This document shows positions 1 to 64,000 of a stretch of DNA of 64,000 bases, piece after piece (the first letter of the stretch is position 1; each line of letters starts with the position of its first letter). Both the position numbers and the translations under genes were made by a program. The notes beneath the pieces were generated by a model that ran no database searches, was not told the origin of the DNA, and saw only the letters and a program-made list of their open reading frames with translations. Origin of the DNA: Rarobacter faecitabidus (GTDB taxonomy: Bacteria > Actinomycetota > Actinomycetes > Actinomycetales > Cellulomonadaceae). Location of the stretch: contig NZ_VFOS01000001.1 of NCBI RefSeq assembly GCF_006716265.1, positions 1,612,001-1,676,000 of the forward strand, read 5' to 3'.

Positions 1-1
1 C

Positions 2-1381
2 ATCGGCGGACAGCAGGTCACGAACCTGCGGCTGTCGGGCGATGTGCTCACCAAGCTGTTCACCGGCGACATCACCATGTGGAACGATCCCGCCATCGCG
101 GCGGACAACCCCAACCTGTCGCTGCCGGCGCGCAAGGTCGTGCCGGTGGTCCGCTCCGACGGCTCCGGCTCGACCGCACAGTTCACGACGTGGATGGCGT
201 CCGAGCATCAGTCGCTGTGGGACAACTACTGCAAGGCGGCGGGACGATCCACGCCGTGCGGCGTCACCTCCAACTACCCCACGGTCGCGGGCAAGGGCTT
301 CGTCGCGCAGCCCAATTCGCAGGGCGTCGCGGGCTACGTCGCGCAGCGAGCGAACGAGGGCACCATCACCTACGTCGAGTACTCTTACGCGCTGAAAACC
401 GGATACCCGGTCGCCAAGGTGCTCAACCACGCCGGCTACTACGTCGAGCCGACCGCCTCGAACGTCGCCGTCGGGCTGTTGTCCGCCAAAATCAACACCG
501 ACAAGAACTCGCCTAGCTACCTCACCCAGGAGCTCACCGGGGTCTTTCGCAGCGACGACAAGCGGACGTATCCCCTGTCCTCGTACAGCTACCTGATCGT
601 CCCGACCGGTACCCAATCGGGGTTCACGACGGCCAAGGGCAAGACGCTCGGTGCATTCTCCTACTACTTCCTGTGCGAGGGCCAGCAGCAGGCCGAGGTG
701 CTCGGTTACTCGCCGCTGCCCATCAACCTCGTCAAGGCGGGACTAGAACAGGTGCGGGCGATTCCCGGAGTCGCGGCGCAATCCATCGACCTGAAGGGAT
801 GCAACAACCCCACCTTCTCCCCCGACGGGACGAACACGCTAGCCAAGAACGCTCCGATGCCAGACAACTGCGACAAGAAGGGTGTCGAGCAGTGCACCCA
901 GGGCACCGGCGGTGCGAAGAAGACGAAGACCGCAGTCACCAAGACGTCCAGCGGCACCACCAAGGGTGGGACCACAGGTTCCGGGACGACGGGTTCGACT
1001 GGCGGTGGGACGTCGACAGAATCGGGCGGTGGTACGGACGGTGGCGGCGCCGACACGGCCACGGATGGAGCCAGCGATGCGGGCACCGACGGCGGCGCGG
1101 CCGATACGGACAACACGGTCACCGGGGGCGGCGACGCGGGAGGCTCCGTCGTGGGGCCCGACTTTGGCGGCGGACCCGTCGTCTGCGAACCGGACACCGG
1201 CGTGTGCATGAATGTGATCGCCGAGCCGGTAACTCTTGAGAACTCAGCGGCGCCGGTGGTTCCGGCTGGGGCGTGGTTGGCCATCGGCGCGGCGGCCCTC
1301 GCTATCGCCGCACCGTCCCTGGTAGCCTTCCTCGCTCGCCGCAGGAACGGCTCGTACTCAGCCAAGGGAGGCGTCCGATGA
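2..1381 (+). CDS. pstS: PstS-family phosphate-binding protein, membrane-anchored (5' end outside window)
   Basis: Phosphate ABC transporter substrate-binding protein; it would capture phosphate outside the membrane for a Pst permease. The start lies before the window; 459 residues are visible. The type-II periplasmic-binding fold is shown by LFTGDITMWNDPAI followed by the phosphate-loop motif SDGSGST (visible residues about 52-58), and the C-terminal lobe by YYFLCEGQQQAEVLGYSPLP. After the domain comes a Thr/Gly/Ser/Asp-rich linker (about residues 305-385), then a hydrophobic segment (about 413-435) and an Arg/Lys tail. It is therefore tethered by a C-terminal helix; there is no LPXTG. The next gene starts inside its stop codon (ATGA overlap), so the two are translationally coupled. 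No pstC or pstA is visible; they may lie upstream. The PstS assignment is firm; actual phosphate specificity is inferred. Confidence 0.85.
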   Translation: MGGQQVTNLRLSGDVLTKLFTGDITMWNDPAIAADNPNLSLPARKVVPVVRSDGSGSTAQFTTWMASEHQSLWDNYCKAAGRSTPCGVTSNYPTVAGKGFVAQPNSQGVAGYVAQRANEGTITYVEYSYALKTGYPVAKVLNHAGYYVEPTASNVAVGLLSAKINTDKNSPSYLTQELTGVFRSDDKRTYPLSSYSYLIVPTGTQSGFTTAKGKTLGAFSYYFLCEGQQQAEVLGYSPLPINLVKAGLEQVRAIPGVAAQSIDLKGCNNPTFSPDGTNTLAKNAPMPDNCDKKGVEQCTQGTGGAKKTKTAVTKTSSGTTKGGTTGSGTTGSTGGGTSTESGGGTDGGGADTATDGASDAGTDGGAADTDNTVTGGGDAGGSVVGPDFGGGPVVCEPDTGVCMNVIAEPVTLENSAAPVVPAGAWLAIGAAALAIAAPSLVAFLARRRNGSYSAKGGVR

Positions 1382-3966
1382 CGGCGCGCTGGGAAAGCGG
1401 GTCGCGCGTGAGCGTCCTGCGCAGGGTCGGCATCGTCCTCGGCGTCGTCGGCCTGTCCGCCAACGCCCTAGGGGGCGTCCTGCTGATCGCATCAACGACC
1501 GCGAATGGTGCGGGCAGCCGGTCGGTCACGGCGAGTGACGATGACTGGGGTGCGACCACCGATTCGGCCGTGACCCAGCAGTGGGCCGATCCCGCTCTCC
1601 TGGGCGAACGTGATCCCGCGAAAGCCTCCTACAACGCGCTTGCGGGCATCACCGTCACGGTGAGCCAGACCAAGGACTTGACCACGCAGGGCATCACCGT
1701 TTCGTGGTCCGGGGCCGCCCCGACCCCGGTGAGCCGATTCTCGGAGTCGTTCTTTCAGGTCATGCAGTGCTGGGGAGACGAAGACGCCGGCCCCTCGCCG
1801 GAGCAGTGCATGTGGGGAACACCGTCGACAGGAATCGCGGCCATGCTCGGGGATCGGGTCGGGGGCCGAACCCTCCGGCTCAATGAAGATCCCGCTCAGC
1901 AGTACTCGGACGAGTACCTCGTCCCCCCGCCTGCGTCCAACCCCTACCTGCGCGCTTACTCCGTCCCGTTCGAAACGGTGGACGGTGACCGCGTCACCGA
2001 CGTCAGTCCCTACTACACCTCGGCCACGACCAACGAGGTCTCCGCGGCGCGAACCAGCGCGGATGGCTCCGGCGTCATCGTCTTCAACACCCTCAACGCC
2101 ATGGACGCGCCGCACCTGGGGTGCGGCGCCGTCACCGGCGGCAAACCGCGCGGGTGCTGGCTCGTCGTCGTACCGCGGGCGGACACCACCGCTGGCGGCA
2201 CGAACGTCGACGACCTGGACGACGGCATGCTGAACGGATCCCCACTGACGGCTACCAACTGGGCGGACCGCATGGTGTTCGACCTGTCCTTCCAGGCAGT
2301 GGGAACCAACTGCCCCCTCGGCAATGCCGAGCGGCGTCTCGTCGGGCATGAGCTGTTCTCCGAGGCAATGACCTCGTGGCAGTCGAACCTGTGCGGATCG
2401 GGCACCACCTACGGCTGGTCGCAGATCGGCGACGAGGAAGCCCGCACTCAGCTCCTCTCCCCGATCGACGGCGCCGCCCGCCTGGCCGTGATATCCGATC
2501 CCGTGTCGAAGGAGAAGGCGACGGGAAACGTGCTGCGCTACGCGCCAATAGCGCGCAGCGCGATCGTGTTCGGCTACAACATTGAGCGCGATCTCAAGCA
2601 GAGCGCCACGCACAGGGAACTCGGCGGCACCCCTGTGTCCGACCTGACTCTCAACGCGCGACTGATCGCCAAACTCCTGACGCAGTCGTATCGGGCCGAT
2701 GTCCCGGGGGGCGGTACGACCGCCCCGATCACGTCGAACCCTTACTCGATCGTCACCGATCCGGAGTTCGTGGAGCTCAATCCGGAGTTCTCCGATTTCA
2801 TGGCCGCGACGGCACCCGAGGGCCTGCTCGTGTCCCTGGGCTCGTCCGACGCGAATGCGCAGGTGTGGCAGTGGCTCCAGTCGGACCCGTACGCCCGCGC
2901 GTTCCTCTCGGGCGAGGACGACGGTCACGGCATGAAGATCAATCCCGCCTATCTGACCCTCGATCTGGCGAACACACCGACGGATTCCTTCCCCAAGGCC
3001 GACCTGACGACCTATCGCGCCTCCAGCATCGTGCCCGAGCCCGGCTTCGGCACGCTCGACCTGCGCCCCTACATGACCGATATGCTCGATGCCGCGCAGC
3101 GGGCCCAGCGCGGTGAATCGGGTTCGAAGATCGTCTGGGATCAGTTCCGTCAGCCGTCGTCGTTCGTTGCCTCGGGCGCGCAACTTCCTGGACACCGCTT
3201 CCAGCTCGCGCTCACCGACCGTACCTCCGCCCACCGCTTCGGCTTGCGCACGGCGTCGCTCGTGAACGAGGCAGGGCAGAAGGTGGCGGCAAGCGAGTCC
3301 GCGGTCACGAAGGGGCTGGATTCCTTCGTAGCTGCGGCTGCAGACGAGACCGTCCGGGTGTACGACCCGACGCAGCGCACGCTAGGCGCGTATCCCCTGG
3401 CCACTATGAGCTACGCGGCCGTGAACGTGTGCCGCGCCAGTACCGCCGAACTGAAGGACTATTCGCGTTTCCTCACCTATGCGGCGGGCGCAGGACAGGC
3501 CCGTGGTGCCGCCAAGGGGCAGTTGCCGCTTGGTTACCTTCCCCTCACCGCCGCCGACAAGAACTCACTGACCACGCTGTCCGCTCTGCTGACCGATTCG
3601 GCCGGGATAAAGAAACTCTGCCCCGTGACGGCGGAAAAGCCCAAGGACGACAAGAACGTCAAGAAGGACGACACCAAGAAGGACGAGCGGGAGAAACCGG
3701 CACCTCCGACCGCGCCGGCCCCTTCGGCCTCTACACCGACCCCTGCGGTCGAGACTCCCGTGGCGGAACCCAGCGAGGATACCGCGCCCCCGCCCGCCGA
3801 GCCGGCACCCGTAGCGGTGGAGACGGCCGCCGCCGAACCCGTGTTGACCGCAGCCGTGTCCACCCGAGGGTGGCGGACCGGAGCCATCGGCGCGATGTCG
3901 CTGGGGCTGCCGTGCTCCATTCTCGGCCCGCTGCTGGTACGCCGGGCCCGAGGTTTGCCTTCCTGA
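1378..3966 (+). CDS. large exported, C-terminally anchored PstS-like protein
   Basis: An 862-residue surface protein. The start is the ATG overlapping the pstS stop (ATGA), with gggagg about 7 bases upstream; an earlier in-frame ATG at 1273 lies inside pstS and lacks this context. There is an N-terminal signal/anchor helix (about residues 15-38). The body resembles a substrate-binding fold with large insertions: RYAPIARSAIVFGYNI, then DLTLNARLIAKLLTQSY, matches the PstS pattern of a conserved hydrophobic strand followed by a helix. Near the C-terminus YAAGAGQARGAAKGQLPLGY matches the last PstS helix and its G-Y-x-P-L motif. A Lys-rich then Pro/Ala/Glu/Thr-rich linker (about 740-830) leads to a final hydrophobic helix and RRARGLPS. 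The canonical S-D-G-S-G-S-T loop is not evident, so phosphate binding is not assured. It may be an accessory surface receptor. Confidence 0.7.
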   Translation: MTARWESGSRVSVLRRVGIVLGVVGLSANALGGVLLIASTTANGAGSRSVTASDDDWGATTDSAVTQQWADPALLGERDPAKASYNALAGITVTVSQTKDLTTQGITVSWSGAAPTPVSRFSESFFQVMQCWGDEDAGPSPEQCMWGTPSTGIAAMLGDRVGGRTLRLNEDPAQQYSDEYLVPPPASNPYLRAYSVPFETVDGDRVTDVSPYYTSATTNEVSAARTSADGSGVIVFNTLNAMDAPHLGCGAVTGGKPRGCWLVVVPRADTTAGGTNVDDLDDGMLNGSPLTATNWADRMVFDLSFQAVGTNCPLGNAERRLVGHELFSEAMTSWQSNLCGSGTTYGWSQIGDEEARTQLLSPIDGAARLAVISDPVSKEKATGNVLRYAPIARSAIVFGYNIERDLKQSATHRELGGTPVSDLTLNARLIAKLLTQSYRADVPGGGTTAPITSNPYSIVTDPEFVELNPEFSDFMAATAPEGLLVSLGSSDANAQVWQWLQSDPYARAFLSGEDDGHGMKINPAYLTLDLANTPTDSFPKADLTTYRASSIVPEPGFGTLDLRPYMTDMLDAAQRAQRGESGSKIVWDQFRQPSSFVASGAQLPGHRFQLALTDRTSAHRFGLRTASLVNEAGQKVAASESAVTKGLDSFVAAAADETVRVYDPTQRTLGAYPLATMSYAAVNVCRASTAELKDYSRFLTYAAGAGQARGAAKGQLPLGYLPLTAADKNSLTTLSALLTDSAGIKKLCPVTAEKPKDDKNVKKDDTKKDEREKPAPPTAPAPSASTPTPAVETPVAEPSEDTAPPPAEPAPVAVETAAAEPVLTAAVSTRGWRTGAIGAMSLGLPCSILGPLLVRRARGLPS

Positions 3967-3990
3967 TGCCTGAAATTCGCTTTTCGGACG

Positions 3991-4018
3991 CCTGACTGCG
4001 ACCTCGATGTCGCTCAGG
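3991..4018 (+). terminator. hairpin between the two PstS-like genes (attenuator candidate)
   Basis: An imperfect inverted repeat: cctga (3991-3995) pairs with tcagg (4014-4018) and gcgac (3998-4002) with gtcgc (4009-4013), with a two-base bulge and a 6-base loop. No U-run follows, so it is more likely a processing or attenuation hairpin than a full terminator. Confidence 0.35.
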
Positions 4019-4086
4019 ACTGCGTAGATGATCACGTCAATCGAAATGACACACCTCATACTCATCAAACGAGAGGAACTCCCTCG

Positions 4087-6108
4087 ATGATTGCCAAGAA
4101 GACGGCCCACGTGGCCGCAGGCATCGGTGCTGGCGCACTCCTGTTCGCCGCTGCTGCGCTTCCCGTCCACGCTGACCCCGCTGGGGGCGCGTTCGGGACC
4201 CTCGTCGGCCTCGGATCCGACACCACCCAGGACGTGCTTAACGGGATCGCCAGTGCGATTCCGGGCAACCTCGTCGCGTCCTACGACGCGACCGGGTCGG
4301 GAACCGTCGTCACCCGCGCCGGCGGAACCGCGATTCCCCGCGCCAACGGCTCCGGGGCGGGCGTGAACCTTCTGCGCGTAGCCATCGGGCAGACCGGTTC
4401 CGCCTCCGTATCGACGTTCAGCAGCGGTACCGTCTCGGTCGAGACCGCGGCCGTGGCGGGGCAGATCGACTTCGCGCGGTCCTCCTCCGGCGCCGGTAGC
4501 AACGTCGTCGCGGGCGGCGTGCTGACATACGTGCCGTTCGCGGTTGATGCCGTGACGTACGCGGTGTCCCCGACCTCAGTCCTGCCGAAGGATCTGACCA
4601 AGGACCAGCTCATCTCGATCTACAAGGGCGCGATCGACCGAGTTGCCTACAAGACCGGCGAAGCCAGCCAGCTCCTCGATAAGACCGACAGCGTACCCGC
4701 CGGCTACACGTCCGTGGGTATCACCACCTACATCCCGCAGGCCGGGTCCGGCACGCGGTCGTACTGGCTGGGCCAGGTCGACATCAGCGAGGCACAGATC
4801 TCGAACAACACCTTCCCGAACCTGAAGGCCACGGACCTCGGCGGCGCTCCAGTGCAGGAGCACAAGGGCGCAGCGCTCGTCACCGGCAACGCGGAGCAGC
4901 AGAAGGCGACGATCGTGCCCTTCTCGATCGCTCAGTGGATCTCGCAGGCGAACGGGAAGGTCACCGACCACCGGGCGAACGCGCAGCTCGGCGGCGTGAC
5001 GGTAGCCGGCACGCTACAGACACCGACCATCGGGAGCGGGACGAGCTACGCCCTCAACCCCAACTTCAAGGCGTACAACCGGACCGTGTACAACATCGTC
5101 CCCTCAAAGTACGCTGACGACCCGAACTCCGTCATCCGCGCCACCTTCGTCGGATCGAACTCGGCCGTCTGCCAGCAGACTGCGGTCATCCAGTCCTTCG
5201 GATTCGGCACCACCACGGACTGCGGCGACACGACGATCCGCGCGTACGCCCCCTCCGAGGCCACCATCGCCGCCACGATCCCCGCCTCCGCGCAGGTCGG
5301 CAAGGCCAGCACGCTCAGTGCCAAGGTGACCTCGTTCGGAAACGGCGGCGGCACGCTCACGTTCAAGAACGGCTCGACCGTTCTCGCGAGCACCACGATC
5401 GCCAAGGGGCAGGACACGGCCTCCGCGCAGTGGACGCCAGCGGCGTCCGGCGGCATGGACATCACCACCGAGTTCGTCCCGAACCTCGCCGGAGTCGGCG
5501 CGGCGGTTTCCCCTGCATCGCCGATCACCGTGAGCGCGGCGAGCGTCCCCGCTCCCGCCGCGACCTCGATCGCTCTGACGGTGAGCAAGGCGCCGACCGC
5601 CGGAAAGACCGTCACGGTCACCGCGTCGATCACCAAGCCTTCCGTCGCGGGAACCGTCACGTTCTTCGATGGCGCCAAGGCACTCGGCAACCCCGTCACC
5701 GTCGCGGCCAGCGCCAAGACGGCCAGCACGACGTTCAAGGCGAGCAAGCTGTCGTACTCGATTCGCGCGGTGTTCACCCCGGCGACGAGCGCCGCCATCG
5801 CATCGAACGCGGCGACCACGGTCAAGGTCGCCAAGGCCAAGGCGGCCGTCAAGGTCGGCAAGGTCAAGGCGGGCAAGCGTAGCGCTACGGTCGCCGTTAC
5901 CGTCAAGGTCAGTGGCGTCAAGGCCGCCGGCAAGATCACTGCGAAGGTCGGCAAGAAAAAGGTCGGCACGGGAACCGTTAAGAACGGCAAGGCCACCCTC
6001 AAGCTCAAGAAGCTCAAGGCCGGCAAGAACAAGGTGACGTTCACCTACGGCGGCGCAGTGCTCGTCGCGAAGGCGAGCTCGAGCAAGTCCATCACCGCCA
6101 AGAAGTAG
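4087..6108 (+). CDS. secreted PstS-like substrate-binding protein with Ig-like repeats and Lys-rich tail
   Basis: 673 residues; gagagga lies about 9 bases before the ATG. A signal peptide ends near residue 30 (LPVHADP). Residues about 35-385 form a PstS-like binding domain: GLGSDTTQDVLNGI at its start, TYVPFAVDAVTYAVSP for the conserved strand, KDQLISIYKGAI for the permease-contact region, and the ligand loop QAGSGTR (219-225). Cys362 and Cys379 could form a disulfide. From about 388 there are two or more bacterial Ig-like (Big_3-type) repeats, and the last 100 residues are very rich in Lys and Val. There is no membrane anchor or LPXTG, so surface retention probably uses the basic tail. It sits between the two anchored PstS-like genes and pstB, followed by a strong hairpin at 6153-6192. 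Ligand identity is inferred from the neighbours. Confidence 0.75.
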   Translation: MIAKKTAHVAAGIGAGALLFAAAALPVHADPAGGAFGTLVGLGSDTTQDVLNGIASAIPGNLVASYDATGSGTVVTRAGGTAIPRANGSGAGVNLLRVAIGQTGSASVSTFSSGTVSVETAAVAGQIDFARSSSGAGSNVVAGGVLTYVPFAVDAVTYAVSPTSVLPKDLTKDQLISIYKGAIDRVAYKTGEASQLLDKTDSVPAGYTSVGITTYIPQAGSGTRSYWLGQVDISEAQISNNTFPNLKATDLGGAPVQEHKGAALVTGNAEQQKATIVPFSIAQWISQANGKVTDHRANAQLGGVTVAGTLQTPTIGSGTSYALNPNFKAYNRTVYNIVPSKYADDPNSVIRATFVGSNSAVCQQTAVIQSFGFGTTTDCGDTTIRAYAPSEATIAATIPASAQVGKASTLSAKVTSFGNGGGTLTFKNGSTVLASTTIAKGQDTASAQWTPAASGGMDITTEFVPNLAGVGAAVSPASPITVSAASVPAPAATSIALTVSKAPTAGKTVTVTASITKPSVAGTVTFFDGAKALGNPVTVAASAKTASTTFKASKLSYSIRAVFTPATSAAIASNAATTVKVAKAKAAVKVGKVKAGKRSATVAVTVKVSGVKAAGKITAKVGKKKVGTGTVKNGKATLKLKKLKAGKNKVTFTYGGAVLVAKASSSKSITAKK

Positions 6109-6152
6109 CGCCTCACGAGGCGCTCCGATCTCGCGCCTCGTCACTCGCTGCC

Positions 6153-6192
6153 CCGCGGTAGTGCGGCACCACTCGGTGTCGCACTACCGCGG
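6153..6192 (+). terminator. strong intrinsic-terminator-like hairpin
   Basis: A 13-bp perfect inverted repeat (6153-6165 with 6180-6192), extended inward by a further 5 bp including one G-U pair, around a 4-base loop. It lies 45 bases after the stop of the Ig-tailed PstS-like gene and about 50 before the sortase-like gene. It would partly separate the binding-protein genes from the downstream pair. Confidence 0.6.
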
Positions 6193-6242
6193 CACCGTTC
6201 CCGCCCCCGTCACTTTTTCCCGCAGAACGAGAGAACGTCCAC

Positions 6243-7253
6243 GTGACCATCACTGAGCAGCCACCCGCGGTCCTGGCGGCATCTCCCACCCCGGAACCCG
6301 TCGCGTCGCATGCCGACGCGCCGTCCGCGCGCTACGACGCGCCCCGTCAGGCCGAACCGCGAGAGCGTCGCGCCGCCTTGACGGCCGCGATGCCGCAATT
6401 CGATGGCGAGGACCGCACGCGCATCCTCGGGTTCGTGCTGCAGACGCTCGGACTGCTTCTGCTCAGCGTTGTCGTGCAGGTACTGCTCTTCTCGCCCCTT
6501 CAGCACCACCGGGCCCAGCACATCGCCTACAACGACCTGCGCTATGCGCTGGCCAACGGCACCAGCCCAGTCGGCCAGCTCACCACCTCGGATCGCCTGA
6601 TCACGCCCGGTACCCCGATCGGGGTGATCCACATCCCCAAACTCGGCCTGGACGAGGTATTCCTCTCCGGCACCACCTCGGACATCCTGCAGTCCGGCCC
6701 TGGGCACCGTCGAGACACCGTCCTGCCAGGTCAGCTCGGCGCGAGCGTCGTCATGGGCCGGCAGGCCACCTTCGGCGGACCGTTCCGCAAAATCGGAACT
6801 CTCGCGATCGGGGACGAGATCACCGTCACCACTGGGCAGGGCACGGCGATCTACACCATCGCGGGCTTCCGACGGGCGGGCGACCCGCTCCCCGCTTCGC
6901 TCGGCGCGGGCCGAGGCCGTCTCACGCTCGTGACCGCATCGGGCACGCCGTACCTACCGACCGGAGTGCTGCGAGTCGACGCGGACCTCACGTCCGAGGC
7001 GTTTCCCACTCCCCGTTCGGTGATCTCGACCGCCGAACTCAGTGACGATGAGCAGGCCTTCGCGTCCGATCAGGCCGCGTGGCCGTGGGTCATCATCTGG
7101 CTGGCGGTCTGGGCCGGGGTCGTCGCCGTCGTCATCTGGCTGCGGAACTGGTGGGGGCGCGCTCAGGCTTATCTGGTGGGGGCGCCAGTCTTCGTCCTCA
7201 TCAGCTACCTGCTGACGCAATCGCTCTTCGCCGTGCTGCCCAATCTGATCTGA
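6243..7253 (+). CDS. membrane protein with class E-like sortase fold, catalytic His and Cys missing
   Basis: 336 residues, GTG start at 6243 after agaacgagag. The layout is a cytoplasmic Pro/Ala-rich N-terminus, one membrane helix (about 62-84), a sortase domain (about 115-250), and two C-terminal helices (about 283-301 and 308-330). The domain follows actinobacterial class E sortases closely: [13 protein letters not shown], then [15 protein letters not shown], then [13 protein letters not shown], then [13 protein letters not shown] and VLRVDADL. In active sortases the G-H pair before the (T/A)-T-(Y/F)-G-x-P-F motif carries the catalytic His, and T-L-T-T-C carries the Cys. Here these positions are Arg173 and Ala232, confirmed at the nucleotide level. 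Transpeptidation is therefore not expected. It may be a scaffold or binding protein for the neighbouring surface PstS-like proteins. Fold assignment is confident; role is unknown. Confidence 0.75.
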
Positions 7254-7318
7254 GCCGCGGCACCGAATGTCCCCCTCCAGTTCACCTTCACGTCAACAAG
7301 ATATGGAAATGTGAGCCC

Positions 7319-8308
7319 GTGACTTCGTCGACGCTTTCCGCCACCGATTCCGCCCAGCCGCAGCATGCGCCGGCCCGCGGTGCCCGGCCGCATGTACCGA
7401 GCCCCGTCGAATCCGCGCCCCAGCGTGCCACGCTCCCGCAGAACGCAGCTCAGGACTCGTCCTCAACAGCCCAGGAAGAGGCCGTATTCCCCCGGGTCAC
7501 ACCAGAGGGTTCCAGGCCCGCCAAGGAGAGTAACGCCGGAGAACTCGGCGCCGAGTCGATCTCGGCGTGGTTCGGCACCCATCAGGTCCTCGATCGCGTA
7601 TCGCTGAGCATGCCCAAGGGCAAGGTCACGGCCCTGATCGGCCCGTCGGGCTGTGGTAAGTCGACGTTCCTGCGCATCCTCAACCGTATGCACGAGCTCG
7701 TGCCGAGCGCCGCGCTCGCCGGGGCCGTGCTGCTCGACGGCCAGGACATCTACGACCCGGCACTGCGCGTCACGCAGGCGAGGCGCGACATCGGCATGGT
7801 CTTCCAGAAACCGAACCCGTTTCCCGCGATGTCCATCCAGGACAACGTGATAGCCGGGCTCGCGCTGACCGGAACCAAGCGCAGCAAGGACGAGAAGGAG
7901 GAACTAGTCGAGACCTCGCTGCGCCGCGCCGGACTCTGGAACGAGGTCAAGGATCGCCTGCGCCAGCCAGGCGGCGGGCTATCGGGTGGGCAGCAGCAGC
8001 GGTTGTGCATTGCGCGCTCGCTTGCGATTCGCCCGCGGGTTCTTTTGATGGACGAGCCATGCTCCGCACTCGACCCCACGTCGACGCGGCGCATCGAGGA
8101 GACCATCACGGAGCTGACCGAGGACGTCACCGTGGTGATCGTCACGCACAACATGCAGCAGGCCGCCCGTGTGTCGGATCAGTGCGCTTTCTTCCTCGCC
8201 GAGGCGGGAACGCCGGGCGTTATCGTCGAGTGGGGCGACACCGACGCCATGTTCAACTCGCCGCAGGACTCGCGGACCAACGACTACGTCAACGGCCGCT
8301 TCGGCTGA
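7319..8308 (+). CDS. pstB: phosphate ABC transporter ATP-binding protein PstB with N-terminal extension
   Basis: ATPase that would drive phosphate import. The core has Walker A GPSGCGKS (residues 108-115), the PstB-typical FQKPNPFP, the signature LSGGQQQR, Walker B VLLMDEP followed by CSALDP, and the switch [15 protein letters not shown]. The C-terminus ends [10 protein letters not shown], as in PstB. I chose the GTG at 7319 (VTSSTL) because it is the first in-frame start after the preceding gene's stop; its ribosome site is weak (ggaaatg). This gives 329 residues against about 250-260 usual, because about 75 disordered Pro/Ala/Gln/Ser residues precede the core. A start further in cannot be excluded. 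It ends 3 bases from a convergent gene. Confidence 0.88.
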
Positions 8309-8311
8309 GTC

Positions 8312-10495
8312 TCAGCGGATCTTGACCGTGAGCGTCCTGGTCGACTTCAGGACGGTACCGCGTCCGCGATACGTAATCGTGTACTTGCCGGTGCCCTTGG
8401 CCTGCTTGGCCAAGGTGATGCTGGCCTTGCCCTTCTTGAGGACGACGATCTTCAGAAGCTTCTTGCCGCGCGAGACCGTTACGTAGCCCTTTGCGGGCTT
8501 CTTCTTGGCCGTGACCTTCACCGCGAAGAAGACCTTACGCTTCGCCCCCTTGGCCTTGACCGTCAGTTTCGATGGCGTGCCGCCCTTTGCCTTGGAACCC
8601 TCCTGCGAATCCCACTGACCATTCAGGTTGAGATCGCAGTCATTCCCCTTGACGCAGAATCCGGCGGCTCGCATCTTGTTGTCGAGGTTGCTGTCCGGCT
8701 TGACGCGCCCCTTCCTCACGCCCAGGTAATCCGCCGGGAGCGTGTCGAAGAACGGTCCCCCGACGGCTACATCCGTCTTGAAAGCCAGGAGCAGGGACTT
8801 GTCAGATCCGATGGACATAGCGACGCCGATCGCGCCGCGATCCAGGTACTTGCCACCGGCCTTCGCCTTGGTTGCCGTCTTAGGGCGAGCGACGATCGTG
8901 AGTTGCCGGGTCGCATTCGAGGTCAGCGTGCCCGCCGGAAGTGTGCAGCGGACGCCGTTGCTGCTGTCCGCGTAGCTCTTGCCCGCGACGCAGCTCGCCC
9001 CGGGCAGGCTGGCCGATACGATCTTCGCTCCGCGCGCCGCACTCACGAAGATCACTGCCGCGAGCGGAAGCGTGTCTGCGCCCTTGTTGTACACCGGGAC
9101 GCGCCACGTCGTCGTCCCGTTCGCGCCGATGACCAGATCGGCGGTGGGCTTGTCCTGCACGCTGGGAATGCCGAATCCGACTGAGGTGCGGGAGATGACC
9201 CACGACCAGCGCATCGAGAAGACGCGGTCGCCCGTCGCCGAGGGCACATAACTCCCCGATTCCGTGACGCGCCCGCCGAACGTCACTTGAAATCCGGTAA
9301 CGTTGCCAGTCAACTTCTCCAAGCTCGGGCCGTTGTAGCTGCCGACCTTCACCTTGACCGACTCGCCGGGTGAGATCGTCGTTGGGATGTACAGCCTACC
9401 GTCGCCTTCACCCGTGCCCATGCAGTCCTGCTCGACCAGTACTACCTGTGGCGTGTCCGGATCATCGAAGACGCACGTCACGTCCCCGATCCCGAGCCAC
9501 GGCTGATCAAGCGGTCGGTCCGTCATCGTGGCTACGAAGGACGGATTGACGATCGCGGTTGCGCTCGTGTTCGTCAGCGTGAAGATGCGCTCCATCTCCG
9601 TGCCGTAGCCGGGGTTGTGCGTCTCGTTGACGCTCGACGCCACCGGATGGCCAGCACCATCGGTCACCGTGATCGCCGGTTCGGCCTGGTTACGCAGCTC
9701 GCCGCTTCTCGGCTCGAAGCCGAGTCCCGCGTCACACGCGAGCATGCCGGCGGTTTCGGACGAGGGGGCCGGAGCCCCGGACCATCGCGCAAAAACGTTC
9801 GTCCAGATCGGACTCACGTTCGATGCGCCGACGGACACGTAGCCCGTAGAGACCGCTACACCGAAGTCGGTCGGGTTGGGCGACAGGATGTTCTTGCAGT
9901 GCCCAACGCTGTGCAACCATCCATCGACGACCGATCTCGCGGTTGTCTGGCCCGCCGCGATGTTCTCCGCCACGAAGGACCAGTTGTACCCGGCCGCGGC
10001 GACGCGATCCGGCGGCGTGGGCAGCGAGCCTGCGCCGGTCTCGAGATGGTCGAAGACGTGCGTGCCCGCCATCCAGGCATTGTGCACCCGCGCGGCCTCG
10101 TCCAGCATCGCAAAGGGGGTGAGGTCCGGCAGGTCCCACGCCAGGCGCTCATTGTTCAGCAGGCATCGGACCGCACTCAACGCGTCGTCTTTGTCCTGCT
10201 CCGAGGAACTGGCGGTGATTTTCAGCGTGGTGTTGTAGCAGGCAACCTCCGACGTGACCCGGGAACCGGCCGTGATCCCGGGCTCGATGGCCGAAGTCCA
10301 TGCGTCTGCGAAGCGAGTAGCGGCCGTGGCCGGGGTTATCGAAATGGCCGAGTACGCCACGGCAACGACAACGGCGAGTACCACAGCCGTGCTGACCGCG
10401 TGGTTCGCCGGGCGGCGCTGTTTCCCCGCCGCTGGTTCGCGGAAGCGCGCGGCAAAGTGGCGCAGCGACTGGCCCTGGGTTCGCTCCGACGACAT
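8312..10495 (-). CDS. secreted CAP/SCP-domain protein with Lys-rich Ig-like tail
   Basis: 727 residues with a hydrophobic export signal at about 33-58 (ending PATAAT). Residues about 108-230 are a CAP (SCP/PR1) domain: CLLNNERLAWDLPDLTP, MLDEAARVHNAWMAGTHVFDH, VAENIAAG and GWLHSVGHCKNIL give the four family motifs with His150, Glu177 and His199. The middle region (about 240-560) has beta-rich repeats about uncovered 'fatty' or Ig-like folds that I do not recognise. A short segment near 640 contains DLNLNGQWDSQEG, a calcium-type Asp/Asn loop of dockerin/EF-hand character. The last 90 residues are Lys-rich and Ig-like, like those of the PstS-like protein at 4087 and the HtaA proteins. Bacterial CAP proteins have varied or unknown roles, so no function is assigned. 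Confidence 0.75.
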   Translation of the reverse strand: MSSERTQGQSLRHFAARFREPAAGKQRRPANHAVSTAVVLAVVVAVAYSAISITPATAATRFADAWTSAIEPGITAGSRVTSEVACYNTTLKITASSSEQDKDDALSAVRCLLNNERLAWDLPDLTPFAMLDEAARVHNAWMAGTHVFDHLETGAGSLPTPPDRVAAAGYNWSFVAENIAAGQTTARSVVDGWLHSVGHCKNILSPNPTDFGVAVSTGYVSVGASNVSPIWTNVFARWSGAPAPSSETAGMLACDAGLGFEPRSGELRNQAEPAITVTDGAGHPVASSVNETHNPGYGTEMERIFTLTNTSATAIVNPSFVATMTDRPLDQPWLGIGDVTCVFDDPDTPQVVLVEQDCMGTGEGDGRLYIPTTISPGESVKVKVGSYNGPSLEKLTGNVTGFQVTFGGRVTESGSYVPSATGDRVFSMRWSWVISRTSVGFGIPSVQDKPTADLVIGANGTTTWRVPVYNKGADTLPLAAVIFVSAARGAKIVSASLPGASCVAGKSYADSSNGVRCTLPAGTLTSNATRQLTIVARPKTATKAKAGGKYLDRGAIGVAMSIGSDKSLLLAFKTDVAVGGPFFDTLPADYLGVRKGRVKPDSNLDNKMRAAGFCVKGNDCDLNLNGQWDSQEGSKAKGGTPSKLTVKAKGAKRKVFFAVKVTAKKKPAKGYVTVSRGKKLLKIVVLKKGKASITLAKQAKGTGKYTITYRGRGTVLKSTRTLTVKIR

Positions 10496-10745
10496 GCTGA
10501 AGACCTCCGAGTCAAGAGCCCCTGACGCAACGGGCGCAACGGGGATATGTCCCTATTGTCACCCGGGGAGGTTGCGTGAAATCCCCAGAGTCGACCCCAG
10601 GGTTAATGCTGGGCGTGACGCTGGGGGGTGACTCGGTACGCCTCGCCGAATCGGGTGCAGGGATTGCGTTCATTCGCAAGAGGTCGACGCGAGCGGCATA
10701 CGCACCAGAGACCCGCAATCGATGGTCGATCGGCTGCCGATCTGG

Positions 10746-12053
10746 CTATTCGATCGGAGAGGCCTGCGCTGCGGCACCCCGGCTCGCGTCGGCGATGGCG
10801 CGCTGCGAAGCGATCACTGCATCCTCGATCTTGCTCTCGCCTGCCTCAAGCGCGCGCAGATTGCGCGCGCGCAGCGCCCTTCCCGCCTTGTCGGCCTGCA
10901 CGATGGAAGCGCACTGAGACTTCACGGAATCGATGACCGCCCAGATTGTCTCCTCCGTGATGATGGGCGCCTGTGCCGCATTGGCCACGGCCTCGATCGA
11001 CGATGCCGCCTCACTGAACGCACCCTGGATGAGCTTGTTGGTGCCGTCCTGCACGGCCACGCCCAGCTCTGCCCCCTCCTTCGCGAAGGCCGCCTGCTGC
11101 CATAGCGCGAGCGACTGCCGGGCTGACGGCAGACCCATCGTCCGGAAGGCCGCGAGGCGACGACGGAGCGCGAACGTGGTGACGACGAGGTTGCGTGTGG
11201 CGGGTGCGTGCGCGAAGCCGAGGAAGAACTGCGAACGCCAGTCGGACCAGGTCTTCTCAGTCTCGGAGAGCACGAAGGAGAGGTTCGCGTGGATCTCACG
11301 CAACTCACTGGTCGCGATCGTCTCGCCGTTGTACTCGACCGAATCTGCCCCCGCGGCCTCCGCGGCGCGCAGGGTGGCATCGGCAGCGTCGAAGTCCGCG
11401 CGCAGCACCTCGATAACCTGCTCGAGCGCTGCGAGCACCGCCACCACGTCATCCATGTGGGCAAGGGTCTGCTTGTGCAGCAGTTGCCCGCGCGCGATGT
11501 TGTCGGCCAGTGCCGTTTCCATCTCCTGCAGCTTTACCTCGGCGAGATCGATCTTCGCGACGAGGGGCTTGGACTCGCGCACCATCGTCTTGAGCGTGTA
11601 TTTGCCCTTCTTGAACCAGCTCTTGATCGACTCGACTGCGCTCTCCAATTTGACGGAGCGCCACTTCTTCTCGAAGCCGTCCATCTCCCGGAGCATGTCG
11701 TTGACGATCACGTCTGCCTCGGGCACTTTGATATCGCGCTGCGCCTCCAGCAACTGAGTTGAGGCATCGTTCATCTTGCGCATGATCGGGGCGCCAAAGC
11801 TGACGATCTGGTTCACGTCGGCAACGAACTTCTTCGCGAGACCCGGTGCGCCCTTCTCGAGATCGGCGCGCTGTTTCTCGGTGAGCAGGCTGCGGAACTT
11901 GAACGCCGCTTCGGCGGGGCGCGATACGTCCACATCGGTACCGGCCACGTCCGCGATCGCGGTCTCTAGCGGACTCCCCTGCACCTCGGCGCTCTGAGTA
12001 TCGGCGGGCTCCATCAGTGTCGTGAAATCCACCGCTATGGTTTCCGTGGACAT
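10746..12053 (-). CDS. telA: TelA-family protein (toxic anion resistance)
   Basis: 435 residues, cytoplasmic, mostly helical. The family is recognised from KKFVADVNQIVSFGAPIMRK near the start, then the central ESIKSWFKKGKYTLKTMVRE and LLHKQTLAHMDDVVAVL, and TMGLPSARQSLALWQQAAF with a C-terminal helical bundle. TelA proteins are linked to tellurite and envelope-stress resistance, but their biochemistry is not settled. The ribosome site aaggagg lies 6 bases before the ATG at 12053. It is the last gene of a three-gene operon with the membrane coiled-coil protein (64-base gap) and the VWA lipoprotein. In Firmicutes TelA is commonly paired with an XpaC-like protein, and that pairing appears to recur here. 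The identification is firm; the substrate is not. Confidence 0.88.
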   Translation of the reverse strand: MSTETIAVDFTTLMEPADTQSAEVQGSPLETAIADVAGTDVDVSRPAEAAFKFRSLLTEKQRADLEKGAPGLAKKFVADVNQIVSFGAPIMRKMNDASTQLLEAQRDIKVPEADVIVNDMLREMDGFEKKWRSVKLESAVESIKSWFKKGKYTLKTMVRESKPLVAKIDLAEVKLQEMETALADNIARGQLLHKQTLAHMDDVVAVLAALEQVIEVLRADFDAADATLRAAEAAGADSVEYNGETIATSELREIHANLSFVLSETEKTWSDWRSQFFLGFAHAPATRNLVVTTFALRRRLAAFRTMGLPSARQSLALWQQAAFAKEGAELGVAVQDGTNKLIQGAFSEAASSIEAVANAAQAPIITEETIWAVIDSVKSQCASIVQADKAGRALRARNLRALEAGESKIEDAVIASQRAIADASRGAAAQASPIE

Positions 12054-12116
12054 CGCTTTCCTCCTTGGTAAGTGGGCCTTGCTTGCCGGTCGACGTTGCT
12101 TGATTTTCCCAGCGGG

Positions 12117-13100
12117 TCAGTTCGTATCGCGATCGTTGTAGACGTCCGAGAGTTTGGCTTCGTCGACGTTCTTGATGAGCGAATCGAGCGCCACCTGAAA
12201 CTCGAGGTCGCGCGATTCGTTGACCTGCCTGATGTTCTCCACCGCCTGCCGGTCGACGGAGCCCACCGCGCGCTGCACCTCTGTCAGGCGCGCGTCGGGG
12301 TTGCTCCAGTATTGCGGATTGGCCCGGACGTCGCCGTAGTAATCGTCATCCAGCGCCTTGAGCAGCTTTCCCAGCGTGTCCTTGTACTGCGACTGGAGCA
12401 GGCGGATCTGCTGGTCGGTGCCGCGCCTGCGTACTCGCACGAAGAGCTCCGCGACGTGGCCCTGCAGACCCGCCAGCAGCGGGCCGAGGTCCGGCAGTGC
12501 GGTGGCACGGTCCCCGAGCCGTTTGATCGAATCCTGCACGAACTCGCCGTCCTCGCCGTCGAGTGCCTCGCTCAGCTCCTTGTCCAGCCGGCGCGCGGAG
12601 ATTCGCCGGCCCTCGGTCCTGTTCCGCTTCCGCCTGAGTACACCGGCCACGAAGCCAGCCGCAGCACCGGCGAGCACGACGACGCCGATTATCCCGAACA
12701 GGATCCCACCGGCTGATGAGCCATCATCGGCGGCGTTGGACGGCTGCCCGCGATCGAGCGTCGATGCCACCGCGGCGACCGCCATTCCGCCGTCCGCCTG
12801 ACCCTGGGAGTACAGCGAAGCGGTGATGGCATCGGCGTCCTGGCCCGAGTCGACGACGAAGCGGTCCGTCGCCCGGTCCTCGATGACGATGACGGTGTCG
12901 TCCCCCGTGGCCTTGCGGACGCCGCTCGCTATGGTGTTCGTGGGGATGCTCTGCGCGGCATCCGGCTGCGGGATCACGATCACCCGCACCCCGGACGGGA
13001 GAACCCCCTGCAATTCGGTGGGGTTCGCAATCGAGGCGCCGTCGTACAGGCACACCGGCTGGTCACCGCACGCCTGAACGATCTGGTCTACCTCGGACAC
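12117..13100 (-). CDS. single-pass membrane protein with coiled-coil C-terminus, XpaC-like
   Basis: 327 residues. Residues 1-120 form a small alpha/beta domain, probably outside the membrane, with Cys11 and Cys17 and strands such as GVRVIVIPQPDA and DDTVIVIED; the pattern recalls TPM-like domains of actinobacterial membrane proteins. A transmembrane helix spans about 131-155, followed by RRKRNR. The C-terminal half is charged and helical (ELFVRVRRRGTDQQIRLLQ, DTLGKLLKALDDDYYG) and ends in a region resembling XpaC-type TelA partners. The gene lies between the VWA lipoprotein and telA with short gaps, so a joint envelope role is likely. The domain assignments are from pattern only, so confidence in function is low. 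Confidence 0.5.
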   Translation of the reverse strand: MSEVDQIVQACGDQPVCLYDGASIANPTELQGVLPSGVRVIVIPQPDAAQSIPTNTIASGVRKATGDDTVIVIEDRATDRFVVDSGQDADAITASLYSQGQADGGMAVAAVASTLDRGQPSNAADDGSSAGGILFGIIGVVVLAGAAAGFVAGVLRRKRNRTEGRRISARRLDKELSEALDGEDGEFVQDSIKRLGDRATALPDLGPLLAGLQGHVAELFVRVRRRGTDQQIRLLQSQYKDTLGKLLKALDDDYYGDVRANPQYWSNPDARLTEVQRAVGSVDRQAVENIRQVNESRDLEFQVALDSLIKNVDEAKLSDVYNDRDTN

Positions 13101-13150
13101 CCGTGTCTCCTCGAATTCGCGTAGAACCTATAGCCGGCAGAAGCCGACTG

Positions 13151-14974
13151 CTAGAAATTATTCATGACCGACTGGAACGTCTCGGTGATCTTCGTCGGAT
13201 CGGTCGCGTCGAAGACTTGACCGCCGGAAGCACGTGCCAGATTCTCGAGGGATTCGACATCCGCGGACGACGAGTAGGCGATGGCGAAGATGCGCACCGA
13301 TTTGTCGTTGCCGCCTTCCTTCTGGTCCGCGTTGATCTTCTGGATCAGCGAGTCGAGCTGGATGCGCGAGTCCGTGTCCTCACCGTCGGAGAGAACCACG
13401 ATCGCATTGATGCGACCCGTCTCAGCATGTTGCTTCATGTAGTCGTACGCGGTCGCGATCGCGTCGTAGAGCGGCGTGCCACCGCGCTGGGCGTTGGCCA
13501 GATCCTGAATGTCAGAGCGCATAGCCTCTTTGTCGCCGCCGAGAACGCTGAACGGCCGGACGACGGCGATTCCCTCGGCTTGCGTGCCGTCGATCTCCGA
13601 GGTCAGGCCCGTGGTGAAGGCCCACACCCCGATCTCGTCCGTGGAACGAACCTCGCCGAGAGTGGTGGTGGAACCCGCTATCGCACCGTCGAGACGCGTC
13701 TTGCCGCCGTCGATGACCTCGTCCATGGAGCCGGAGACGTCGATGAGCTGCAGGATCGCTGAGGGCTTGCGGATCTGCGTCCACTGGTCGATGGCCGCCG
13801 AGACGACCTCGGGTGCCGGTTGCGGCAGCGTCGTCTTCGGCTGCGCGGGGTCGATTCCAACAATGCCGTTCAGAGTCGTGCTCACATCGACGCTGGCATC
13901 GAGTGGCCGGAAGCCGTACTCGGGGAGTACCTGCTGGGCATCTTTCGTGTGCAGGAACTCGACGAATGCAGTGGCCGCAGTCTTCTGCTCGGGCGTCACC
14001 CAGTCCGCGTTCAGCACGACCGCAGGGTTGTCGCTCCACATCGAGCCCTCGCTCGGGTAGATGGCCACCAGCTTCTCATCGGGCGGTGTGAGCGTCTCTC
14101 CGGGTTGCACCGTGTGCGAGTCGGGGTTGCCGATGTTGTAGTTGTAGAGCGAGGTCTCCTCCAGCGTGATCGCGCTGACGTATGAGGAGCCGCCGCCCGT
14201 CGTCTTGTCGGCGAGGTTCTGCAGCACCTTGCCGGTGGTGTCTCCGTAGTGAATCGCGCCCGATTCGAAAACGCGGGAGAACTCCTCGGCCGCGCCGACG
14301 TCCGCGGTGGTGAGGTCCTGCGTCTTGCCCGAGGCCGCGTACGCCTGCATCAGCAGCGTCGAGAGCCCAGTGGTCGAGCTGTTGGGGTTGGTCTTGGCGA
14401 TCTTGAACGATCCCCACAGCGACTTGCCCACGGAACCCCAGCCGTCCGGATTCTCGATGAGTTCGTGGATCTGGGCGATGCCGATGTCCTTGGCGGGATA
14501 TCCGAGTGCCTTCGCCATGGATTCGGGCATGCCGAACACGACCGGGGTCTTGGCGAAGCTCTCGGCTCCCGCGACGACCTTCTCGCCGGCGATGGAGGCC
14601 ACTCGTTCGGTCCACACCGTCGATGCGGGTGACCACACCGAAGGCGCGGTGTCGTTTCCGAGCGCCCACTCCGTCGTCGAGTCGGAGAGGTACTTGGCGG
14701 CCTTTCCCGACGCAACGTTCACGGGATACACCGTCGCGCATTCGCTCAGACTTGAGTACTCGGGAGACTTCTTGAAGAGCTCACCGAGATCCTCCATCAG
14801 GTTTACTTTCTCCGAGGAGGTTGCCACGATAACCGGCGTGCAGCCATCGTCCGCAACGATGGTATCGGTATCCGGGGTATCGTTTTCGCCCGAGCAACCA
14901 GCGAGCGTGGTCGCCACAACGCCCAATGCGACCGCCGCTGCCATGACCCTAAAGCGGAATGCTCCGTTCGACAC
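13151..14974 (-). CDS. lipoprotein with substrate-binding and von Willebrand A domains
   Basis: 607 residues from a GTG at 14974, chosen because aaagga sits 9 bases upstream and it gives a compact lipoprotein signal; an ATG 13 codons earlier is also open. The lipobox LAGC places the lipid-modified Cys at 27. Residues about 35-390 resemble a type-II extracellular solute-binding protein (PVNVASGKAAKYL, FAKTPVVFGMPESMAKAL, YNIGNPDSHT). Residues 407-607 are a VWA domain with a complete metal-binding site: DVSGS (412-416), the Thr in GGTPLYDA and the Asp in LSDGEDTDS. Fused PBP-VWA lipoproteins are found in many actinobacteria without a defined ligand. It is first in the operon with the membrane coiled-coil protein and TelA, suggesting an extracytoplasmic sensor or scaffold for that system. 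Confidence 0.8.
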   Translation of the reverse strand: MSNGAFRFRVMAAAVALGVVATTLAGCSGENDTPDTDTIVADDGCTPVIVATSSEKVNLMEDLGELFKKSPEYSSLSECATVYPVNVASGKAAKYLSDSTTEWALGNDTAPSVWSPASTVWTERVASIAGEKVVAGAESFAKTPVVFGMPESMAKALGYPAKDIGIAQIHELIENPDGWGSVGKSLWGSFKIAKTNPNSSTTGLSTLLMQAYAASGKTQDLTTADVGAAEEFSRVFESGAIHYGDTTGKVLQNLADKTTGGGSSYVSAITLEETSLYNYNIGNPDSHTVQPGETLTPPDEKLVAIYPSEGSMWSDNPAVVLNADWVTPEQKTAATAFVEFLHTKDAQQVLPEYGFRPLDASVDVSTTLNGIVGIDPAQPKTTLPQPAPEVVSAAIDQWTQIRKPSAILQLIDVSGSMDEVIDGGKTRLDGAIAGSTTTLGEVRSTDEIGVWAFTTGLTSEIDGTQAEGIAVVRPFSVLGGDKEAMRSDIQDLANAQRGGTPLYDAIATAYDYMKQHAETGRINAIVVLSDGEDTDSRIQLDSLIQKINADQKEGGNDKSVRIFAIAYSSSADVESLENLARASGGQVFDATDPTKITETFQSVMNNF

Positions 14975-15220
14975 TTTCGGTGGTCCTTTCCCGTTGCGGA
15001 ACCCGGCTTGCATGCAATCACTATCGGCGGGCCGAGCGGTATCACGCCTAGCGGCGAACCCTCACCGGCAGCACCTGCCGGGCATCCGCACCGATGCGTA
15101 TTAGTCTATGTCAAGCCGGGTCGAGCGCGGTCGAATCGCTATTCCGCGCGGTGGCGCCCATCGGCGGAGACGAACCACGAAGATGCGGCTGCGCCTGGGG
15201 GTCCGAGCGGCGAGAGGAAC

Positions 15221-15916
15221 TCAGAAGAGGCGTGAATCGGCGTCGTCCACGCCGCGCATCGCATCGTAGTCGAGCACCACGCAGCGAATGCCGCGATCCT
15301 CGGCCAGGACGCGGGCCTGCGGTTTGATCTCCTGTGCCGCGAAGACGCCTCGCACCGGTCGCAGTAGCGGATCGCGATTGAGCAGTTCGAGGTAGCGCGT
15401 CAGTTGCTCGACTCCATCGATCTCGCCTCGTCGCTTGATCTCGACGGCCACGGAGCCACCGGCCGAGTCGCGGGCGAGGATGTCAACCGGTCCGATCGCC
15501 GTCGGGTACTCACGCCTAACCAGAGTGTGCCCGTTACCGAGTAGGGCGATCTGCTCGGCGAGCAACTCCTGGAGGTGCGCCTCGACACCGTCCTTGACGA
15601 GTCCTGGATCGTGTCCGAGTTCCTGCTGCACATCCGAGAAGACCTCGACGACCTCGATCTCAAGGCGGTCGTCCGTCTTCTGATTCTGCACGGTCCATAA
15701 CTCGGTCACGCCCCGTTCGCGCGCCCCCTCGTCAGGCTCGGACACCGCCAGCTGGCATGGCGCCATCATCCAGTTGAGCGGCTTATAGGAGCCACCGTCG
15801 TTGTGGATCAGCACCGACCCGTCGGCCTTGATCATCAACACCCTGGTAGCCGGAGGGAGATAGGCGACGAGGCGCCCCGAGTATCGCACCGCGCAGTGCG
15901 CGATAACCAATCGCAT
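15221..15916 (-). CDS. nucS: mismatch-specific endonuclease NucS/EndoMS
   Basis: Restriction-like endonuclease that cuts both strands at mismatches and serves as the non-canonical mismatch repair enzyme of actinobacteria and many archaea. It has 231 residues, the usual length. The N-terminal domain begins [16 protein letters not shown]. The C-terminal nuclease shows GPVDILARD (Asp145) and VAVEIKRRG (Glu159, Lys161), the expected D-ExK site. The final residues DSRLF match the C-terminal clamp-binding tail by which NucS is recruited to the sliding clamp. The ATG follows aggggaaac. It lies next to the DUF2550 gene and atpC, the common actinobacterial position. Confidence 0.95.
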
Positions 15917-15931
15917 GTTTCCCCTAATCCC

Positions 15932-16351
15932 TCAGTAAACGACCGCGGTAGCCTGCGGCGGCGCCGACTCGTACCACGACGCCAGGCCCGCATACGCCCG
16001 TTGCGACATCAGGAGTTCGAACTTCCGTCCGGCGCAGACGAGCACCACGATCACCAGTTCCTCGCCACCGGACGAACGCTGCTTTCGACGAGATAGGATC
16101 TCCAGATCGCCGCGAGGCCAGCGCCGCGAGGCGAACGGAATCAGGTAGCGCGCCCCGTACCAGTCGACGCGCTGCGACTGGGTGCGCAGGATGCCCAGGC
16201 GCCATTTGGCGCCCTCGCGAGCCGGGCGCCAGGACGCGATGAGCGACCCTGGCCGGCGAGCGAGCCAGCGGAAACGCAGAACGGTAGCCAGTGCGACCAC
16301 GAAGGCCACGCCGGCTACCGTTCCAACTGGGATGAGAATGTCGCCTACCAC
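15932..16351 (-). CDS. DUF2550 family membrane protein
   Basis: 139 residues: one N-terminal membrane helix (about 5-27), then a basic soluble domain with FRWLARRPGSLIASWRP, GILRTQSQRVDWYGARYLIPF and RKFELLMSQRAYAGLASWYE. This matches the DUF2550 family, which is conserved beside atpC and nucS in actinobacteria and has no established function. It is separated from atpC by 19 bases and from nucS by 15, so it is probably co-transcribed with the ATP synthase operon. Confidence 0.8.
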   Translation of the reverse strand: MVGDILIPVGTVAGVAFVVALATVLRFRWLARRPGSLIASWRPAREGAKWRLGILRTQSQRVDWYGARYLIPFASRRWPRGDLEILSRRKQRSSGGEELVIVVLVCAGRKFELLMSQRAYAGLASWYESAPPQATAVVY

Positions 16352-16370
16352 CTGCTGAGCTACTGGTTCG

Positions 16371-16646
16371 TCAGTTGCGAGTCGTGGTCAGTTCTGCGTC
16401 TTCGGCGACAACCGTCACCTGGTCGTCATCCACAGAGAGGAAGCCGCCTGACACCGTGACGGAGACGCGCGCGCCGCCGTCCAGCGGAGTGATCCGCACC
16501 TCGCCCTGCCGCATCACGGACAACAGCGGGGTGTGGCCTGCGAGCAGGCCGATCTCACCATCCGCGGCGGGCGCGACGACCATCTTCGCCTCCCCCTGCC
16601 ACAGCGTGCTGGTGCTCGAGACAACATTCACCTTGAGATTGGCCAC
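16371..16646 (-). CDS. atpC: ATP synthase epsilon subunit, short form
   Basis: 91 residues. The GTG at 16646 (VANLKVNVVSS) is selected because gaggaa lies 8 bases upstream and the beta-sandwich starts there; the frame is open further up but has no family similarity. Motifs: MVVAPAADGEIGLLAGHTPLL, then GEVRITPLDG and GFLSVDDDQVTVVAEDAE. Only the N-terminal beta domain is present; the C-terminal inhibitory helical hairpin of longer epsilon subunits is absent, as in several actinobacteria. Last of the F1 genes. Confidence 0.93.
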   Translation of the reverse strand: MANLKVNVVSSTSTLWQGEAKMVVAPAADGEIGLLAGHTPLLSVMRQGEVRITPLDGGARVSVTVSGGFLSVDDDQVTVVAEDAELTTTRN

Positions 16647-16695
16647 GAAAGAATTCCTCACTTGTCGGTCCAACTGACTACCGCTGGGCGGTCGA

Positions 16696-18228
<1,533 letters not shown>

Positions 18229-18265
18229 TCAATAATGATTCTTATCTTGGTGGTGATCACGTTCA

Positions 18266-19159
18266 TCACGATGCCTTCAGTGCGTCGGCGCCAGAGACGA
18301 TCTCGGAGATCTCCTGCGTGATCTCCGCCTGACGTGCCTGGTTGGCCAGCCGCGTGTAGGTGCGGATCAGATCCTCGGCATTGTCGGTCGCGGTGTGCAT
18401 CGCACGCTGACGCGCAGCAAGCTCGGACGCGGCCGCCTGCAGGAGGATCGAGTGGATACGCGACTGAATGTAGCGCGGCAGCAGCGCGTCGAGGACGTCC
18501 TCGGGCGACGGCTCGAAGTCGTACAGCGGCAGCACATCCTCGCCGGCGGGGGCAACACCCTCGACGACCTCGAGCGGCAGCAGACGCAGGATGCGCGCCT
18601 GCTGCGTCACCATGTTGACGAACCGCGTGTACACGACGTGCAGTTCGGCGACGCCGCCCTGCTCTGCCGGTGCGAGGAATCGCGCGAGCAGTTCCTTCGA
18701 GATGTCCTCGGCGAGTCCGGGCGACGGGGCATCCGATTCGCCCGTCCAGTTCTTGACGAGTTCACGACCGCGGTACTGGAAGTATCCGACACCGCGGCGG
18801 CCGGCCACGTAGATGTCGACCTCGCGGCCTTCCGTTGTCAGCCGTTCGATGAGGCGCTCGCCCTCGCGCAGCACGTTCGCCGTGTAGGCCCCGGCCATAC
18901 CGCGATCCGACGTCACGAGCAGCACGGCGACTCTGTTCGTGTCACTGCGCTGCGATGCGAGCGGGTGGTCGACGTGCGCATGCGTTGCGAGCGCCGACAC
19001 TGCCTGCGTCAGGGCACGGGAGTACGGAACCGCAGCTTGGGCGCGGTCACGCGCCTTTCCGATGCGCGAGGCGGCGATCAGCTCCTGGGCCCGGAAGACC
19101 TTCTTCAGGGACTGAGTCGATTTGATCCGCGCGCGATAGATCCGCTGAGAACCGGCCAC
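18266..19159 (-). CDS. atpG: ATP synthase gamma subunit
   Basis: 297 residues. Central stalk of F1. The N-terminal helix begins MAGSQRIYRARIKSTQSLKK, followed by SDRGMAGAYTANVLRE, and the C-terminal helix ends NQARQAEITQEISEIVSGAD; both form the rotating coiled coil. The start is 3 bases from the atpA stop, giving tight coupling. Confidence 0.97.
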   Translation of the reverse strand: MAGSQRIYRARIKSTQSLKKVFRAQELIAASRIGKARDRAQAAVPYSRALTQAVSALATHAHVDHPLASQRSDTNRVAVLLVTSDRGMAGAYTANVLREGERLIERLTTEGREVDIYVAGRRGVGYFQYRGRELVKNWTGESDAPSPGLAEDISKELLARFLAPAEQGGVAELHVVYTRFVNMVTQQARILRLLPLEVVEGVAPAGEDVLPLYDFEPSPEDVLDALLPRYIQSRIHSILLQAAASELAARQRAMHTATDNAEDLIRTYTRLANQARQAEITQEISEIVSGADALKAS

Positions 19160-19161
19160 GA

Positions 19162-20793
<1,632 letters not shown>

Positions 20794-20884
20794 TTTCTAC
20801 TCCTGTCGTGACCGCTGGGCGGTCGCAATTTGATGCTTCACTTATGTGATGGTGGACGGGCACTCGGACCGCGACCACCGCAGC

Positions 20885-21700
20885 CTAACTGGCGATTTCT
20901 CTGCGAACGTCCTTCAGGCGCGCAAGCAGAGTCTGGTCTAGCACATCGGCGCCGACCTGGATACGGATACCGCCGACGACCTTGGGGTCCACCGAGACAT
21001 CGACCTGGATGTCCTGGCCATGGCGACGCTGCAGGATCTCCTCGATCCTGGTGACCTGCTCTGGACTGATCGGAGCGCTCACCGTGACATGCGCAACCTT
21101 GTGGTTGCGAAGCTGGGCACCGAGGTCGGACAGGTGCTGCAGGAACGGGATCACGTGGCGTCCGCGGGGTTTCGCCGCTACGCGGCGGATGAGGACGAGT
21201 GCTTCCGCACTGACCTTGCCCGCGAAAAGCGCGCCGAGCAGGTCCGCCCGTGCAGCAGCGGTCGCGCGTGCGTCCGTGAGCGCGGTGCGGATGTCGACTC
21301 GGCCGATCATCGCCTGGCTGGCACGCCAGAGTTCCTGGCTGACCTCTTCGAGGCGCCCGTCGTTCTTGGCGCCGATCAGGATCGCGTCGAAGGCGAACCG
21401 CTCCACGGACTCCACGAAATCATCGGCGCCCGACCACCGGCGTGCCGCTGCGTCGGCAACGATGTCGACGGTCTGGGCTTCGAGCCGCTCACCGAAGAGC
21501 GAGCGAACGAGCGCCGCCTTGGCTGCGTCTTCGCGTGCCGGGTCTGTCAGTGCGCGGCGAACGGCTCCATTGTCATCGAGGAAATCGACGACCTCCAGGA
21601 GCTGCTCGCCGATCGTCGTCGCCTTGGCACCGGCAGCGCTCAGCGCTGGTTCGATGGCCGCCAGGACGGCGTCGCGCGACGCCAATGATGTTCCACGCAT
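20885..21700 (-). CDS. atpH: ATP synthase delta subunit
   Basis: 271 residues, the length typical of actinobacterial delta. It joins F1 to the peripheral stalk. The N-terminal helical domain contains LLEVVDFLDDNGAVRRALTD and the C-terminal part AHVTVSAPISPEQVTRIEEI with VDPKVVGGIRIQVGADVLDQ, the family signature. Its ATG shares one base with the atpF stop (TAATG). Confidence 0.95.
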   Translation of the reverse strand: MRGTSLASRDAVLAAIEPALSAAGAKATTIGEQLLEVVDFLDDNGAVRRALTDPAREDAAKAALVRSLFGERLEAQTVDIVADAAARRWSGADDFVESVERFAFDAILIGAKNDGRLEEVSQELWRASQAMIGRVDIRTALTDARATAAARADLLGALFAGKVSAEALVLIRRVAAKPRGRHVIPFLQHLSDLGAQLRNHKVAHVTVSAPISPEQVTRIEEILQRRHGQDIQVDVSVDPKVVGGIRIQVGADVLDQTLLARLKDVRREIAS

Positions 21701-22257
21701 TAGTTCCCCTTGGACTGGGACGCGGAGGCGTCGAGGTCAGCGAGGAAACGATCCACCACACGCGACTGTCGCACAGCGTCGTCAAGCGATTCGCCGACGA
21801 TCTTGGATGCGAGTTCCGTCGCGAGTGTGCCTACCTCATCACGCAGGGCGACCGATGCGGCGACGCGTTCGGACTCGATCTGACGCTGGGCCGTCTCGAG
21901 GATTCGATCCGCATCGGCGGATGCGCTGAGCCGCTGCTCGCTCACGATCGCAGCGCCTTCGGCGCGTGCGGACTCGCGGATCTTGGCGGCCTCAGCGCGA
22001 GCCTCGCGCAGTGCCTCGTCCTGCTGTGCAAGCAATGCCGCGGCCTCCGCCTGGGCGGCATCGGCCTTCTCGATTCCGCCTTCGATCTTTGCAGCGCGCT
22101 CATCCAGCACTGCGGTGAACTTGGGCAGCACGAACTTGGCGATGGCTACGGCGATGATGACCAGGACGATCGCTGACCAAAGGATCTCGGAGGGTTCTGG
22201 GATGAAGAGTCTGATCCCTTCAACCTCGCCCCCTCCAGCTGCTAACTGTGCAGTCAC
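21700..22257 (-). CDS. atpF: ATP synthase b subunit
   Basis: 185 residues. Peripheral stalk: one membrane helix (about 24-46, ILWSAIVLVIIAVAIAKFVL) followed by a long charged coiled coil (EERAAKIEGGIEKAD-type, AEAAALLAQQDEALREARAE). Overlaps atpH by one base and follows atpE by 8. Confidence 0.95.
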   Translation of the reverse strand: MTAQLAAGGGEVEGIRLFIPEPSEILWSAIVLVIIAVAIAKFVLPKFTAVLDERAAKIEGGIEKADAAQAEAAALLAQQDEALREARAEAAKIRESARAEGAAIVSEQRLSASADADRILETAQRQIESERVAASVALRDEVGTLATELASKIVGESLDDAVRQSRVVDRFLADLDASASQSKGN

Positions 22258-22265
22258 GGTGATCC

Positions 22266-22547
<282 letters not shown>

Positions 22548-22574
22548 TCAGCGATGGGTCGCTCGGTGCGGAGC

Positions 22575-23384
22575 TCAGTGCTCCTCTTCCAGCGACATGT
22601 TGATGTACACGGCCGCCAGCAAAGCGAAGATGTACGCCTGCAGTGCCGCTACGAATACCTCGAAGAGGGTCATGCCGAGTGAAGCCGCAAACGTCAGGCC
22701 GGAGATCGCCTTCATCCCGCCCGCACTGACCGTGAGGAAATAATGAGTGGCAAGATACGTCAGCGCAAGCATGATGTGACCGGCGACCATGTTGGCCAGG
22801 AGCCGGATGATCAGCGATGCAGGGCGGATGACCAGAATCTGAAGGAGCTCGATCGGCGCCAGAATCGGATAGACGAACACAGGGACACCAGGCGGGAACA
22901 TGTTCCCCTTCAGATATCCCCAGAGGCCGTGCTTCTTGATTCCAGCGGCCCAATAGGCGACCATCACCCAGAGCGCGAGCAGCAACGGAACACCGATGCG
23001 CGAGTTGATCGGCAGGTTGATTCCGGGAACGATCGAAGTCAAGTTGAAGGCGAGCACCGTGATGAAGATCGTGGTGACTATACCGATGTACTTCTTACCC
23101 TTGCCCGCTCCGAACGTCGACTCGACGATCTGCACGCGCACGAAGTCGAGCAGCAGTTCGATCGCGCTCTGCAGCCGTCCTGGCACAAGGACCGCACGGC
23201 GGGCAGCGAACAACAGCACCGTCAATACGACGGCGGTCGCCAGGAACTGGATCAGCTGCAGCCGAGTGATCTCGAATACCGTGCCCTCGAACCAGATCGC
23301 AGGCGGGAAAAAGTCCGCTAGGGAAGGTGCGTGAAACTCTTCAGCGCCGCCCTCAGCAATGAGGAGAGTTTGAAGCGTGATCAT
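22575..23384 (-). CDS. atpB: ATP synthase a subunit
   Basis: 269 residues with about six membrane helices. Proton channel of Fo. The essential Arg is in the helix reading LIIRLLANMVAGHIMLALTY, and the start has FFPPAIWFEGTVFEITRLQL. It lies 81 bases before atpE and 134 bases after atpI on the same strand. Confidence 0.95.
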   Translation of the reverse strand: MITLQTLLIAEGGAEEFHAPSLADFFPPAIWFEGTVFEITRLQLIQFLATAVVLTVLLFAARRAVLVPGRLQSAIELLLDFVRVQIVESTFGAGKGKKYIGIVTTIFITVLAFNLTSIVPGINLPINSRIGVPLLLALWVMVAYWAAGIKKHGLWGYLKGNMFPPGVPVFVYPILAPIELLQILVIRPASLIIRLLANMVAGHIMLALTYLATHYFLTVSAGGMKAISGLTFAASLGMTLFEVFVAALQAYIFALLAAVYINMSLEEEH

Positions 23385-23518
23385 GACCTGTCATGACTCC
23401 TGGGAGATCGGGCGCGGCCGCGCATAGGCAGCAACGGGCCACCGCCGTGTTTGGGTCGGGGCTAGCCTATCGTACTTGCGGCTCTGCTTGCGCATTCATC
23501 TTAGGTTGCGGACCGGCG

Positions 23519-23959
23519 TCAGGATCCGAGAAGAGGAATCCGGGATTTCTGCACCGCGATGGCATCGATGATCGCCGCGCAGATCACTGCCAGGCACAGA
23601 ACGATCGCGAAAACGGGCCTGTTGTAGAAGTCGGCGTCCTTGAGTGCGAGCAGGATGGCGAACAGCATGATCATCTTGCCGAGCCAGGCTCCGAGGATGA
23701 TGCCCGCCATCGCTGCGGGTTGCCTGCGCGCGGCGACGATCATCGACACGACCGTGGTCAGCGAGAAGAAGATCGCGATGGCCACGCCCAGCACCACCGC
23801 CCACAGTCCCTGGCCTCTGTCGACGATCCAGCCGATCGGCGACGCGACGATCACGATGACGGCGAAGACGACGGCATTCCATCTCAGTGCCTTGATGGCG
23901 GCGCGACGGACAGGCGCTCCGTCCGCCAGGCGATCGAGCGGGTTCTCACTGTGGGTCAC
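23519..23959 (-). CDS. atpI: AtpI-like membrane protein upstream of the ATP synthase genes
   Basis: 146 residues from the GTG at 23959 (VTHSENPLDRL), just after the wecA stop; the open frame extends upstream into wecA. Four membrane helices: AVVFAVIVIVASPIGWIV, LWAVVLGVAIAIFFSLTTVV, AAMAGIILGAWLGKMIMLF and FAIVLCLAVICAAIIDAIAV. Position and topology match AtpI-type proteins (assembly of the c ring or ion homeostasis). Sequence similarity to the family is low, as is usual for this gene. Confidence 0.75.
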   Translation of the reverse strand: MTHSENPLDRLADGAPVRRAAIKALRWNAVVFAVIVIVASPIGWIVDRGQGLWAVVLGVAIAIFFSLTTVVSMIVAARRQPAAMAGIILGAWLGKMIMLFAILLALKDADFYNRPVFAIVLCLAVICAAIIDAIAVQKSRIPLLGS

Positions 23960-23975
23960 TGTGGTCTCGTTCTCT

Positions 23976-25103
23976 CTAGGCTTGAACGCGGCGGGCGCCC
24001 CGAGGGCCCGATGCGCTACGTCCGCGGAGCGGGCCAAGGGTCAGGACAAGGGATACTGCGGAGGCGAGCGCGGCGCCGATCAGGACATCCCGCCAGGGGA
24101 AGGCGACCAGCGCGACGGCACTGAACGCGAAGACGCCGGTCCACAAGTACATCACGAACACGGCGCGACGGTGGGTGTGGCCGAGCGCCAGCAGACGATG
24201 GTGCAGGTGTCGACGGTCCGGATGGAAGGGCGACTTCCCCTGCGCTATCCGACGGATCACGGCCATGGTCATGTCGAGTAAGGGCAGAACGAGCACCGCC
24301 AACGGCAGCAGCATCGGCAGGTACGCGGGCAGCGTCTGGCCGCCGGAGACGCGCTCGGGGTCGATATTCCCGGTGACGATGATGGCCCCTGCGGCCATGA
24401 CTAGCCCGATGAGCATCGAACCCGAATCCCCCATGAAGATTCGCGCCTGGTGGAAGTTGAAGGGGAGGAATCCGACGCAGATGCCCACCAGGGCCGCGAC
24501 CACGAGCGACGCGAGCGAGGCGTAGTCCTGCGGGCTCGAGGAGAAGGTCAGGAGGTAGGTGTACACGAAGAACGCTCCGCCGCCGATGGCAACCACGCCC
24601 GCGGCGAGGCCATCCAGGCCGTCCACGAAGTTGACGGCATTCATGGCGACGACTATCACGAGGACGGTGGCGAACAGGGACATGCGGCTAGACCCGATGG
24701 TGAGGCCGCCGATCGGGAGCGTGATCAACTGCACCCCCTGCCAGGCCATGACGCCGGCGGCGAGCACCTGCCCGACGAGCTTGATCATCCAGTCCAGATC
24801 CCAGATGTCGTCGACCACGCCGATGAGGCATACGATCGCCGCCCCGAGTATCACGCCCCACGCCGTATTGCCCGATTCCTCGAATATGGGCGCGAGGAAC
24901 GGGGTGTGGGAGGCGATGACGAAGGACACCACCAGGCCGCCCAGCATCGCCAGGCCGCCCAGCCGGGGAGTGGGGATGGTGTGGACGTCGCGATCGCGAA
25001 CCGCGGTGTACGCACCCGATCGCGTGGCGATCCATCGAGCGAGCGGTGTGAGAAGGAACGTCACCACGGCGGCGACGACACTCACCAGCAGATAGACCCT
25101 CAT
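23976..25103 (-). CDS. wecA: undecaprenyl-phosphate sugar-1-phosphate transferase (MraY/WecA family)
   Basis: 375 residues, about 10-11 membrane helices. It moves a sugar-1-phosphate, probably GlcNAc-1-P, onto undecaprenyl phosphate to start a wall polysaccharide or linker unit. Family motifs: HTIPTPRLGG near the start, GVVDDIWDL (DDxxD-like), NAVNFVDGLDGLAAG, FMGDSGSMLIG and the HLHHRLL motif that marks the WecA/TagO branch rather than MraY. Its start overlaps the tsaC stop by 4 bases (ATGA). In mycobacteria the orthologue beside atpIB starts the arabinogalactan linker; here the polymer is unknown. Confidence 0.9.
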   Translation of the reverse strand: MRVYLLVSVVAAVVTFLLTPLARWIATRSGAYTAVRDRDVHTIPTPRLGGLAMLGGLVVSFVIASHTPFLAPIFEESGNTAWGVILGAAIVCLIGVVDDIWDLDWMIKLVGQVLAAGVMAWQGVQLITLPIGGLTIGSSRMSLFATVLVIVVAMNAVNFVDGLDGLAAGVVAIGGGAFFVYTYLLTFSSSPQDYASLASLVVAALVGICVGFLPFNFHQARIFMGDSGSMLIGLVMAAGAIIVTGNIDPERVSGGQTLPAYLPMLLPLAVLVLPLLDMTMAVIRRIAQGKSPFHPDRRHLHHRLLALGHTHRRAVFVMYLWTGVFAFSAVALVAFPWRDVLIGAALASAVSLVLTLGPLRGRSASGPRGARRVQA

Positions 25104-25795
25104 TCGCCGGCGTCACCGTCGTCATCGGCTGCGCGCGCGGGGGGCGTTCCCTCTACCGGCAAGATTCCGGGCACGAGCTGCGCGAGGTCGGCGTAGCTCA
25201 CGCCGCCCTCGCGTACGATCCGCAGGACGGGTCCCGTCGCGTCGACGATCGTGGATGCCTGCCCGAGCGGCGAATTGCCCGCGTCGAGGTACACGGCCAC
25301 GGAATCGCCGAGTTGATCGGCGGCCTCCCGTGCCGACGTAGCGGCTGGGCCGCCCGTCTTGTTCGCGCTGGATACGGCGAGCGGCCCGGTGCGGCGCAGC
25401 AATGCGAGCGCGGCCGGGTGGTCCGGCATGCGCAGGGCGACCGTGCCGTGGGTCTCGCCCAAATCCCACGCGAGTGAGGGCTGGGAATGGCAGATGATGG
25501 TCAGCGGCCCCGGCCAGAACTTCGCCACGAGGGTGCGCGCCTCGTCCGGGACGCTCTCCGCGAGCGCGTCCAGCACCTGTGCCGAAGCGATAAGGACCGG
25601 CGGCGGCATCTGCCGGCCTCGCCCCTTCGCCGCGAGGAGCCCGGCGACCGCGCGGCCGTCGAAGGCATCCGCGCCGATTCCGTACACCGTGTCGGTCGGG
25701 AGGACGATGAGCCCGCCGCGCCCGATGGCATTCACCGCCTCGTCGAGTGCTGGCCCCCAGGCGGACTCGTCGCTCACATCGCGCAAAGACGTCAC
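25100..25795 (-). CDS. tsaC: L-threonylcarbamoyladenylate synthase
   Basis: 231 residues, the short TsaC/YwlC type. It makes threonylcarbamoyl-AMP for the t6A modification of tRNAs reading ANN codons. Motifs: GGLIVLPTDTVYGIGADAF (ATP/threonine site), AKFWPGPLTII, GTVALRMPDHP and GPLAVSSANKTGGPAATSA. It overlaps prmC and wecA by 4 bases each, indicating a coupled operon. Confidence 0.93.
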   Translation of the reverse strand: MTSLRDVSDESAWGPALDEAVNAIGRGGLIVLPTDTVYGIGADAFDGRAVAGLLAAKGRGRQMPPPVLIASAQVLDALAESVPDEARTLVAKFWPGPLTIICHSQPSLAWDLGETHGTVALRMPDHPAALALLRRTGPLAVSSANKTGGPAATSAREAADQLGDSVAVYLDAGNSPLGQASTIVDATGPVLRIVREGGVSYADLAQLVPGILPVEGTPPARAADDDGDAGE

Positions 25796-26745
25796 TTTTC
25801 CGATTCCTCAATCGTCTCGTCGGGGCTCGCCCCAGGTGAAAGGTTCGCTGTGCGGCGCCCGATAACCATACGCGACCGGCCTGTGAGGTCGGGGCGGGTG
25901 CGCACGGCCGTCCACCGCGCCGGGTCGAGGAGTCCGCGCGCCGCCTCTGCCTGCACTTCCGCGTGTTCCATGACGAGGGTGCCACCCGGTTTCAGCAGCC
26001 GCTCGGCCGCGGCCACTATCCCGGCAGGCACCGCCAGCCCGTCGGGCCCCAGGCCGTAGAGGGCGACAGCCGGATCGTGCTTGGCCACCTCCTCATCGCG
26101 CGGGATGGCGCCGGGGGGCACGTAAGGAGGGTTCGACACGACGAGGTCAACGGTGCCGTTGAGCGGGGCGAGCGCCGTGCGCGCGTCCCCTCGCTGGATC
26201 GTGACGCGCCGCATCGTCCCCTCATCGAGGGCAGCGTGATTGCGCGTGGTCCACTCGAACGCCCGCCGGTCCAGTTCGACCGACCAGACCCGGGCGGCGG
26301 GAAACTCGTCCGCAATCGCGAAGCCGATCGCCCCGCTGCCAGCGCAAAGGTCGGCGACCACGGCGCCGTCGGTGAGCGGCGCGATCGCTTCGAGCGCGGC
26401 GGCGACGACGATCTCGGTCTCGGGGCGCGGGACGAAGACACCGGGGCCGACGGCGAGCGTTAGCGCGCGGAAGTGGGCGACACCGAGAATGTGCTGCAGG
26501 GGCTCGCGCCGGGCCCGGCGCTCGGCCAGCTCACGCAAGCGATCGAGCTCACCGGGCGCCGGGGCGAGGCTACCCGTGATGAGCGCGGCACGGAACCGGC
26601 CGAGCGGAATCCCGGCAACGGCCTGGGCGAGCGCCAGCGCGTCCGCGCCGGGCGAGGCCACCCCCGCAGATGCCAGCAAGGCCGTGGCCGCATCGATCTC
26701 CGCGCGCCAGCCGCCCCCGGGCGGCGAACCGTGCGTCACGGTCAC
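25792..26745 (-). CDS. prmC: peptide chain release factor N5-glutamine methyltransferase
   Basis: 317 residues from the GTG at 26745 whose bases overlap the prfA stop (GTGA); a second GTG two codons later is also possible. The frame is open well upstream inside prfA but only as a shadow. It methylates the Gln of the GGQ motif of release factors. The N-terminal helical domain reads [19 protein letters not shown]; the SAM domain has [16 protein letters not shown] and the catalytic NPPYVP. The direct neighbour prfA is its substrate. Confidence 0.92.
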
Positions 26746-27851
26746 TCCCCCAGGCTCGCCGCGATCCGGGCTTCCTCGTCCGCGGTGATGGCGGACTGCA
26801 CCACCGGACCCAGCGCACCGTCGAGCACCTGGTCGAGGTTGTACGACTTGTAGCCCGTGCGGTGGTCCGCAATCCGGTTCTCGGGGAAGTTGTAGGTGCG
26901 GATGCGCTCGGAGCGGTCCACGGTGCGCACCTGCGAGCGGCGCAGGTCGTTGGCCTGGGCAGCGGCGGCCTCCTGCTGGGCGGCCAGCAGTCGGGCGCGC
27001 AGCACGCGCATCGCCTGCTCGCGGTTCTGCAGCTGCGACTTCTCGTTCTGCATCGACACGACGATGCCCGTCGGGACGTGGGTGATGCGCACGGCGGAGT
27101 CGGTCGTGTTGACGGACTGTCCTCCAGGCCCAGACGAGCGGTAGACATCGATGCGCAGGTCGTTCTGGTCGATCTCGACCTCGGCAACGTCTTCCGCCTC
27201 CGGGAATACGAGCACGCCCGCAGCGGAGGTGTGAATGCGCCCCTGGGATTCGGTGACGGGCACGCGCTGGACGCGGTGGACGCCGCCCTCGTACTTCAGG
27301 TGGGCCCACACTCCGTCCTCGGGAGCCACGTTGCCGCGTGCCTTGACTGCGACCGAGACGTCCTTGTAGCCACCCAGATCCGATTCGGTGGCGGAGATGA
27401 TCTCGGTCTTCCAGCCCTGTGCCTCGGCGTAGCGTAGGTACATCCGCAGCAGGTCGCCGGCGAACAGTGCGGATTCCTCACCGCCCTCACCGGCCTTGAT
27501 CTCAAGGATGACGTCGCGGGCATCGTCCGGGTCGCGCGGGATGAGCACTCGGCGCAGCCGGTCGGCAGACGACTGCTGCGCCTCGGCAAGCGACTCGGCC
27601 TCCTCGGCGAACGCCTGGTCCAGTTCAGCCAACTCGCGGGCCGCGGCGAGGTCGCCGGTGATCTTCTCCCACTCGCGGTACGCCCCCACGACGGCACCCA
27701 GTTCGGCATACCTTCGCCCCAGCGAGCGAGCCTTCCCCTGGTCGGCGTGCACCGAAGGGTCCGCCAACGCGGTTTCGAGTTCGGAATACTCGTCCAAGAG
27801 CGACTGGACGGCGGCGAACTGATTCGACGCGTCAACCGGAGGGTGGGACAT
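26742..27851 (-). CDS. prfA: peptide chain release factor 1
   Basis: 369 residues. It recognises UAA and UAG and triggers peptide release. The stop-codon tripeptide region reads [19 protein letters not shown] (PVT, the actinobacterial form of PxT), and the catalytic motif is [18 protein letters not shown]. The C-terminus ends [20 protein letters not shown]. It is followed immediately by prmC. Confidence 0.96.
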
Positions 27852-27964
27852 GGCTGCTTCTCCTACGAGTGGTTCTTCTGCGGAAACGACTCAGCGCCGG
27901 TGACATCCACCGCCTGCCCCTGGAGAGGTTGGCGGTGTCGATGCCACCGGCGCTGAGAGAGAAG

Positions 27965-28177
27965 CTACTTGTCCTTCTTGCCGTAGCGTGCCTCGAAGCG
28001 GGCGACGCGGCCACCGGTGTCGAGGATCTTCTGCTTGCCCGTGTAGAACGGGTGGCAGGCGTTGCAGACGTCCGCGCTGATCTTGCCCGACGTCTCGGTG
28101 CTGCGAGTGACGAACGTGTTGCCGCAGGTGCAGGTGACCTCGGTGACGACGTACTCGGGGTGGATTCCGGCCTTCAT
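27965..28177 (-). CDS. rpmE: 50S ribosomal protein L31, zinc-binding type
   Basis: 70 residues. The four zinc-binding Cys are present in VTCTCGNTF and [15 protein letters not shown], so this is the Zn form (C+). Ends [15 protein letters not shown]. It follows rho in many actinobacteria; here two other genes lie in between. The ATG has aaggag upstream. Confidence 0.95.
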
Positions 28178-28292
28178 GGATTCTCCTTGTGATCTCGGCT
28201 ACTGGGTCGCCGCGCGGGTTGCGCAGCGTGAACCAGTCAGACCAACGAAGAATTATGCCACTTTCAGCCCGCGAAATCCAGTGGCTGTTCGC

Positions 28293-28856
28293 TCAGTTCA
28301 GTTCCGGGAGCATCAGGTTCGTCACGATCCCGATCTCGCCGGCCCTGAGGTGGATCACGGTGCCCCAGCGGTCGACGTCACCGCACGCGAGGGTGAACTC
28401 GTCCTTGTAATACCCGATGGACCAACCGGCGCCATCGGTGCCCGTGGCGGTGTCCCACGCGACGGCCGTGTCCTCGACCGTCTCGTCCGGCGGCACCGGC
28501 ACCGCGGCGGGCAGCGTCGCGAGATCGCGATGCGGCTGACCCTTGAAGGTGAAACCCGCGTTCGTGATCGCGTCGAGCGCCGCGCCGATGTCCGGTCCAC
28601 GCCCGATGAAGTAGGCGGCACGCCATGGATAGGTGTTATCCCGCGCGACACCGGTGGCGGCGTCCTCGTTCGTGCACTGCAACGCGAAGCCGCTGTCCCG
28701 CATGGCGTCCTCGACCGGTTTGGCGCGCAGAACGGGATTCTGCGCGTCCGTGGTCGGGATGGTCCCGCAGGCGCTGGCTGCGAGCGCCACGAGACAGGCG
28801 ATGGCCATCGCCCGCGCTGTTCGCGGGAATTTTTGGGCATGGGGCTTGTCGTACAC
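28293..28856 (-). CDS. small lipoprotein of unknown function
   Basis: About 187 residues from a GTG at 28856 without a clear ribosome site; a later ATG (MAIACLVALAASAC) would also give a working signal. The lipobox LAASAC precedes CGTIPTTDAQ, so it should be a membrane lipoprotein. The mature part is about 155 residues with no family that I recognise: GFALQCTNEDAATGV, DIGAALDAITNAGFTFKG and GWSIGYYKDEFTLACG, with two further Cys that could form a disulfide. It is divergent from the glycosyltransferase gene. Confidence 0.6.
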   Translation of the reverse strand: MYDKPHAQKFPRTARAMAIACLVALAASACGTIPTTDAQNPVLRAKPVEDAMRDSGFALQCTNEDAATGVARDNTYPWRAAYFIGRGPDIGAALDAITNAGFTFKGQPHRDLATLPAAVPVPPDETVEDTAVAWDTATGTDGAGWSIGYYKDEFTLACGDVDRWGTVIHLRAGEIGIVTNLMLPELN

Positions 28857-28925
28857 TCGGCAAGGCTAACAGCGGGCAGCGGTGCCTGCACGCTCTCATG
28901 GGCTCTCGCGTCTAGGATCGGACCC

Positions 28926-30056
28926 ATGCCCCGCACGCTCATGATCACGAACGACTTCCCCACGCGACAGGGAGGCATCGAGACGTTCGCCGAAGAACTG
29001 GCCAAGCGGTTCGACCCCGATGAGATCGTGGTCTACACCGCGTCCATGCCGGGCGATGCCGAATACGACAGGCGGGCTGGTTTCCCCGTGATCCGCGACC
29101 GGGCGGGCACGCTTCTTCCCACGCGGCGCGTGCGTAAGGCCGTGGTGCGGATCATGGACGAGTACTCCTGCGATCGCGTGCTGTTCGGCGCTGCCGCGCC
29201 ACTGTCGCTCCTGTCCCCCGCCCTGCGAAAGGCCGGCGCGAAGCGGATCGTCGCGATCACCCACGGGCACGAGGCGTGGTGGGCGCGCATCCCGGTAACG
29301 GCGCAGTTGCTGCGGCGCATGGGCAATAGCGTCGACGCGCTGACCTACATATCGATCTGGTGCCGCGACCAGATCAGCCGGGCGCTGAGTCCTGCCGGTC
29401 GGGACCGGCAACTTCGCCTGGCACCCGGGGTGGATCCCGGGCGGTTCTATCCGGGCGTGGGCGCGCGGGACGCGTTCGCGTCGCTGGGATTGGCGGACGG
29501 GACGCCGATCGTCCTCGTCACCGGGCGACTGGTCGCCCGCAAGGGCCAGGACACGCTGATCGAGGCATGGCCCGCGGTGCTCGCATCCGCGCCGGAAGCC
29601 CGGCTCGTGATCGTCGGCAAGGGCCCCGACGAGGCCAAGCTACGCAAGCTCGCCGCCACGTTGCACGTCGAGGATGCGGTGATCTTCGCCGGTTCCGTGC
29701 CCTGGGCCGATCTACCGGGGTACTACGACGCGTGCACGCTGTTCGCCATGCCCTCGCGGACGCGCAAGGGAGGTTTGGAGGTCGAGGGACTGGGCATCGT
29801 TTACCTGGAGGCCGGCGCATGCGGCAAGCCCGTGGTCGTCGGCGACTCGGGTGGTGCCCCCGATGCCGTGGTCGACGGCGAGACCGGCTTCCTCGTCGAT
29901 CCCCGTGATCCCGCCGACGTCGCGGCGAAGATCGTGGATCTCTTGCAGAATCCCGAACTTGCGGCGCGAATGGGATCGGCCGGACGCGCGCGCGTGGAGC
30001 GCGACTGGACGTGGGACCAGGTCGCCGCGACCTGCAAGGGGTACCTCGGTCTCTAG
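28926..30056 (+). CDS. pimB: PimB-like GDP-mannose-dependent glycosyltransferase (GT4)
   Basis: 376 residues with the ATG at 28926. GT-B glycosyltransferase of family 4. Start: TLMITNDFPTRQGGIETFAEE; donor domain: TPIVLVTGRLVARKGQDTLIEAW, then SRTRKGGLEVEGLGIVYLEA with the ExxxxxxxE pattern, and GKPVVVGDSGGAPDAVVDG. The pattern matches PimB', which adds the second mannose of phosphatidylinositol mannosides. Related GT4 enzymes (for example MgtA) are similar enough that the acceptor is not certain. It is the only plus-strand gene in this stretch and ends at a shared terminator facing rho. Confidence 0.75.
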   Translation: MPRTLMITNDFPTRQGGIETFAEELAKRFDPDEIVVYTASMPGDAEYDRRAGFPVIRDRAGTLLPTRRVRKAVVRIMDEYSCDRVLFGAAAPLSLLSPALRKAGAKRIVAITHGHEAWWARIPVTAQLLRRMGNSVDALTYISIWCRDQISRALSPAGRDRQLRLAPGVDPGRFYPGVGARDAFASLGLADGTPIVLVTGRLVARKGQDTLIEAWPAVLASAPEARLVIVGKGPDEAKLRKLAATLHVEDAVIFAGSVPWADLPGYYDACTLFAMPSRTRKGGLEVEGLGIVYLEAGACGKPVVVGDSGGAPDAVVDGETGFLVDPRDPADVAAKIVDLLQNPELAARMGSAGRARVERDWTWDQVAATCKGYLGL

Positions 30057-30090
30057 CGATTTCCCGTGCGCAAGCGAAGCGGGCAAGACG

Positions 30091-30120
30091 AAGGGCCGCC
30101 CCCGGACGGGGGCGGCCCTT
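30091..30120. terminator. bidirectional terminator between pimB and rho
   Basis: A 13-bp perfect inverted repeat aagggccgccccc / gggggcggccctt around ggac. A-rich and T-rich ends on both sides (aag...ctt) and an outer repeat aagcgaag...cttcgctt fit termination in both directions. It lies 35 bases after the glycosyltransferase stop and 27 after the convergent rho stop. Confidence 0.8.
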
Positions 30121-30146
30121 CGCTTGTTCAGCCGTGACTAGCGTGA

Positions 30147-32201
30147 CTAGACAGTGCGGCCGACGCTCTCATCGGAGGACGAGCCAGGCGTGGTCTTCTG
30201 AACCTGCAACAGGAACTCGATGTTCGTCTTGGTTTCCTTGAGCTTGCCCAGGAGCAACTCGATCGCCTGCTGCTGGTCGAGCCCGCCGAAGACGCGACGC
30301 AGTTTGTAGATGATCTTGAGTTCCTCGGCCGGCAGCAGGACCTCTTCGCGACGGGTACCCGAGGCGTTGACGTCGACCGCCGGGAAGATCCGCTTGTCAG
30401 CCAGTTGGCGGCTGAGGCGCAGTTCCATGTTTCCGGTGCCCTTGAACTCCTCGAAGATGACCTCGTCCATCTTGGAGCCGGTCTCGACGAGCGCCGAGGC
30501 GAGGATCGTCAGGGAGCCGCCTTCTTCGATGTTGCGCGCGGCGCCGAAGAACCTCTTCGGCGGGTAGAGCGCGGACGCATCCACACCACCGGACAGGATG
30601 CGGCCGGAGGCGGGTGCCGCGAGGTTGTACGCACGCGACAGGCGGGTCAGCGAATCGAGCAGCACCACGACGTCCTGACCCAACTCGACTAGGCGCTTGG
30701 CCCGCTCGATCGCCAGTTCGGCGACGATCGTGTGATCCGACGCGGGGCGGTCGAACGTCGAGGCGATGACCTCACCGTTGACCGTGCGCTCCATGTCTGT
30801 GACCTCTTCGGGCCGCTCGTCGACGAGAACGACCATGAGGTGAACCTCGGGGTTGTTCGCGGTGATCGCGTTGGCGATCTGCTGCATGATGATCGTCTTG
30901 CCGGCCTTCGGCGGGGCGACGATCAGGCCGCGCTGGCCCTTACCGATCGGCGCCACGATGTCGATGACGCGCGGCGTCAGGCGCGTTGCGGCCGAGTTCT
31001 CCAGGCGCAGTCGCTCCTGGGGATACAGCGGCGTCAACTTTGCGAAGTCGGGGCGCTTGCGAGCGGCCTCGGGGTTCAGGCCGTTCACCGTGTCGAGCCG
31101 GACCAGTGCGTTGAACTTCTGCCGGTTGCTGGACGGGTTGCTCTCGCCATCCTTCGGCGCCTTGATCGCTCCCGTGATCGCGTCTCCGCGACGGAGCCCG
31201 GCCTTCTTGACCTGAGCGAGGGATAGGTAGACGTCGTTCGATCCGGGCAGGTAACCGGAGGTCCGGACGAACGCGTAGTTGTCGAGCACGTCAAGGATGC
31301 CCGCGACGGGGACGAGGACGTCGTCTTCCGAGATCTCGATGTCCTCGATCGGACCGGCATCCGCGAGTCCGCGAGCACCCCGTCCGCGTTTGGAGCGGTC
31401 GCGGTAACGGTCGCGACCGCGCCGGCGGCGGCCGCGCTCGTCGTCGAGTTCCACGGTCGATTCCTGGCGGCGGGAGCCGTCACGCTGCGCGGCACCGCCA
31501 GCGCCACTGGCCGAATTCCGCGACTCGCCATCACGCTGACGCTGGCGACGAGACCGCTGCTCGCCGTCGCGTCCCCGGCTGGCGCTGGGCAGGTCGTCGA
31601 TGACGGAGGCGGCCCGATCTGCGCGGTCGGCGCCGCCCTCCTCGCGGCCCTGGGCGTCGCGGTTCTGCGCGTCGCGGTTCTGCCCGTCGCGGTTCTGCGC
31701 GTCGCGGTCGGGACGGCCCTGGCGACTCTTGCCAGCGGTGCTCAGGAGGTCATCGAGGATGCCGTCGGTGTTGTGCGAGCGCTGCTCGCCGTCCGCCGGC
31801 GCGTCGCGTCGTGAGCGACGTTGATCGCCTTCGTGGTTCCCGGAGCGGCGGTCGTTGCCGCGCGCGGCGCGAGTAGTGTCCGCGCCGTCGCCGGCGGTCT
31901 GACGAGCCACAGATTGCGCGGTCGAGGACGATGCGACGGACAGTTGAGCGCCCGCGGCTTCGCCGCTGCTTGCGCGGAGCGTGCCGGATTTGGGGGCTGT
32001 TGCGCTCTTGGACCTGGCGGCGCCGCCGCGCTGGCCCTGGATGGCCTCGACGAGGTCTCCCTTGCGCATCTTCGATATGCCCTTGATCCCCATGGAGGAA
32101 GCAATTTTCTGCAATTCAGCCAGCTTCAGCGAGCCCAGTGGGCCACGGGCGCCATCGCTCGCGCCGCCGACCGTCTCAGTTGAGGTTGCAGGTTGTGTCA
32201 C
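30147..32201 (-). CDS. rho: transcription termination factor Rho with long N-terminal insertion
   Basis: 684 residues from the GTG at 32201 ([10 protein letters not shown]), preferred over an upstream ATG because gaagga lies 6 bases before it. RNA-dependent ATPase that ends transcription. It begins with the Rho N-domain ([20 protein letters not shown]). Then about residues 60-285 form an Arg/Asp/Asn/Gln/Gly-rich disordered insertion typical of high-GC actinobacteria. The cold-shock-type RNA domain starts at [20 protein letters not shown], and the ATPase has Walker [12 protein letters not shown], the [14 protein letters not shown] loop and [20 protein letters not shown]. The insertion contains a run of Asp-Ala-Gln-Asn-Arg repeats (166-184). 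Confidence 0.95.
31647..31706. repeat. 15-bp tandem repeat inside rho
   Basis: Four near-identical copies of a 15-base unit (gcgtcgcggttctgc on the + strand), encoding R-D-A-Q-N type pentapeptides in the Rho insertion. Copies differ by one or two bases. Length variation here would keep the reading frame. Confidence 0.8.
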
Positions 32202-32563
32202 GAAGGAATCCTTCTCATCTTTTCGGTGCCCCGCGAAAGGAATGCGGGGCTGGTCTCGCGTGTCGATCGATGCGCGAGAGATCATTGATGCCGGAGTCAG
32301 AGGCGACTGACGGCTGGGTAATTCGTTCCTGCTGTGGCAAGACCGGGACAAGAATCCTGGTTTGGCTCGTGACTCAACAGACCTCGATCACTAAACAGTC
32401 CGAAGGTGAGTCGCAGGGGGATCGTTCTGCTTTGCTGACGGGATCTCGGCGAATCGCGCCGGGGCCGTCATGCAACGCCGACCCAAGGCCGGCGCGTCAT
32501 ACGATCATCACTACGATACCACCACATAGCCGCCCATTCCACGGATGGTCGGGCTCGGGCGGT
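32202..32563. other. 362-bp non-coding stretch upstream of rho
   Basis: Lies between the thrB stop (32564) and the rho start. No convincing open frame, tRNA or riboswitch fold is seen. It should contain the rho promoter and leader, but I cannot point to clear -10/-35 boxes. A weak inverted repeat ccgccc (32530-32535) / gggcgg (32557-32562) just after thrB could assist termination. Confidence 0.5.
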
Positions 32564-33526
32564 TCAAGCGCCGACAACGCGACAGGACGCGCCCTCGTGA
32601 GCTACGCCCGGGCGCAGCACCCGCCATCCGCCCGGCGCGGTGCCGTCCTCGTCCCATCGTCCGGTGATCCCCGCGATGGCCTCGTCCTCCTCGGCCCGGC
32701 CGGAGCGCGTGCCCAGGACGAGCACCGTCGGCCCCGCACCAGAGATCACCGCGGCGAGCCCCGCCGAGCGCAGTCGCTCGACGAGCAGCGTCGAACTCGG
32801 CATCTGCGCCCCGCGGAAGCCCTGGTGCAACCTGTCGGCGGTCGCATCAAGCAGGAACTCGGGGTGCTGCGAAAGCGCCGCGACGAGCAGCGCCGAGCGG
32901 CCGGCATTGAACGACGCGTCCCGGTGCGGCACCTCCGCCGGGAGCGCGGCACGTGCCGCCTTCGTGGCTAGCGTCGTGTCCGGGATGAGAACGATAGGGT
33001 CGATGTCGTCGGCAAGGGTAAAGCGCGTGGCGCGCGCAACGGGAGAGCCATCGGGATCCTGCCCCATCCAGGCGACCGTCGCGCCCCCCAGGATCGCGGG
33101 GGCGGCATTGTCGGGATGCCCTTCCATCTGCGTTGCCAGCGCAAGGATGGCATCGTCGTCGAGCGCGCCTGAATCGGAGATGAGCCCGCGCGCAGCGAGC
33201 AACCCGCCAACGCACGCCGCGGCCGAGGATCCGAGTCCGCGCGCGTGCGGGATGACGTTGCGGCAGGTCAGGTGCAGGCCGACATTGGGGGCGCCGACGT
33301 ACTCCAGGCCCACTCGAATCGCCCTCGCCACCAGATGCCGTTCGTCGGTTGGAACGCCGTCGGCCCCCTCCCCCTCGACGTCAACCTGGACGGAGGGCGT
33401 GGCGAGCGCACGCACGCGAATCGTGTCGCGCAGGTTCACGGCGAGACCCAGGGCGTCGAACCCGGGGCCAAGGTTCGCGCTCGTCGCCGGGACGGAAACC
33501 TCGACGTGGTCCGACCGGAGCTGCAT
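32564..33526 (-). CDS. thrB: homoserine kinase
   Basis: 320 residues. Phosphorylates homoserine with ATP, feeding ThrC. GHMP-kinase fold: VSVPATSANLGPGFDALGLA at the start, and the ATP loop PHARGLGSSAAACVGGLLA. Also ISGAGPTVLVLG near the C-terminus. The ATG at 33526 lies 2 bases after the thrC stop; the frame is open upstream only as a shadow within thrC. Third gene of the hom-thrC-thrB operon. Confidence 0.94.
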   Translation of the reverse strand: MQLRSDHVEVSVPATSANLGPGFDALGLAVNLRDTIRVRALATPSVQVDVEGEGADGVPTDERHLVARAIRVGLEYVGAPNVGLHLTCRNVIPHARGLGSSAAACVGGLLAARGLISDSGALDDDAILALATQMEGHPDNAAPAILGGATVAWMGQDPDGSPVARATRFTLADDIDPIVLIPDTTLATKAARAALPAEVPHRDASFNAGRSALLVAALSQHPEFLLDATADRLHQGFRGAQMPSSTLLVERLRSAGLAAVISGAGPTVLVLGTRSGRAEEDEAIAGITGRWDEDGTAPGGWRVLRPGVAHEGASCRVVGA

Positions 33527-33528
33527 CG

Positions 33529-34596
33529 TTAGAGTCCCAATGCGTCGGCGATCGAAACCACGTCGGCGCTGATGCGCTGCGGGGTGACCTCGGAGCCGTC
33601 CGCGCCGCGCAGCGCCCACTGCGGGTCCTTCAGGCCGTGTCCAGTCACGGTGATGACCACGCGGGCACCGGCGGGGACGAGACCCTGTTCCGCGCGTTTC
33701 AGCAGTCCCGCTGCACCGGCCGCGGAAGCCGGCTCCACGAACACGCCGACCTCGGCGGACAGGATGCGGTGCGCGGCGAGGATCTCGTCGTCGGTCACCG
33801 CCTCGATGACGCCGCCGGACTCGTCGCGAGCGGCCTCGGCCTGCGCCCACGACGCGGGGTTGCCGATGCGGATCGCGGTGGCGATCGTCTCGGGCGCGTC
33901 GATCGGGTGCCCCTTGACGATGGGCGCCGCCCCAGCCGCCTGGAAGCCCCACATCTGCGGGAGCCGGTCGATCCTCCCGGCCGCGAGGTACTCGCGGTAG
34001 CCCTTCCAGTACGCGGTGATGTTGCCGGCGTTTCCGACGGGCAGCGCGTGAATGTCGGGTGCCGACCCGAGCGCGTCCACGACCTCGAACGACGCCGTCT
34101 TCTGCCCCTCGATGCGGTCCGGGTTCACGGAGTTCACGAGTTCGACGGGGTACGCCTCGGCGAGTTTGCGGGCGGCGACGAGGCAGTCGTCGAAGTTGCC
34201 GTCCACCTGCAGCAACGTCGCGCCGTGGGCGATCGCCTGCGAGAGCTTGCCCATCGCGATCTTGCCGTCCGGGACGAGCACCGCGCAGGTCATGCCCGCA
34301 GCCGTCGCGTACGCGGCGGCGCTGGCCGAGGTGTTGCCGGTCGAGGCACACACGACTACCTTGGCGCCACGCGCAGCGGCGGCCGAAATGGCGGCGGTCA
34401 TGCCGCGGTCCTTGAACGACCCGGTCGGGTTCATCCCCTCGACCTTCAGGTACACCTCCGCGCCGGTGAGCTCGTTCAGGCGACGAGCGGCGACGAGCGG
34501 CGTGCCGCCCTCGCCGAGCGTGACGGTCTTCTCCGTCAGGTGGGCGGGGAGCAGGTCGGCGTATTCGTTGATCACGCCGCGCCAGATGTGTGCCAT
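33529..34596 (-). CDS. thrC: threonine synthase
   Basis: 355 residues. PLP enzyme converting O-phosphohomoserine to threonine. The PLP lysine is in [13 protein letters not shown], with [14 protein letters not shown] for the phosphate/substrate loop and [20 protein letters not shown]. The start overlaps the hom stop by one base. Confidence 0.95.
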
Positions 34597-35900
34597 CAGA
34601 TTCCTATCACTCGCAGGACGGATGCGACCTCGGTCACCGAGTCGAGCTCGGCGAGGTCGGCGACCGTGGCGTCCAGGTCTGCCTGGCGCGCACGATGGGT
34701 GATGATGATGAGTTCCGCAGCGTCCCGCTGGCTCGCCTGCGCCGTATCGCTCTGCCGCACTGCCTCGATCGACACGCCGTGCTTCGCCACGACCGACGCC
34801 ACCTGCGCCAGCACACCGGGCCGATCGGCCACGTAGAGCCGAATCTGCAGTCGGGTGAGCGCATCGGCGGACGGCGCGGCGGCGAGGCCCGCGTACGCGG
34901 ATTCGGCGGGCGCGAGCCCGCCGTGAACGCGATGCCGCGCGGCTGCGACCACGTCTCCGAGCACCGCGGACGCCGTCGGGCGGCCACCCGCGCCTCGTCC
35001 ATAGAACATCAGCTCGCCGGCGGATTCCGACTCGACGAAGACCGCGTTGAACGCGCCGTGCACCCCGGCGAGCGGGTGACCGGTAGGCACCAGTGCGGGG
35101 TGGACTCGCGCCTGAACGCCGCCAGCGGTGTTCTCCACGATGGCCAGCAGCTTGATCACGTGCCCCGATTCGGCCGCCGCCGCGACGTCCTCCTTGGTGA
35201 CCGCCGAGATCCCCTCGCAGGCGACGGCGCTGAGGGGTATACGCGTGTGGAACGCGAGCGAGGCGATGATCGCGGCCTTCGCCGCCGCGTCATGACCCTC
35301 GACATCGGCCGTCGGGTCGGCCTCCGCGTAGCCGAGTTCCTGAGCCTGCCCGAGCGCCACGTCAAAGGCGAGTCCGGCCGTGGTCATCTCGTCAAGGATG
35401 TAGTTGGTCGTGCCGTTCACGATGCCGAGCACCCGGGAGATCTCGTCCCCCGCCAGTGATTCCCGAAGCGCACGCACGACGGGGATGGCCCCGGCCACGG
35501 CCGCCTCGAAGTACAGATCGGCGCCGGCCGCCTCCGCGGCCTCGTACAGCTCGGGACCGTGCGCGGCGACGAGCGCCTTGTTCGCGGTCACGACGGATGC
35601 GCCCGCGGCGAATGCACGCAGGATCAAGGTGCGAGCGGGCTCGAGGCCGCCCATCAGCTCGACGACGAGATCAGCGCGGTCGACGAGCGAACCGGCATCC
35701 GAGGTCAGCAGGGCCGGATCGATGACGGAGTCGCGCGGGGCTGAGGTGTCTCGCACCGCCACGCCGATGAGTTCCAGGCCGCTGCCGACGCGGGCCGAGA
35801 GGTCGCCCTCCTGCGTCACGAGGGAGCGGATCACCTCAGTTCCCACGACCCCGGCGCCAAGTACCGCAATGCGGAGAGACCTATCCTGCACGCGTGTCAC
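34596..35900 (-). CDS. hom: homoserine dehydrogenase with ACT domain
   Basis: 434 residues from the GTG at 35900, 10 bases after aggagg; the second GTG three codons on would be too far from this site. It reduces aspartate semialdehyde to homoserine. The nucleotide site is [12 protein letters not shown], the substrate region has [10 protein letters not shown] and [14 protein letters not shown], then [15 protein letters not shown]. The C-terminal 80 residues ([20 protein letters not shown]) are an ACT domain, implying feedback control by an amino acid, probably threonine. First gene of the operon. Confidence 0.95.
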
Positions 35901-36029
35901 GACTCGAAGTCCTCCTGAGGTGCGGTGGGGTGAGGCGAACGAAAGAACTCGCTGGCCCCGCTCAGTGTATCGAACGCCCAGGCCCGCTCCGTAGTCGGCG
36001 CAGTGGGCGCCGAGGGGCACGTTCGGGGC

Positions 36030-38240
36030 TCAACCGCGCCTGCGCCCACTCGGAAACGGCGCTAGCGCCAGCGCTCCGGCAAATAGGGCGATGCCCAGCG
36101 CGATGAAGCCGCCGGTGAGGGCGGCGTGCGCGTCGGTGGGCGCGGTCGTGCTCGCCAGCTCAGCGCGCACCACGGGGGCCTGCGCCGTTGCGGCGAGCGC
36201 CACCGGTTGGGTGGTCGGCCACGGTCGGGACGAGTTCTGCGTCGCGCCTGCGGCAGTCACCGCCCCGCTTGGCGGCAGCACTGCGGTGGGCGTCGAGGCA
36301 GGCGGTAGCGTCGACGGTCGCACCACGGTCGCGGTCGAGGGCCTCGAGCCGGAGTCCTCGCCCTTGTCGGCCTTCTTCTTGACCGTGTTCTTCACATTGG
36401 CTGCGTCATAGGTCACGGTGAGCGCCGCGGCGGGCTTGGCCCAGTCACGCGAACCGCCCGAGGTGTACCAGTAGGCGCTCTGCCCGGTCTCCAGGTGGAA
36501 GTCGATGAACGACTGCGGGAAGGACCCCCAGTAGCCGGCGTTCGCCGTAGTCTTAGCCGCCTGTGCCGAGTGTTCTCCTCCGCCCGCCTTCACGGAGACG
36601 CCGAGGTATTCGGGGGTGATGGTGAAGCCCTTCGCGGCGCTCACATCCACCCCCGTGAGATTCGCGAGAGTGACCTTCCGCTCCTTCAGCGGGCTCCACT
36701 TGGTGGCGTCATCCATCGACGAGGCGTAACCGCCCGCGGTCGCGGTGAGCGTGGCGGAGCCGTTCTTGGCGACGGTCAGCACGGGATTCTTGGCGTACCA
36801 GTAGGTCATACCGCCATAGAAGGCGACCGTGAAGGATCCCTTCCACGCGATCTTGGCGGTGCCCTTCTTCGGGTTCAGGGTTCCGGTTCCCCCGGAGATG
36901 GAGACGATGGACTCGGTGGTCGCGCTGTTGCCGTTGCTCACGGCCGTGCCCGTGCGGGTATGGCACTTCGTCGCCCAGGTGGCGCGCTCCAGCTTTCCCC
37001 GCGAGTTCGGTTTGAGGATCTCTACGTTCCCGGAGGCGGCCTTGTACAGTCCACTGCTCTGGGTCCATGCCTTGGCCGCATCATTGTTTCCGGCCTGGCC
37101 GGCAGACAGGAAGTTGCAGCCTCCGAAGAAGGCAGCCGACGACGTCTCCGCGTTGAGCCCCCAGCGCAGGACCGCATCCTTGACGGTGACCTTGGAAGTC
37201 AGGGAATCGCCATCGTCCTTGGTGGTCTTGTCATCGTCCGGCTGCGTGGGAGTGACCGGATCCGAGGGCTTCGGATTCTCGGATGGGAGAATCGCTTTGA
37301 TCGGAATGTCGGTGTATGAGGGCTTGACCCCATCGTCGCCCAGGATCATGTCCGCAACGGAGAGGTCGTGCGCGACTTTGTTCTGATCCGACAGCCCGCC
37401 GGAGCTGTACCAGTAGGCGCTCTGGCCGGTCAGGGTCTGGTAATCGATGAACGAGGCGGGGAAGCTTCCCCAGTAGGCCGCGTTATCCGCCGTGCGCGCG
37501 ACCTGTGGAACCCTGCTGGCATGATCCGATACGGTCACGCCGACATAGTCCGCCTTTGCCGTGAACTCGGGTTCGACAGCGGTGGTCGAGCGGAACGTGG
37601 CGAGTTCGACGACGTGCGGCGGTAGGACGCTCCATTTGGTTGCGTCTTCCATGTCCGCACCATAGCCGCTCAACGTCGCGGTGAGGCGCGCACTCCCGTC
37701 CGCCCGCACCTGAAGGATCGGGTCGGATGCGGACCAGTAGGTCATGCCGCCGTAGTAGGCGACGGTGAAGGACCCGGACCAGCGGATCTCTGCGGTACCA
37801 GCCGCCAGATCGAGCCACCCCTCGCCATCGGCGATAACGACTCGGTTGCCGGTCCTCCGGTTGTTGCCGGATGTAACCGTCGTGCCCGACGCATCCTGGC
37901 ACTTCGTCGCGAAGGATGGCGGCTCGTAGCCATCGCCCGTTGCCTTCTCGATCCTGACGTTGCCGTCCGACACCCGGTAGAGACCATCGGACGCGGACCA
38001 CAAACGCGACTTTCCGGCATTCGCGGCTACTCCGGCCGAAAGGAAGTTACACCCACCGAAATAGGCCGCGCTGCCCGATTCGTCGTTGAGGCTCCAGGCG
38101 AGGGTGGCCCCAGTCACCGCTCGAGCGGTCGATTCCGCCGACACGGCTGCGGGTGCCGCGAGAATCGGCCCGACAAGCCCCGCGCCAAGAAGCGCGGACA
38201 GTGCCGCGATCGCTGCGAGCTTTATGCGTGGTTGCCTCAC
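36030..38240 (-). CDS. cell-anchored protein with two HtaA-type heme domains
   Basis: 736 residues, GTG start at 38240 directly after the stop of the preceding gene. A signal peptide ends near 35. Two repeats of the HtaA fold follow (about 42-300 and 350-620), each beginning L-x-W-S/G-L-N and containing FGGCNFLSAG, a conserved second Cys (ATKC), GSFTVAYYGGMTYW or FTVAFYGGMTYW, and a closing WGSFPxSFIDxxxxTGQSAYWY. A Lys/Pro/Thr/Ala-rich linker leads to a C-terminal membrane helix (about 708-728) and RRRG. HtaA domains in corynebacteria bind heme and pass it to HmuT; that role is inferred here from the adjacent hmuTUV. The Cys pair and the lack of the usual Gly-His motif are unusual. Confidence 0.75.
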   Translation of the reverse strand: MRQPRIKLAAIAALSALLGAGLVGPILAAPAAVSAESTARAVTGATLAWSLNDESGSAAYFGGCNFLSAGVAANAGKSRLWSASDGLYRVSDGNVRIEKATGDGYEPPSFATKCQDASGTTVTSGNNRRTGNRVVIADGEGWLDLAAGTAEIRWSGSFTVAYYGGMTYWSASDPILQVRADGSARLTATLSGYGADMEDATKWSVLPPHVVELATFRSTTAVEPEFTAKADYVGVTVSDHASRVPQVARTADNAAYWGSFPASFIDYQTLTGQSAYWYSSGGLSDQNKVAHDLSVADMILGDDGVKPSYTDIPIKAILPSENPKPSDPVTPTQPDDDKTTKDDGDSLTSKVTVKDAVLRWGLNAETSSAAFFGGCNFLSAGQAGNNDAAKAWTQSSGLYKAASGNVEILKPNSRGKLERATWATKCHTRTGTAVSNGNSATTESIVSISGGTGTLNPKKGTAKIAWKGSFTVAFYGGMTYWYAKNPVLTVAKNGSATLTATAGGYASSMDDATKWSPLKERKVTLANLTGVDVSAAKGFTITPEYLGVSVKAGGGEHSAQAAKTTANAGYWGSFPQSFIDFHLETGQSAYWYTSGGSRDWAKPAAALTVTYDAANVKNTVKKKADKGEDSGSRPSTATVVRPSTLPPASTPTAVLPPSGAVTAAGATQNSSRPWPTTQPVALAATAQAPVVRAELASTTAPTDAHAALTGGFIALGIALFAGALALAPFPSGRRRG

Positions 38241-39593
38241 CTACTCCCCCTTCCTTGCCGATTCGAACGTTGCGGTGTTGGATTCCGGGTTCGGGGGCGA
38301 GGGCGCTGGGGGTACTGCGGCCCGGGCGCCCGAGGAGGACGAGGACGAGTCCTGCCCCGCGCTCTGCGAGTCCGCCTCGCGGCCGCGCGCCGCCTGGCCT
38401 GACCTGTTGCGCGCCGCCATTGCCTTGACCGGCCTCCTCGAGAGGATCCGCCAGATGAGCGCGGCAATGAACACGGCCAGCGCCAGGCCCACGAAGACAA
38501 CGATGGGCCAGGGCGGAATCCAATCGGGCCACGATGAGCCGCCGGGACTCTGAGCAACCGGGGTGGCACTGATCGTCGCCTGTTCAGGAGCGATCCTGAC
38601 GGGGAACGAGGCCGTGGCGGAGCGCCCGGAGGCGGCACCGGTCACCTTGAGAGTGTGCGTCCCCGCCTGGGCCAGTTCCGGCAGTTGCAGCACACCCGCT
38701 GTGGCACCACCCACGCCGGCGATCAGTGGCCCTATCGCCGCGATGCCGTCATCCAGGACGGCGACGAGTTGCTCCCCCTCCTGGAAGCCGGTCGCGGTGA
38801 AGGCCAGTACCCGCCCGACGACGGCGGTCTCGCGATCGACGACGACAGCGGCGGTGCCCGTATCAACCGCGTCCGCCTCCGGGTTGGCGGGCGTGACAGC
38901 TCCGCCAGCGCCCGTGGCGGGATCGCCCGTCCCCGTTTCGCCACTCGTGTCATCCCTCGGCGTGGTGGACGGCTGTGACGAGTAGATCGACTTGAAAGCG
39001 ATCGGGGTGAAGACCTCGTTCTGGCCGTTGGCGACGCCGTGAGCGCCGATCGTGAACACTCCGCAGGTGACGGTGCGGCAGTCGATCACTGTCTTCTTGC
39101 CGTCGCGGGCGACCGCCTCGAACGTCGGACCGGGGATGACCAGCGTGGTCTTCCACGAGCCATCGGCGGCGATGCTGCCGCCGTTCGCCGCGACTTCAGT
39201 CTCGGAGCCCTGGAACGAGACGAACTTCTGGAACCCCTGGTTGTCCTTCGATTCGCTGTCGGGGACATACAGGTAGTCGCCGTTGCCGACAGATCCGCCC
39301 TTGCTGGGCTGCCAGGCGCCGGACTTCACCCAGCCGAACACCACGTAGATACCGCCGAAGCCGCCTTTAACGGACTGGTATCCCGACCCCGTGACGGTCA
39401 CCGACGTGGAGTAGGTGAGGTCCGCCTCGGCCTTGCCGAACTCGTTCGCGACCGCCAGCTTGGCGGCTGCCCCGGCGGGACCCGCGAGTGCGACAACTCC
39501 CACCAGCACGCCAGCGCAACCAATCGCGAACGCGACGGCGAGCGCGACGACGCGCCCTGCTGGCCGATGAATGCGACGCGTGGTAATCCTCAC
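38241..39593 (-). CDS. bitopic membrane protein of the heme locus
   Basis: 450 residues. Start GTG overlaps the hmuV stop by 4 bases, and its stop abuts the double-HtaA gene, so it is fully embedded in the operon. A signal peptide (about 1-42) is followed by a beta-rich extracellular region whose first part (SVTVTGSGYQSVKGGFGGIY, WKTTLVIPGPTFEA) resembles the non-heme domain that follows HtaA in the protein encoded at 44668-46908. Cys in DCRTVTCGVF could form a disulfide. After a Thr/Gly/Pro linker there is a second Ig-like domain, one membrane helix (about 366-388) and a 60-residue cytoplasmic tail rich in Ser, Gln and Pro. It could couple surface heme capture to the permease; this is inference from context. 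Confidence 0.65.
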   Translation of the reverse strand: MRITTRRIHRPAGRVVALAVAFAIGCAGVLVGVVALAGPAGAAAKLAVANEFGKAEADLTYSTSVTVTGSGYQSVKGGFGGIYVVFGWVKSGAWQPSKGGSVGNGDYLYVPDSESKDNQGFQKFVSFQGSETEVAANGGSIAADGSWKTTLVIPGPTFEAVARDGKKTVIDCRTVTCGVFTIGAHGVANGQNEVFTPIAFKSIYSSQPSTTPRDDTSGETGTGDPATGAGGAVTPANPEADAVDTGTAAVVVDRETAVVGRVLAFTATGFQEGEQLVAVLDDGIAAIGPLIAGVGGATAGVLQLPELAQAGTHTLKVTGAASGRSATASFPVRIAPEQATISATPVAQSPGGSSWPDWIPPWPIVVFVGLALAVFIAALIWRILSRRPVKAMAARNRSGQAARGREADSQSAGQDSSSSSSGARAAVPPAPSPPNPESNTATFESARKGE

Positions 39594-40393
39594 AGGACTG
39601 CTTCCGCCTCTCTATTGGGAATGATCACCGGGCTGGCCTGTCCGGGCCGTTCGATGACGTCGATCGGATGCCCGTACACGTCGCTCAGCAACTCCGCGGT
39701 CATCACCTCGCGCACGGGACCGGCTGCCTTAACGATCCCGTCGGAGAGCACGGCCACGCGGTCGGCGTAGGCCGCGGCGAGCGAGAGGTCGTGCAGCACG
39801 ATGACGATGGCCATCCCGTTGCGGGCGTTCTTCCGGACACGCGTGAGCACCGCCTCTTGATGCCTGATGTCGAGTGCGGCGGTGGGCTCGTCCAGGAACT
39901 GCAGCGCGGTGCCCTGTGCCAGGGTGCGCGCGAACGCCGTGCGCGCCTTCTCGCCGCCAGAAAGCGTGGGGAACCGCTGCGAGGACAGGTGCGTGACCTC
40001 GGTCGCGTCGAGCGCGCGCTCGACGACCTCCTCGTCCTGCGCCTCCGCCGAGGTTCCCGCCCAGGGGGCGCGGCCCATCTCGACGACCTGGCGGACGGTG
40101 AACGGGAAACTCACGTGCTGTTCCTGCAGCAAGACCGCGCGCAGCCGCGCCTGCTTGGCGTGGCTCAGCGAAGTGAGCGGAATGCCGCCGAAGTGGACGC
40201 TGCCGGCGTCCGGCTTACGGTCGCCGGACAGGACGGAGAGCAGAGTCGATTTGCCCGCCCCGTTGGGACCGACCAGGACGAGCACCTCGCCGGGGAATAT
40301 CTCGAGGTCGATTCCGCACAGCACGTCTCGGTCGCCGAGTCGCACCCGAACATCGTTGACCTGGACGAGAGCGCCGGGAGCGGACGCCGCCAT
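39590..40393 (-). CDS. hmuV: heme ABC transporter ATP-binding protein
   Basis: 267 residues; the ATG at 40393 overlaps the hmuU stop (TGATG). The frame runs further up but only as a shadow. ATPase of the heme/siderophore (FecE/BtuD) type: Walker A GPNGAGKST, signature LSGGEKAR, Walker B LQFLDEPTAALDI, and switch VIVLHDLSLAAAYADRV. QEQHVSFPFTVRQVVEMGR is typical of HmuV. Assignment to heme rests on the HtaA neighbours. Confidence 0.88.
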   Translation of the reverse strand: MAASAPGALVQVNDVRVRLGDRDVLCGIDLEIFPGEVLVLVGPNGAGKSTLLSVLSGDRKPDAGSVHFGGIPLTSLSHAKQARLRAVLLQEQHVSFPFTVRQVVEMGRAPWAGTSAEAQDEEVVERALDATEVTHLSSQRFPTLSGGEKARTAFARTLAQGTALQFLDEPTAALDIRHQEAVLTRVRKNARNGMAIVIVLHDLSLAAAYADRVAVLSDGIVKAAGPVREVMTAELLSDVYGHPIDVIERPGQASPVIIPNREAEAVL

Positions 40394-41577
40394 CAGCGCC
40401 ACCCCCCCGACGTCTTGCGCGTGCGGCGCAGGAGCCAGAAGAAGAACGGACCACCCACCAGCGCGGTGAGCATACCGATAGGCAGGTCCGCGTAGGCGAT
40501 CGCGGTGCGCGCCACGAGATCCGAGGCGAGGAGGACGAGCGCTCCACCGAGCGCGCAGATCGGAATGAGGGACCTGTGCGCAGGGCCGATGAGCATGCGC
40601 ACGACGTGCGGCACCACGAGGCCGATGAACGCGATGATGCCGCAGAATGCTACGGCCGCGCCGGTCAGCAGCGCGACGATGACGATCGCGATCACGCGCA
40701 CGCGCTCGACGTGGACACCCAGGTGGCGCGCGGCCTTGTCCCCCAGCGACATCAGGTCGAGGGATCGGGCGAGGAACAGCGAGACGATGAAGCCGACCGC
40801 GATCAGTGGTGCCGCCACGCCCACGTACTGCCAGCGGATGCCATTGAACGATCCGAGTTGCCAGAACACTATCTGCTCCCGGGCCTGCGTATCCCCCAGG
40901 AACGTAAGAAATGCCAGCGCCGCGCCGGTGAACGCGTTGATGGCGACGCCCGTCAGGATCAGGGTGACGACCTCGGTGCGGCCACCGGATCGCGCCAGCA
41001 GGTATACCGCGATGGCGGTGATCAGTCCGCCCAGGAACGCCATCACGGCGATGGTCCAGTTGCCGAAGAAGGTGAGGCCGAAGACGATGGTCGTGCTCGC
41101 TGCCACTGCGGCACCGGACGACACTCCGACGACTCCCGGCTCGGCGAGGGGGTTGCCGAATACCCCCTGCATGAGCGCACCGGCCGTGGCGAGGGCCGCG
41201 CCGACGAGCATCGCCATCACGACGCGGGGAAAACGGATGGTCCACAACGCCGCATCGCCCTGCGGATGCGACGGCATGGGCCACACATGGATGCCGATCC
41301 GGTTCATGACCGAACCCAACACCTCTGCCGGTGGGACGTGCAATTGTCCGCTGCCGGAAGCGATGACCGCGACGACCGCTAGCAGGATGGCGGCAATGGT
41401 CGCGACCAGCCAGGTGCGACCTCGGCGCACGCTCATGGTTCGCTGGGAGGCAGTGCCCGTGCCCGACGCGGCGGGCGCTTCGTGAGCGCTCGGGCTGGCC
41501 TCCGAGATCAGCAGCGAGTCACCCGCAGAGAGGTCCCTGGTGGTCGTGGCGGGGAGTGTCGTGTCGCTCAAAGTCAT
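40393..41577 (-). CDS. hmuU: heme ABC transporter permease (FecCD family)
   Basis: 394 residues. About 55 cytoplasmic residues rich in Ser/Thr/Ala precede the first helix, longer than most family members. Then about ten helices with the FecCD signatures RFPRVVMAMLVGAALATAG, MQGVFGNPLAEPGVVGVSSG and AFIGLVVPHVVRML. The start overlaps the hmuT stop (ATGA). Confidence 0.9.
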   Translation of the reverse strand: MTLSDTTLPATTTRDLSAGDSLLISEASPSAHEAPAASGTGTASQRTMSVRRGRTWLVATIAAILLAVVAVIASGSGQLHVPPAEVLGSVMNRIGIHVWPMPSHPQGDAALWTIRFPRVVMAMLVGAALATAGALMQGVFGNPLAEPGVVGVSSGAAVAASTTIVFGLTFFGNWTIAVMAFLGGLITAIAVYLLARSGGRTEVVTLILTGVAINAFTGAALAFLTFLGDTQAREQIVFWQLGSFNGIRWQYVGVAAPLIAVGFIVSLFLARSLDLMSLGDKAARHLGVHVERVRVIAIVIVALLTGAAVAFCGIIAFIGLVVPHVVRMLIGPAHRSLIPICALGGALVLLASDLVARTAIAYADLPIGMLTALVGGPFFFWLLRRTRKTSGGWR

Positions 41578-42713
41578 TGGGCGGGAGGTGCGTAGATGGC
41601 GCGAGCCAGCGCGTCGAGGACGTCACTGCTCTGCGGACCGAAGCTCAGGATGTCCGAATCGTCCATCGCCACTATCCGCCTGTTCATACCTGCGGGAGTC
41701 TGCGCCAGGGCCGGGACGGACTGGAGCAGCCCATCGACGCCGCCGACCGATTCGAGCCCTTTGGTCATCATCAGGACGAGATCGGGTTGCGCGTCGACCA
41801 GTCCTTCCGCGGTGAGCGGCTTCATCCCGTTCCAGTTGATCTCCTTGGCAACGTCGTAGCCGCCGATCGCCTCGATCAGGTCATCCGCGCCCGACCCCTC
41901 GCCGAAGAGGTAGTAGATACCGGCCTGGCCACGCGCATACAGGAACACGACTCGGAGTTTGTCCTGGACCGAGGTGGGGGCGATTGAGGCGATGTCCGCG
42001 ATCTTGGCGCTGATCTGTTGTTCGGAACGCTCGGCGAGTTTCTTGCCCTGATCTGGGACGCCTAGGGCGTCGGCGACAGATTGAATCAGATCGCCCGTGC
42101 TCGCGAGCGAACGCGAGGAGTCGAGCACGACCACGGGAATGTTAGCGTCGCGCATCTGCAGGAACACGTCCCAGGGGCCAAGCGACGTATCCGTCAGGAT
42201 AACGGTGGGTGCGAGGTCCAAAATGGCCTCGCCGCTCACGTCGTGCCCATTCGCGGTGACGTTCGGCAGACCGGCGATCTCGTCGAAGGTGGACGAAGTG
42301 TCGCGGCCGATCACATTGGATCCGAGGCCAAGATCAAACACGATTCGCGAGAGTGACCCGTAGATGTCGAGCGCGAGGATGCGCGAGGTGTCGTCGATCG
42401 TGACCGTGGTGCCCTGCGCGTCTGTGACGGTGACGGGTAACGTGGGCGACGGGTTCTGCGCGACGGGATCGATTCCCGCGTTCGTGAGCTGCGCGACGAC
42501 GGTGCCCGTGTAGGCCTTGGGATCCGCCAGGAGGCTGGCTTGTGCGAGCGGGGTCGCCTCATTGGTCACGGTCACCTCGCCGGCGACGGCCTCGTCCTGC
42601 CCACCTGACGACGAAGGTCCTCCTGCCCCGCATGCCGCCAGCGCGAACACGCTCGCGGCGACCGCGACCAGTGCGGCCGCTCGCCGAGGGGCGGATATGT
42701 GAGTGAACTTCAC
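41574..42713 (-). CDS. hmuT: heme-binding lipoprotein of the ABC transporter
   Basis: 379 residues, GTG start with aagga 9 bases upstream. Lipobox LAAC puts the lipidated Cys at 28. Type-III (FecB-like) binding fold: SRILALDIYGSLSRIVFDLG, SNVIGRDTSSTFDEIAGLPN, EAILDLAPTVILTD and AQPDLVLMMTKGLESVGG. Residue ligands for heme (His and Tyr in corynebacterial HmuT) cannot be assigned by eye. It should receive heme from the HtaA-type proteins and deliver it to HmuU. Confidence 0.88.
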   Translation of the reverse strand: MKFTHISAPRRAAALVAVAASVFALAACGAGGPSSSGGQDEAVAGEVTVTNEATPLAQASLLADPKAYTGTVVAQLTNAGIDPVAQNPSPTLPVTVTDAQGTTVTIDDTSRILALDIYGSLSRIVFDLGLGSNVIGRDTSSTFDEIAGLPNVTANGHDVSGEAILDLAPTVILTDTSLGPWDVFLQMRDANIPVVVLDSSRSLASTGDLIQSVADALGVPDQGKKLAERSEQQISAKIADIASIAPTSVQDKLRVVFLYARGQAGIYYLFGEGSGADDLIEAIGGYDVAKEINWNGMKPLTAEGLVDAQPDLVLMMTKGLESVGGVDGLLQSVPALAQTPAGMNRRIVAMDDSDILSFGPQSSDVLDALARAIYAPPAQ

Positions 42714-42787
42714 CGGGTTCTTTTCCTTGCCTTACTTTGGTTCCTACCGATGCCAGCCGGCCGCGGGGCCGCACCGCACGGTAGAGG

Positions 42788-44527
42788 TCACGTGACCTTG
42801 ACGGTCTTCGCCTTGGCGTTCTTGGCGCTGCTGTTCGCGCTGCCGAGATACTTCACGGTGACCCGGTAGGTCCCCTTCTTCTTGAGCTTGGCCGTCTTCA
42901 CGTTGGCCCTGCCCTTTTTCAAAGTCGCGGTGGCGGTGACGGATTTGCCCTTTGCAGCACCCTTCGTACCCTTCCAGGTAACCCTCACCTTACCTGTCGC
43001 GGCTGAGCCAGCGGACTTCGCGGCGACGGTCACGACCGACCGTGCCTTGGCCTTGATCGAGGTCTTCTTGACCTTGGCGGTCAGTTTGGTCGCGGCCTTG
43101 GTCACCTGCAGGGTCACCTTGCCTGCACCGGCGTTGTAGGCCGCCGATCCGAGATAAGAGATGGTCGCGGAGTGCTTTCCAGCGACGAGCGCCTTGGCCG
43201 GGATCGTCAGGACGGCCGCACCGGCCGCGTTCAACGTGTCGCTGGCGACGATTTTGGACCCCACCGTCAGGCGGACCGTGCCGGTCGCTGCGATGCCCGC
43301 CCGTCCGGCAATCTTGACGGCGACCTGCGCCTTGGCGCCGTACTTGACCGCCTTGCTGGTTGCTGTCACAGACAGCACGGATGCCTTGGCGAACGTCACG
43401 GCAATTTCCGGCGACACGGCGGCATCGCCCAGGCCGTCCTTAACCCGCAGGCGCAGGGCACCGCCAGCATCGGCAGGGGTGAGCGCGGGAAGCTGGTACG
43501 TTGCGCCTGTTGCCCCGGCGACGGCCTGCCATTGCCCGCCGGACGAGCGACGCTCCCACTGGTAGGCGAACGGTGCCAGGCCAGTGGCGATACCGTTCGC
43601 CGTGGGTCGATCCCCCGTTACGCCTCCCACGGTGGCGCTGGAGACGGTCGCGGTCGGGCGCGCGAACGACACCCGGAAGCCGTCAGTGGTCGTGACCTTC
43701 TTCTGGTCGGCCGCTCCGCCCGAGGAATACCAGTAGGAGGACTGCCCGGTCAGCAGGTTGTAGTCCACGAATGATGCCGGAAAGGATCCCCACGCCGGTC
43801 CGGTGGTGGACTGCGGTTCCGCCTCGGCATTGGCATATGTCACGCCGAGATACCGCGGCGTGGCAACGATTCCATCGGAGAGACCGGTCACGTCCGTGAA
43901 GTCGGCGAGCACTATGTCTGCCGGAGCAAGAGCGGTCCAGGTGACGGGATGATTGCGGTCGGCACCGTACCCGGTCGCCGTTCCCGTCAACTGGCCGGTC
44001 CCGTCACTCGCGATGTCGAGGATCGGATTCGTGATACTCCAGTACGTAAAGCCGCCGTAGAAGACGAACGTGAAAGAACCGCTCCATGCGATGTGCGCAG
44101 TCCCCGCCTGGACATCGCGCGTGCCGACCCCCCCATTGAAGACCACGCGATTCCCGCTCGTCGACCCCACCGCGGTGGTGACGTTCGTCCCGGACGCGCC
44201 CTGGCATTTCGTTGCCCAGGTCGGAGCGTTCCAGCCGCCGCCGGCAGTCGGCTTCTCGATGCGGACGTTTCCGGCAGAACTCTGGTAAAAGCCGTCCGCC
44301 TCGCTCCACAGGCGAGACGATCCGGTGTTACCGGCAACCCCGGCCGAGAGGAAGTTGCACACCCCGAAATGGGCTCCGCCGCCGACCTCATCGTTGATGG
44401 ACCACGCGAGAGACACGTCCGAAAGTGCCTGGGGCGCGGCGGCGGCCATTCCTGGGGTCAGCGATCCGAACGCCAGGAGGACGCCGAGGCCCGCTGCAAC
44501 GGCCGCTTTGCGCTTCATCTGATTCAT
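42788..44527 (-). CDS. secreted HtaA-domain protein with Ig-like domains and Lys-rich tail
   Basis: About 579 residues from the ATG at 44527; a second ATG three codons on (MKRKAAVAAG) or an earlier one at 44569 are possible, the ribosome site being poor in each case. A signal peptide ends near PGMAAAAP. One HtaA domain (about 33-280) with HFGVCNFLSAGVAGN, the second Cys in ATWATKC-like TWATKC, FYGGFTYW and WGSFPASFVDYNLLTGQSSY closely matches the repeats at 36030-38240. An Ig-like domain with YQWERRSSGGQWQAVAG follows, then Big_3-type repeats and a Lys-rich final 90 residues ending VKYLGSANSSAKNAKAKTVK. No membrane anchor. It likely captures heme at the wall. Confidence 0.75.
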   Translation of the reverse strand: MNQMKRKAAVAAGLGVLLAFGSLTPGMAAAAPQALSDVSLAWSINDEVGGGAHFGVCNFLSAGVAGNTGSSRLWSEADGFYQSSAGNVRIEKPTAGGGWNAPTWATKCQGASGTNVTTAVGSTSGNRVVFNGGVGTRDVQAGTAHIAWSGSFTFVFYGGFTYWSITNPILDIASDGTGQLTGTATGYGADRNHPVTWTALAPADIVLADFTDVTGLSDGIVATPRYLGVTYANAEAEPQSTTGPAWGSFPASFVDYNLLTGQSSYWYSSGGAADQKKVTTTDGFRVSFARPTATVSSATVGGVTGDRPTANGIATGLAPFAYQWERRSSGGQWQAVAGATGATYQLPALTPADAGGALRLRVKDGLGDAAVSPEIAVTFAKASVLSVTATSKAVKYGAKAQVAVKIAGRAGIAATGTVRLTVGSKIVASDTLNAAGAAVLTIPAKALVAGKHSATISYLGSAAYNAGAGKVTLQVTKAATKLTAKVKKTSIKAKARSVVTVAAKSAGSAATGKVRVTWKGTKGAAKGKSVTATATLKKGRANVKTAKLKKKGTYRVTVKYLGSANSSAKNAKAKTVKVT

Positions 44528-44605
44528 CACTTCCGCATCTCCACGTATGAATATCCTGAGTTTCGTCACTGCGATTCGGCACCCGAACGCCGTTTTCGGA
44601 AATGC

Positions 44606-44649
44606 CGATGCGCTGCGAGCCGGCGTTGATGCCGGCTCGCAGCGCGTCG
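44606..44649 (-). terminator. long hairpin after the first HtaA/Ig gene
   Basis: An inverted repeat with a 15-bp perfect core (44610-44624 with 44631-44645), extendable by 4 more pairs including one G-U, around a 6-base loop. It lies just past the stop of the gene ending at 44668 and before the next HtaA gene on the same strand. It should end or attenuate transcription between them. Confidence 0.7.
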
Positions 44650-44667
44650 TTTATTGCGGAGTCGCCA

Positions 44668-46908
44668 CTACTTGACGACGACCTTCGCGGCCTTAGCCTT
44701 CTTGGCGCCAGCAACGGTGGCGTTGCCCGCGTAGGAGACGGTCACCGTGTAGGTGCCCTTCTTCTTCAGCTTCGCGGACTTCACGGTCACGGTGCCGTTC
44801 GCCTTGACGGTACCCTTCTTGGTGATCGTCTTGCCCTTGGCCTTGCCCTTGGTGCCCTTCCAGGTCACGGTGACTGTGCCCTTGACCGATACCCCGGCGG
44901 CCGACTTGACGGTCACCTTGAGCGCCGAGGCCTTCTTCGCCTTGATCGACTTCTTCGCGATCTTGCCCTTGACCGTGCTCGCGGCCTTCGTCACGGACGC
45001 CTTGCTGGTTGCCGTGCCTGCCTCGACCGCGGCGTCACCGGAGTACGCGGTCTTGATCTCAGTGACCCCGGGAAGAAGCGCCTTGGCGGGGATGGTGATC
45101 GCGACACGCCCGTTCACGAGCGCAGCCGAACCCAGGTTCTTGGCGCCCGCCGTGAGGGTGACGGTGCCGGTGGGAGTCGCACCCGTTGCCGTCACCACGA
45201 CGCTGGCCTTGCCCTGCTTGCCGTAGGCGAACGCGGGCACCGTGACACTGACGGTCGGCAGCACCTTGACGATCGGCTTGGCCGTCACCGTCAGGGTGGC
45301 TGCGGTCGAAGTCTGCTGGCCGCTGGCGCCGGAGACGACCACGCGGAGCTTTTGGCCCGAGTCCGCGAGCGTCGTCGACGGCGTGGTGTAGGTGGCTGCC
45401 GTCGCTCCCGCGACGTCCGTCCACGCCTGACCGTCAGCGGAGGACTGCCACTGGTACGTCAGTGTGCTGCCCACAGCGGCGACGGCGAAGGAGGCGGTCT
45501 CGCCCTCTACCACCGCCGCGTTGGCGGGGTTCGTGTTGATGCTCACCGGACGAGGGTTGACGGTCAGGGAAGCCACGTCGGAGGTCACTTCGTTACCTGC
45601 CGTGCCCGCGACGACGACACGGAACTTCGTGCCATTGTCGCCGAGCGTGGTGGCGGGAGTGGCGAAGGACGCCGTGGTCGCGCCGTCGACGTTGGCCCAG
45701 GTTGCGCCGTCGGATGAGGACTGCCACTGGTACGAGGGGCACGATCCGCTGACCTCAACCTCGTATGCGGCGGAATCGCCATCGGTTGCCACGGCGTCCG
45801 CGGGCTGAGTCGTAATCGCGACGGGCTGTGCGGGGACCAGCGAGACGGGCAGTTCCACGTCCTGCGAGGTGTTGGAGTGGCTGTGGGCCTGCCACGAGTA
45901 CAGCGAGTAGCAGACCAAAGGCTGAATGTCGCCGGCCGGGATCGAGATCGACTTCGTGACCACGCTCGAGGGCACGGCCGGGATGTACGCCGCGGTCACG
46001 AAGTTCGCCATGCCCGCGGGGGACGAAACGTCCGGCAGCCCGCCGGCAGGAGCCACGCCCAGGTAGACGCCCGCGTCACCCTGGTTCGTCACCGCGCGGA
46101 AGCCGGTGCCCTTGACGTCGAGGGTCGCACCGCCCTCGGCGAGCGTCACGCCAGTGGTCAGGACCGGTCCAGCGCCGACGATGATGGTGGGGCGCTTCTT
46201 CTCGTTCGCGGCCTGGCCCACCGCCGGGTCGGCGGTCGCGAGGAAGTGCGCGCGGATGCCCTTCGCGATGGCCTTCAGGAACTCGGGGCGGAATGACTGA
46301 CCGCCGTAGGGGTGCTCGGCGGCGAGGCCGAGATCGCTGGCTTCCTGCGATCCCGGTACCAGCACGTTCTCGAACTTCGGTGTCGCGGTGAAGGAGGCGA
46401 TTCCGTTGGCAACCGCTACCGCGGCGCCCGTGAACTCGACGATCTTCACGCCCGCCGTCGGGGCGGTAGGCAGACCCTGGCTCGACTGGTGGGCGGGGGC
46501 CACATCGGAACTCACGGTCGCGGACAGGTTTCCGGAACCATCCGCCTCGACCTCGACGACCGGATCGGTGATGGTCACCGAGTACAACGTCGAACCGCCG
46601 TAGACGAACCCGGCCGTGTATGACCCGGAGTACTGAATCGTCGCTTCACCGCTTGCATCATCGACAGTTCCGGTGGCGTTGCCGAACGCGACGACTCCAG
46701 CGGTGGCGTTCTTGATGAGCGCGGAGCCAGCCACGGTACGAGCCGACAAGTGCTGCACAACCTGGTTGCTCACACTCCACTGCAGCGTTCCGCCGGAAAT
46801 CTCCACGGTCGCAGCCTGTGCCGCTGGTGCCAGGCCGATAGCGGCTAGGACGATTGCCGCGCCGGCACCCACCCCTGCACGCCATCGCTTTGTTGTCGCT
46901 GAAGTCAC
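44668..46908 (-). CDS. secreted HtaA-like protein with tandem Ig domains and Lys-rich tail
   Basis: 746 residues from the GTG at 46908 (VTSATTKRW), chosen because gagaggg lies just upstream; the frame is open a further 26 codons. The signal peptide ends near AAQAATV. An HtaA-like domain follows (about 35-200) with GGTLQWSVSN, IQYSGSYTAGFVYGGSTLYS and TDPVVEVEADGSG; it lacks the Cys pair of the other HtaA repeats. A second beta-domain reads ATLDVKGTGFRAV, GVYLGVAPAGG. Two Ig-like domains each have the YQWQSSxDGxxW signature, then a Big_3-type repeat and a Lys-rich tail ending KKAKAAKVVVK. It is the first gene of the heme locus and may have its own iron-responsive promoter. Heme binding is inferred. 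Confidence 0.7.
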   Translation of the reverse strand: MTSATTKRWRAGVGAGAAIVLAAIGLAPAAQAATVEISGGTLQWSVSNQVVQHLSARTVAGSALIKNATAGVVAFGNATGTVDDASGEATIQYSGSYTAGFVYGGSTLYSVTITDPVVEVEADGSGNLSATVSSDVAPAHQSSQGLPTAPTAGVKIVEFTGAAVAVANGIASFTATPKFENVLVPGSQEASDLGLAAEHPYGGQSFRPEFLKAIAKGIRAHFLATADPAVGQAANEKKRPTIIVGAGPVLTTGVTLAEGGATLDVKGTGFRAVTNQGDAGVYLGVAPAGGLPDVSSPAGMANFVTAAYIPAVPSSVVTKSISIPAGDIQPLVCYSLYSWQAHSHSNTSQDVELPVSLVPAQPVAITTQPADAVATDGDSAAYEVEVSGSCPSYQWQSSSDGATWANVDGATTASFATPATTLGDNGTKFRVVVAGTAGNEVTSDVASLTVNPRPVSINTNPANAAVVEGETASFAVAAVGSTLTYQWQSSADGQAWTDVAGATAATYTTPSTTLADSGQKLRVVVSGASGQQTSTAATLTVTAKPIVKVLPTVSVTVPAFAYGKQGKASVVVTATGATPTGTVTLTAGAKNLGSAALVNGRVAITIPAKALLPGVTEIKTAYSGDAAVEAGTATSKASVTKAASTVKGKIAKKSIKAKKASALKVTVKSAAGVSVKGTVTVTWKGTKGKAKGKTITKKGTVKANGTVTVKSAKLKKKGTYTVTVSYAGNATVAGAKKAKAAKVVVK

Positions 46909-46998
46909 GCGCTTCCCTCTCACACGATAATCGGTTGATATGGCCAGCATCGGCCACGACGCCTGAGCGATTGCTGCGGCGCGCATCCCGCCCAGGAT

Positions 46999-47016
46999 TG
47001 GTTAACTAACCTTAGG
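46999..47016 (-). promoter_or_regulatory. possible DtxR/IdeR-like iron box
   Basis: On the minus strand the sequence ctaaggttagttaaccaa lies about 90 bases upstream of the first heme-locus gene. The first half fits the DtxR consensus half-site (aggttag); the second half (ttaacc) is weaker and the spacing is one base shorter than consensus. Placement before heme genes supports it; the match alone does not prove it. Confidence 0.35.
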
Positions 47017-47107
47017 CACCACCCATTCCACAACAGAAGTGTTGCGAAAATCAACAGCGAAACCGAAGTAGCGCGGAATTGTGTCTCACGACACACGCGG
47101 GGCGCGA

Positions 47108-47154
47108 AAAATGCCCTGATTTTCTGACAAAAAGTCAAAAAACCAGGGCATTTT
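47108..47154 (-). terminator. terminator after lysA
   Basis: A 14-bp stem with one mismatch (47108-47121 with 47141-47154; core aaaatgccctg / cagggcatttt), with a small internal tgac/gtca stem in the loop. T-rich on the minus strand after the hairpin. It lies 17 bases past the lysA stop. Confidence 0.75.
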
Positions 47155-47170
47155 GGCCGGCGCGAACTCG

Positions 47171-48526
47171 CTACGATTCGACGTCGGTCGCTAGCAGGTC
47201 CTCCTCCGTCTCGCGCCGGACGATCACCCGGGCCTCCCCACCACGAATCGCCACCACCGCGGGCCGCGTCACGAGGTTGTAGTTCGAGGCCATGGACCTG
47301 CCGTACGCCCCCGTCGCGGGAACCGCGATCAGGTCTCCGCGGGATATGTCGGCGGGCAGATCGATGTCGGGGATCACGATGTCCCCGGACTCGCAGTGCT
47401 TGCCCACGATTCGCGAACGGATCTTCACCTTCGACGACGCCCGGTTCGCAAGCTTGGCGGAATACTCCGCGCCGTAGAGCGCGGGCCGGATGTTGTCGGA
47501 CATCCCCCCATCGACGGAGACGTACGTACGCACCTTGGTGTCGCCGTCGTCCACCGTCACAGGCTTAACGACCCCCACTCGGTACAGCGTCACGGTGGAG
47601 GGTCCGACGATCGACCGGCCCGGCTCGATGGAGACGCGAGGAACCGGCATCGACATCTCGGTACACAATGCGTCGATCGAGCCGGCTAGTTCGTGCGCCA
47701 GCGCGGGCACGTCGATGGGCTCGTCCCGGATCGTATATGCAATGCCGAAGCCACCGCCGAGGTCGATCTCGGGAAGGAGGTAGTCGAACTTGTCGCGGAT
47801 CTGCGCCCGCAGCGACAGCAGTTTGCGCGCCGACACGACGAACGCGGCCGCGTCCTGGATCTGCGATCCGATATGCGTGTGAATACCCAGCAGTTCGAGT
47901 TCGGACTCGAGTCCCAGCACCTTCTGGATCGCCTTGACGGCTCCCCCGTCGGCGAGCGACAGGCCGAACTTCTGGTCCTCGTGAGCCGTCGAGATGTACT
48001 CGTGCCCGCCAGCGTGCACGCCGGTGGTGACGCGCACCATCACGGGCACGCGGCGACCCGCGCGACGGGCAACATCGGCGATCAGATCGATCTCGTCGAG
48101 CGAATCGATGACGATCCGGCCCACGCGCATCTCAATGGCCCGCTCGATCTCGGCGAGCGACTTGTTGTTCCCGTGCAGGCCCAGTTTGGCGCCCGGCACC
48201 CCTGCCCGCGCCGCGACCGCCAGTTCCCCGCCCGTGCACGTATCGAGCCGCAGGCCCTCGGCCACAACGATCTTGGCGATAGCAGTGCACAGGAACGACT
48301 TACCGGCGTAGTACACGTCCACGCTCGACCCGATGTCCGCGAAGGCCGCGCCGAAGCTGTCCCTGAAAAGGCGCGCCCGGGCACGGAAATCATCCTCGTT
48401 CAGCACGAATAGCGGAGTGCCAAAGTTTTCCGCCAGATCGCGCACATCGTGTTCGCCGAGCACGAGCGAGCCCGCCTCAGACAGTCTGGTTCCGCGCGGC
48501 CAGATCCGCGCCGACTCGGCGGTCAC
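47171..48526 (-). CDS. lysA: diaminopimelate decarboxylase
   Basis: 451 residues. PLP enzyme converting meso-diaminopimelate to lysine. The PLP lysine is in VDVYYAGKSFLCTAIAK; also HTHIGSQIQD, DLGGGFGIAYT, EPGRSIVG and the active-site CESGD. The GTG start overlaps the argS stop by 4 bases (GTGA). Confidence 0.95.
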   Translation of the reverse strand: MTAESARIWPRGTRLSEAGSLVLGEHDVRDLAENFGTPLFVLNEDDFRARARLFRDSFGAAFADIGSSVDVYYAGKSFLCTAIAKIVVAEGLRLDTCTGGELAVAARAGVPGAKLGLHGNNKSLAEIERAIEMRVGRIVIDSLDEIDLIADVARRAGRRVPVMVRVTTGVHAGGHEYISTAHEDQKFGLSLADGGAVKAIQKVLGLESELELLGIHTHIGSQIQDAAAFVVSARKLLSLRAQIRDKFDYLLPEIDLGGGFGIAYTIRDEPIDVPALAHELAGSIDALCTEMSMPVPRVSIEPGRSIVGPSTVTLYRVGVVKPVTVDDGDTKVRTYVSVDGGMSDNIRPALYGAEYSAKLANRASSKVKIRSRIVGKHCESGDIVIPDIDLPADISRGDLIAVPATGAYGRSMASNYNLVTRPAVVAIRGGEARVIVRRETEEDLLATDVES

Positions 48527-50175
48527 ATTCGCTCCGGGGCGCTGACGCCGAGCAGATCGAGACCATTGGCCAGGACCTGGCCGACAGCATCATTGAGCCA
48601 CAGCCTCGTGCGGTGCGTGTCGGTGACCTCCTCCTGCCCCTGCGGGGTGACGCGGCAGACGTCGTACCACTTGTGATAAGCGCTGGCGAGTTCCTCGAGG
48701 TAGCGGGCGATGCGGTGCGGCTCGCGCAGCTGCGCGGCATTCGCAACGATTCTCGGGTAGTCCGCGAGAAGGGCAAGCAGCGTCGCCTCCGTGCTGTCCG
48801 CTAGGAGCGACGCGTCGAACCCGTCGACACGGGCCACTGCGAGGTCGGCGGCGTTGCGCGCCACCGAGGCGGTGCGGGCGTGAGCGTACTGCACGTAGAA
48901 CACCGGGTTGTCATTGGACTTCTTGCGCAGTTCCTCGCCGTCCAGGGACAGCGGGGTATCCGCGGGGTAACGCTCGAGCGAGTAGCGGATCGCGTCTGTG
49001 CCGATCCAGTCGATCAGGTCGGCCAGTTCGATGATGTTTCCCGCGCGCTTGGATAACTTGGCGCCCCCGACCGAGACGAGTTGGCCGATCAGGATCTCGA
49101 TGTTGACGCCTGGGTCATCGCCGGCGCACGCGGCGATCGCCTTGAGGCGCCCCACGTATCCATGATGGTCCGCCCCAAGCAGGTAGATCTTCTCCGTATA
49201 GCCCCGGTCCTTCTTCGACAGGTAGTACGCGGCGTCCGCGGCGAAGTACGTCGGCGATCCGTCCGCCTTGATCAGCACGCGGTCCTTGTCGTCGCCGAAC
49301 GTGGTCGTTCGCAACCAGACCGCCCCACCCTCGTCGTAGACGTGACCCTGATCGCGCAGGCGCTGCACCGCGCTGGCGACGGCACCCGATCCGTGCAGAG
49401 TCCGCTCCGAGAACCACTCGTCGAAGTGCACGCCGAACTCCTGGAGCACGTCGCGGATCTCCGCGAGCTGCAGGCGGTAGCCCGCCTCCCGCGCCTGGTC
49501 GATGGCCTCCTCGCGCGGCAGGGTGGCTATGGACGAGTCCTCCGCCGCGACCTTGCTCGCCAACTCCGCGACGTAGGCGCCGTTGTAGCCGCCCTCGGGC
49601 ACGTCGGCGCCGGTGATGCGCGCGACGATGGATTCGCCGAATTTGTCCATCTGGCTACCCGCGTCGTTGATGTAGTACTCGGCGGTGACGTCTGCCCCCG
49701 CGGCGCGCAGCAGGCGGACGAGCGAGTCGCCCAGGGCAGCCCAGCGCGTGTGGCCGATGTGCAGCGGCCCCGTGGGGTTAGCTGAGACGTATTCGAGGTT
49801 GATGACGTGGCCCTGCAGGGAGTGCCCGCGTCCGAAGTCGGGCCCGCGCTGCACGATCGTACGGGCCAGTTCGCCGGCGGCCGCGGCGTCAAGCGTGATG
49901 TTCAAGAATCCTGGTCCGGCCACCTCTGCCTTCGCAACGGACGGCAATTGACGCAGCTGTGCGGCGATCTCATCGGCAATCGCGCGGGGGGCAAGACCGA
50001 CGCGGCGGCCCAGTTGAAGGGCGATGTTGGTGGACCAGTCGCCGTGTTCGCGTTGCTTGGGGCGCTGGAGTTGAATGCGCTCAGGCAGCGATTCGGCGTC
50101 TACAGTGTCTGATAGGGCGGCAAGCGCCGCCTGGAGCGCGTCACGTACCGCGCGGGAGAGTTCCTCGGGAGTCAC
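48523..50175 (-). CDS. argS: arginyl-tRNA synthetase
   Basis: 550 residues from the GTG at 50175 (VTPEELSRAVRD), just after gggcgg; the frame runs upstream but lacks homology and crosses the divergent regulator. Class I synthetase with SANPTGPLHIGHTRWAALGD (HIGH motif) and, in place of KMSKS, the region KLSKRAGNIIELADLID. The C-terminal DALR domain ends NAVGQ-type helix and LLGVSAPERM. Leads the argS-lysA operon. Confidence 0.95.
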   Translation of the reverse strand: MTPEELSRAVRDALQAALAALSDTVDAESLPERIQLQRPKQREHGDWSTNIALQLGRRVGLAPRAIADEIAAQLRQLPSVAKAEVAGPGFLNITLDAAAAGELARTIVQRGPDFGRGHSLQGHVINLEYVSANPTGPLHIGHTRWAALGDSLVRLLRAAGADVTAEYYINDAGSQMDKFGESIVARITGADVPEGGYNGAYVAELASKVAAEDSSIATLPREEAIDQAREAGYRLQLAEIRDVLQEFGVHFDEWFSERTLHGSGAVASAVQRLRDQGHVYDEGGAVWLRTTTFGDDKDRVLIKADGSPTYFAADAAYYLSKKDRGYTEKIYLLGADHHGYVGRLKAIAACAGDDPGVNIEILIGQLVSVGGAKLSKRAGNIIELADLIDWIGTDAIRYSLERYPADTPLSLDGEELRKKSNDNPVFYVQYAHARTASVARNAADLAVARVDGFDASLLADSTEATLLALLADYPRIVANAAQLREPHRIARYLEELASAYHKWYDVCRVTPQGQEEVTDTHRTRLWLNDAVGQVLANGLDLLGVSAPERM

Positions 50176-50230
50176 CCGCCCATGGTACTCGCCAGGACGC
50201 ACCGCTCGGACGGGATAAGAGGAGACTCCG

Positions 50231-50974
50231 ATGTCAGCTGGAGGAGCAACGCATTCTCCGCGAGCAGTACACGCCGTGACGACGATGCGCGGCATGATCG
50301 CCGATGGCGTGTGGCCCGTTGGCAGCCGCATCCCGACGGAAACCGAGCTGACGGAATTGCTCGGGCTCGGGCGTAACACCGTTCGCGAGGCCGTTCAATC
50401 TCTCGTGCATGCGGGCCTGCTGCTGAAGCGGCAGGGGTCGGGCACGTACGTCATCAGCAAGGACGAGCTCTCCGCCGCGCTCAATCGGCGCATCGGCGGA
50501 GCCGAATACCTCGAGTCGCTAGAGGTACGCCGCGCAATCGAGGTCGAGGCCGTGTGGCTGGCGGCTCAGCGCCACACAGACGAGGACGCCGAAACGCTGC
50601 GAAGCATCGAACGTCGCCGCCGCGCCACGCTGGCCGCAGTGGTTCCCGGCGAGACGATCGCAACGGAGGAACTCGTCGAGTCCGACGTCGCCCTGCACCG
50701 GGCGCTCGTCGCCGCTTCGCACAACTCGCTGCTGGCGTCGATATACGAAAACCTCGTCGATGCCATTCAGGCCAACGTGCAGGCGAGCCTCGATGTGGCG
50801 CTCCAGTCCCCCAGCCAGGTCGAGAACGTGCAGCACGATCACGATGAGCTGGTCGACGCGGTGCTGCGCCGCGACGGCTTCGGCGCGATCAACGCCATCC
50901 ACCACGTCTTTCAGGCGTTCTTCGACGCACCGAGCCGCCCGGTGGTCGGACAGGACAATTCCGGGCGGGTCTGA
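50231..50974 (+). CDS. GntR-family (FadR/FCD) transcription regulator
   Basis: 247 residues with agagga before the ATG. The N-terminal winged helix reads IADGVWPVGSRIPTETELTE, then LGLGRNTVREAVQSLVHAGL and KRQGSGTYV, the FadR pattern. The C-terminal helical FCD domain contains DVALHRALVAASHN and a conserved His/Asp/Glu set (HDHDELVDAVLRRD, INAIHHVFQAFF) that usually holds a metal and a carboxylate ligand. It is divergent from argS, with a 55-base gap, but its target is unknown and may be itself. Confidence 0.88.
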   Translation: MSAGGATHSPRAVHAVTTMRGMIADGVWPVGSRIPTETELTELLGLGRNTVREAVQSLVHAGLLLKRQGSGTYVISKDELSAALNRRIGGAEYLESLEVRRAIEVEAVWLAAQRHTDEDAETLRSIERRRRATLAAVVPGETIATEELVESDVALHRALVAASHNSLLASIYENLVDAIQANVQASLDVALQSPSQVENVQHDHDELVDAVLRRDGFGAINAIHHVFQAFFDAPSRPVVGQDNSGRV

Positions 50975-51060
50975 AATCGGGCTCGCAGGTCGAGGCAAGA
51001 TGCGCCGCGCCTGCGATGCCTGATAGGCTCATTCACCGTGCGAGGGCACTTTTCCTCGCT

Positions 51061-51133
51061 GCGCGCCCGTAGCTCAGTGGATAGAGCGTCTGCCTCCGGA
51101 GCAGAAGGTCGGGGGTTCGAGTCCCTTCGGGCG
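51061..51133 (+). tRNA. tRNA-Arg (anticodon CCG)
   Basis: 73 bases fold into a complete cloverleaf: acceptor gcgcccg/cgggcgc, D-arm gctc/gagc, anticodon stem tctgc/gcaga with loop ctccgga (CCG anticodon, reads CGG), and T-arm with ttcgagt. CCA is not encoded. No integrase or duplicated 3' end is nearby. Confidence 0.96.
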
Positions 51134-51270
51134 CACACTCAATCGGCGATCAGGCGCCTCGCGCGAGACCGTGGTCACCGATCCGACAGCCACTCGTTAG
51201 TGGGCCGCCGACCTGTGGTTCCGGCGCCTCGAGGGGGCCGCGGTCTCGGCGCCGCGCAGCGGTGACGCTT

Positions 51271-52689
51271 TTACCGCGTGCAGCCGCCACTGACGGCGGC
51301 TGCGGCCGCGTCCATTGCCTTGCGTGCGGCGGTTCGCTTGGCCCCCTTGACACCGTTCACGAGGATAGAGAACGCCTTGAGCCTGCCGTCGCCTCCCACG
51401 GTGTAACCGGACAGCGCGATCTCGTAGTCCAGCGTGCCGGTCTTCGCCACGATGAGCCCCGCCGCGCACTTTGACTCCGAGGAGGAGAAACGCCCGTAGC
51501 CGCTCCAGAGCGTGCCGGTGCGCCCGGCCAGGGGCAGCGAATTGGCGGTGTAGAGAATCGTCCGCAGCGGCAACTCGTCGGGGTTGGCCGCCGCCCTGAG
51601 AGTGCGCGTGAGGAACGCCGTCGTCATCCTGTTCCGGGGCGAGAGCCCGCTACCGTCAACCTGGCTGAGTCCCGCCAGGGAAACCCCGAGCTTGCGAAGC
51701 GTCTTCGCCGTGGCCTTCACACCGCCCGCGAACGTTCCCTTGTACCCGGCCGCGAGCGCGACGTGCCGGTGAAGCACCTCGGCGACCTGGTTGTCGGAGT
51801 TCGTGAGCATTCGCCGCACGAGCGCCTCCGTCGTCTCGGACTGGACCGATCCCGTCACGCTGGCGGACTTAGGCGCCTTACGCTTTCCCTTGTACTCCGC
51901 CTTAGTGGCCTTGCCGAGCGCCTTTCCCAGGTACTTGGTGAAGACGGTCGCGGCCGATTTCGCCGAGTCCGCTGAGCGAACCTCCACGCGCGCCGTGCCC
52001 CGGATGGGCTGGATAGTGGCGAGGTTGTAGCCCCCCTTGCGCCAGGTTTTGTGCTTGGCCGGTCCGGAGAAGATCGTGTCGTCCAGGCGGACCGTCACCT
52101 TCTTCGGCGCGCCGCCCGTCTTCTGCTTCATCGCCGTGGCGGTCTGCCGGGCCAGCGATTTCAGCTTTGTGTTCGTCATGCGCGGGTCGCCGCCGGAGAC
52201 GAAGTAGACGGTCGCACTCTTGCCGCTACGGCGGATTGTCGTCTGGAACGTGCGCTGAGTTCCCAGCCTCTCGAGTGCCGTGATGGCGGTCAGGATCTTG
52301 GTGTTGGAGGCGACCGTGCGCGCTTTGCCCGGTTTGCGGTCGTAGACCACCTGCCCGGTGGCGACATCGATGACGCGAATGGACGAGGCCGCCCCGAGCT
52401 TCCCTGCCCTGACGATCTTCGTCAGCTTGGCGCTGACCTTGGCCTTATTATTCGCGAGCGCGAGTTTCGAATCGAGGTAGCCACGGTACGCCTCGTCCTG
52501 GGCAAGCCATTCGGGCTGGCCGGTCGGCGACGACGGGTTGGCCATGGCCGCCGGCGGAACGGCGAGCTGGCGCGCCACAGCGGCGTCTTGCAGGGTCCAG
52601 ATCGGCGCAGCAGCGTTCGCGACCGGCCCGACGAGGGCGGTCGCGACGAGAAACACTGATAAAGCAAGGAGGCCGATCAGCCTGCGCAC
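51271..52689 (-). CDS. dacB: D-alanyl-D-alanine carboxypeptidase/endopeptidase (PBP4, S13 family)
   Basis: 472 residues from the GTG at 52689 (VRRLIGLLAL), which gives a clear signal peptide ending at VANAAAP; upstream starts add a non-hydrophobic leader and the ribosome site is weak. Serine peptidase that trims peptidoglycan stem peptides. The active-site motif ASNTK carries Ser128 and Lys131, then NSDNQVAEVL (SDN) and VAKTGTLDY (KTG). The domain between the SxxK and SDN motifs is Lys-rich. Ends CAAGLIVAKTGT...SGGCTR with a Cys pair that could form a disulfide. Confidence 0.9.
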   Translation of the reverse strand: MRRLIGLLALSVFLVATALVGPVANAAAPIWTLQDAAVARQLAVPPAAMANPSSPTGQPEWLAQDEAYRGYLDSKLALANNKAKVSAKLTKIVRAGKLGAASSIRVIDVATGQVVYDRKPGKARTVASNTKILTAITALERLGTQRTFQTTIRRSGKSATVYFVSGGDPRMTNTKLKSLARQTATAMKQKTGGAPKKVTVRLDDTIFSGPAKHKTWRKGGYNLATIQPIRGTARVEVRSADSAKSAATVFTKYLGKALGKATKAEYKGKRKAPKSASVTGSVQSETTEALVRRMLTNSDNQVAEVLHRHVALAAGYKGTFAGGVKATAKTLRKLGVSLAGLSQVDGSGLSPRNRMTTAFLTRTLRAAANPDELPLRTILYTANSLPLAGRTGTLWSGYGRFSSSESKCAAGLIVAKTGTLDYEIALSGYTVGGDGRLKAFSILVNGVKGAKRTAARKAMDAAAAAVSGGCTR

Positions 52690-52869
52690 GCCTTCGATCG
52701 TATCGTTCCGCCGAATTCCCGGCAGCCATTGAGCAAAAGCCCGCGCGCCGATCCCTAGTGACACGCGCCGTCCGGTATGACAGCATTGCTGCACAAGTGC
52801 GGTGGTTCGCCGATCGCACGATGTCTTGCAGACCTACCGGCGGTCTAGCCGGCGTAAGGACGGTACGCC

Positions 52870-53628
52870 ATGAGCCCTAGGCCAGGCGCTACAACACCGC
52901 CCGCGACATGGTCCGTGAACTACTGGGGCACGACCATGCAGGGAAGTCATCGGAATTACCACGAGGATGCGATCGTCGTGGGCGGCACTATCGCGCTCAC
53001 TGACGGCGCGACCCTCGCGGGGACCTACTGGATGGCCGACGAGGACTGGTTACTGCTCGCCGTGATCGACGGAATCGGCGGGCACGCGGGCGGCGTCGAC
53101 GCGGCATTCGTCGCTGCGGGCGAGATGATCCGCATCGCGGCTCCGCGCACCAACTGGGCCGAGGCCATCGAGTACGCCTCTGATCGCGTCGCCGCCGCGG
53201 GCAAAGCCTGGGGAACCGAACGCATGGGCGCCACGGTCGCCGGACTCGTGCTGTCCAGAACCCACGCCACTTCGATCAATCTGGGCGATTGTCGTTCCTA
53301 TCAGGTGGCCGAGGGCCGGATCGAGCTGCTGAGCACCGACGATCACGAACCGCAGGGATCGCTGACGGTGGTCACGCAGCACCTCGGCGGCGTCCCCCGG
53401 GTACTCGACCCGCACCGGTTCACCCTCGAACACGGCGAGACCGGACGCGCCCGCTACCTCGTGTGCTCGGACGGGCTGCACCGGGCCGTGCCGCCGGGAA
53501 AGATCCGCAGCATCCTGCAGCGCGAGCGGACAGCGCTCGAAGCCCACGACGCGCTGATCACCGTCGCGCAAGACTACGACACGGACGACAACTACTCGCT
53601 CATAGTCGCCGACGTCGGTCCTGCATAG
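52870..53628 (+). CDS. PP2C-family serine/threonine phosphatase
   Basis: 252 residues, cytoplasmic, no membrane helix. Metal-site motifs are complete: SHRNYHEDA (11 of the PP2C set), AVIDGIGGHAGG, RMGATVAGLVL, NLGDCRSYQV, LVCSDGLHRA and DDNYSLIVAD. It differs from the mycobacterial PstP, which has a membrane helix. It would dephosphorylate Ser/Thr phosphoproteins, but no kinase is nearby. Divergent from dacB. Confidence 0.88.
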   Translation: MSPRPGATTPPATWSVNYWGTTMQGSHRNYHEDAIVVGGTIALTDGATLAGTYWMADEDWLLLAVIDGIGGHAGGVDAAFVAAGEMIRIAAPRTNWAEAIEYASDRVAAAGKAWGTERMGATVAGLVLSRTHATSINLGDCRSYQVAEGRIELLSTDDHEPQGSLTVVTQHLGGVPRVLDPHRFTLEHGETGRARYLVCSDGLHRAVPPGKIRSILQRERTALEAHDALITVAQDYDTDDNYSLIVADVGPA

Positions 53629-53803
53629 GCGGCTGCGGCCAGCCCCTAGCGAACCGGCCGTACGGTTCGCCCCCAGATTCGACCCTAGTTTTCGCCGAAT
53701 CCCATTTGGGACCCTCCGCGCCCGGATTAGCCTGAACGCATGCCACTAGGCATTTCGTCCCTTGACCGGCCTGCGGGCCGCATTAAATTTCCGGAGGAAC
53801 ATC

Positions 53804-54613
53804 ATGTTCGGTCGCAAGAAGATCGCTGTCGCACTGGGCGCCGCACTCCTCGTTCTGACTCTCGGTGCGCAGACGGCAGCGAACGCCGCCACGACGGTGA
53901 ACGAGAACGAGACCAAGCTTTCAGATGACACCGCGCTGTCGGTCTGGGCGAAGTACGGCACCAAGACGGACGGCATCACCCTGAACACTCCCTACTTCGA
54001 CAAGAAGGTCGCCGGCATCCACGGCAACACCGTCAAGAACAAGGCCACCTCGGTCTTCGTGGCGAACTCGTCCAGCGCCACGCCCTACTCCGTGCGCACG
54101 ATGGCGTCCAAGACGTCCAAGTCGGGCATCAAGTGGACGTACAAGACCAAGTACCTGCCCGCCGGCGTCAAGAAGTACAAGGTCAAGTCCGGAACGGGCA
54201 CCTCGACGTGGGGCAACACGGGTTCGCAATCAGCGTCGACGATCACGCTGTCGAACGGCCGCATCGCCAAGTCCTCCTACAAGGCCAAGACGAACAACAA
54301 GGCCAACGGATCCAACACCACCGGCTCCTTCTCGGTCCTCAAGGGCAAGAAGACGCTCCTCAAGGCGTCCTGGAAGACGCTCGAGGCGAGTAAGGACGAC
54401 GGCAGCATGAAGGTGACCGGAACCGTCACGGTCACCAAGAACGGCAAGACCAAGACCACCAAGGTCAACTACTCCTACGGTTGGAACTCCTCTTACACCA
54501 AGAAGAAGGTTGCGAAGGGCGGCCAGGGAAGCGCGCTCCACCTCAAGCTGGTCGAACGCAGCAATGCCGTCAACAACGCCCTCCTGGCCGGAAGCGTGAA
54601 GACGAGCCTGTGA
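53804..54613 (+). CDS. small secreted Lys/Thr/Ser-rich protein of unknown function
   Basis: 269 residues from the ATG at 53804, six bases after ccggagga; an upstream ATG lacks this site. Signal peptide ends near ANAATTV. The mature protein is basic and beta-rich, with WAKYGTKTDGITLNTP, IKWTYKTKYLPAG, SYKAKTNNKANGSNTTGSFS and KVNYSYGWNSSYTKKK. No Cys and no anchor. It does not closely match the Ig-like Lys tails of the other exported proteins but has similar composition. Followed by a strong terminator, so it is probably monocistronic. I do not recognise the family. Confidence 0.65.
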   Translation: MFGRKKIAVALGAALLVLTLGAQTAANAATTVNENETKLSDDTALSVWAKYGTKTDGITLNTPYFDKKVAGIHGNTVKNKATSVFVANSSSATPYSVRTMASKTSKSGIKWTYKTKYLPAGVKKYKVKSGTGTSTWGNTGSQSASTITLSNGRIAKSSYKAKTNNKANGSNTTGSFSVLKGKKTLLKASWKTLEASKDDGSMKVTGTVTVTKNGKTKTTKVNYSYGWNSSYTKKKVAKGGQGSALHLKLVERSNAVNNALLAGSVKTSL

Positions 54614-54647
54614 TCTGAATCTAGTCAGATTCCGGCAAGACCGGAAC

Positions 54648-54688
54648 CTGTGGGGGCGTGCCGCGCAATCGTCGGCGCGCCCCCACAG
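54648..54688 (+). terminator. intrinsic terminator after the secreted Lys/Thr-rich gene
   Basis: An 11-bp perfect stem ctgtgggggcg / cgcccccacag with further pairing inside (tgccg / cggcg-type) around a 9-base loop. It lies about 35 bases after the stop. Confidence 0.75.
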
Positions 54689-54792
54689 CCGTGCGCGATG
54701 CCGTCAGCACGCGAGGGCGACGTGAATAAAACGGACACTCCTGGGCGTTACCCTTAGTGAAGAGCCATACGCACCCCCAAGGAGCCCGTTCC

Positions 54793-56658
54793 ATGCCCCG
54801 CCCCCTGCGTTCTAAGACGTCCACCCACGGCCGTAACATGGCCGGTGCCCGCGCACTGTGGCGCGCCACCGGCATGGGCGACGACGACTTCGGGAAGCCG
54901 ATCATCGCGATCGCCAACTCCTACACCCAGTTCGTCCCCGGCCACGTCCACCTCAAGGACATGGGCGACCTCGTCGCGAGCGCGGTACGCGAGGCGGGCG
55001 GTGTCGCCAAGGAATTCAACACGATCGCCGTCGATGACGGGATCGCCATGGGCCACGCTGGCATGCTCTACTCGCTGCCGAGCCGCGACCTCATCGCTGA
55101 TTCCGTGGAGTACATGGTGAACGCGCACTGCGCGGATGCCCTCGTGTGCATCTCCAACTGCGACAAGATCACCCCTGGAATGCTCAATGCCGCCCTGCGT
55201 CTCAACATCCCCGTTGTTTTCGTCTCCGGCGGGCCGATGGAAGCAGGCAAGGCCGTCATCGTCAATGGCGTCGCCACGAGCCACCTGAACCTGATCAACG
55301 CGATCAACTCGTCGGCCGACGATGCGGTGAGCGACGACGGCCTCAGCGCCATCGAGCGCAGCGCGTGCCCCACCTGCGGCTCTTGCTCTGGAATGTTCAC
55401 CGCGAACTCGATGAACTGCCTCACCGAGGCGCTCGGGCTGTCCCTGCCCGGGAACGGATCGACCCTCGCCACGCACGCCGCCCGCAAGGAACTCTTCCTC
55501 GAGGCAGGCCGGCGCGTCGTTGACCTGTGCCACCGCTACTACGACAACGACGACACCTCGGTCCTCCCCCGCTCCATCGCCAACCGGTCGGCGTTCGCCA
55601 ACGCGATGACGCTCGATGTCGCGATGGGCGGCTCGACGAACACCGTCCTGCACATCCTCGCCGCCGCCCAGGAGGCTGGGATCGACTTCACGCTCGAGGA
55701 CATCGACGCGATCTCCCGCCGCGTCCCCTGCCTCTCCAAGGTCGCGCCGAACCACCCGGACTACCACATGGAGGACGTGCACCGCGCTGGCGGCATCCCC
55801 GCCCTGCTCGGCGAACTCAACCGGGCAGGCTTGCTGAGCCACGACGTCACGTCGATCCATACGGCCAATCTGCAGCAGTGGCTCGACGACTGGGACGTGC
55901 GCGGCGGCAAGGCTACCGACACTGCGCTCGAACTGTTCCACGCTGCCCCAGGCGGGGTGCGCACCACGCAGGCGTTCTCGACGTCCAACCGCTGGGATTC
56001 GCTCGACACGGACGCGACAGGCGGCTGTATCCGCGACGCCGAGCACGCCTACACCGTGGAGGGAGGCCTCGCGGTACTGCGCGGCAATCTCGCCGAGGAC
56101 GGGGCGATCATCAAGACGGCGGGCATCGACCCGGACGTGTTCCACTTCGTCGGCAAGGCGATCGTGGTCGAGTCCCAGGACGAGGCCGTCGAGAAGATCC
56201 TCAGCAAGCAGGTAGTCCCCGGTCACGTCGTGGTCGTGCGCTACGAGGGACCCGCGGGCGGCCCCGGGATGCAGGAGATGCTTTACCCGACGTCCTTCAT
56301 CAAGGGCCGCGGACTCGGAAAGGTCTGCGCGCTGATCACAGACGGCCGGTTCTCGGGCGGCTCGTCGGGCATCTCCGTGGGTCATATCTCCCCCGAGGCG
56401 GCGGCCGGAGGCACCATCGGGCTGGTGGAGGACGGCGACGAGATCGAGATCGACGTGAACACGCGCCTCATCCGCGTGAACGTGCCCGACGACGTCCTAG
56501 CCGAGCGCCGCGCCAAAATGGAGGCGTCGGAGAACCCATGGCAACCCAAGAACCGGGATCGGTACGTTTCGCCCGCACTGCAGGCATACGCCGCAATGGC
56601 GACCTCGGCCGATCGCGGTGCCGTCCGCGACGTCAGCCTTATTTCGCGTCGAAAGTAG
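54793..56658 (+). CDS. ilvD: dihydroxy-acid dehydratase
   Basis: 621 residues, ATG at 54793 with aaggag 8 bases upstream; an earlier ATG at 54757 lacks such a site. Fe-S enzyme of isoleucine, valine, leucine and pantothenate synthesis. Cluster Cys are in [11 protein letters not shown] and [11 protein letters not shown], with GGSTNTVLH and [16 protein letters not shown] also typical. The length and sequence match the E. coli-type long form. Other branched-chain genes are not in the window. Confidence 0.95.
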
Positions 56659-56728
56659 CAGCCGGGCCCGTCCGGGCCGGCGGTATGGGAGAAGGGTATA
56701 GGGAAGAGTACACCCGGGCCTCATCATC

Positions 56729-57469
56729 GTGTTCGTCGTCATCGCACTTGCCATCACGGCGTTCGCACGCATGCGCGACGTGGTGACGCTGGCGGCGGCG
56801 AGCGCGATCCCGGTACTCGCCGGGTCCGTCGTGTTTCCCGAGCGCGCGACCGTGCAGTTCGCCGCTTATAGCGTGGCGATCGGCACGCTGCTGCTGCAGG
56901 GCCTGACGCTTCCATGGATGATCAGGCGCCTCGGGCTGTCCGGCGAGGAGGATCACCGAATCGACTCCCAGCAGGAGATCCGCGTGCGCGCGCAGATGGC
57001 CAAGGCCCAGGGCGAGGTCATCGACCGGGCCATCAAGCGCTGGTCTCCCCAGCTGGGTGAGGAAGATGCGACGGCCATCGCCGACACGCTCCGGGCCCGC
57101 ATGATCGCGGCTGGCGCGGCCATTGCCCAGGCCGCCCGCGACTCGCAATCCGTGTCCGACATGACCAGCACCTCGCCCGGGCCACAGCAGGTTTCGGGGG
57201 ACGAGCCCTCCGTCGCGACCGCGGCAGTCGATACGTCGCCGGATGCGACCGCGGCGGAGACGAACGCCCAGAAGCAGGCGCGCATGCGCAAGAAGCGGGC
57301 CATGATCCTGCAGGTACGGCACGATCTGCTGGGGGCACAGCGCAAGGTGCTCGCCGCCGAACGCGACAAGGGCGAGGTCAACGAGACCGTGCTGCGATCG
57401 ATGCTCCGGGAGATCGACGTCGCCGAGGAATCGCTCACGACTTCCTGGCTCACGCGGCTCACGCCCTAG
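56729..57469 (+). pseudogene. C-terminal remnant of a CPA1-type Na+/H+ antiporter
   Basis: An open frame of about 246 residues. Its start (GTG at 56729) has only a distant possible ribosome site, and an in-frame stop lies at 56699. ARMRDVVTLAAASAIPV corresponds to the late S-G-M-R-G-V-V-T-L-A-A-A motif of CPA1 exchangers. The following FPERATVQFAAYSVAIGTLL and GLTLPWMIRRLGLSGEE match the last helices, and then comes a long charged cytoplasmic tail. About the first 380 residues of the family, including all ion-binding helices, are absent. So this is a 5'-truncated gene; the remaining two-helix protein with a coiled-coil tail may be expressed or decaying. The tail has not accumulated stops. Confidence 0.6.
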
Positions 57470-57688
57470 TCGCTGGGCGGGGGCCGACGGGTGCCTCGTC
57501 CTCATTCCCGCCGCAGGCTCTCCGACACTGCACGCGAGGTCATCACCGCTCCACGGGCGCGCTCCCTCGACTACCCGCCATGTCGGACATATCCGATACC
57601 GCCCCAAACGTGGGACTAATGACACATCGCGCAAGCCTTTCGACGCCATACCGTTGTTCTTGAGATCATAAACAGAACTCAGCCCCAC

Positions 57689-57725
57689 TAATCCGATCGC
57701 CAGCCCATCGTCGGCCCTCGGATTA
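57689..57725 (+). promoter_or_regulatory. inverted repeat in the adhE leader
   Basis: Perfect 8-bp arms taatccga (57689-57696) and tcggatta (57718-57725), 21 bases apart, just upstream of the adhE ribosome site (gagagg). It could be a regulator-binding or hairpin site. A second short repeat, tcgga (57583-57587) / tccga (57592-57596), lies further up. No Rex-type box is recognised. Confidence 0.35.
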
Positions 57726-57751
57726 ACGAGAAGAAGAACGAGAGGGTAGTC

Positions 57752-60475
57752 ATGTCAGACAACGGCCCGAACCCAGAGGTCATTGCCGAAATCGACGGAT
57801 TGGTGCAGCGCGCGCTCGGTGCACTGCGCGAGTACCAGCGCTTCGATCAGGAGCAGATCGATCACCTGGTCAAGAAGGCCTCTGTCGCCGCCCTGCACGA
57901 GCACGGAAACCTCGCGGTCCTCGCGGTCGAAGAGACCGGACGTGGCGTGTTCGAGGACAAGGCGACGAAGAACATCTTCGCTTGCGAGCACGTCACCAAC
58001 TCGATGGCGAAGCTCAAGACGGTCGGCGAGATCAGCCGTGACGACATCAACGGCATCGTCGAGATCGCGGAGCCCGTCGGAGTCGTCGCCGGCATCACCC
58101 CGGTCACCAACCCCACGTCAACCGCGATCTTCAAGGCATTGATCGCGATCAAGACCCGCAACCCGATCATCTTCGCCTTCCACCCCAGCGCTCAGGAGTG
58201 CTCGGTGGCCGCGGCCAAGATCGTGCGCGATGCGGCAGTCGCCGTGGGCGCCCCCGCCGACTGCGTCCAGTGGGTCGAGCACCCCAGCCTGGAGGCCACC
58301 AACGCCCTGATGAACCACCCGGGTGTCGCGCTCATCCTCGCGACGGGCGGCAACGCCATGGTCCGCGCCGCCTACTCGTGCGGCAAGCCCGCCCTCGGCG
58401 TCGGCGCGGGCAACGTGCCCGCATTCGTGGAGCGCACCGCCAACCTCGGACGCGCCATCAACGACCTCGTCCTGTCGAAGGACTTCGACCACGGAATGGT
58501 CTGCGCCTCGGAGCAGGCAGTCATCCTCGACTCCCCCATCTACGACCAGGCGATGGTCGAGTTCGAGCGTCTCCACGCATACCGCGTGAACGCCAAGGAA
58601 AAGGCGCTGCTCGAAGAGTTCATCTTCGGTGCCACAGCCAACTCCGAGAACTGCGCCGGTGCGAAGCTGAACCCGGACGTCGTCGGCAAGAAGGCGACCT
58701 GGATCGCCGAGCAGGCGGGATTCACCATCCCCGAGGACACGTCCATCATCCTTGCCGAATGCTCCGGCGTCGGCCCGCAGGAGCCGCTGACGCGAGAGAA
58801 GCTGAGCCCGGTGCTCGCCGTGCTGCGTGCGGAGAACTCCGAGGAAGGCATTCAGCTCGCCGAGCAGATGCTCGAGCTCGGCGGACTCGGTCACTCGGCC
58901 GCGATCCACACGTCGGACGAGGAGCTCGCCCGCGAATTCGGATCCCGCGTCAAGGCGATCCGCGTCATCTGGAACTCGCCATCCGCCCTCGGCGGGATCG
59001 GCGACATCTACAACGCCTTCATCCCGTCGTTGACCCTCGGCTGCGGCTCGTACGGCCGCAACTCGGTGTCGAACAACGTGTCGGCCATCAACCTCATCAA
59101 CATCAAGCGAATCGGACGGAGGAACAACAACTTGCAGTGGTTCAAGGTCCCCGCCAAGACGTACTTCGAGCCGAACGCGATTCGTTACCTCGAGGACATG
59201 CTCCACATCAACCGGGTCACCATCGTCACTGACGCGACGATGACTCGCCTCGGCGTCGTGGACAAGATCATCGACGTGCTGAACCGACGGGAGGACAAGG
59301 TATCGCTCCAGATCATCGACAACGTCGAGCCGGAGCCCACCGTGCAGGCCGTGCGCAAGGGCGCCGACCTGATGAGCGACTTCAAGCCCGACACCATCAT
59401 CGCCCTGGGCGGTGGCTCGCCGATGGACGCGGCCAAGGTCATGTGGCTCCTGTACGAGCACCCCGAGATCGAGTTCTCGGACATGCGCGAGAAGTTCTTC
59501 GACGTTCGCAAGCGCGCGTTCAAGTTCCCCGAGCTCGGTGAGCTCGCCAAGCTCGTCTGCATCCCGACCACCTCGGGCACGGGCGCCGAAATGACGCCGT
59601 TCGCGGTGATCTCGGACCCGGACGAGGGCAAGAAGTACCCGCTCGCCGACTACGCGCTGACACCGTCCGTCGCCATCGTCGACCCGGTGCTCGCCCAGGG
59701 CCAGCCCAACTTCCTCGCGGCTGACTCCGGCATGGACGCGCTCACCCACGCCACGGAGGCGTTCGTATCCGTGTACGCGAACGACTACACCGACGGCCTG
59801 TGCCTGCACGCGATCAAGTTGATCTTCAACAACATCGTCGAGTCGGTCACCGGAACGCCCGGAACGGCCGAGCACGCCAAGGCGCGCGAGACGATGCACA
59901 ACGCGGCATCGATTGCCGGAATGGCGTTCGGGTCGGCGTTCCTCGGCATCGTCCACGCGATGGCTCACACCATCGGTGGCCGGTTCCACCTGGTCCACGG
60001 ACGCACCAACGCGGTGTTCCTGCCCTACGCGATCCGCTACAACGGGACCGTTCCGGGCAAGCCGACCAGCTGGCCCAAGTACGAGCGCTACATCGCGCCG
60101 GAGCGCTACCAGCAGATCGCCGAGCACCTCGGCCTGCCCGCTTCGACGCCGGAAGAGGGAGTCGAGTCGTACGCTCGGGCGATCGAGGAGTTGCGCGCCA
60201 AGCTGGGTATGCCCGCCTCGTTCCAGGAGCAGGGCGTGGACGAGCAGTCCTTCATCTCGCAACTGCACGACCTGGCACTGCGCGCCTACGAGGACCAGTG
60301 CGCACCGGCCAACCCGCGTCTGCCGATGATCGACGACATGAAGGCGATCATGGAGGCCGCTTACTACGGCGTGTCGGTTCCCGAGGTGAAGGCGAACCGC
60401 GCGGCGGCCGCCGCCGCCCCGGATGCCGCACCGGCCAAGGCCGTGCGCGCAGCGGCTCGCAAGGCGAAGAAGTAA
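57752..60475 (+). CDS. adhE: bifunctional acetaldehyde-CoA/alcohol dehydrogenase
   Basis: 907 residues with gagagg before the ATG. Converts acetyl-CoA to ethanol in two NADH steps during fermentation. The ALDH half (about 1-440) has GITPVTNPTSTAIFKALIAI and the catalytic Cys251 in GMVCASEQAVI. The iron-ADH half (about 450-870) has ALGGGSPMDAAKVMW, ADSGMDALTHATEAFVS and IVHAMAHTIGGRFHLVHGRT with the metal-binding Asp and His residues. An Ala/Lys-rich tail closes the protein. Followed by a strong terminator, so probably monocistronic. Confidence 0.97.
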   Translation: MSDNGPNPEVIAEIDGLVQRALGALREYQRFDQEQIDHLVKKASVAALHEHGNLAVLAVEETGRGVFEDKATKNIFACEHVTNSMAKLKTVGEISRDDINGIVEIAEPVGVVAGITPVTNPTSTAIFKALIAIKTRNPIIFAFHPSAQECSVAAAKIVRDAAVAVGAPADCVQWVEHPSLEATNALMNHPGVALILATGGNAMVRAAYSCGKPALGVGAGNVPAFVERTANLGRAINDLVLSKDFDHGMVCASEQAVILDSPIYDQAMVEFERLHAYRVNAKEKALLEEFIFGATANSENCAGAKLNPDVVGKKATWIAEQAGFTIPEDTSIILAECSGVGPQEPLTREKLSPVLAVLRAENSEEGIQLAEQMLELGGLGHSAAIHTSDEELAREFGSRVKAIRVIWNSPSALGGIGDIYNAFIPSLTLGCGSYGRNSVSNNVSAINLINIKRIGRRNNNLQWFKVPAKTYFEPNAIRYLEDMLHINRVTIVTDATMTRLGVVDKIIDVLNRREDKVSLQIIDNVEPEPTVQAVRKGADLMSDFKPDTIIALGGGSPMDAAKVMWLLYEHPEIEFSDMREKFFDVRKRAFKFPELGELAKLVCIPTTSGTGAEMTPFAVISDPDEGKKYPLADYALTPSVAIVDPVLAQGQPNFLAADSGMDALTHATEAFVSVYANDYTDGLCLHAIKLIFNNIVESVTGTPGTAEHAKARETMHNAASIAGMAFGSAFLGIVHAMAHTIGGRFHLVHGRTNAVFLPYAIRYNGTVPGKPTSWPKYERYIAPERYQQIAEHLGLPASTPEEGVESYARAIEELRAKLGMPASFQEQGVDEQSFISQLHDLALRAYEDQCAPANPRLPMIDDMKAIMEAAYYGVSVPEVKANRAAAAAAPDAAPAKAVRAAARKAKK

Positions 60476-60528
60476 CCGCCTCGCGTCGCTCCACGAGGGC
60501 GACGCAGGCAGGTCCCTCATCGGGACGA

Positions 60529-60572
60529 AACCGGATGGCCGGACCCACGCTCGTGGGTCCGGCCATCCGGTT
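60529..60572 (+). terminator. strong intrinsic terminator after adhE
   Basis: A 20-bp perfect stem (60529-60548 with 60553-60572; core ccggatggccggacccac) with a 4-base loop gctc, followed by ttctcc. Placed 54 bases after the adhE stop. Confidence 0.8.
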
Positions 60573-60694
60573 CTCCGCTCCGCTCTGCGCTGCCTTCAGG
60601 CATTCGCACCACCGATCACCGGTGCGTCCAATCACCCGGCGTACCGAGCACGGGAAATCGAGCCCGAGGCGAAGCGAAGGGAACGTGGGCGTGC

Positions 60695-60807
60695 CGCTCG
60701 GCGTTACGTGAGTTCGCAGCACCGAAGCGGCAACCGCGTCCTGAATCGCTCGGCGTTACGTGAGTTCGCAGCACCGAAGCGGCAACCGCGTCCTGAATCG
60801 CTCGGCG
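60695..60807. repeat. 52-bp tandem direct repeat, 2.2 copies
   Basis: Two identical 52-base copies (60695-60746 and 60747-60798) of a unit starting cgctcggcgttacgtgag, then a 9-base partial third copy (60799-60807). It occupies much of the 353-base gene-free stretch 60476-60828, which otherwise holds only the adhE terminator. No open frame or tRNA is seen in it. Confidence 0.9.
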
Positions 60808-60828
60808 ACCCGGGCCAGAAGACCAGGG

Positions 60829-62169
60829 TCAGTTCGCGGCCGCGGAGGCGGCGGCCTGCGCCGCGAGGCGCTCTGGGTATCCCGTGCCGCTCTCGTTACC
60901 CACGCGCACGACGCCCGTCATGTACTCCCAGTGCCAGGGCTCGTATCGCGCGCCCTTGGCCCAGTCCGGGTTGCCGAATCCGAAGAGCGCGGCGTTGTCG
61001 TTGAGCCACTGCCACTTCTCGGAACTCGTGTACGAGGACTTGTCGAAGTCGACCGCGTAGCCCCAGCCGTGGTTGGACTTTCCGGCAGCCGCCGTCATCC
61101 CTGGGTTCCGCGCGAACAAACCGCTCTGGCGGGCGTAAGACCGGTAGGCGGACGTCACGCGCAACGGGGTGCCGAAGCGGATCTCGAATGCGTTGGACAT
61201 CTCCGCGAATGCCACAGCGGCCTCGGGCTGAAGGTAGTAGCCGCCGCCCTGCGGTAGCTCGCAGAGCTGCGATTCGGTGAGTCGTCCGTTGTCGCCGGGA
61301 GCGATCACGGACGGGTCGCAGCCCGGAAGCGACGAACGCAGTTCCGAACGAGACGCCATTGCCGCGCGGCGGTCCTCGCTACTGAGCATCTGTGCGAGCT
61401 CCGGCGGCGTGGAGGGCTGCGCTACGGCCTGCTGAACGATGGAGTACGTGCTGGGCCCGATCAGGCTCGCGCCCGCCGCGCCCGCCGACGCGAGTTGAGT
61501 GGTGCCATCTGCCTCGGCGACGAGTTTGGTGAGCCCCTCACCCTGCAGCGCCCCGAGTGAGCCCGTCGCCGGGACGGCGATCGTTGCGGCCGCGAGAGCG
61601 GCCACGACGGCTGCGCGGGGAATCCACGTCCGGCTGCCACGCTGGGCGCGAGGCATGGAATGCTCCCGGACCCTGGCCCGGGCCTCGCGCGAAAGCTGGC
61701 GACGGCCGACCCTGTTCACGGGGCTGGACTCGGCCTCGGCGCGCATCCGGGAGAGATGCTGAATGGAAAGCAGTTCGAGGTCGATCGCTGCGCGCTCACC
61801 GGTCGTGGGCGCGTTCCGCTCGGCCACCGCGTGCGCGGGCGTGATCGTGAGCTCGTCCTCGGCGGCCGGGCGGACAACGCGCGTTAGCCGCGGCCGAACA
61901 CCCGTCGAATCGGACGCTGGGCTGGTGGCGGACTCTGCGCGCGAACGAGAGGCGGGGCCCTGCGCCTGGGTCTGCGTCCGGGCAACGAGTTGCTCACCTG
62001 CGAGCGTCTCGACCTGCGCGGGCTTTGCGGACGGGATCGCCCCGGCTGTCGCCCCGGCAATCGGGTCTGTGGGAGCAGTTCCCCGCCTTGCGGTCTCCCG
62101 CTGTGCCGCCTCCCGCAGGGACCGCCGCGTCGGCAGCGCCTCGCGCGCCTGGACGTCGCCTGCGGTCAC
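60829..62169 (-). CDS. VanY-like D,D-carboxypeptidase (M15B) with long cytoplasmic N-terminus
   Basis: 446 residues from the GTG at 62169, five bases after aggag; an ATG 14 codons earlier lacks a site. About 180 Arg/Ala/Thr-rich cytoplasmic residues precede one membrane helix (about 187-210, IPRAAVVAALAAATIAVPA). The extracellular peptidase has LRVTSAYRSYARQSGLF, GKSNHGWGYAVDFD and EPWHWEYM, giving the three zinc ligands His, Asp and His. It should trim terminal D-Ala of wall peptides. Family members of this type have varied accessory roles. Confidence 0.85.
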   Translation of the reverse strand: MTAGDVQAREALPTRRSLREAAQRETARRGTAPTDPIAGATAGAIPSAKPAQVETLAGEQLVARTQTQAQGPASRSRAESATSPASDSTGVRPRLTRVVRPAAEDELTITPAHAVAERNAPTTGERAAIDLELLSIQHLSRMRAEAESSPVNRVGRRQLSREARARVREHSMPRAQRGSRTWIPRAAVVAALAAATIAVPATGSLGALQGEGLTKLVAEADGTTQLASAGAAGASLIGPSTYSIVQQAVAQPSTPPELAQMLSSEDRRAAMASRSELRSSLPGCDPSVIAPGDNGRLTESQLCELPQGGGYYLQPEAAVAFAEMSNAFEIRFGTPLRVTSAYRSYARQSGLFARNPGMTAAAGKSNHGWGYAVDFDKSSYTSSEKWQWLNDNAALFGFGNPDWAKGARYEPWHWEYMTGVVRVGNESGTGYPERLAAQAAASAAAN

Positions 62170-62279
62170 ATGAACTCCTGGGGATCGACTACGGGGCTGC
62201 GCCACGGTCAACGGCGAGCATCGCCGGTGGCCTATGGCACAAGATCCAATAGTAATGGCTTGCGGGCATTTGTGGAAGA

Positions 62280-63338
62280 TCAGCCGGTGTGATCTACGCC
62301 CGCATCGCGTCGTTGCATGTCGTCGCGCACTTCGCCGACGAGTTCCTCCAGGATGTCCTCGAGGAACACGATCCCCTGCACGCCTTCGTCGTCGCCCACC
62401 CGGGTCAGGTGCGCCCCGGTGCGCTGCATCGTCACCAGCACGTCCTCGATCTCGGCATTCGGGGCGACGAGCGGCAACGCGCGGATGCGATCGGGGCCGA
62501 GCGGCTGGTCCGCCGTGAGGGCGGTGGCATCGAGCACGTCCTTGATATGCACATAGCCGACGAGACCCCCGTCGGGGGCCGCGACGGCGAAGCGGCTGAA
62601 GCCGGTCTCCCGGAGTGCCTCCTCAACGTCGTTAGGAGTGGGACCCAAGCCGAGGGTGAACAGGTCCGCGCACGGCACCATGACGTCCCTCGCGGTGCGC
62701 TGCGAGAACTCGAGTGCGCCCGAGAGCAGCCCCTGATCGTCGTCGAGCACGCCCTCGGCGCGCGATCGCTCGACGATGGACTGGACTTCATCGGCGGTGA
62801 AGGTCGACGCCACCTCGTCGCGCGGCATGACGCCGGTGAGTCGCAGGAAGTGGTTTGCGAGCCAGTTGATTGCGATGACGATGGGGCCGAAGATCCGCGC
62901 GAGCAGTACGAGGGGCGGGGCGAGCAGGAGCGCCGCCCGTTCAGGCATGGTCACGGAGAGGTTCTTGGGCACCATCTCACCGATGACCACGTGCAGGTAG
63001 ACCACGACGACCAGGGCGACGGCGAAGGCAATGGGATGGATCGCTCCCGCTGGCACGCCGATCGATTCGAGCGGTCCCTCGATGGCGTGCGCGATTGCGG
63101 GTTCGGCGATCGCGCCGAGCCCGATCGAGCACAGCGTCACACCGAGTTGCGCGCACGCCAGCATGAGCGAGATCCGCTCCATCGCCCATATCGCCTGGCG
63201 GGCGCGACGATTGCCCCGAAGCGCCAGCGGCTCGATCGTGCTGCGCCGTGCCGTCAGGACGGCGAATTCGGCACCGACGAAGAATGCGTTGGCGAACAGC
63301 AACGCAACCGCTATCGACAGCGCGAGATTGGTACTCAT
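62280..63338 (-). CDS. CNNM/HlyC-CorC-type membrane protein with CBS domains
   Basis: 352 residues. A DUF21 (CNNM) membrane domain (about 1-190) with FFVGAEFAVLTARRSTIEPL, CAQLGVTLCSIGLGAI and VVIGEMVPKNLSVTMPERA, then a CBS pair containing RDVMVPCADLF and GIVFLEDILEELVGEVRDD. The usual C-terminal CorC/HlyC domain is short or absent here. Related proteins handle divalent metals, but a precise role is not known. The start overlaps the next upstream gene by 4 bases (ATGA). Confidence 0.85.
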   Translation of the reverse strand: MSTNLALSIAVALLFANAFFVGAEFAVLTARRSTIEPLALRGNRRARQAIWAMERISLMLACAQLGVTLCSIGLGAIAEPAIAHAIEGPLESIGVPAGAIHPIAFAVALVVVVYLHVVIGEMVPKNLSVTMPERAALLLAPPLVLLARIFGPIVIAINWLANHFLRLTGVMPRDEVASTFTADEVQSIVERSRAEGVLDDDQGLLSGALEFSQRTARDVMVPCADLFTLGLGPTPNDVEEALRETGFSRFAVAAPDGGLVGYVHIKDVLDATALTADQPLGPDRIRALPLVAPNAEIEDVLVTMQRTGAHLTRVGDDEGVQGIVFLEDILEELVGEVRDDMQRRDAGVDHTG

Positions 63339-64000
63339 CCCCGCTCACGCTCCTCGGCGGCGACCGGCGCGGCCAGGCGCCGCATCCGCACTTGGACGAT
63401 GCGCCGGGCGGCCATTGCCTCGACGTGCAGTTGCGCCCGCTCCCCCGCCCGCCCACTGTCGACGGTCACGGTATCGCCCACCTGGGCGACTCGTCCAAGC
63501 TGCGCCATGATGAGCCCGGCGACCGTCTCGTAGGCCGGGGATTCCGGTAACTCCACGCCAGTCGCCTCGAAGACCTCGTCCGGCCGTGCGAGCCCAGCGA
63601 CCAGCCATGTGCCCTCGTCCTGACCGACGATGGACAGCCGCCGGGCGTCGTGCTCGTCCGCCACGTCGCCGACGATCTCCTCGACGACGTCCTCCAGCGT
63701 GACGATCCCCGACGTCCCCCCGTACTCGTCCACGACGACCGCCATCTGGCTGCCCAGCTCGCGCAGGCCCACGAGCAGGGAGCGCAGGGCCACCGTCTCG
63801 GGCACCTGCCGCGCCTCGTCCATCAACCCGGTCACCAGCACGTGCGACCGGCGCTCCCGCGGCACGGCCAGGACGCGGCGAAGCTGGACGAGTCCCACGA
63901 TGTCGTCGCGCGACTCGGCGATGACGGGGAAGCGCGAGTGCCCGGTATTGCGCGCCAGCACGACGATGTCCGCGGCCGTGGCCGACATGTCCACCGTGAC
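63335..64000 (-). CDS. CNNM/HlyC-CorC-type protein, C-terminal part (5' end outside window)
   Basis: At least 221 residues; the frame continues past the right edge. A CBS pair (FPVIAESRDDIVGLVQLRRV, QMAVVVDEYGGTSGIVTLED, VVEEIVGDVADEHD) is followed by a CorC/HlyC domain (LVAGLARPDEVFEATGVELP, YETVAGLIMAQLGR, GDTVTVDSGR). The membrane domain should lie outside. It is directly upstream of, and overlaps, the second CNNM gene, the usual pairing in actinobacteria. Confidence 0.85.
   Translation of the reverse strand, partial: VTVDMSATAADIVVLARNTGHSRFPVIAESRDDIVGLVQLRRVLAVPRERRSHVLVTGLMDEARQVPETVALRSLLVGLRELGSQMAVVVDEYGGTSGIVTLEDVVEEIVGDVADEHDARRLSIVGQDEGTWLVAGLARPDEVFEATGVELPESPAYETVAGLIMAQLGRVAQVGDTVTVDSGRAGERAQLHVEAMAARRIVQVRMRRLAAPVAAEERERG

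Follow-up and report, generated by a model that had tools for sequence, protein, structure and literature searches.

Class E sortases, represented by SrtE1 of S. coelicolor (5CUW) and SrtE of S. avermitilis (5GO5), have a barrel fold, an N-terminal membrane helix and a framework of GxGH and LPGxxG motifs. The protein analysed here, which we call a pseudosortase, is encoded on the forward strand at 6243..7253 of the window (the whole 64,000-nucleotide stretch of Rarobacter faecitabidus DNA under study) and shares all of these features. It lacks, however, the residues that class E enzymes use for catalysis (His, Cys and Arg) and for substrate recognition (Tyr), is shorter between beta6 and beta7, carries two extra C-terminal helices and lies in a Pst-type gene cluster. 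Sortases of classes C and D (such as sortase D, 4D70) have the same fold, but again differ from the pseudosortase in their catalytic residues, and the best NCBIfam E-values of the pseudosortase family are those to class E. A C-terminal membrane helix is also found in some class C sortases.

Two further systems invite comparison with the gene neighbourhood. The window's cluster resembles canonical PstSCAB in encoding PstB, two permeases of the BPD_transp_1 type and a PstS-type protein, but holds three PstS-like proteins, one of them of about 860 aa, together with the pseudosortase. The WxL, WxL-interacting and LPxTG surface complexes of Firmicutes correspond to the csc clusters; clusters of the window's relatives are like these in containing WxLIP_PGBD, WxL and sorting-signal proteins, but are actinobacterial and combine these proteins with a dead sortase and a transporter of Pst type.

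On balance, we favour the interpretation that the pseudosortase, an integral membrane protein related to class E but catalytically dead, serves as a non-catalytic scaffold of a multi-PstS surface uptake complex. A search of the open-access literature, with preprints and most subscription papers outside its scope, found neither a sortase pseudoenzyme nor its Pst-type cluster described. Among the five sortase candidates of Actinoplanes missouriensis in the consulted part of an mBio study, none is clearly of the pseudosortase family by length and class (PMC13251363). Within the literature searched, the pseudosortases appear to form a previously undescribed branch of the sortase superfamily that lacks catalysis.

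A predicted sortase barrel without catalytic residues

Read as an open reading frame with a GTG start, the gene encodes 336 aa. In the AlphaFold2 model (63-row alignment, mean pLDDT 92.3), an N-terminal segment leads into a long helix at 55-104, which contains the first membrane helix; the sortase barrel follows at about 105-254, then two C-terminal helices at 277-304 and 306-331 and a C-terminus reading LPNLI. The top Foldseek match of the model was sortase D (4d70, E 1.8e-10), and structure comparison gave a Z of 18.6 against 4d70, 17.5 against SrtE1 (5cuw, rmsd 2.3 over 131 residues) and 17.1 against SrtE (5go5, rmsd 2.4 over 129 residues). The initial annotation had held that the fold was kept while sortase chemistry was lost, with structure prediction as one check; the prediction returned a sortase barrel close to SrtE1, and the catalytic columns are indeed replaced. 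Together, model and hydrophobicity suggest a topology of three helices in the membrane with the barrel outside. Two hydrophobic C-terminal segments were found in 80/80 named members by a lenient test, and the same 80 all end in P-N-x(1-2); in two more distant relatives (L133 and L134) the C-terminus is LPST, not PNL.

Pfam recognises the window protein as a sortase (PF04203, 43.4 bits against a cut-off of 26.6) and finds no other domain in it, while the NCBIfam class E model NF033747 scores 71.3 bits, far under its cut-off of 160. HMMER alignments to solved sortases place the catalytic-His motif over Arg173 of the pseudosortase (codon at 6759..6761, +) with identical spacing. By alignment, Ala232 (6936..6938, +) stands at the position of the catalytic Cys and Val242 (6966..6968, +) in the column of the catalytic Arg. 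The ordinary sortases set against the family in a comparison, 21 in all, come from L001 and L002 and from the 20 loci L014-L033 apart from L027, whose frame contains an internal stop. Position 173 is Arg in all 63 family rows of this comparison and His in all 21 ordinary sortases; position 232 is Ala in 56, Gly in five, Thr in one and Ser in one, against Cys in 21/21; and position 242 is Val in 41, Ala in seven, Leu in six, Thr in five and Ile in four, against Arg in 21/21. The loss of His and Cys is therefore as the initial annotation described it, and the catalytic Arg, which it did not mention, is gone as well. It also made no mention of the lost class E substrate Tyr, the shorter beta6/beta7 loop or the two extra C-terminal membrane helices.

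The former substrate site has been remodelled too. In the part of the SrtE1 study consulted, LAXTG recognition is proposed to involve Tyr229 of the beta3/beta4 loop, with the beta6/beta7 loop lining the pocket (PMC5148588). Within codons 152-165 of the pseudosortase (6696..6737, +), position 156, which we match to the column of SrtE1 Tyr229 from its GHY context, is Arg in 62 of the 63 family rows and Ser in the other, against Tyr in 19/21 ordinary sortases. The beta6/beta7 stretch (positions 204-232) is 29 residues long in 60/63 family rows, against 38 in 17/21 ordinary sortases. Among five more distant relatives, position 156 is Arg in one and Ser, Glu, Val and Leu in the other four; with the LPST ends of L133 and L134, this indicates that neither Arg156 nor the PNL end is universal in the family.

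Besides Arg173, the residues His155, Asp158, Gln199 and Arg210 are invariant or nearly so across the 63 members. Residues of this kind could have built a new active site, making the protein a neofunctionalised enzyme, but we consider this quite improbable: the old site has no conserved nucleophile, and Gly154 and His155 are conserved in 21/21 ordinary sortases too and so may be structural.

Extent of the family and selection on it

Searching the window's own genome and those of 98 relatives gave a full-length pseudosortase match of at least 156 bits in ten of these 99, the next match, at 67 bits, being an ordinary sortase. The window's genome (2.8 Mb in seven contigs) has two further sortase matches, at C1:1480602 and C1:333734, both with His, Cys and Arg. 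A single-sequence scan of genome contigs with the window pseudosortase gave no match, while searching one genome per species with the alignment gave 259 relatives; since only the best 80 of these were carried forward, active members could exist among the rest. The genera among the best 80 of the 259 are actinobacterial and include Streptomyces, Micromonospora, Amycolatopsis, Cellulomonas and Microbacterium. Against a plasmid collection the window pseudosortase matched six records, each covering 25-33% of its length, four annotated as class D/E sortase and two without a named feature; a Streptomyces pseudosortase gave no match in plasmid and phage collections at E 1e-10 or 1e-5.

The family alignment comprises 90 rows from 86 distinct loci, four genes having entered twice. 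Position 173 is Arg in 90/90 rows, and position 232 is Ala in 82, Gly in six, Thr in one and Ser in one, never Cys; the initial annotation had read a Gly-Arg pair in place of the GH pair and Ala232 in place of the Cys. When the three catalytic columns are removed, a single branch of the tree (SH-aLRT 99) parts the family from the 21 ordinary sortases, although that tree rests on 130 columns and a quick method, and two ordinary rows have long branches. The search for homologues sharing the His-to-Arg and Cys-to-Ala changes beside pstB, proposed at the outset as a further check, thus found the His-to-Arg change kept, no His or Cys in 86 loci, and PstB on the same strand in all 80 named loci. The pseudosortase is one of a family across Actinomycetota and not a single local protein, and its place in a cluster with Pst genes stands.

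Estimates of dN/dS lay between 0.07 and 0.43 in 15/15 pairs, hand-picked among close relatives, which shows the pseudosortase to be under purifying selection. The loss of all three catalytic residues might be read as a decaying or pseudogenised sortase kept by chance. We give that reading almost no credence, given the wide conservation, the dN/dS values, the invariant new residues and the presence of the large PstS-fold protein S900 (described below) in the same genomes; local decay in particular is ruled out by conservation across 86 loci together with dN/dS.

The five more distant relatives, from a phylum-wide sample, all have Arg at position 173, with Ala at position 232 in three and Ser in L133 and L134. 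Since L134 appears to retain the catalytic Arg, its sequence suggests that His and Cys were lost first and the catalytic Arg later. The more distant pseudosortase at L135:9017-10357 has the motifs AGRRTTYGAPF and TTSNPEY. Its site looks like that of an ordinary class E enzyme in which His and Cys have been exchanged while the catalytic Arg stays, and it is a possible intermediate.

The Pst-type gene neighbourhood

In the window's cluster, two permease genes are followed by S1, S900, S673, the pseudosortase and pstB. The permease genes match BPD_transp_1 at 49.3 and 42.3 bits, and we name them PstC and PstA from their position and this general permease domain. S1 (1..1381, +) begins about 404 bases before the window and encodes a PstS-type protein of 594 aa with a C-terminal hydrophobic anchor (PF12849, 134.5 bits). 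Aligned with solved PstS chains, it places RSDGSGST over RSDGSGTT, keeping the phosphate-binding motif; the truncated part within the window scores 161.8 bits against TIGR00975, under the cut-off of 205. It is not the only PstS-type gene of the genome, a second lying elsewhere at C1:155276-156169 (163.6 bits).

S900 (1378..3966, +), whose ATG overlaps the S1 stop (ATGA), encodes about 860 aa with a PstS fold, a further domain and a C-terminal helix. No Pfam family was matched by the window copy or by any of 33 members. The best Foldseek matches of its AlphaFold2 model (pLDDT 82.8) were PstS proteins (1pc3, E 5.5e-13), with identities of 10-16% in the better rows. S673 (4087..6108, +) has Ig-like repeats, Big_3_5 being its only Pfam match, and no sorting signal; neither Pfam nor the PDB matched it to a binding protein. 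One homologue, at L071:5017-6003, matches PF12849 at 38.9 bits, and another, at L080:7161-8147, matches no Pfam family, so that S673 would be PstS-like only by way of its homologues.

Between S673 and the pseudosortase lies a perfect 18-bp hairpin (6153..6192; z -6.8 for a 141-nt fold). The same gap in two congeners (L049 and L038) also holds long hairpins (z -4.9 and -3.8), of other sequence, and the element is possibly an attenuator or an mRNA-processing element. A promoter scan of 3900-8500 found none. The ATPase gene pstB (7319..8308, +; TIGR00972, 343.8 bits against a cut-off of 343.2) is read here from a GTG at 7319. Convergent with it at 8312-10495 (-) is a gene for a CAP-domain (SCP/PR1-like) protein with a weak Big_3_5 Ig-like match at its end, and 10746-15013 (-) encodes, in a row, a TelA-type protein, a protein that no Pfam family clearly matches and a fusion of solute-binding and von Willebrand A domains. 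Homologues of these last genes come after the Pst-type cluster in the relative G002 (L038).

The association with Pst-type genes is constant, such genes lying beside the pseudosortase in all 85 loci examined. A PstB frame starts within 2.5 kb in 83/85 loci, a count that left out L043, on a short contig; the two loci without one in the 2.5 kb searched (L044 and L045) have PstC, PstA, S1 and S900 upstream. Five phylum-sample genomes other than the window's own carry a pseudosortase, and from these we fetched four loci: L137 and L138 have the usual order PstC-PstA-S1-S900-pseudosortase-PstB, and L135 and L136 have an S900-like gene, PstC, PstA, PstB and S1 around the pseudosortase in a different order.

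S900 (E 1e-6) and the full-length pseudosortase occur in the same 10 of the 99 genomes, and at E 1e-8 for S900 and 1e-25 for the pseudosortase they occur in the same 6 of 198 phylum-sample genomes. Because the genomes are related these are not 15 independent cases, and common inheritance or regulation could account for both the shared operon and the co-occurrence; in one genome (G097) the two genes are on different contigs. Nonetheless, shared clusters and occurrence in the same genomes uphold the link to PstS-like surface proteins drawn in the initial annotation. Instead of being a scaffold, the pseudosortase could be a subunit with a regulatory or signalling function in the Pst system, as its apparently external barrel, the short conserved turn between its last two helices and its position next to pstB would allow; however, Pfam finds the sortase domain alone and no signalling domain, and we hold this to be distinctly unlikely.

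Sorting signals in relatives and the role of the pseudosortase

Another way to view the former substrate site is through the proteins encoded beside it. We screened for sorting signals with a strict test, namely an LAxTG/LPxTG-type motif followed by an uncharged segment and a basic tail. Such signals were present in 37/636 open reading frames ending at most 3.2 kb upstream of the pseudosortase, compared with 0/960 further upstream, 9/1985 downstream and 3/3589 on the reverse strand. Among the 76 loci with at least 3.3 kb of upstream sequence, 34 have a signal-bearing frame within those 3.2 kb, and in 32 of 36 positive loci it ends no more than 350 bases from the pseudosortase start. The statement in the initial annotation that no PstS-like neighbour bears an LPXTG signal therefore holds for the window, while in many relatives a nearby upstream gene does have a sorting signal.

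Many of the relatives' clusters also encode WxL-type proteins. Of 68 proteins scanned (every one of the 35 with a WxLIP label and 33 of the 39 with a WxL label, the latter label being inflated by shared Ig-like domains), 29 matched WxLIP_PGBD and 22 matched WxL (Pfam, E 0.001), with at least one match under Pfam's own cut-off. In locus L071 the genes that separate S900 from the pseudosortase (5017-9991) encode PstS-like, WxL, WxL-interacting-type and LAYTG proteins; in other loci, L069, L074, L094 and L105 among them, a WxL/WxLIP pair comes right behind pstB instead. In the window's cluster we found neither a sorting signal nor a WxL-type protein. Taken together, these gene contents indicate that the cluster type is part of a wider surface assembly, and that the pseudosortase is independent of the presence of a signal.

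The enrichment just upstream raises the possibility that the pseudosortase is a non-catalytic receptor or presenter of LAxTG/LPxTG signals, which would bind a surface protein encoded nearby and pass it to an active sortase; the window's genome does have ordinary sortases elsewhere. Consistent with this, all 23 rows with a signal have Thr at position 231, next to the former Cys site, whereas the 36 rows that lack one include 20 with Thr and 14 with Ser (four rows with scant upstream sequence were left out), although the comparison is confounded by ancestry and residue differences extend to the helices. Against it, the family has lost the catalytic Arg and has another residue in place of the Tyr that would read the signal in SrtE1, and its beta6/beta7 stretch is shorter by about nine residues; moreover, Arg173 is retained in clusters without a signal, the window's included, and Arg156 and Arg157 nearly always are too. 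These comparisons speak against signal binding as the chief function, and we regard the presenter function as unlikely.

Returning to the scaffold interpretation, we infer the scaffolding step as follows. A relative of class E sortases would have been recruited as a permanent component of an ABC uptake system of Pst type, with three helices in the membrane and the barrel outside, where it would hold the PstS-like proteins S1, S900 and S673 near the permease. The rebuilt active-site groove, as read from the alignment, with Arg173 always present and Arg156 and Arg157 present in most members, would let these proteins dock non-covalently, while contact with the permease would be made by the two C-terminal helices. 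A related but doubtful idea is that the former peptide groove binds either an acidic stretch of S900 or the anionic ligand itself, be it phosphate or a wall polymer rich in phosphate, acting as a capture-and-relay element between the surface PstS proteins and the permease; the notion of an Arg-lined anion groove is weakened because Arg156 is missing in four of the more distant relatives.

The significance of these findings is partly practical. Because the window protein passes the Pfam sortase cut-off, there is a risk that proteins of this kind are annotated or studied as enzymes. The analysis further reveals a surface uptake cluster of the multi-PstS kind, with which a PstS-fold protein of about 900 aa co-occurs, and the role of its dead sortase is directly testable in tractable streptomycetes. 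If the capture-and-relay idea were true, a fold otherwise used for wall anchoring would have been turned into a non-enzymatic subunit of an ABC importer.
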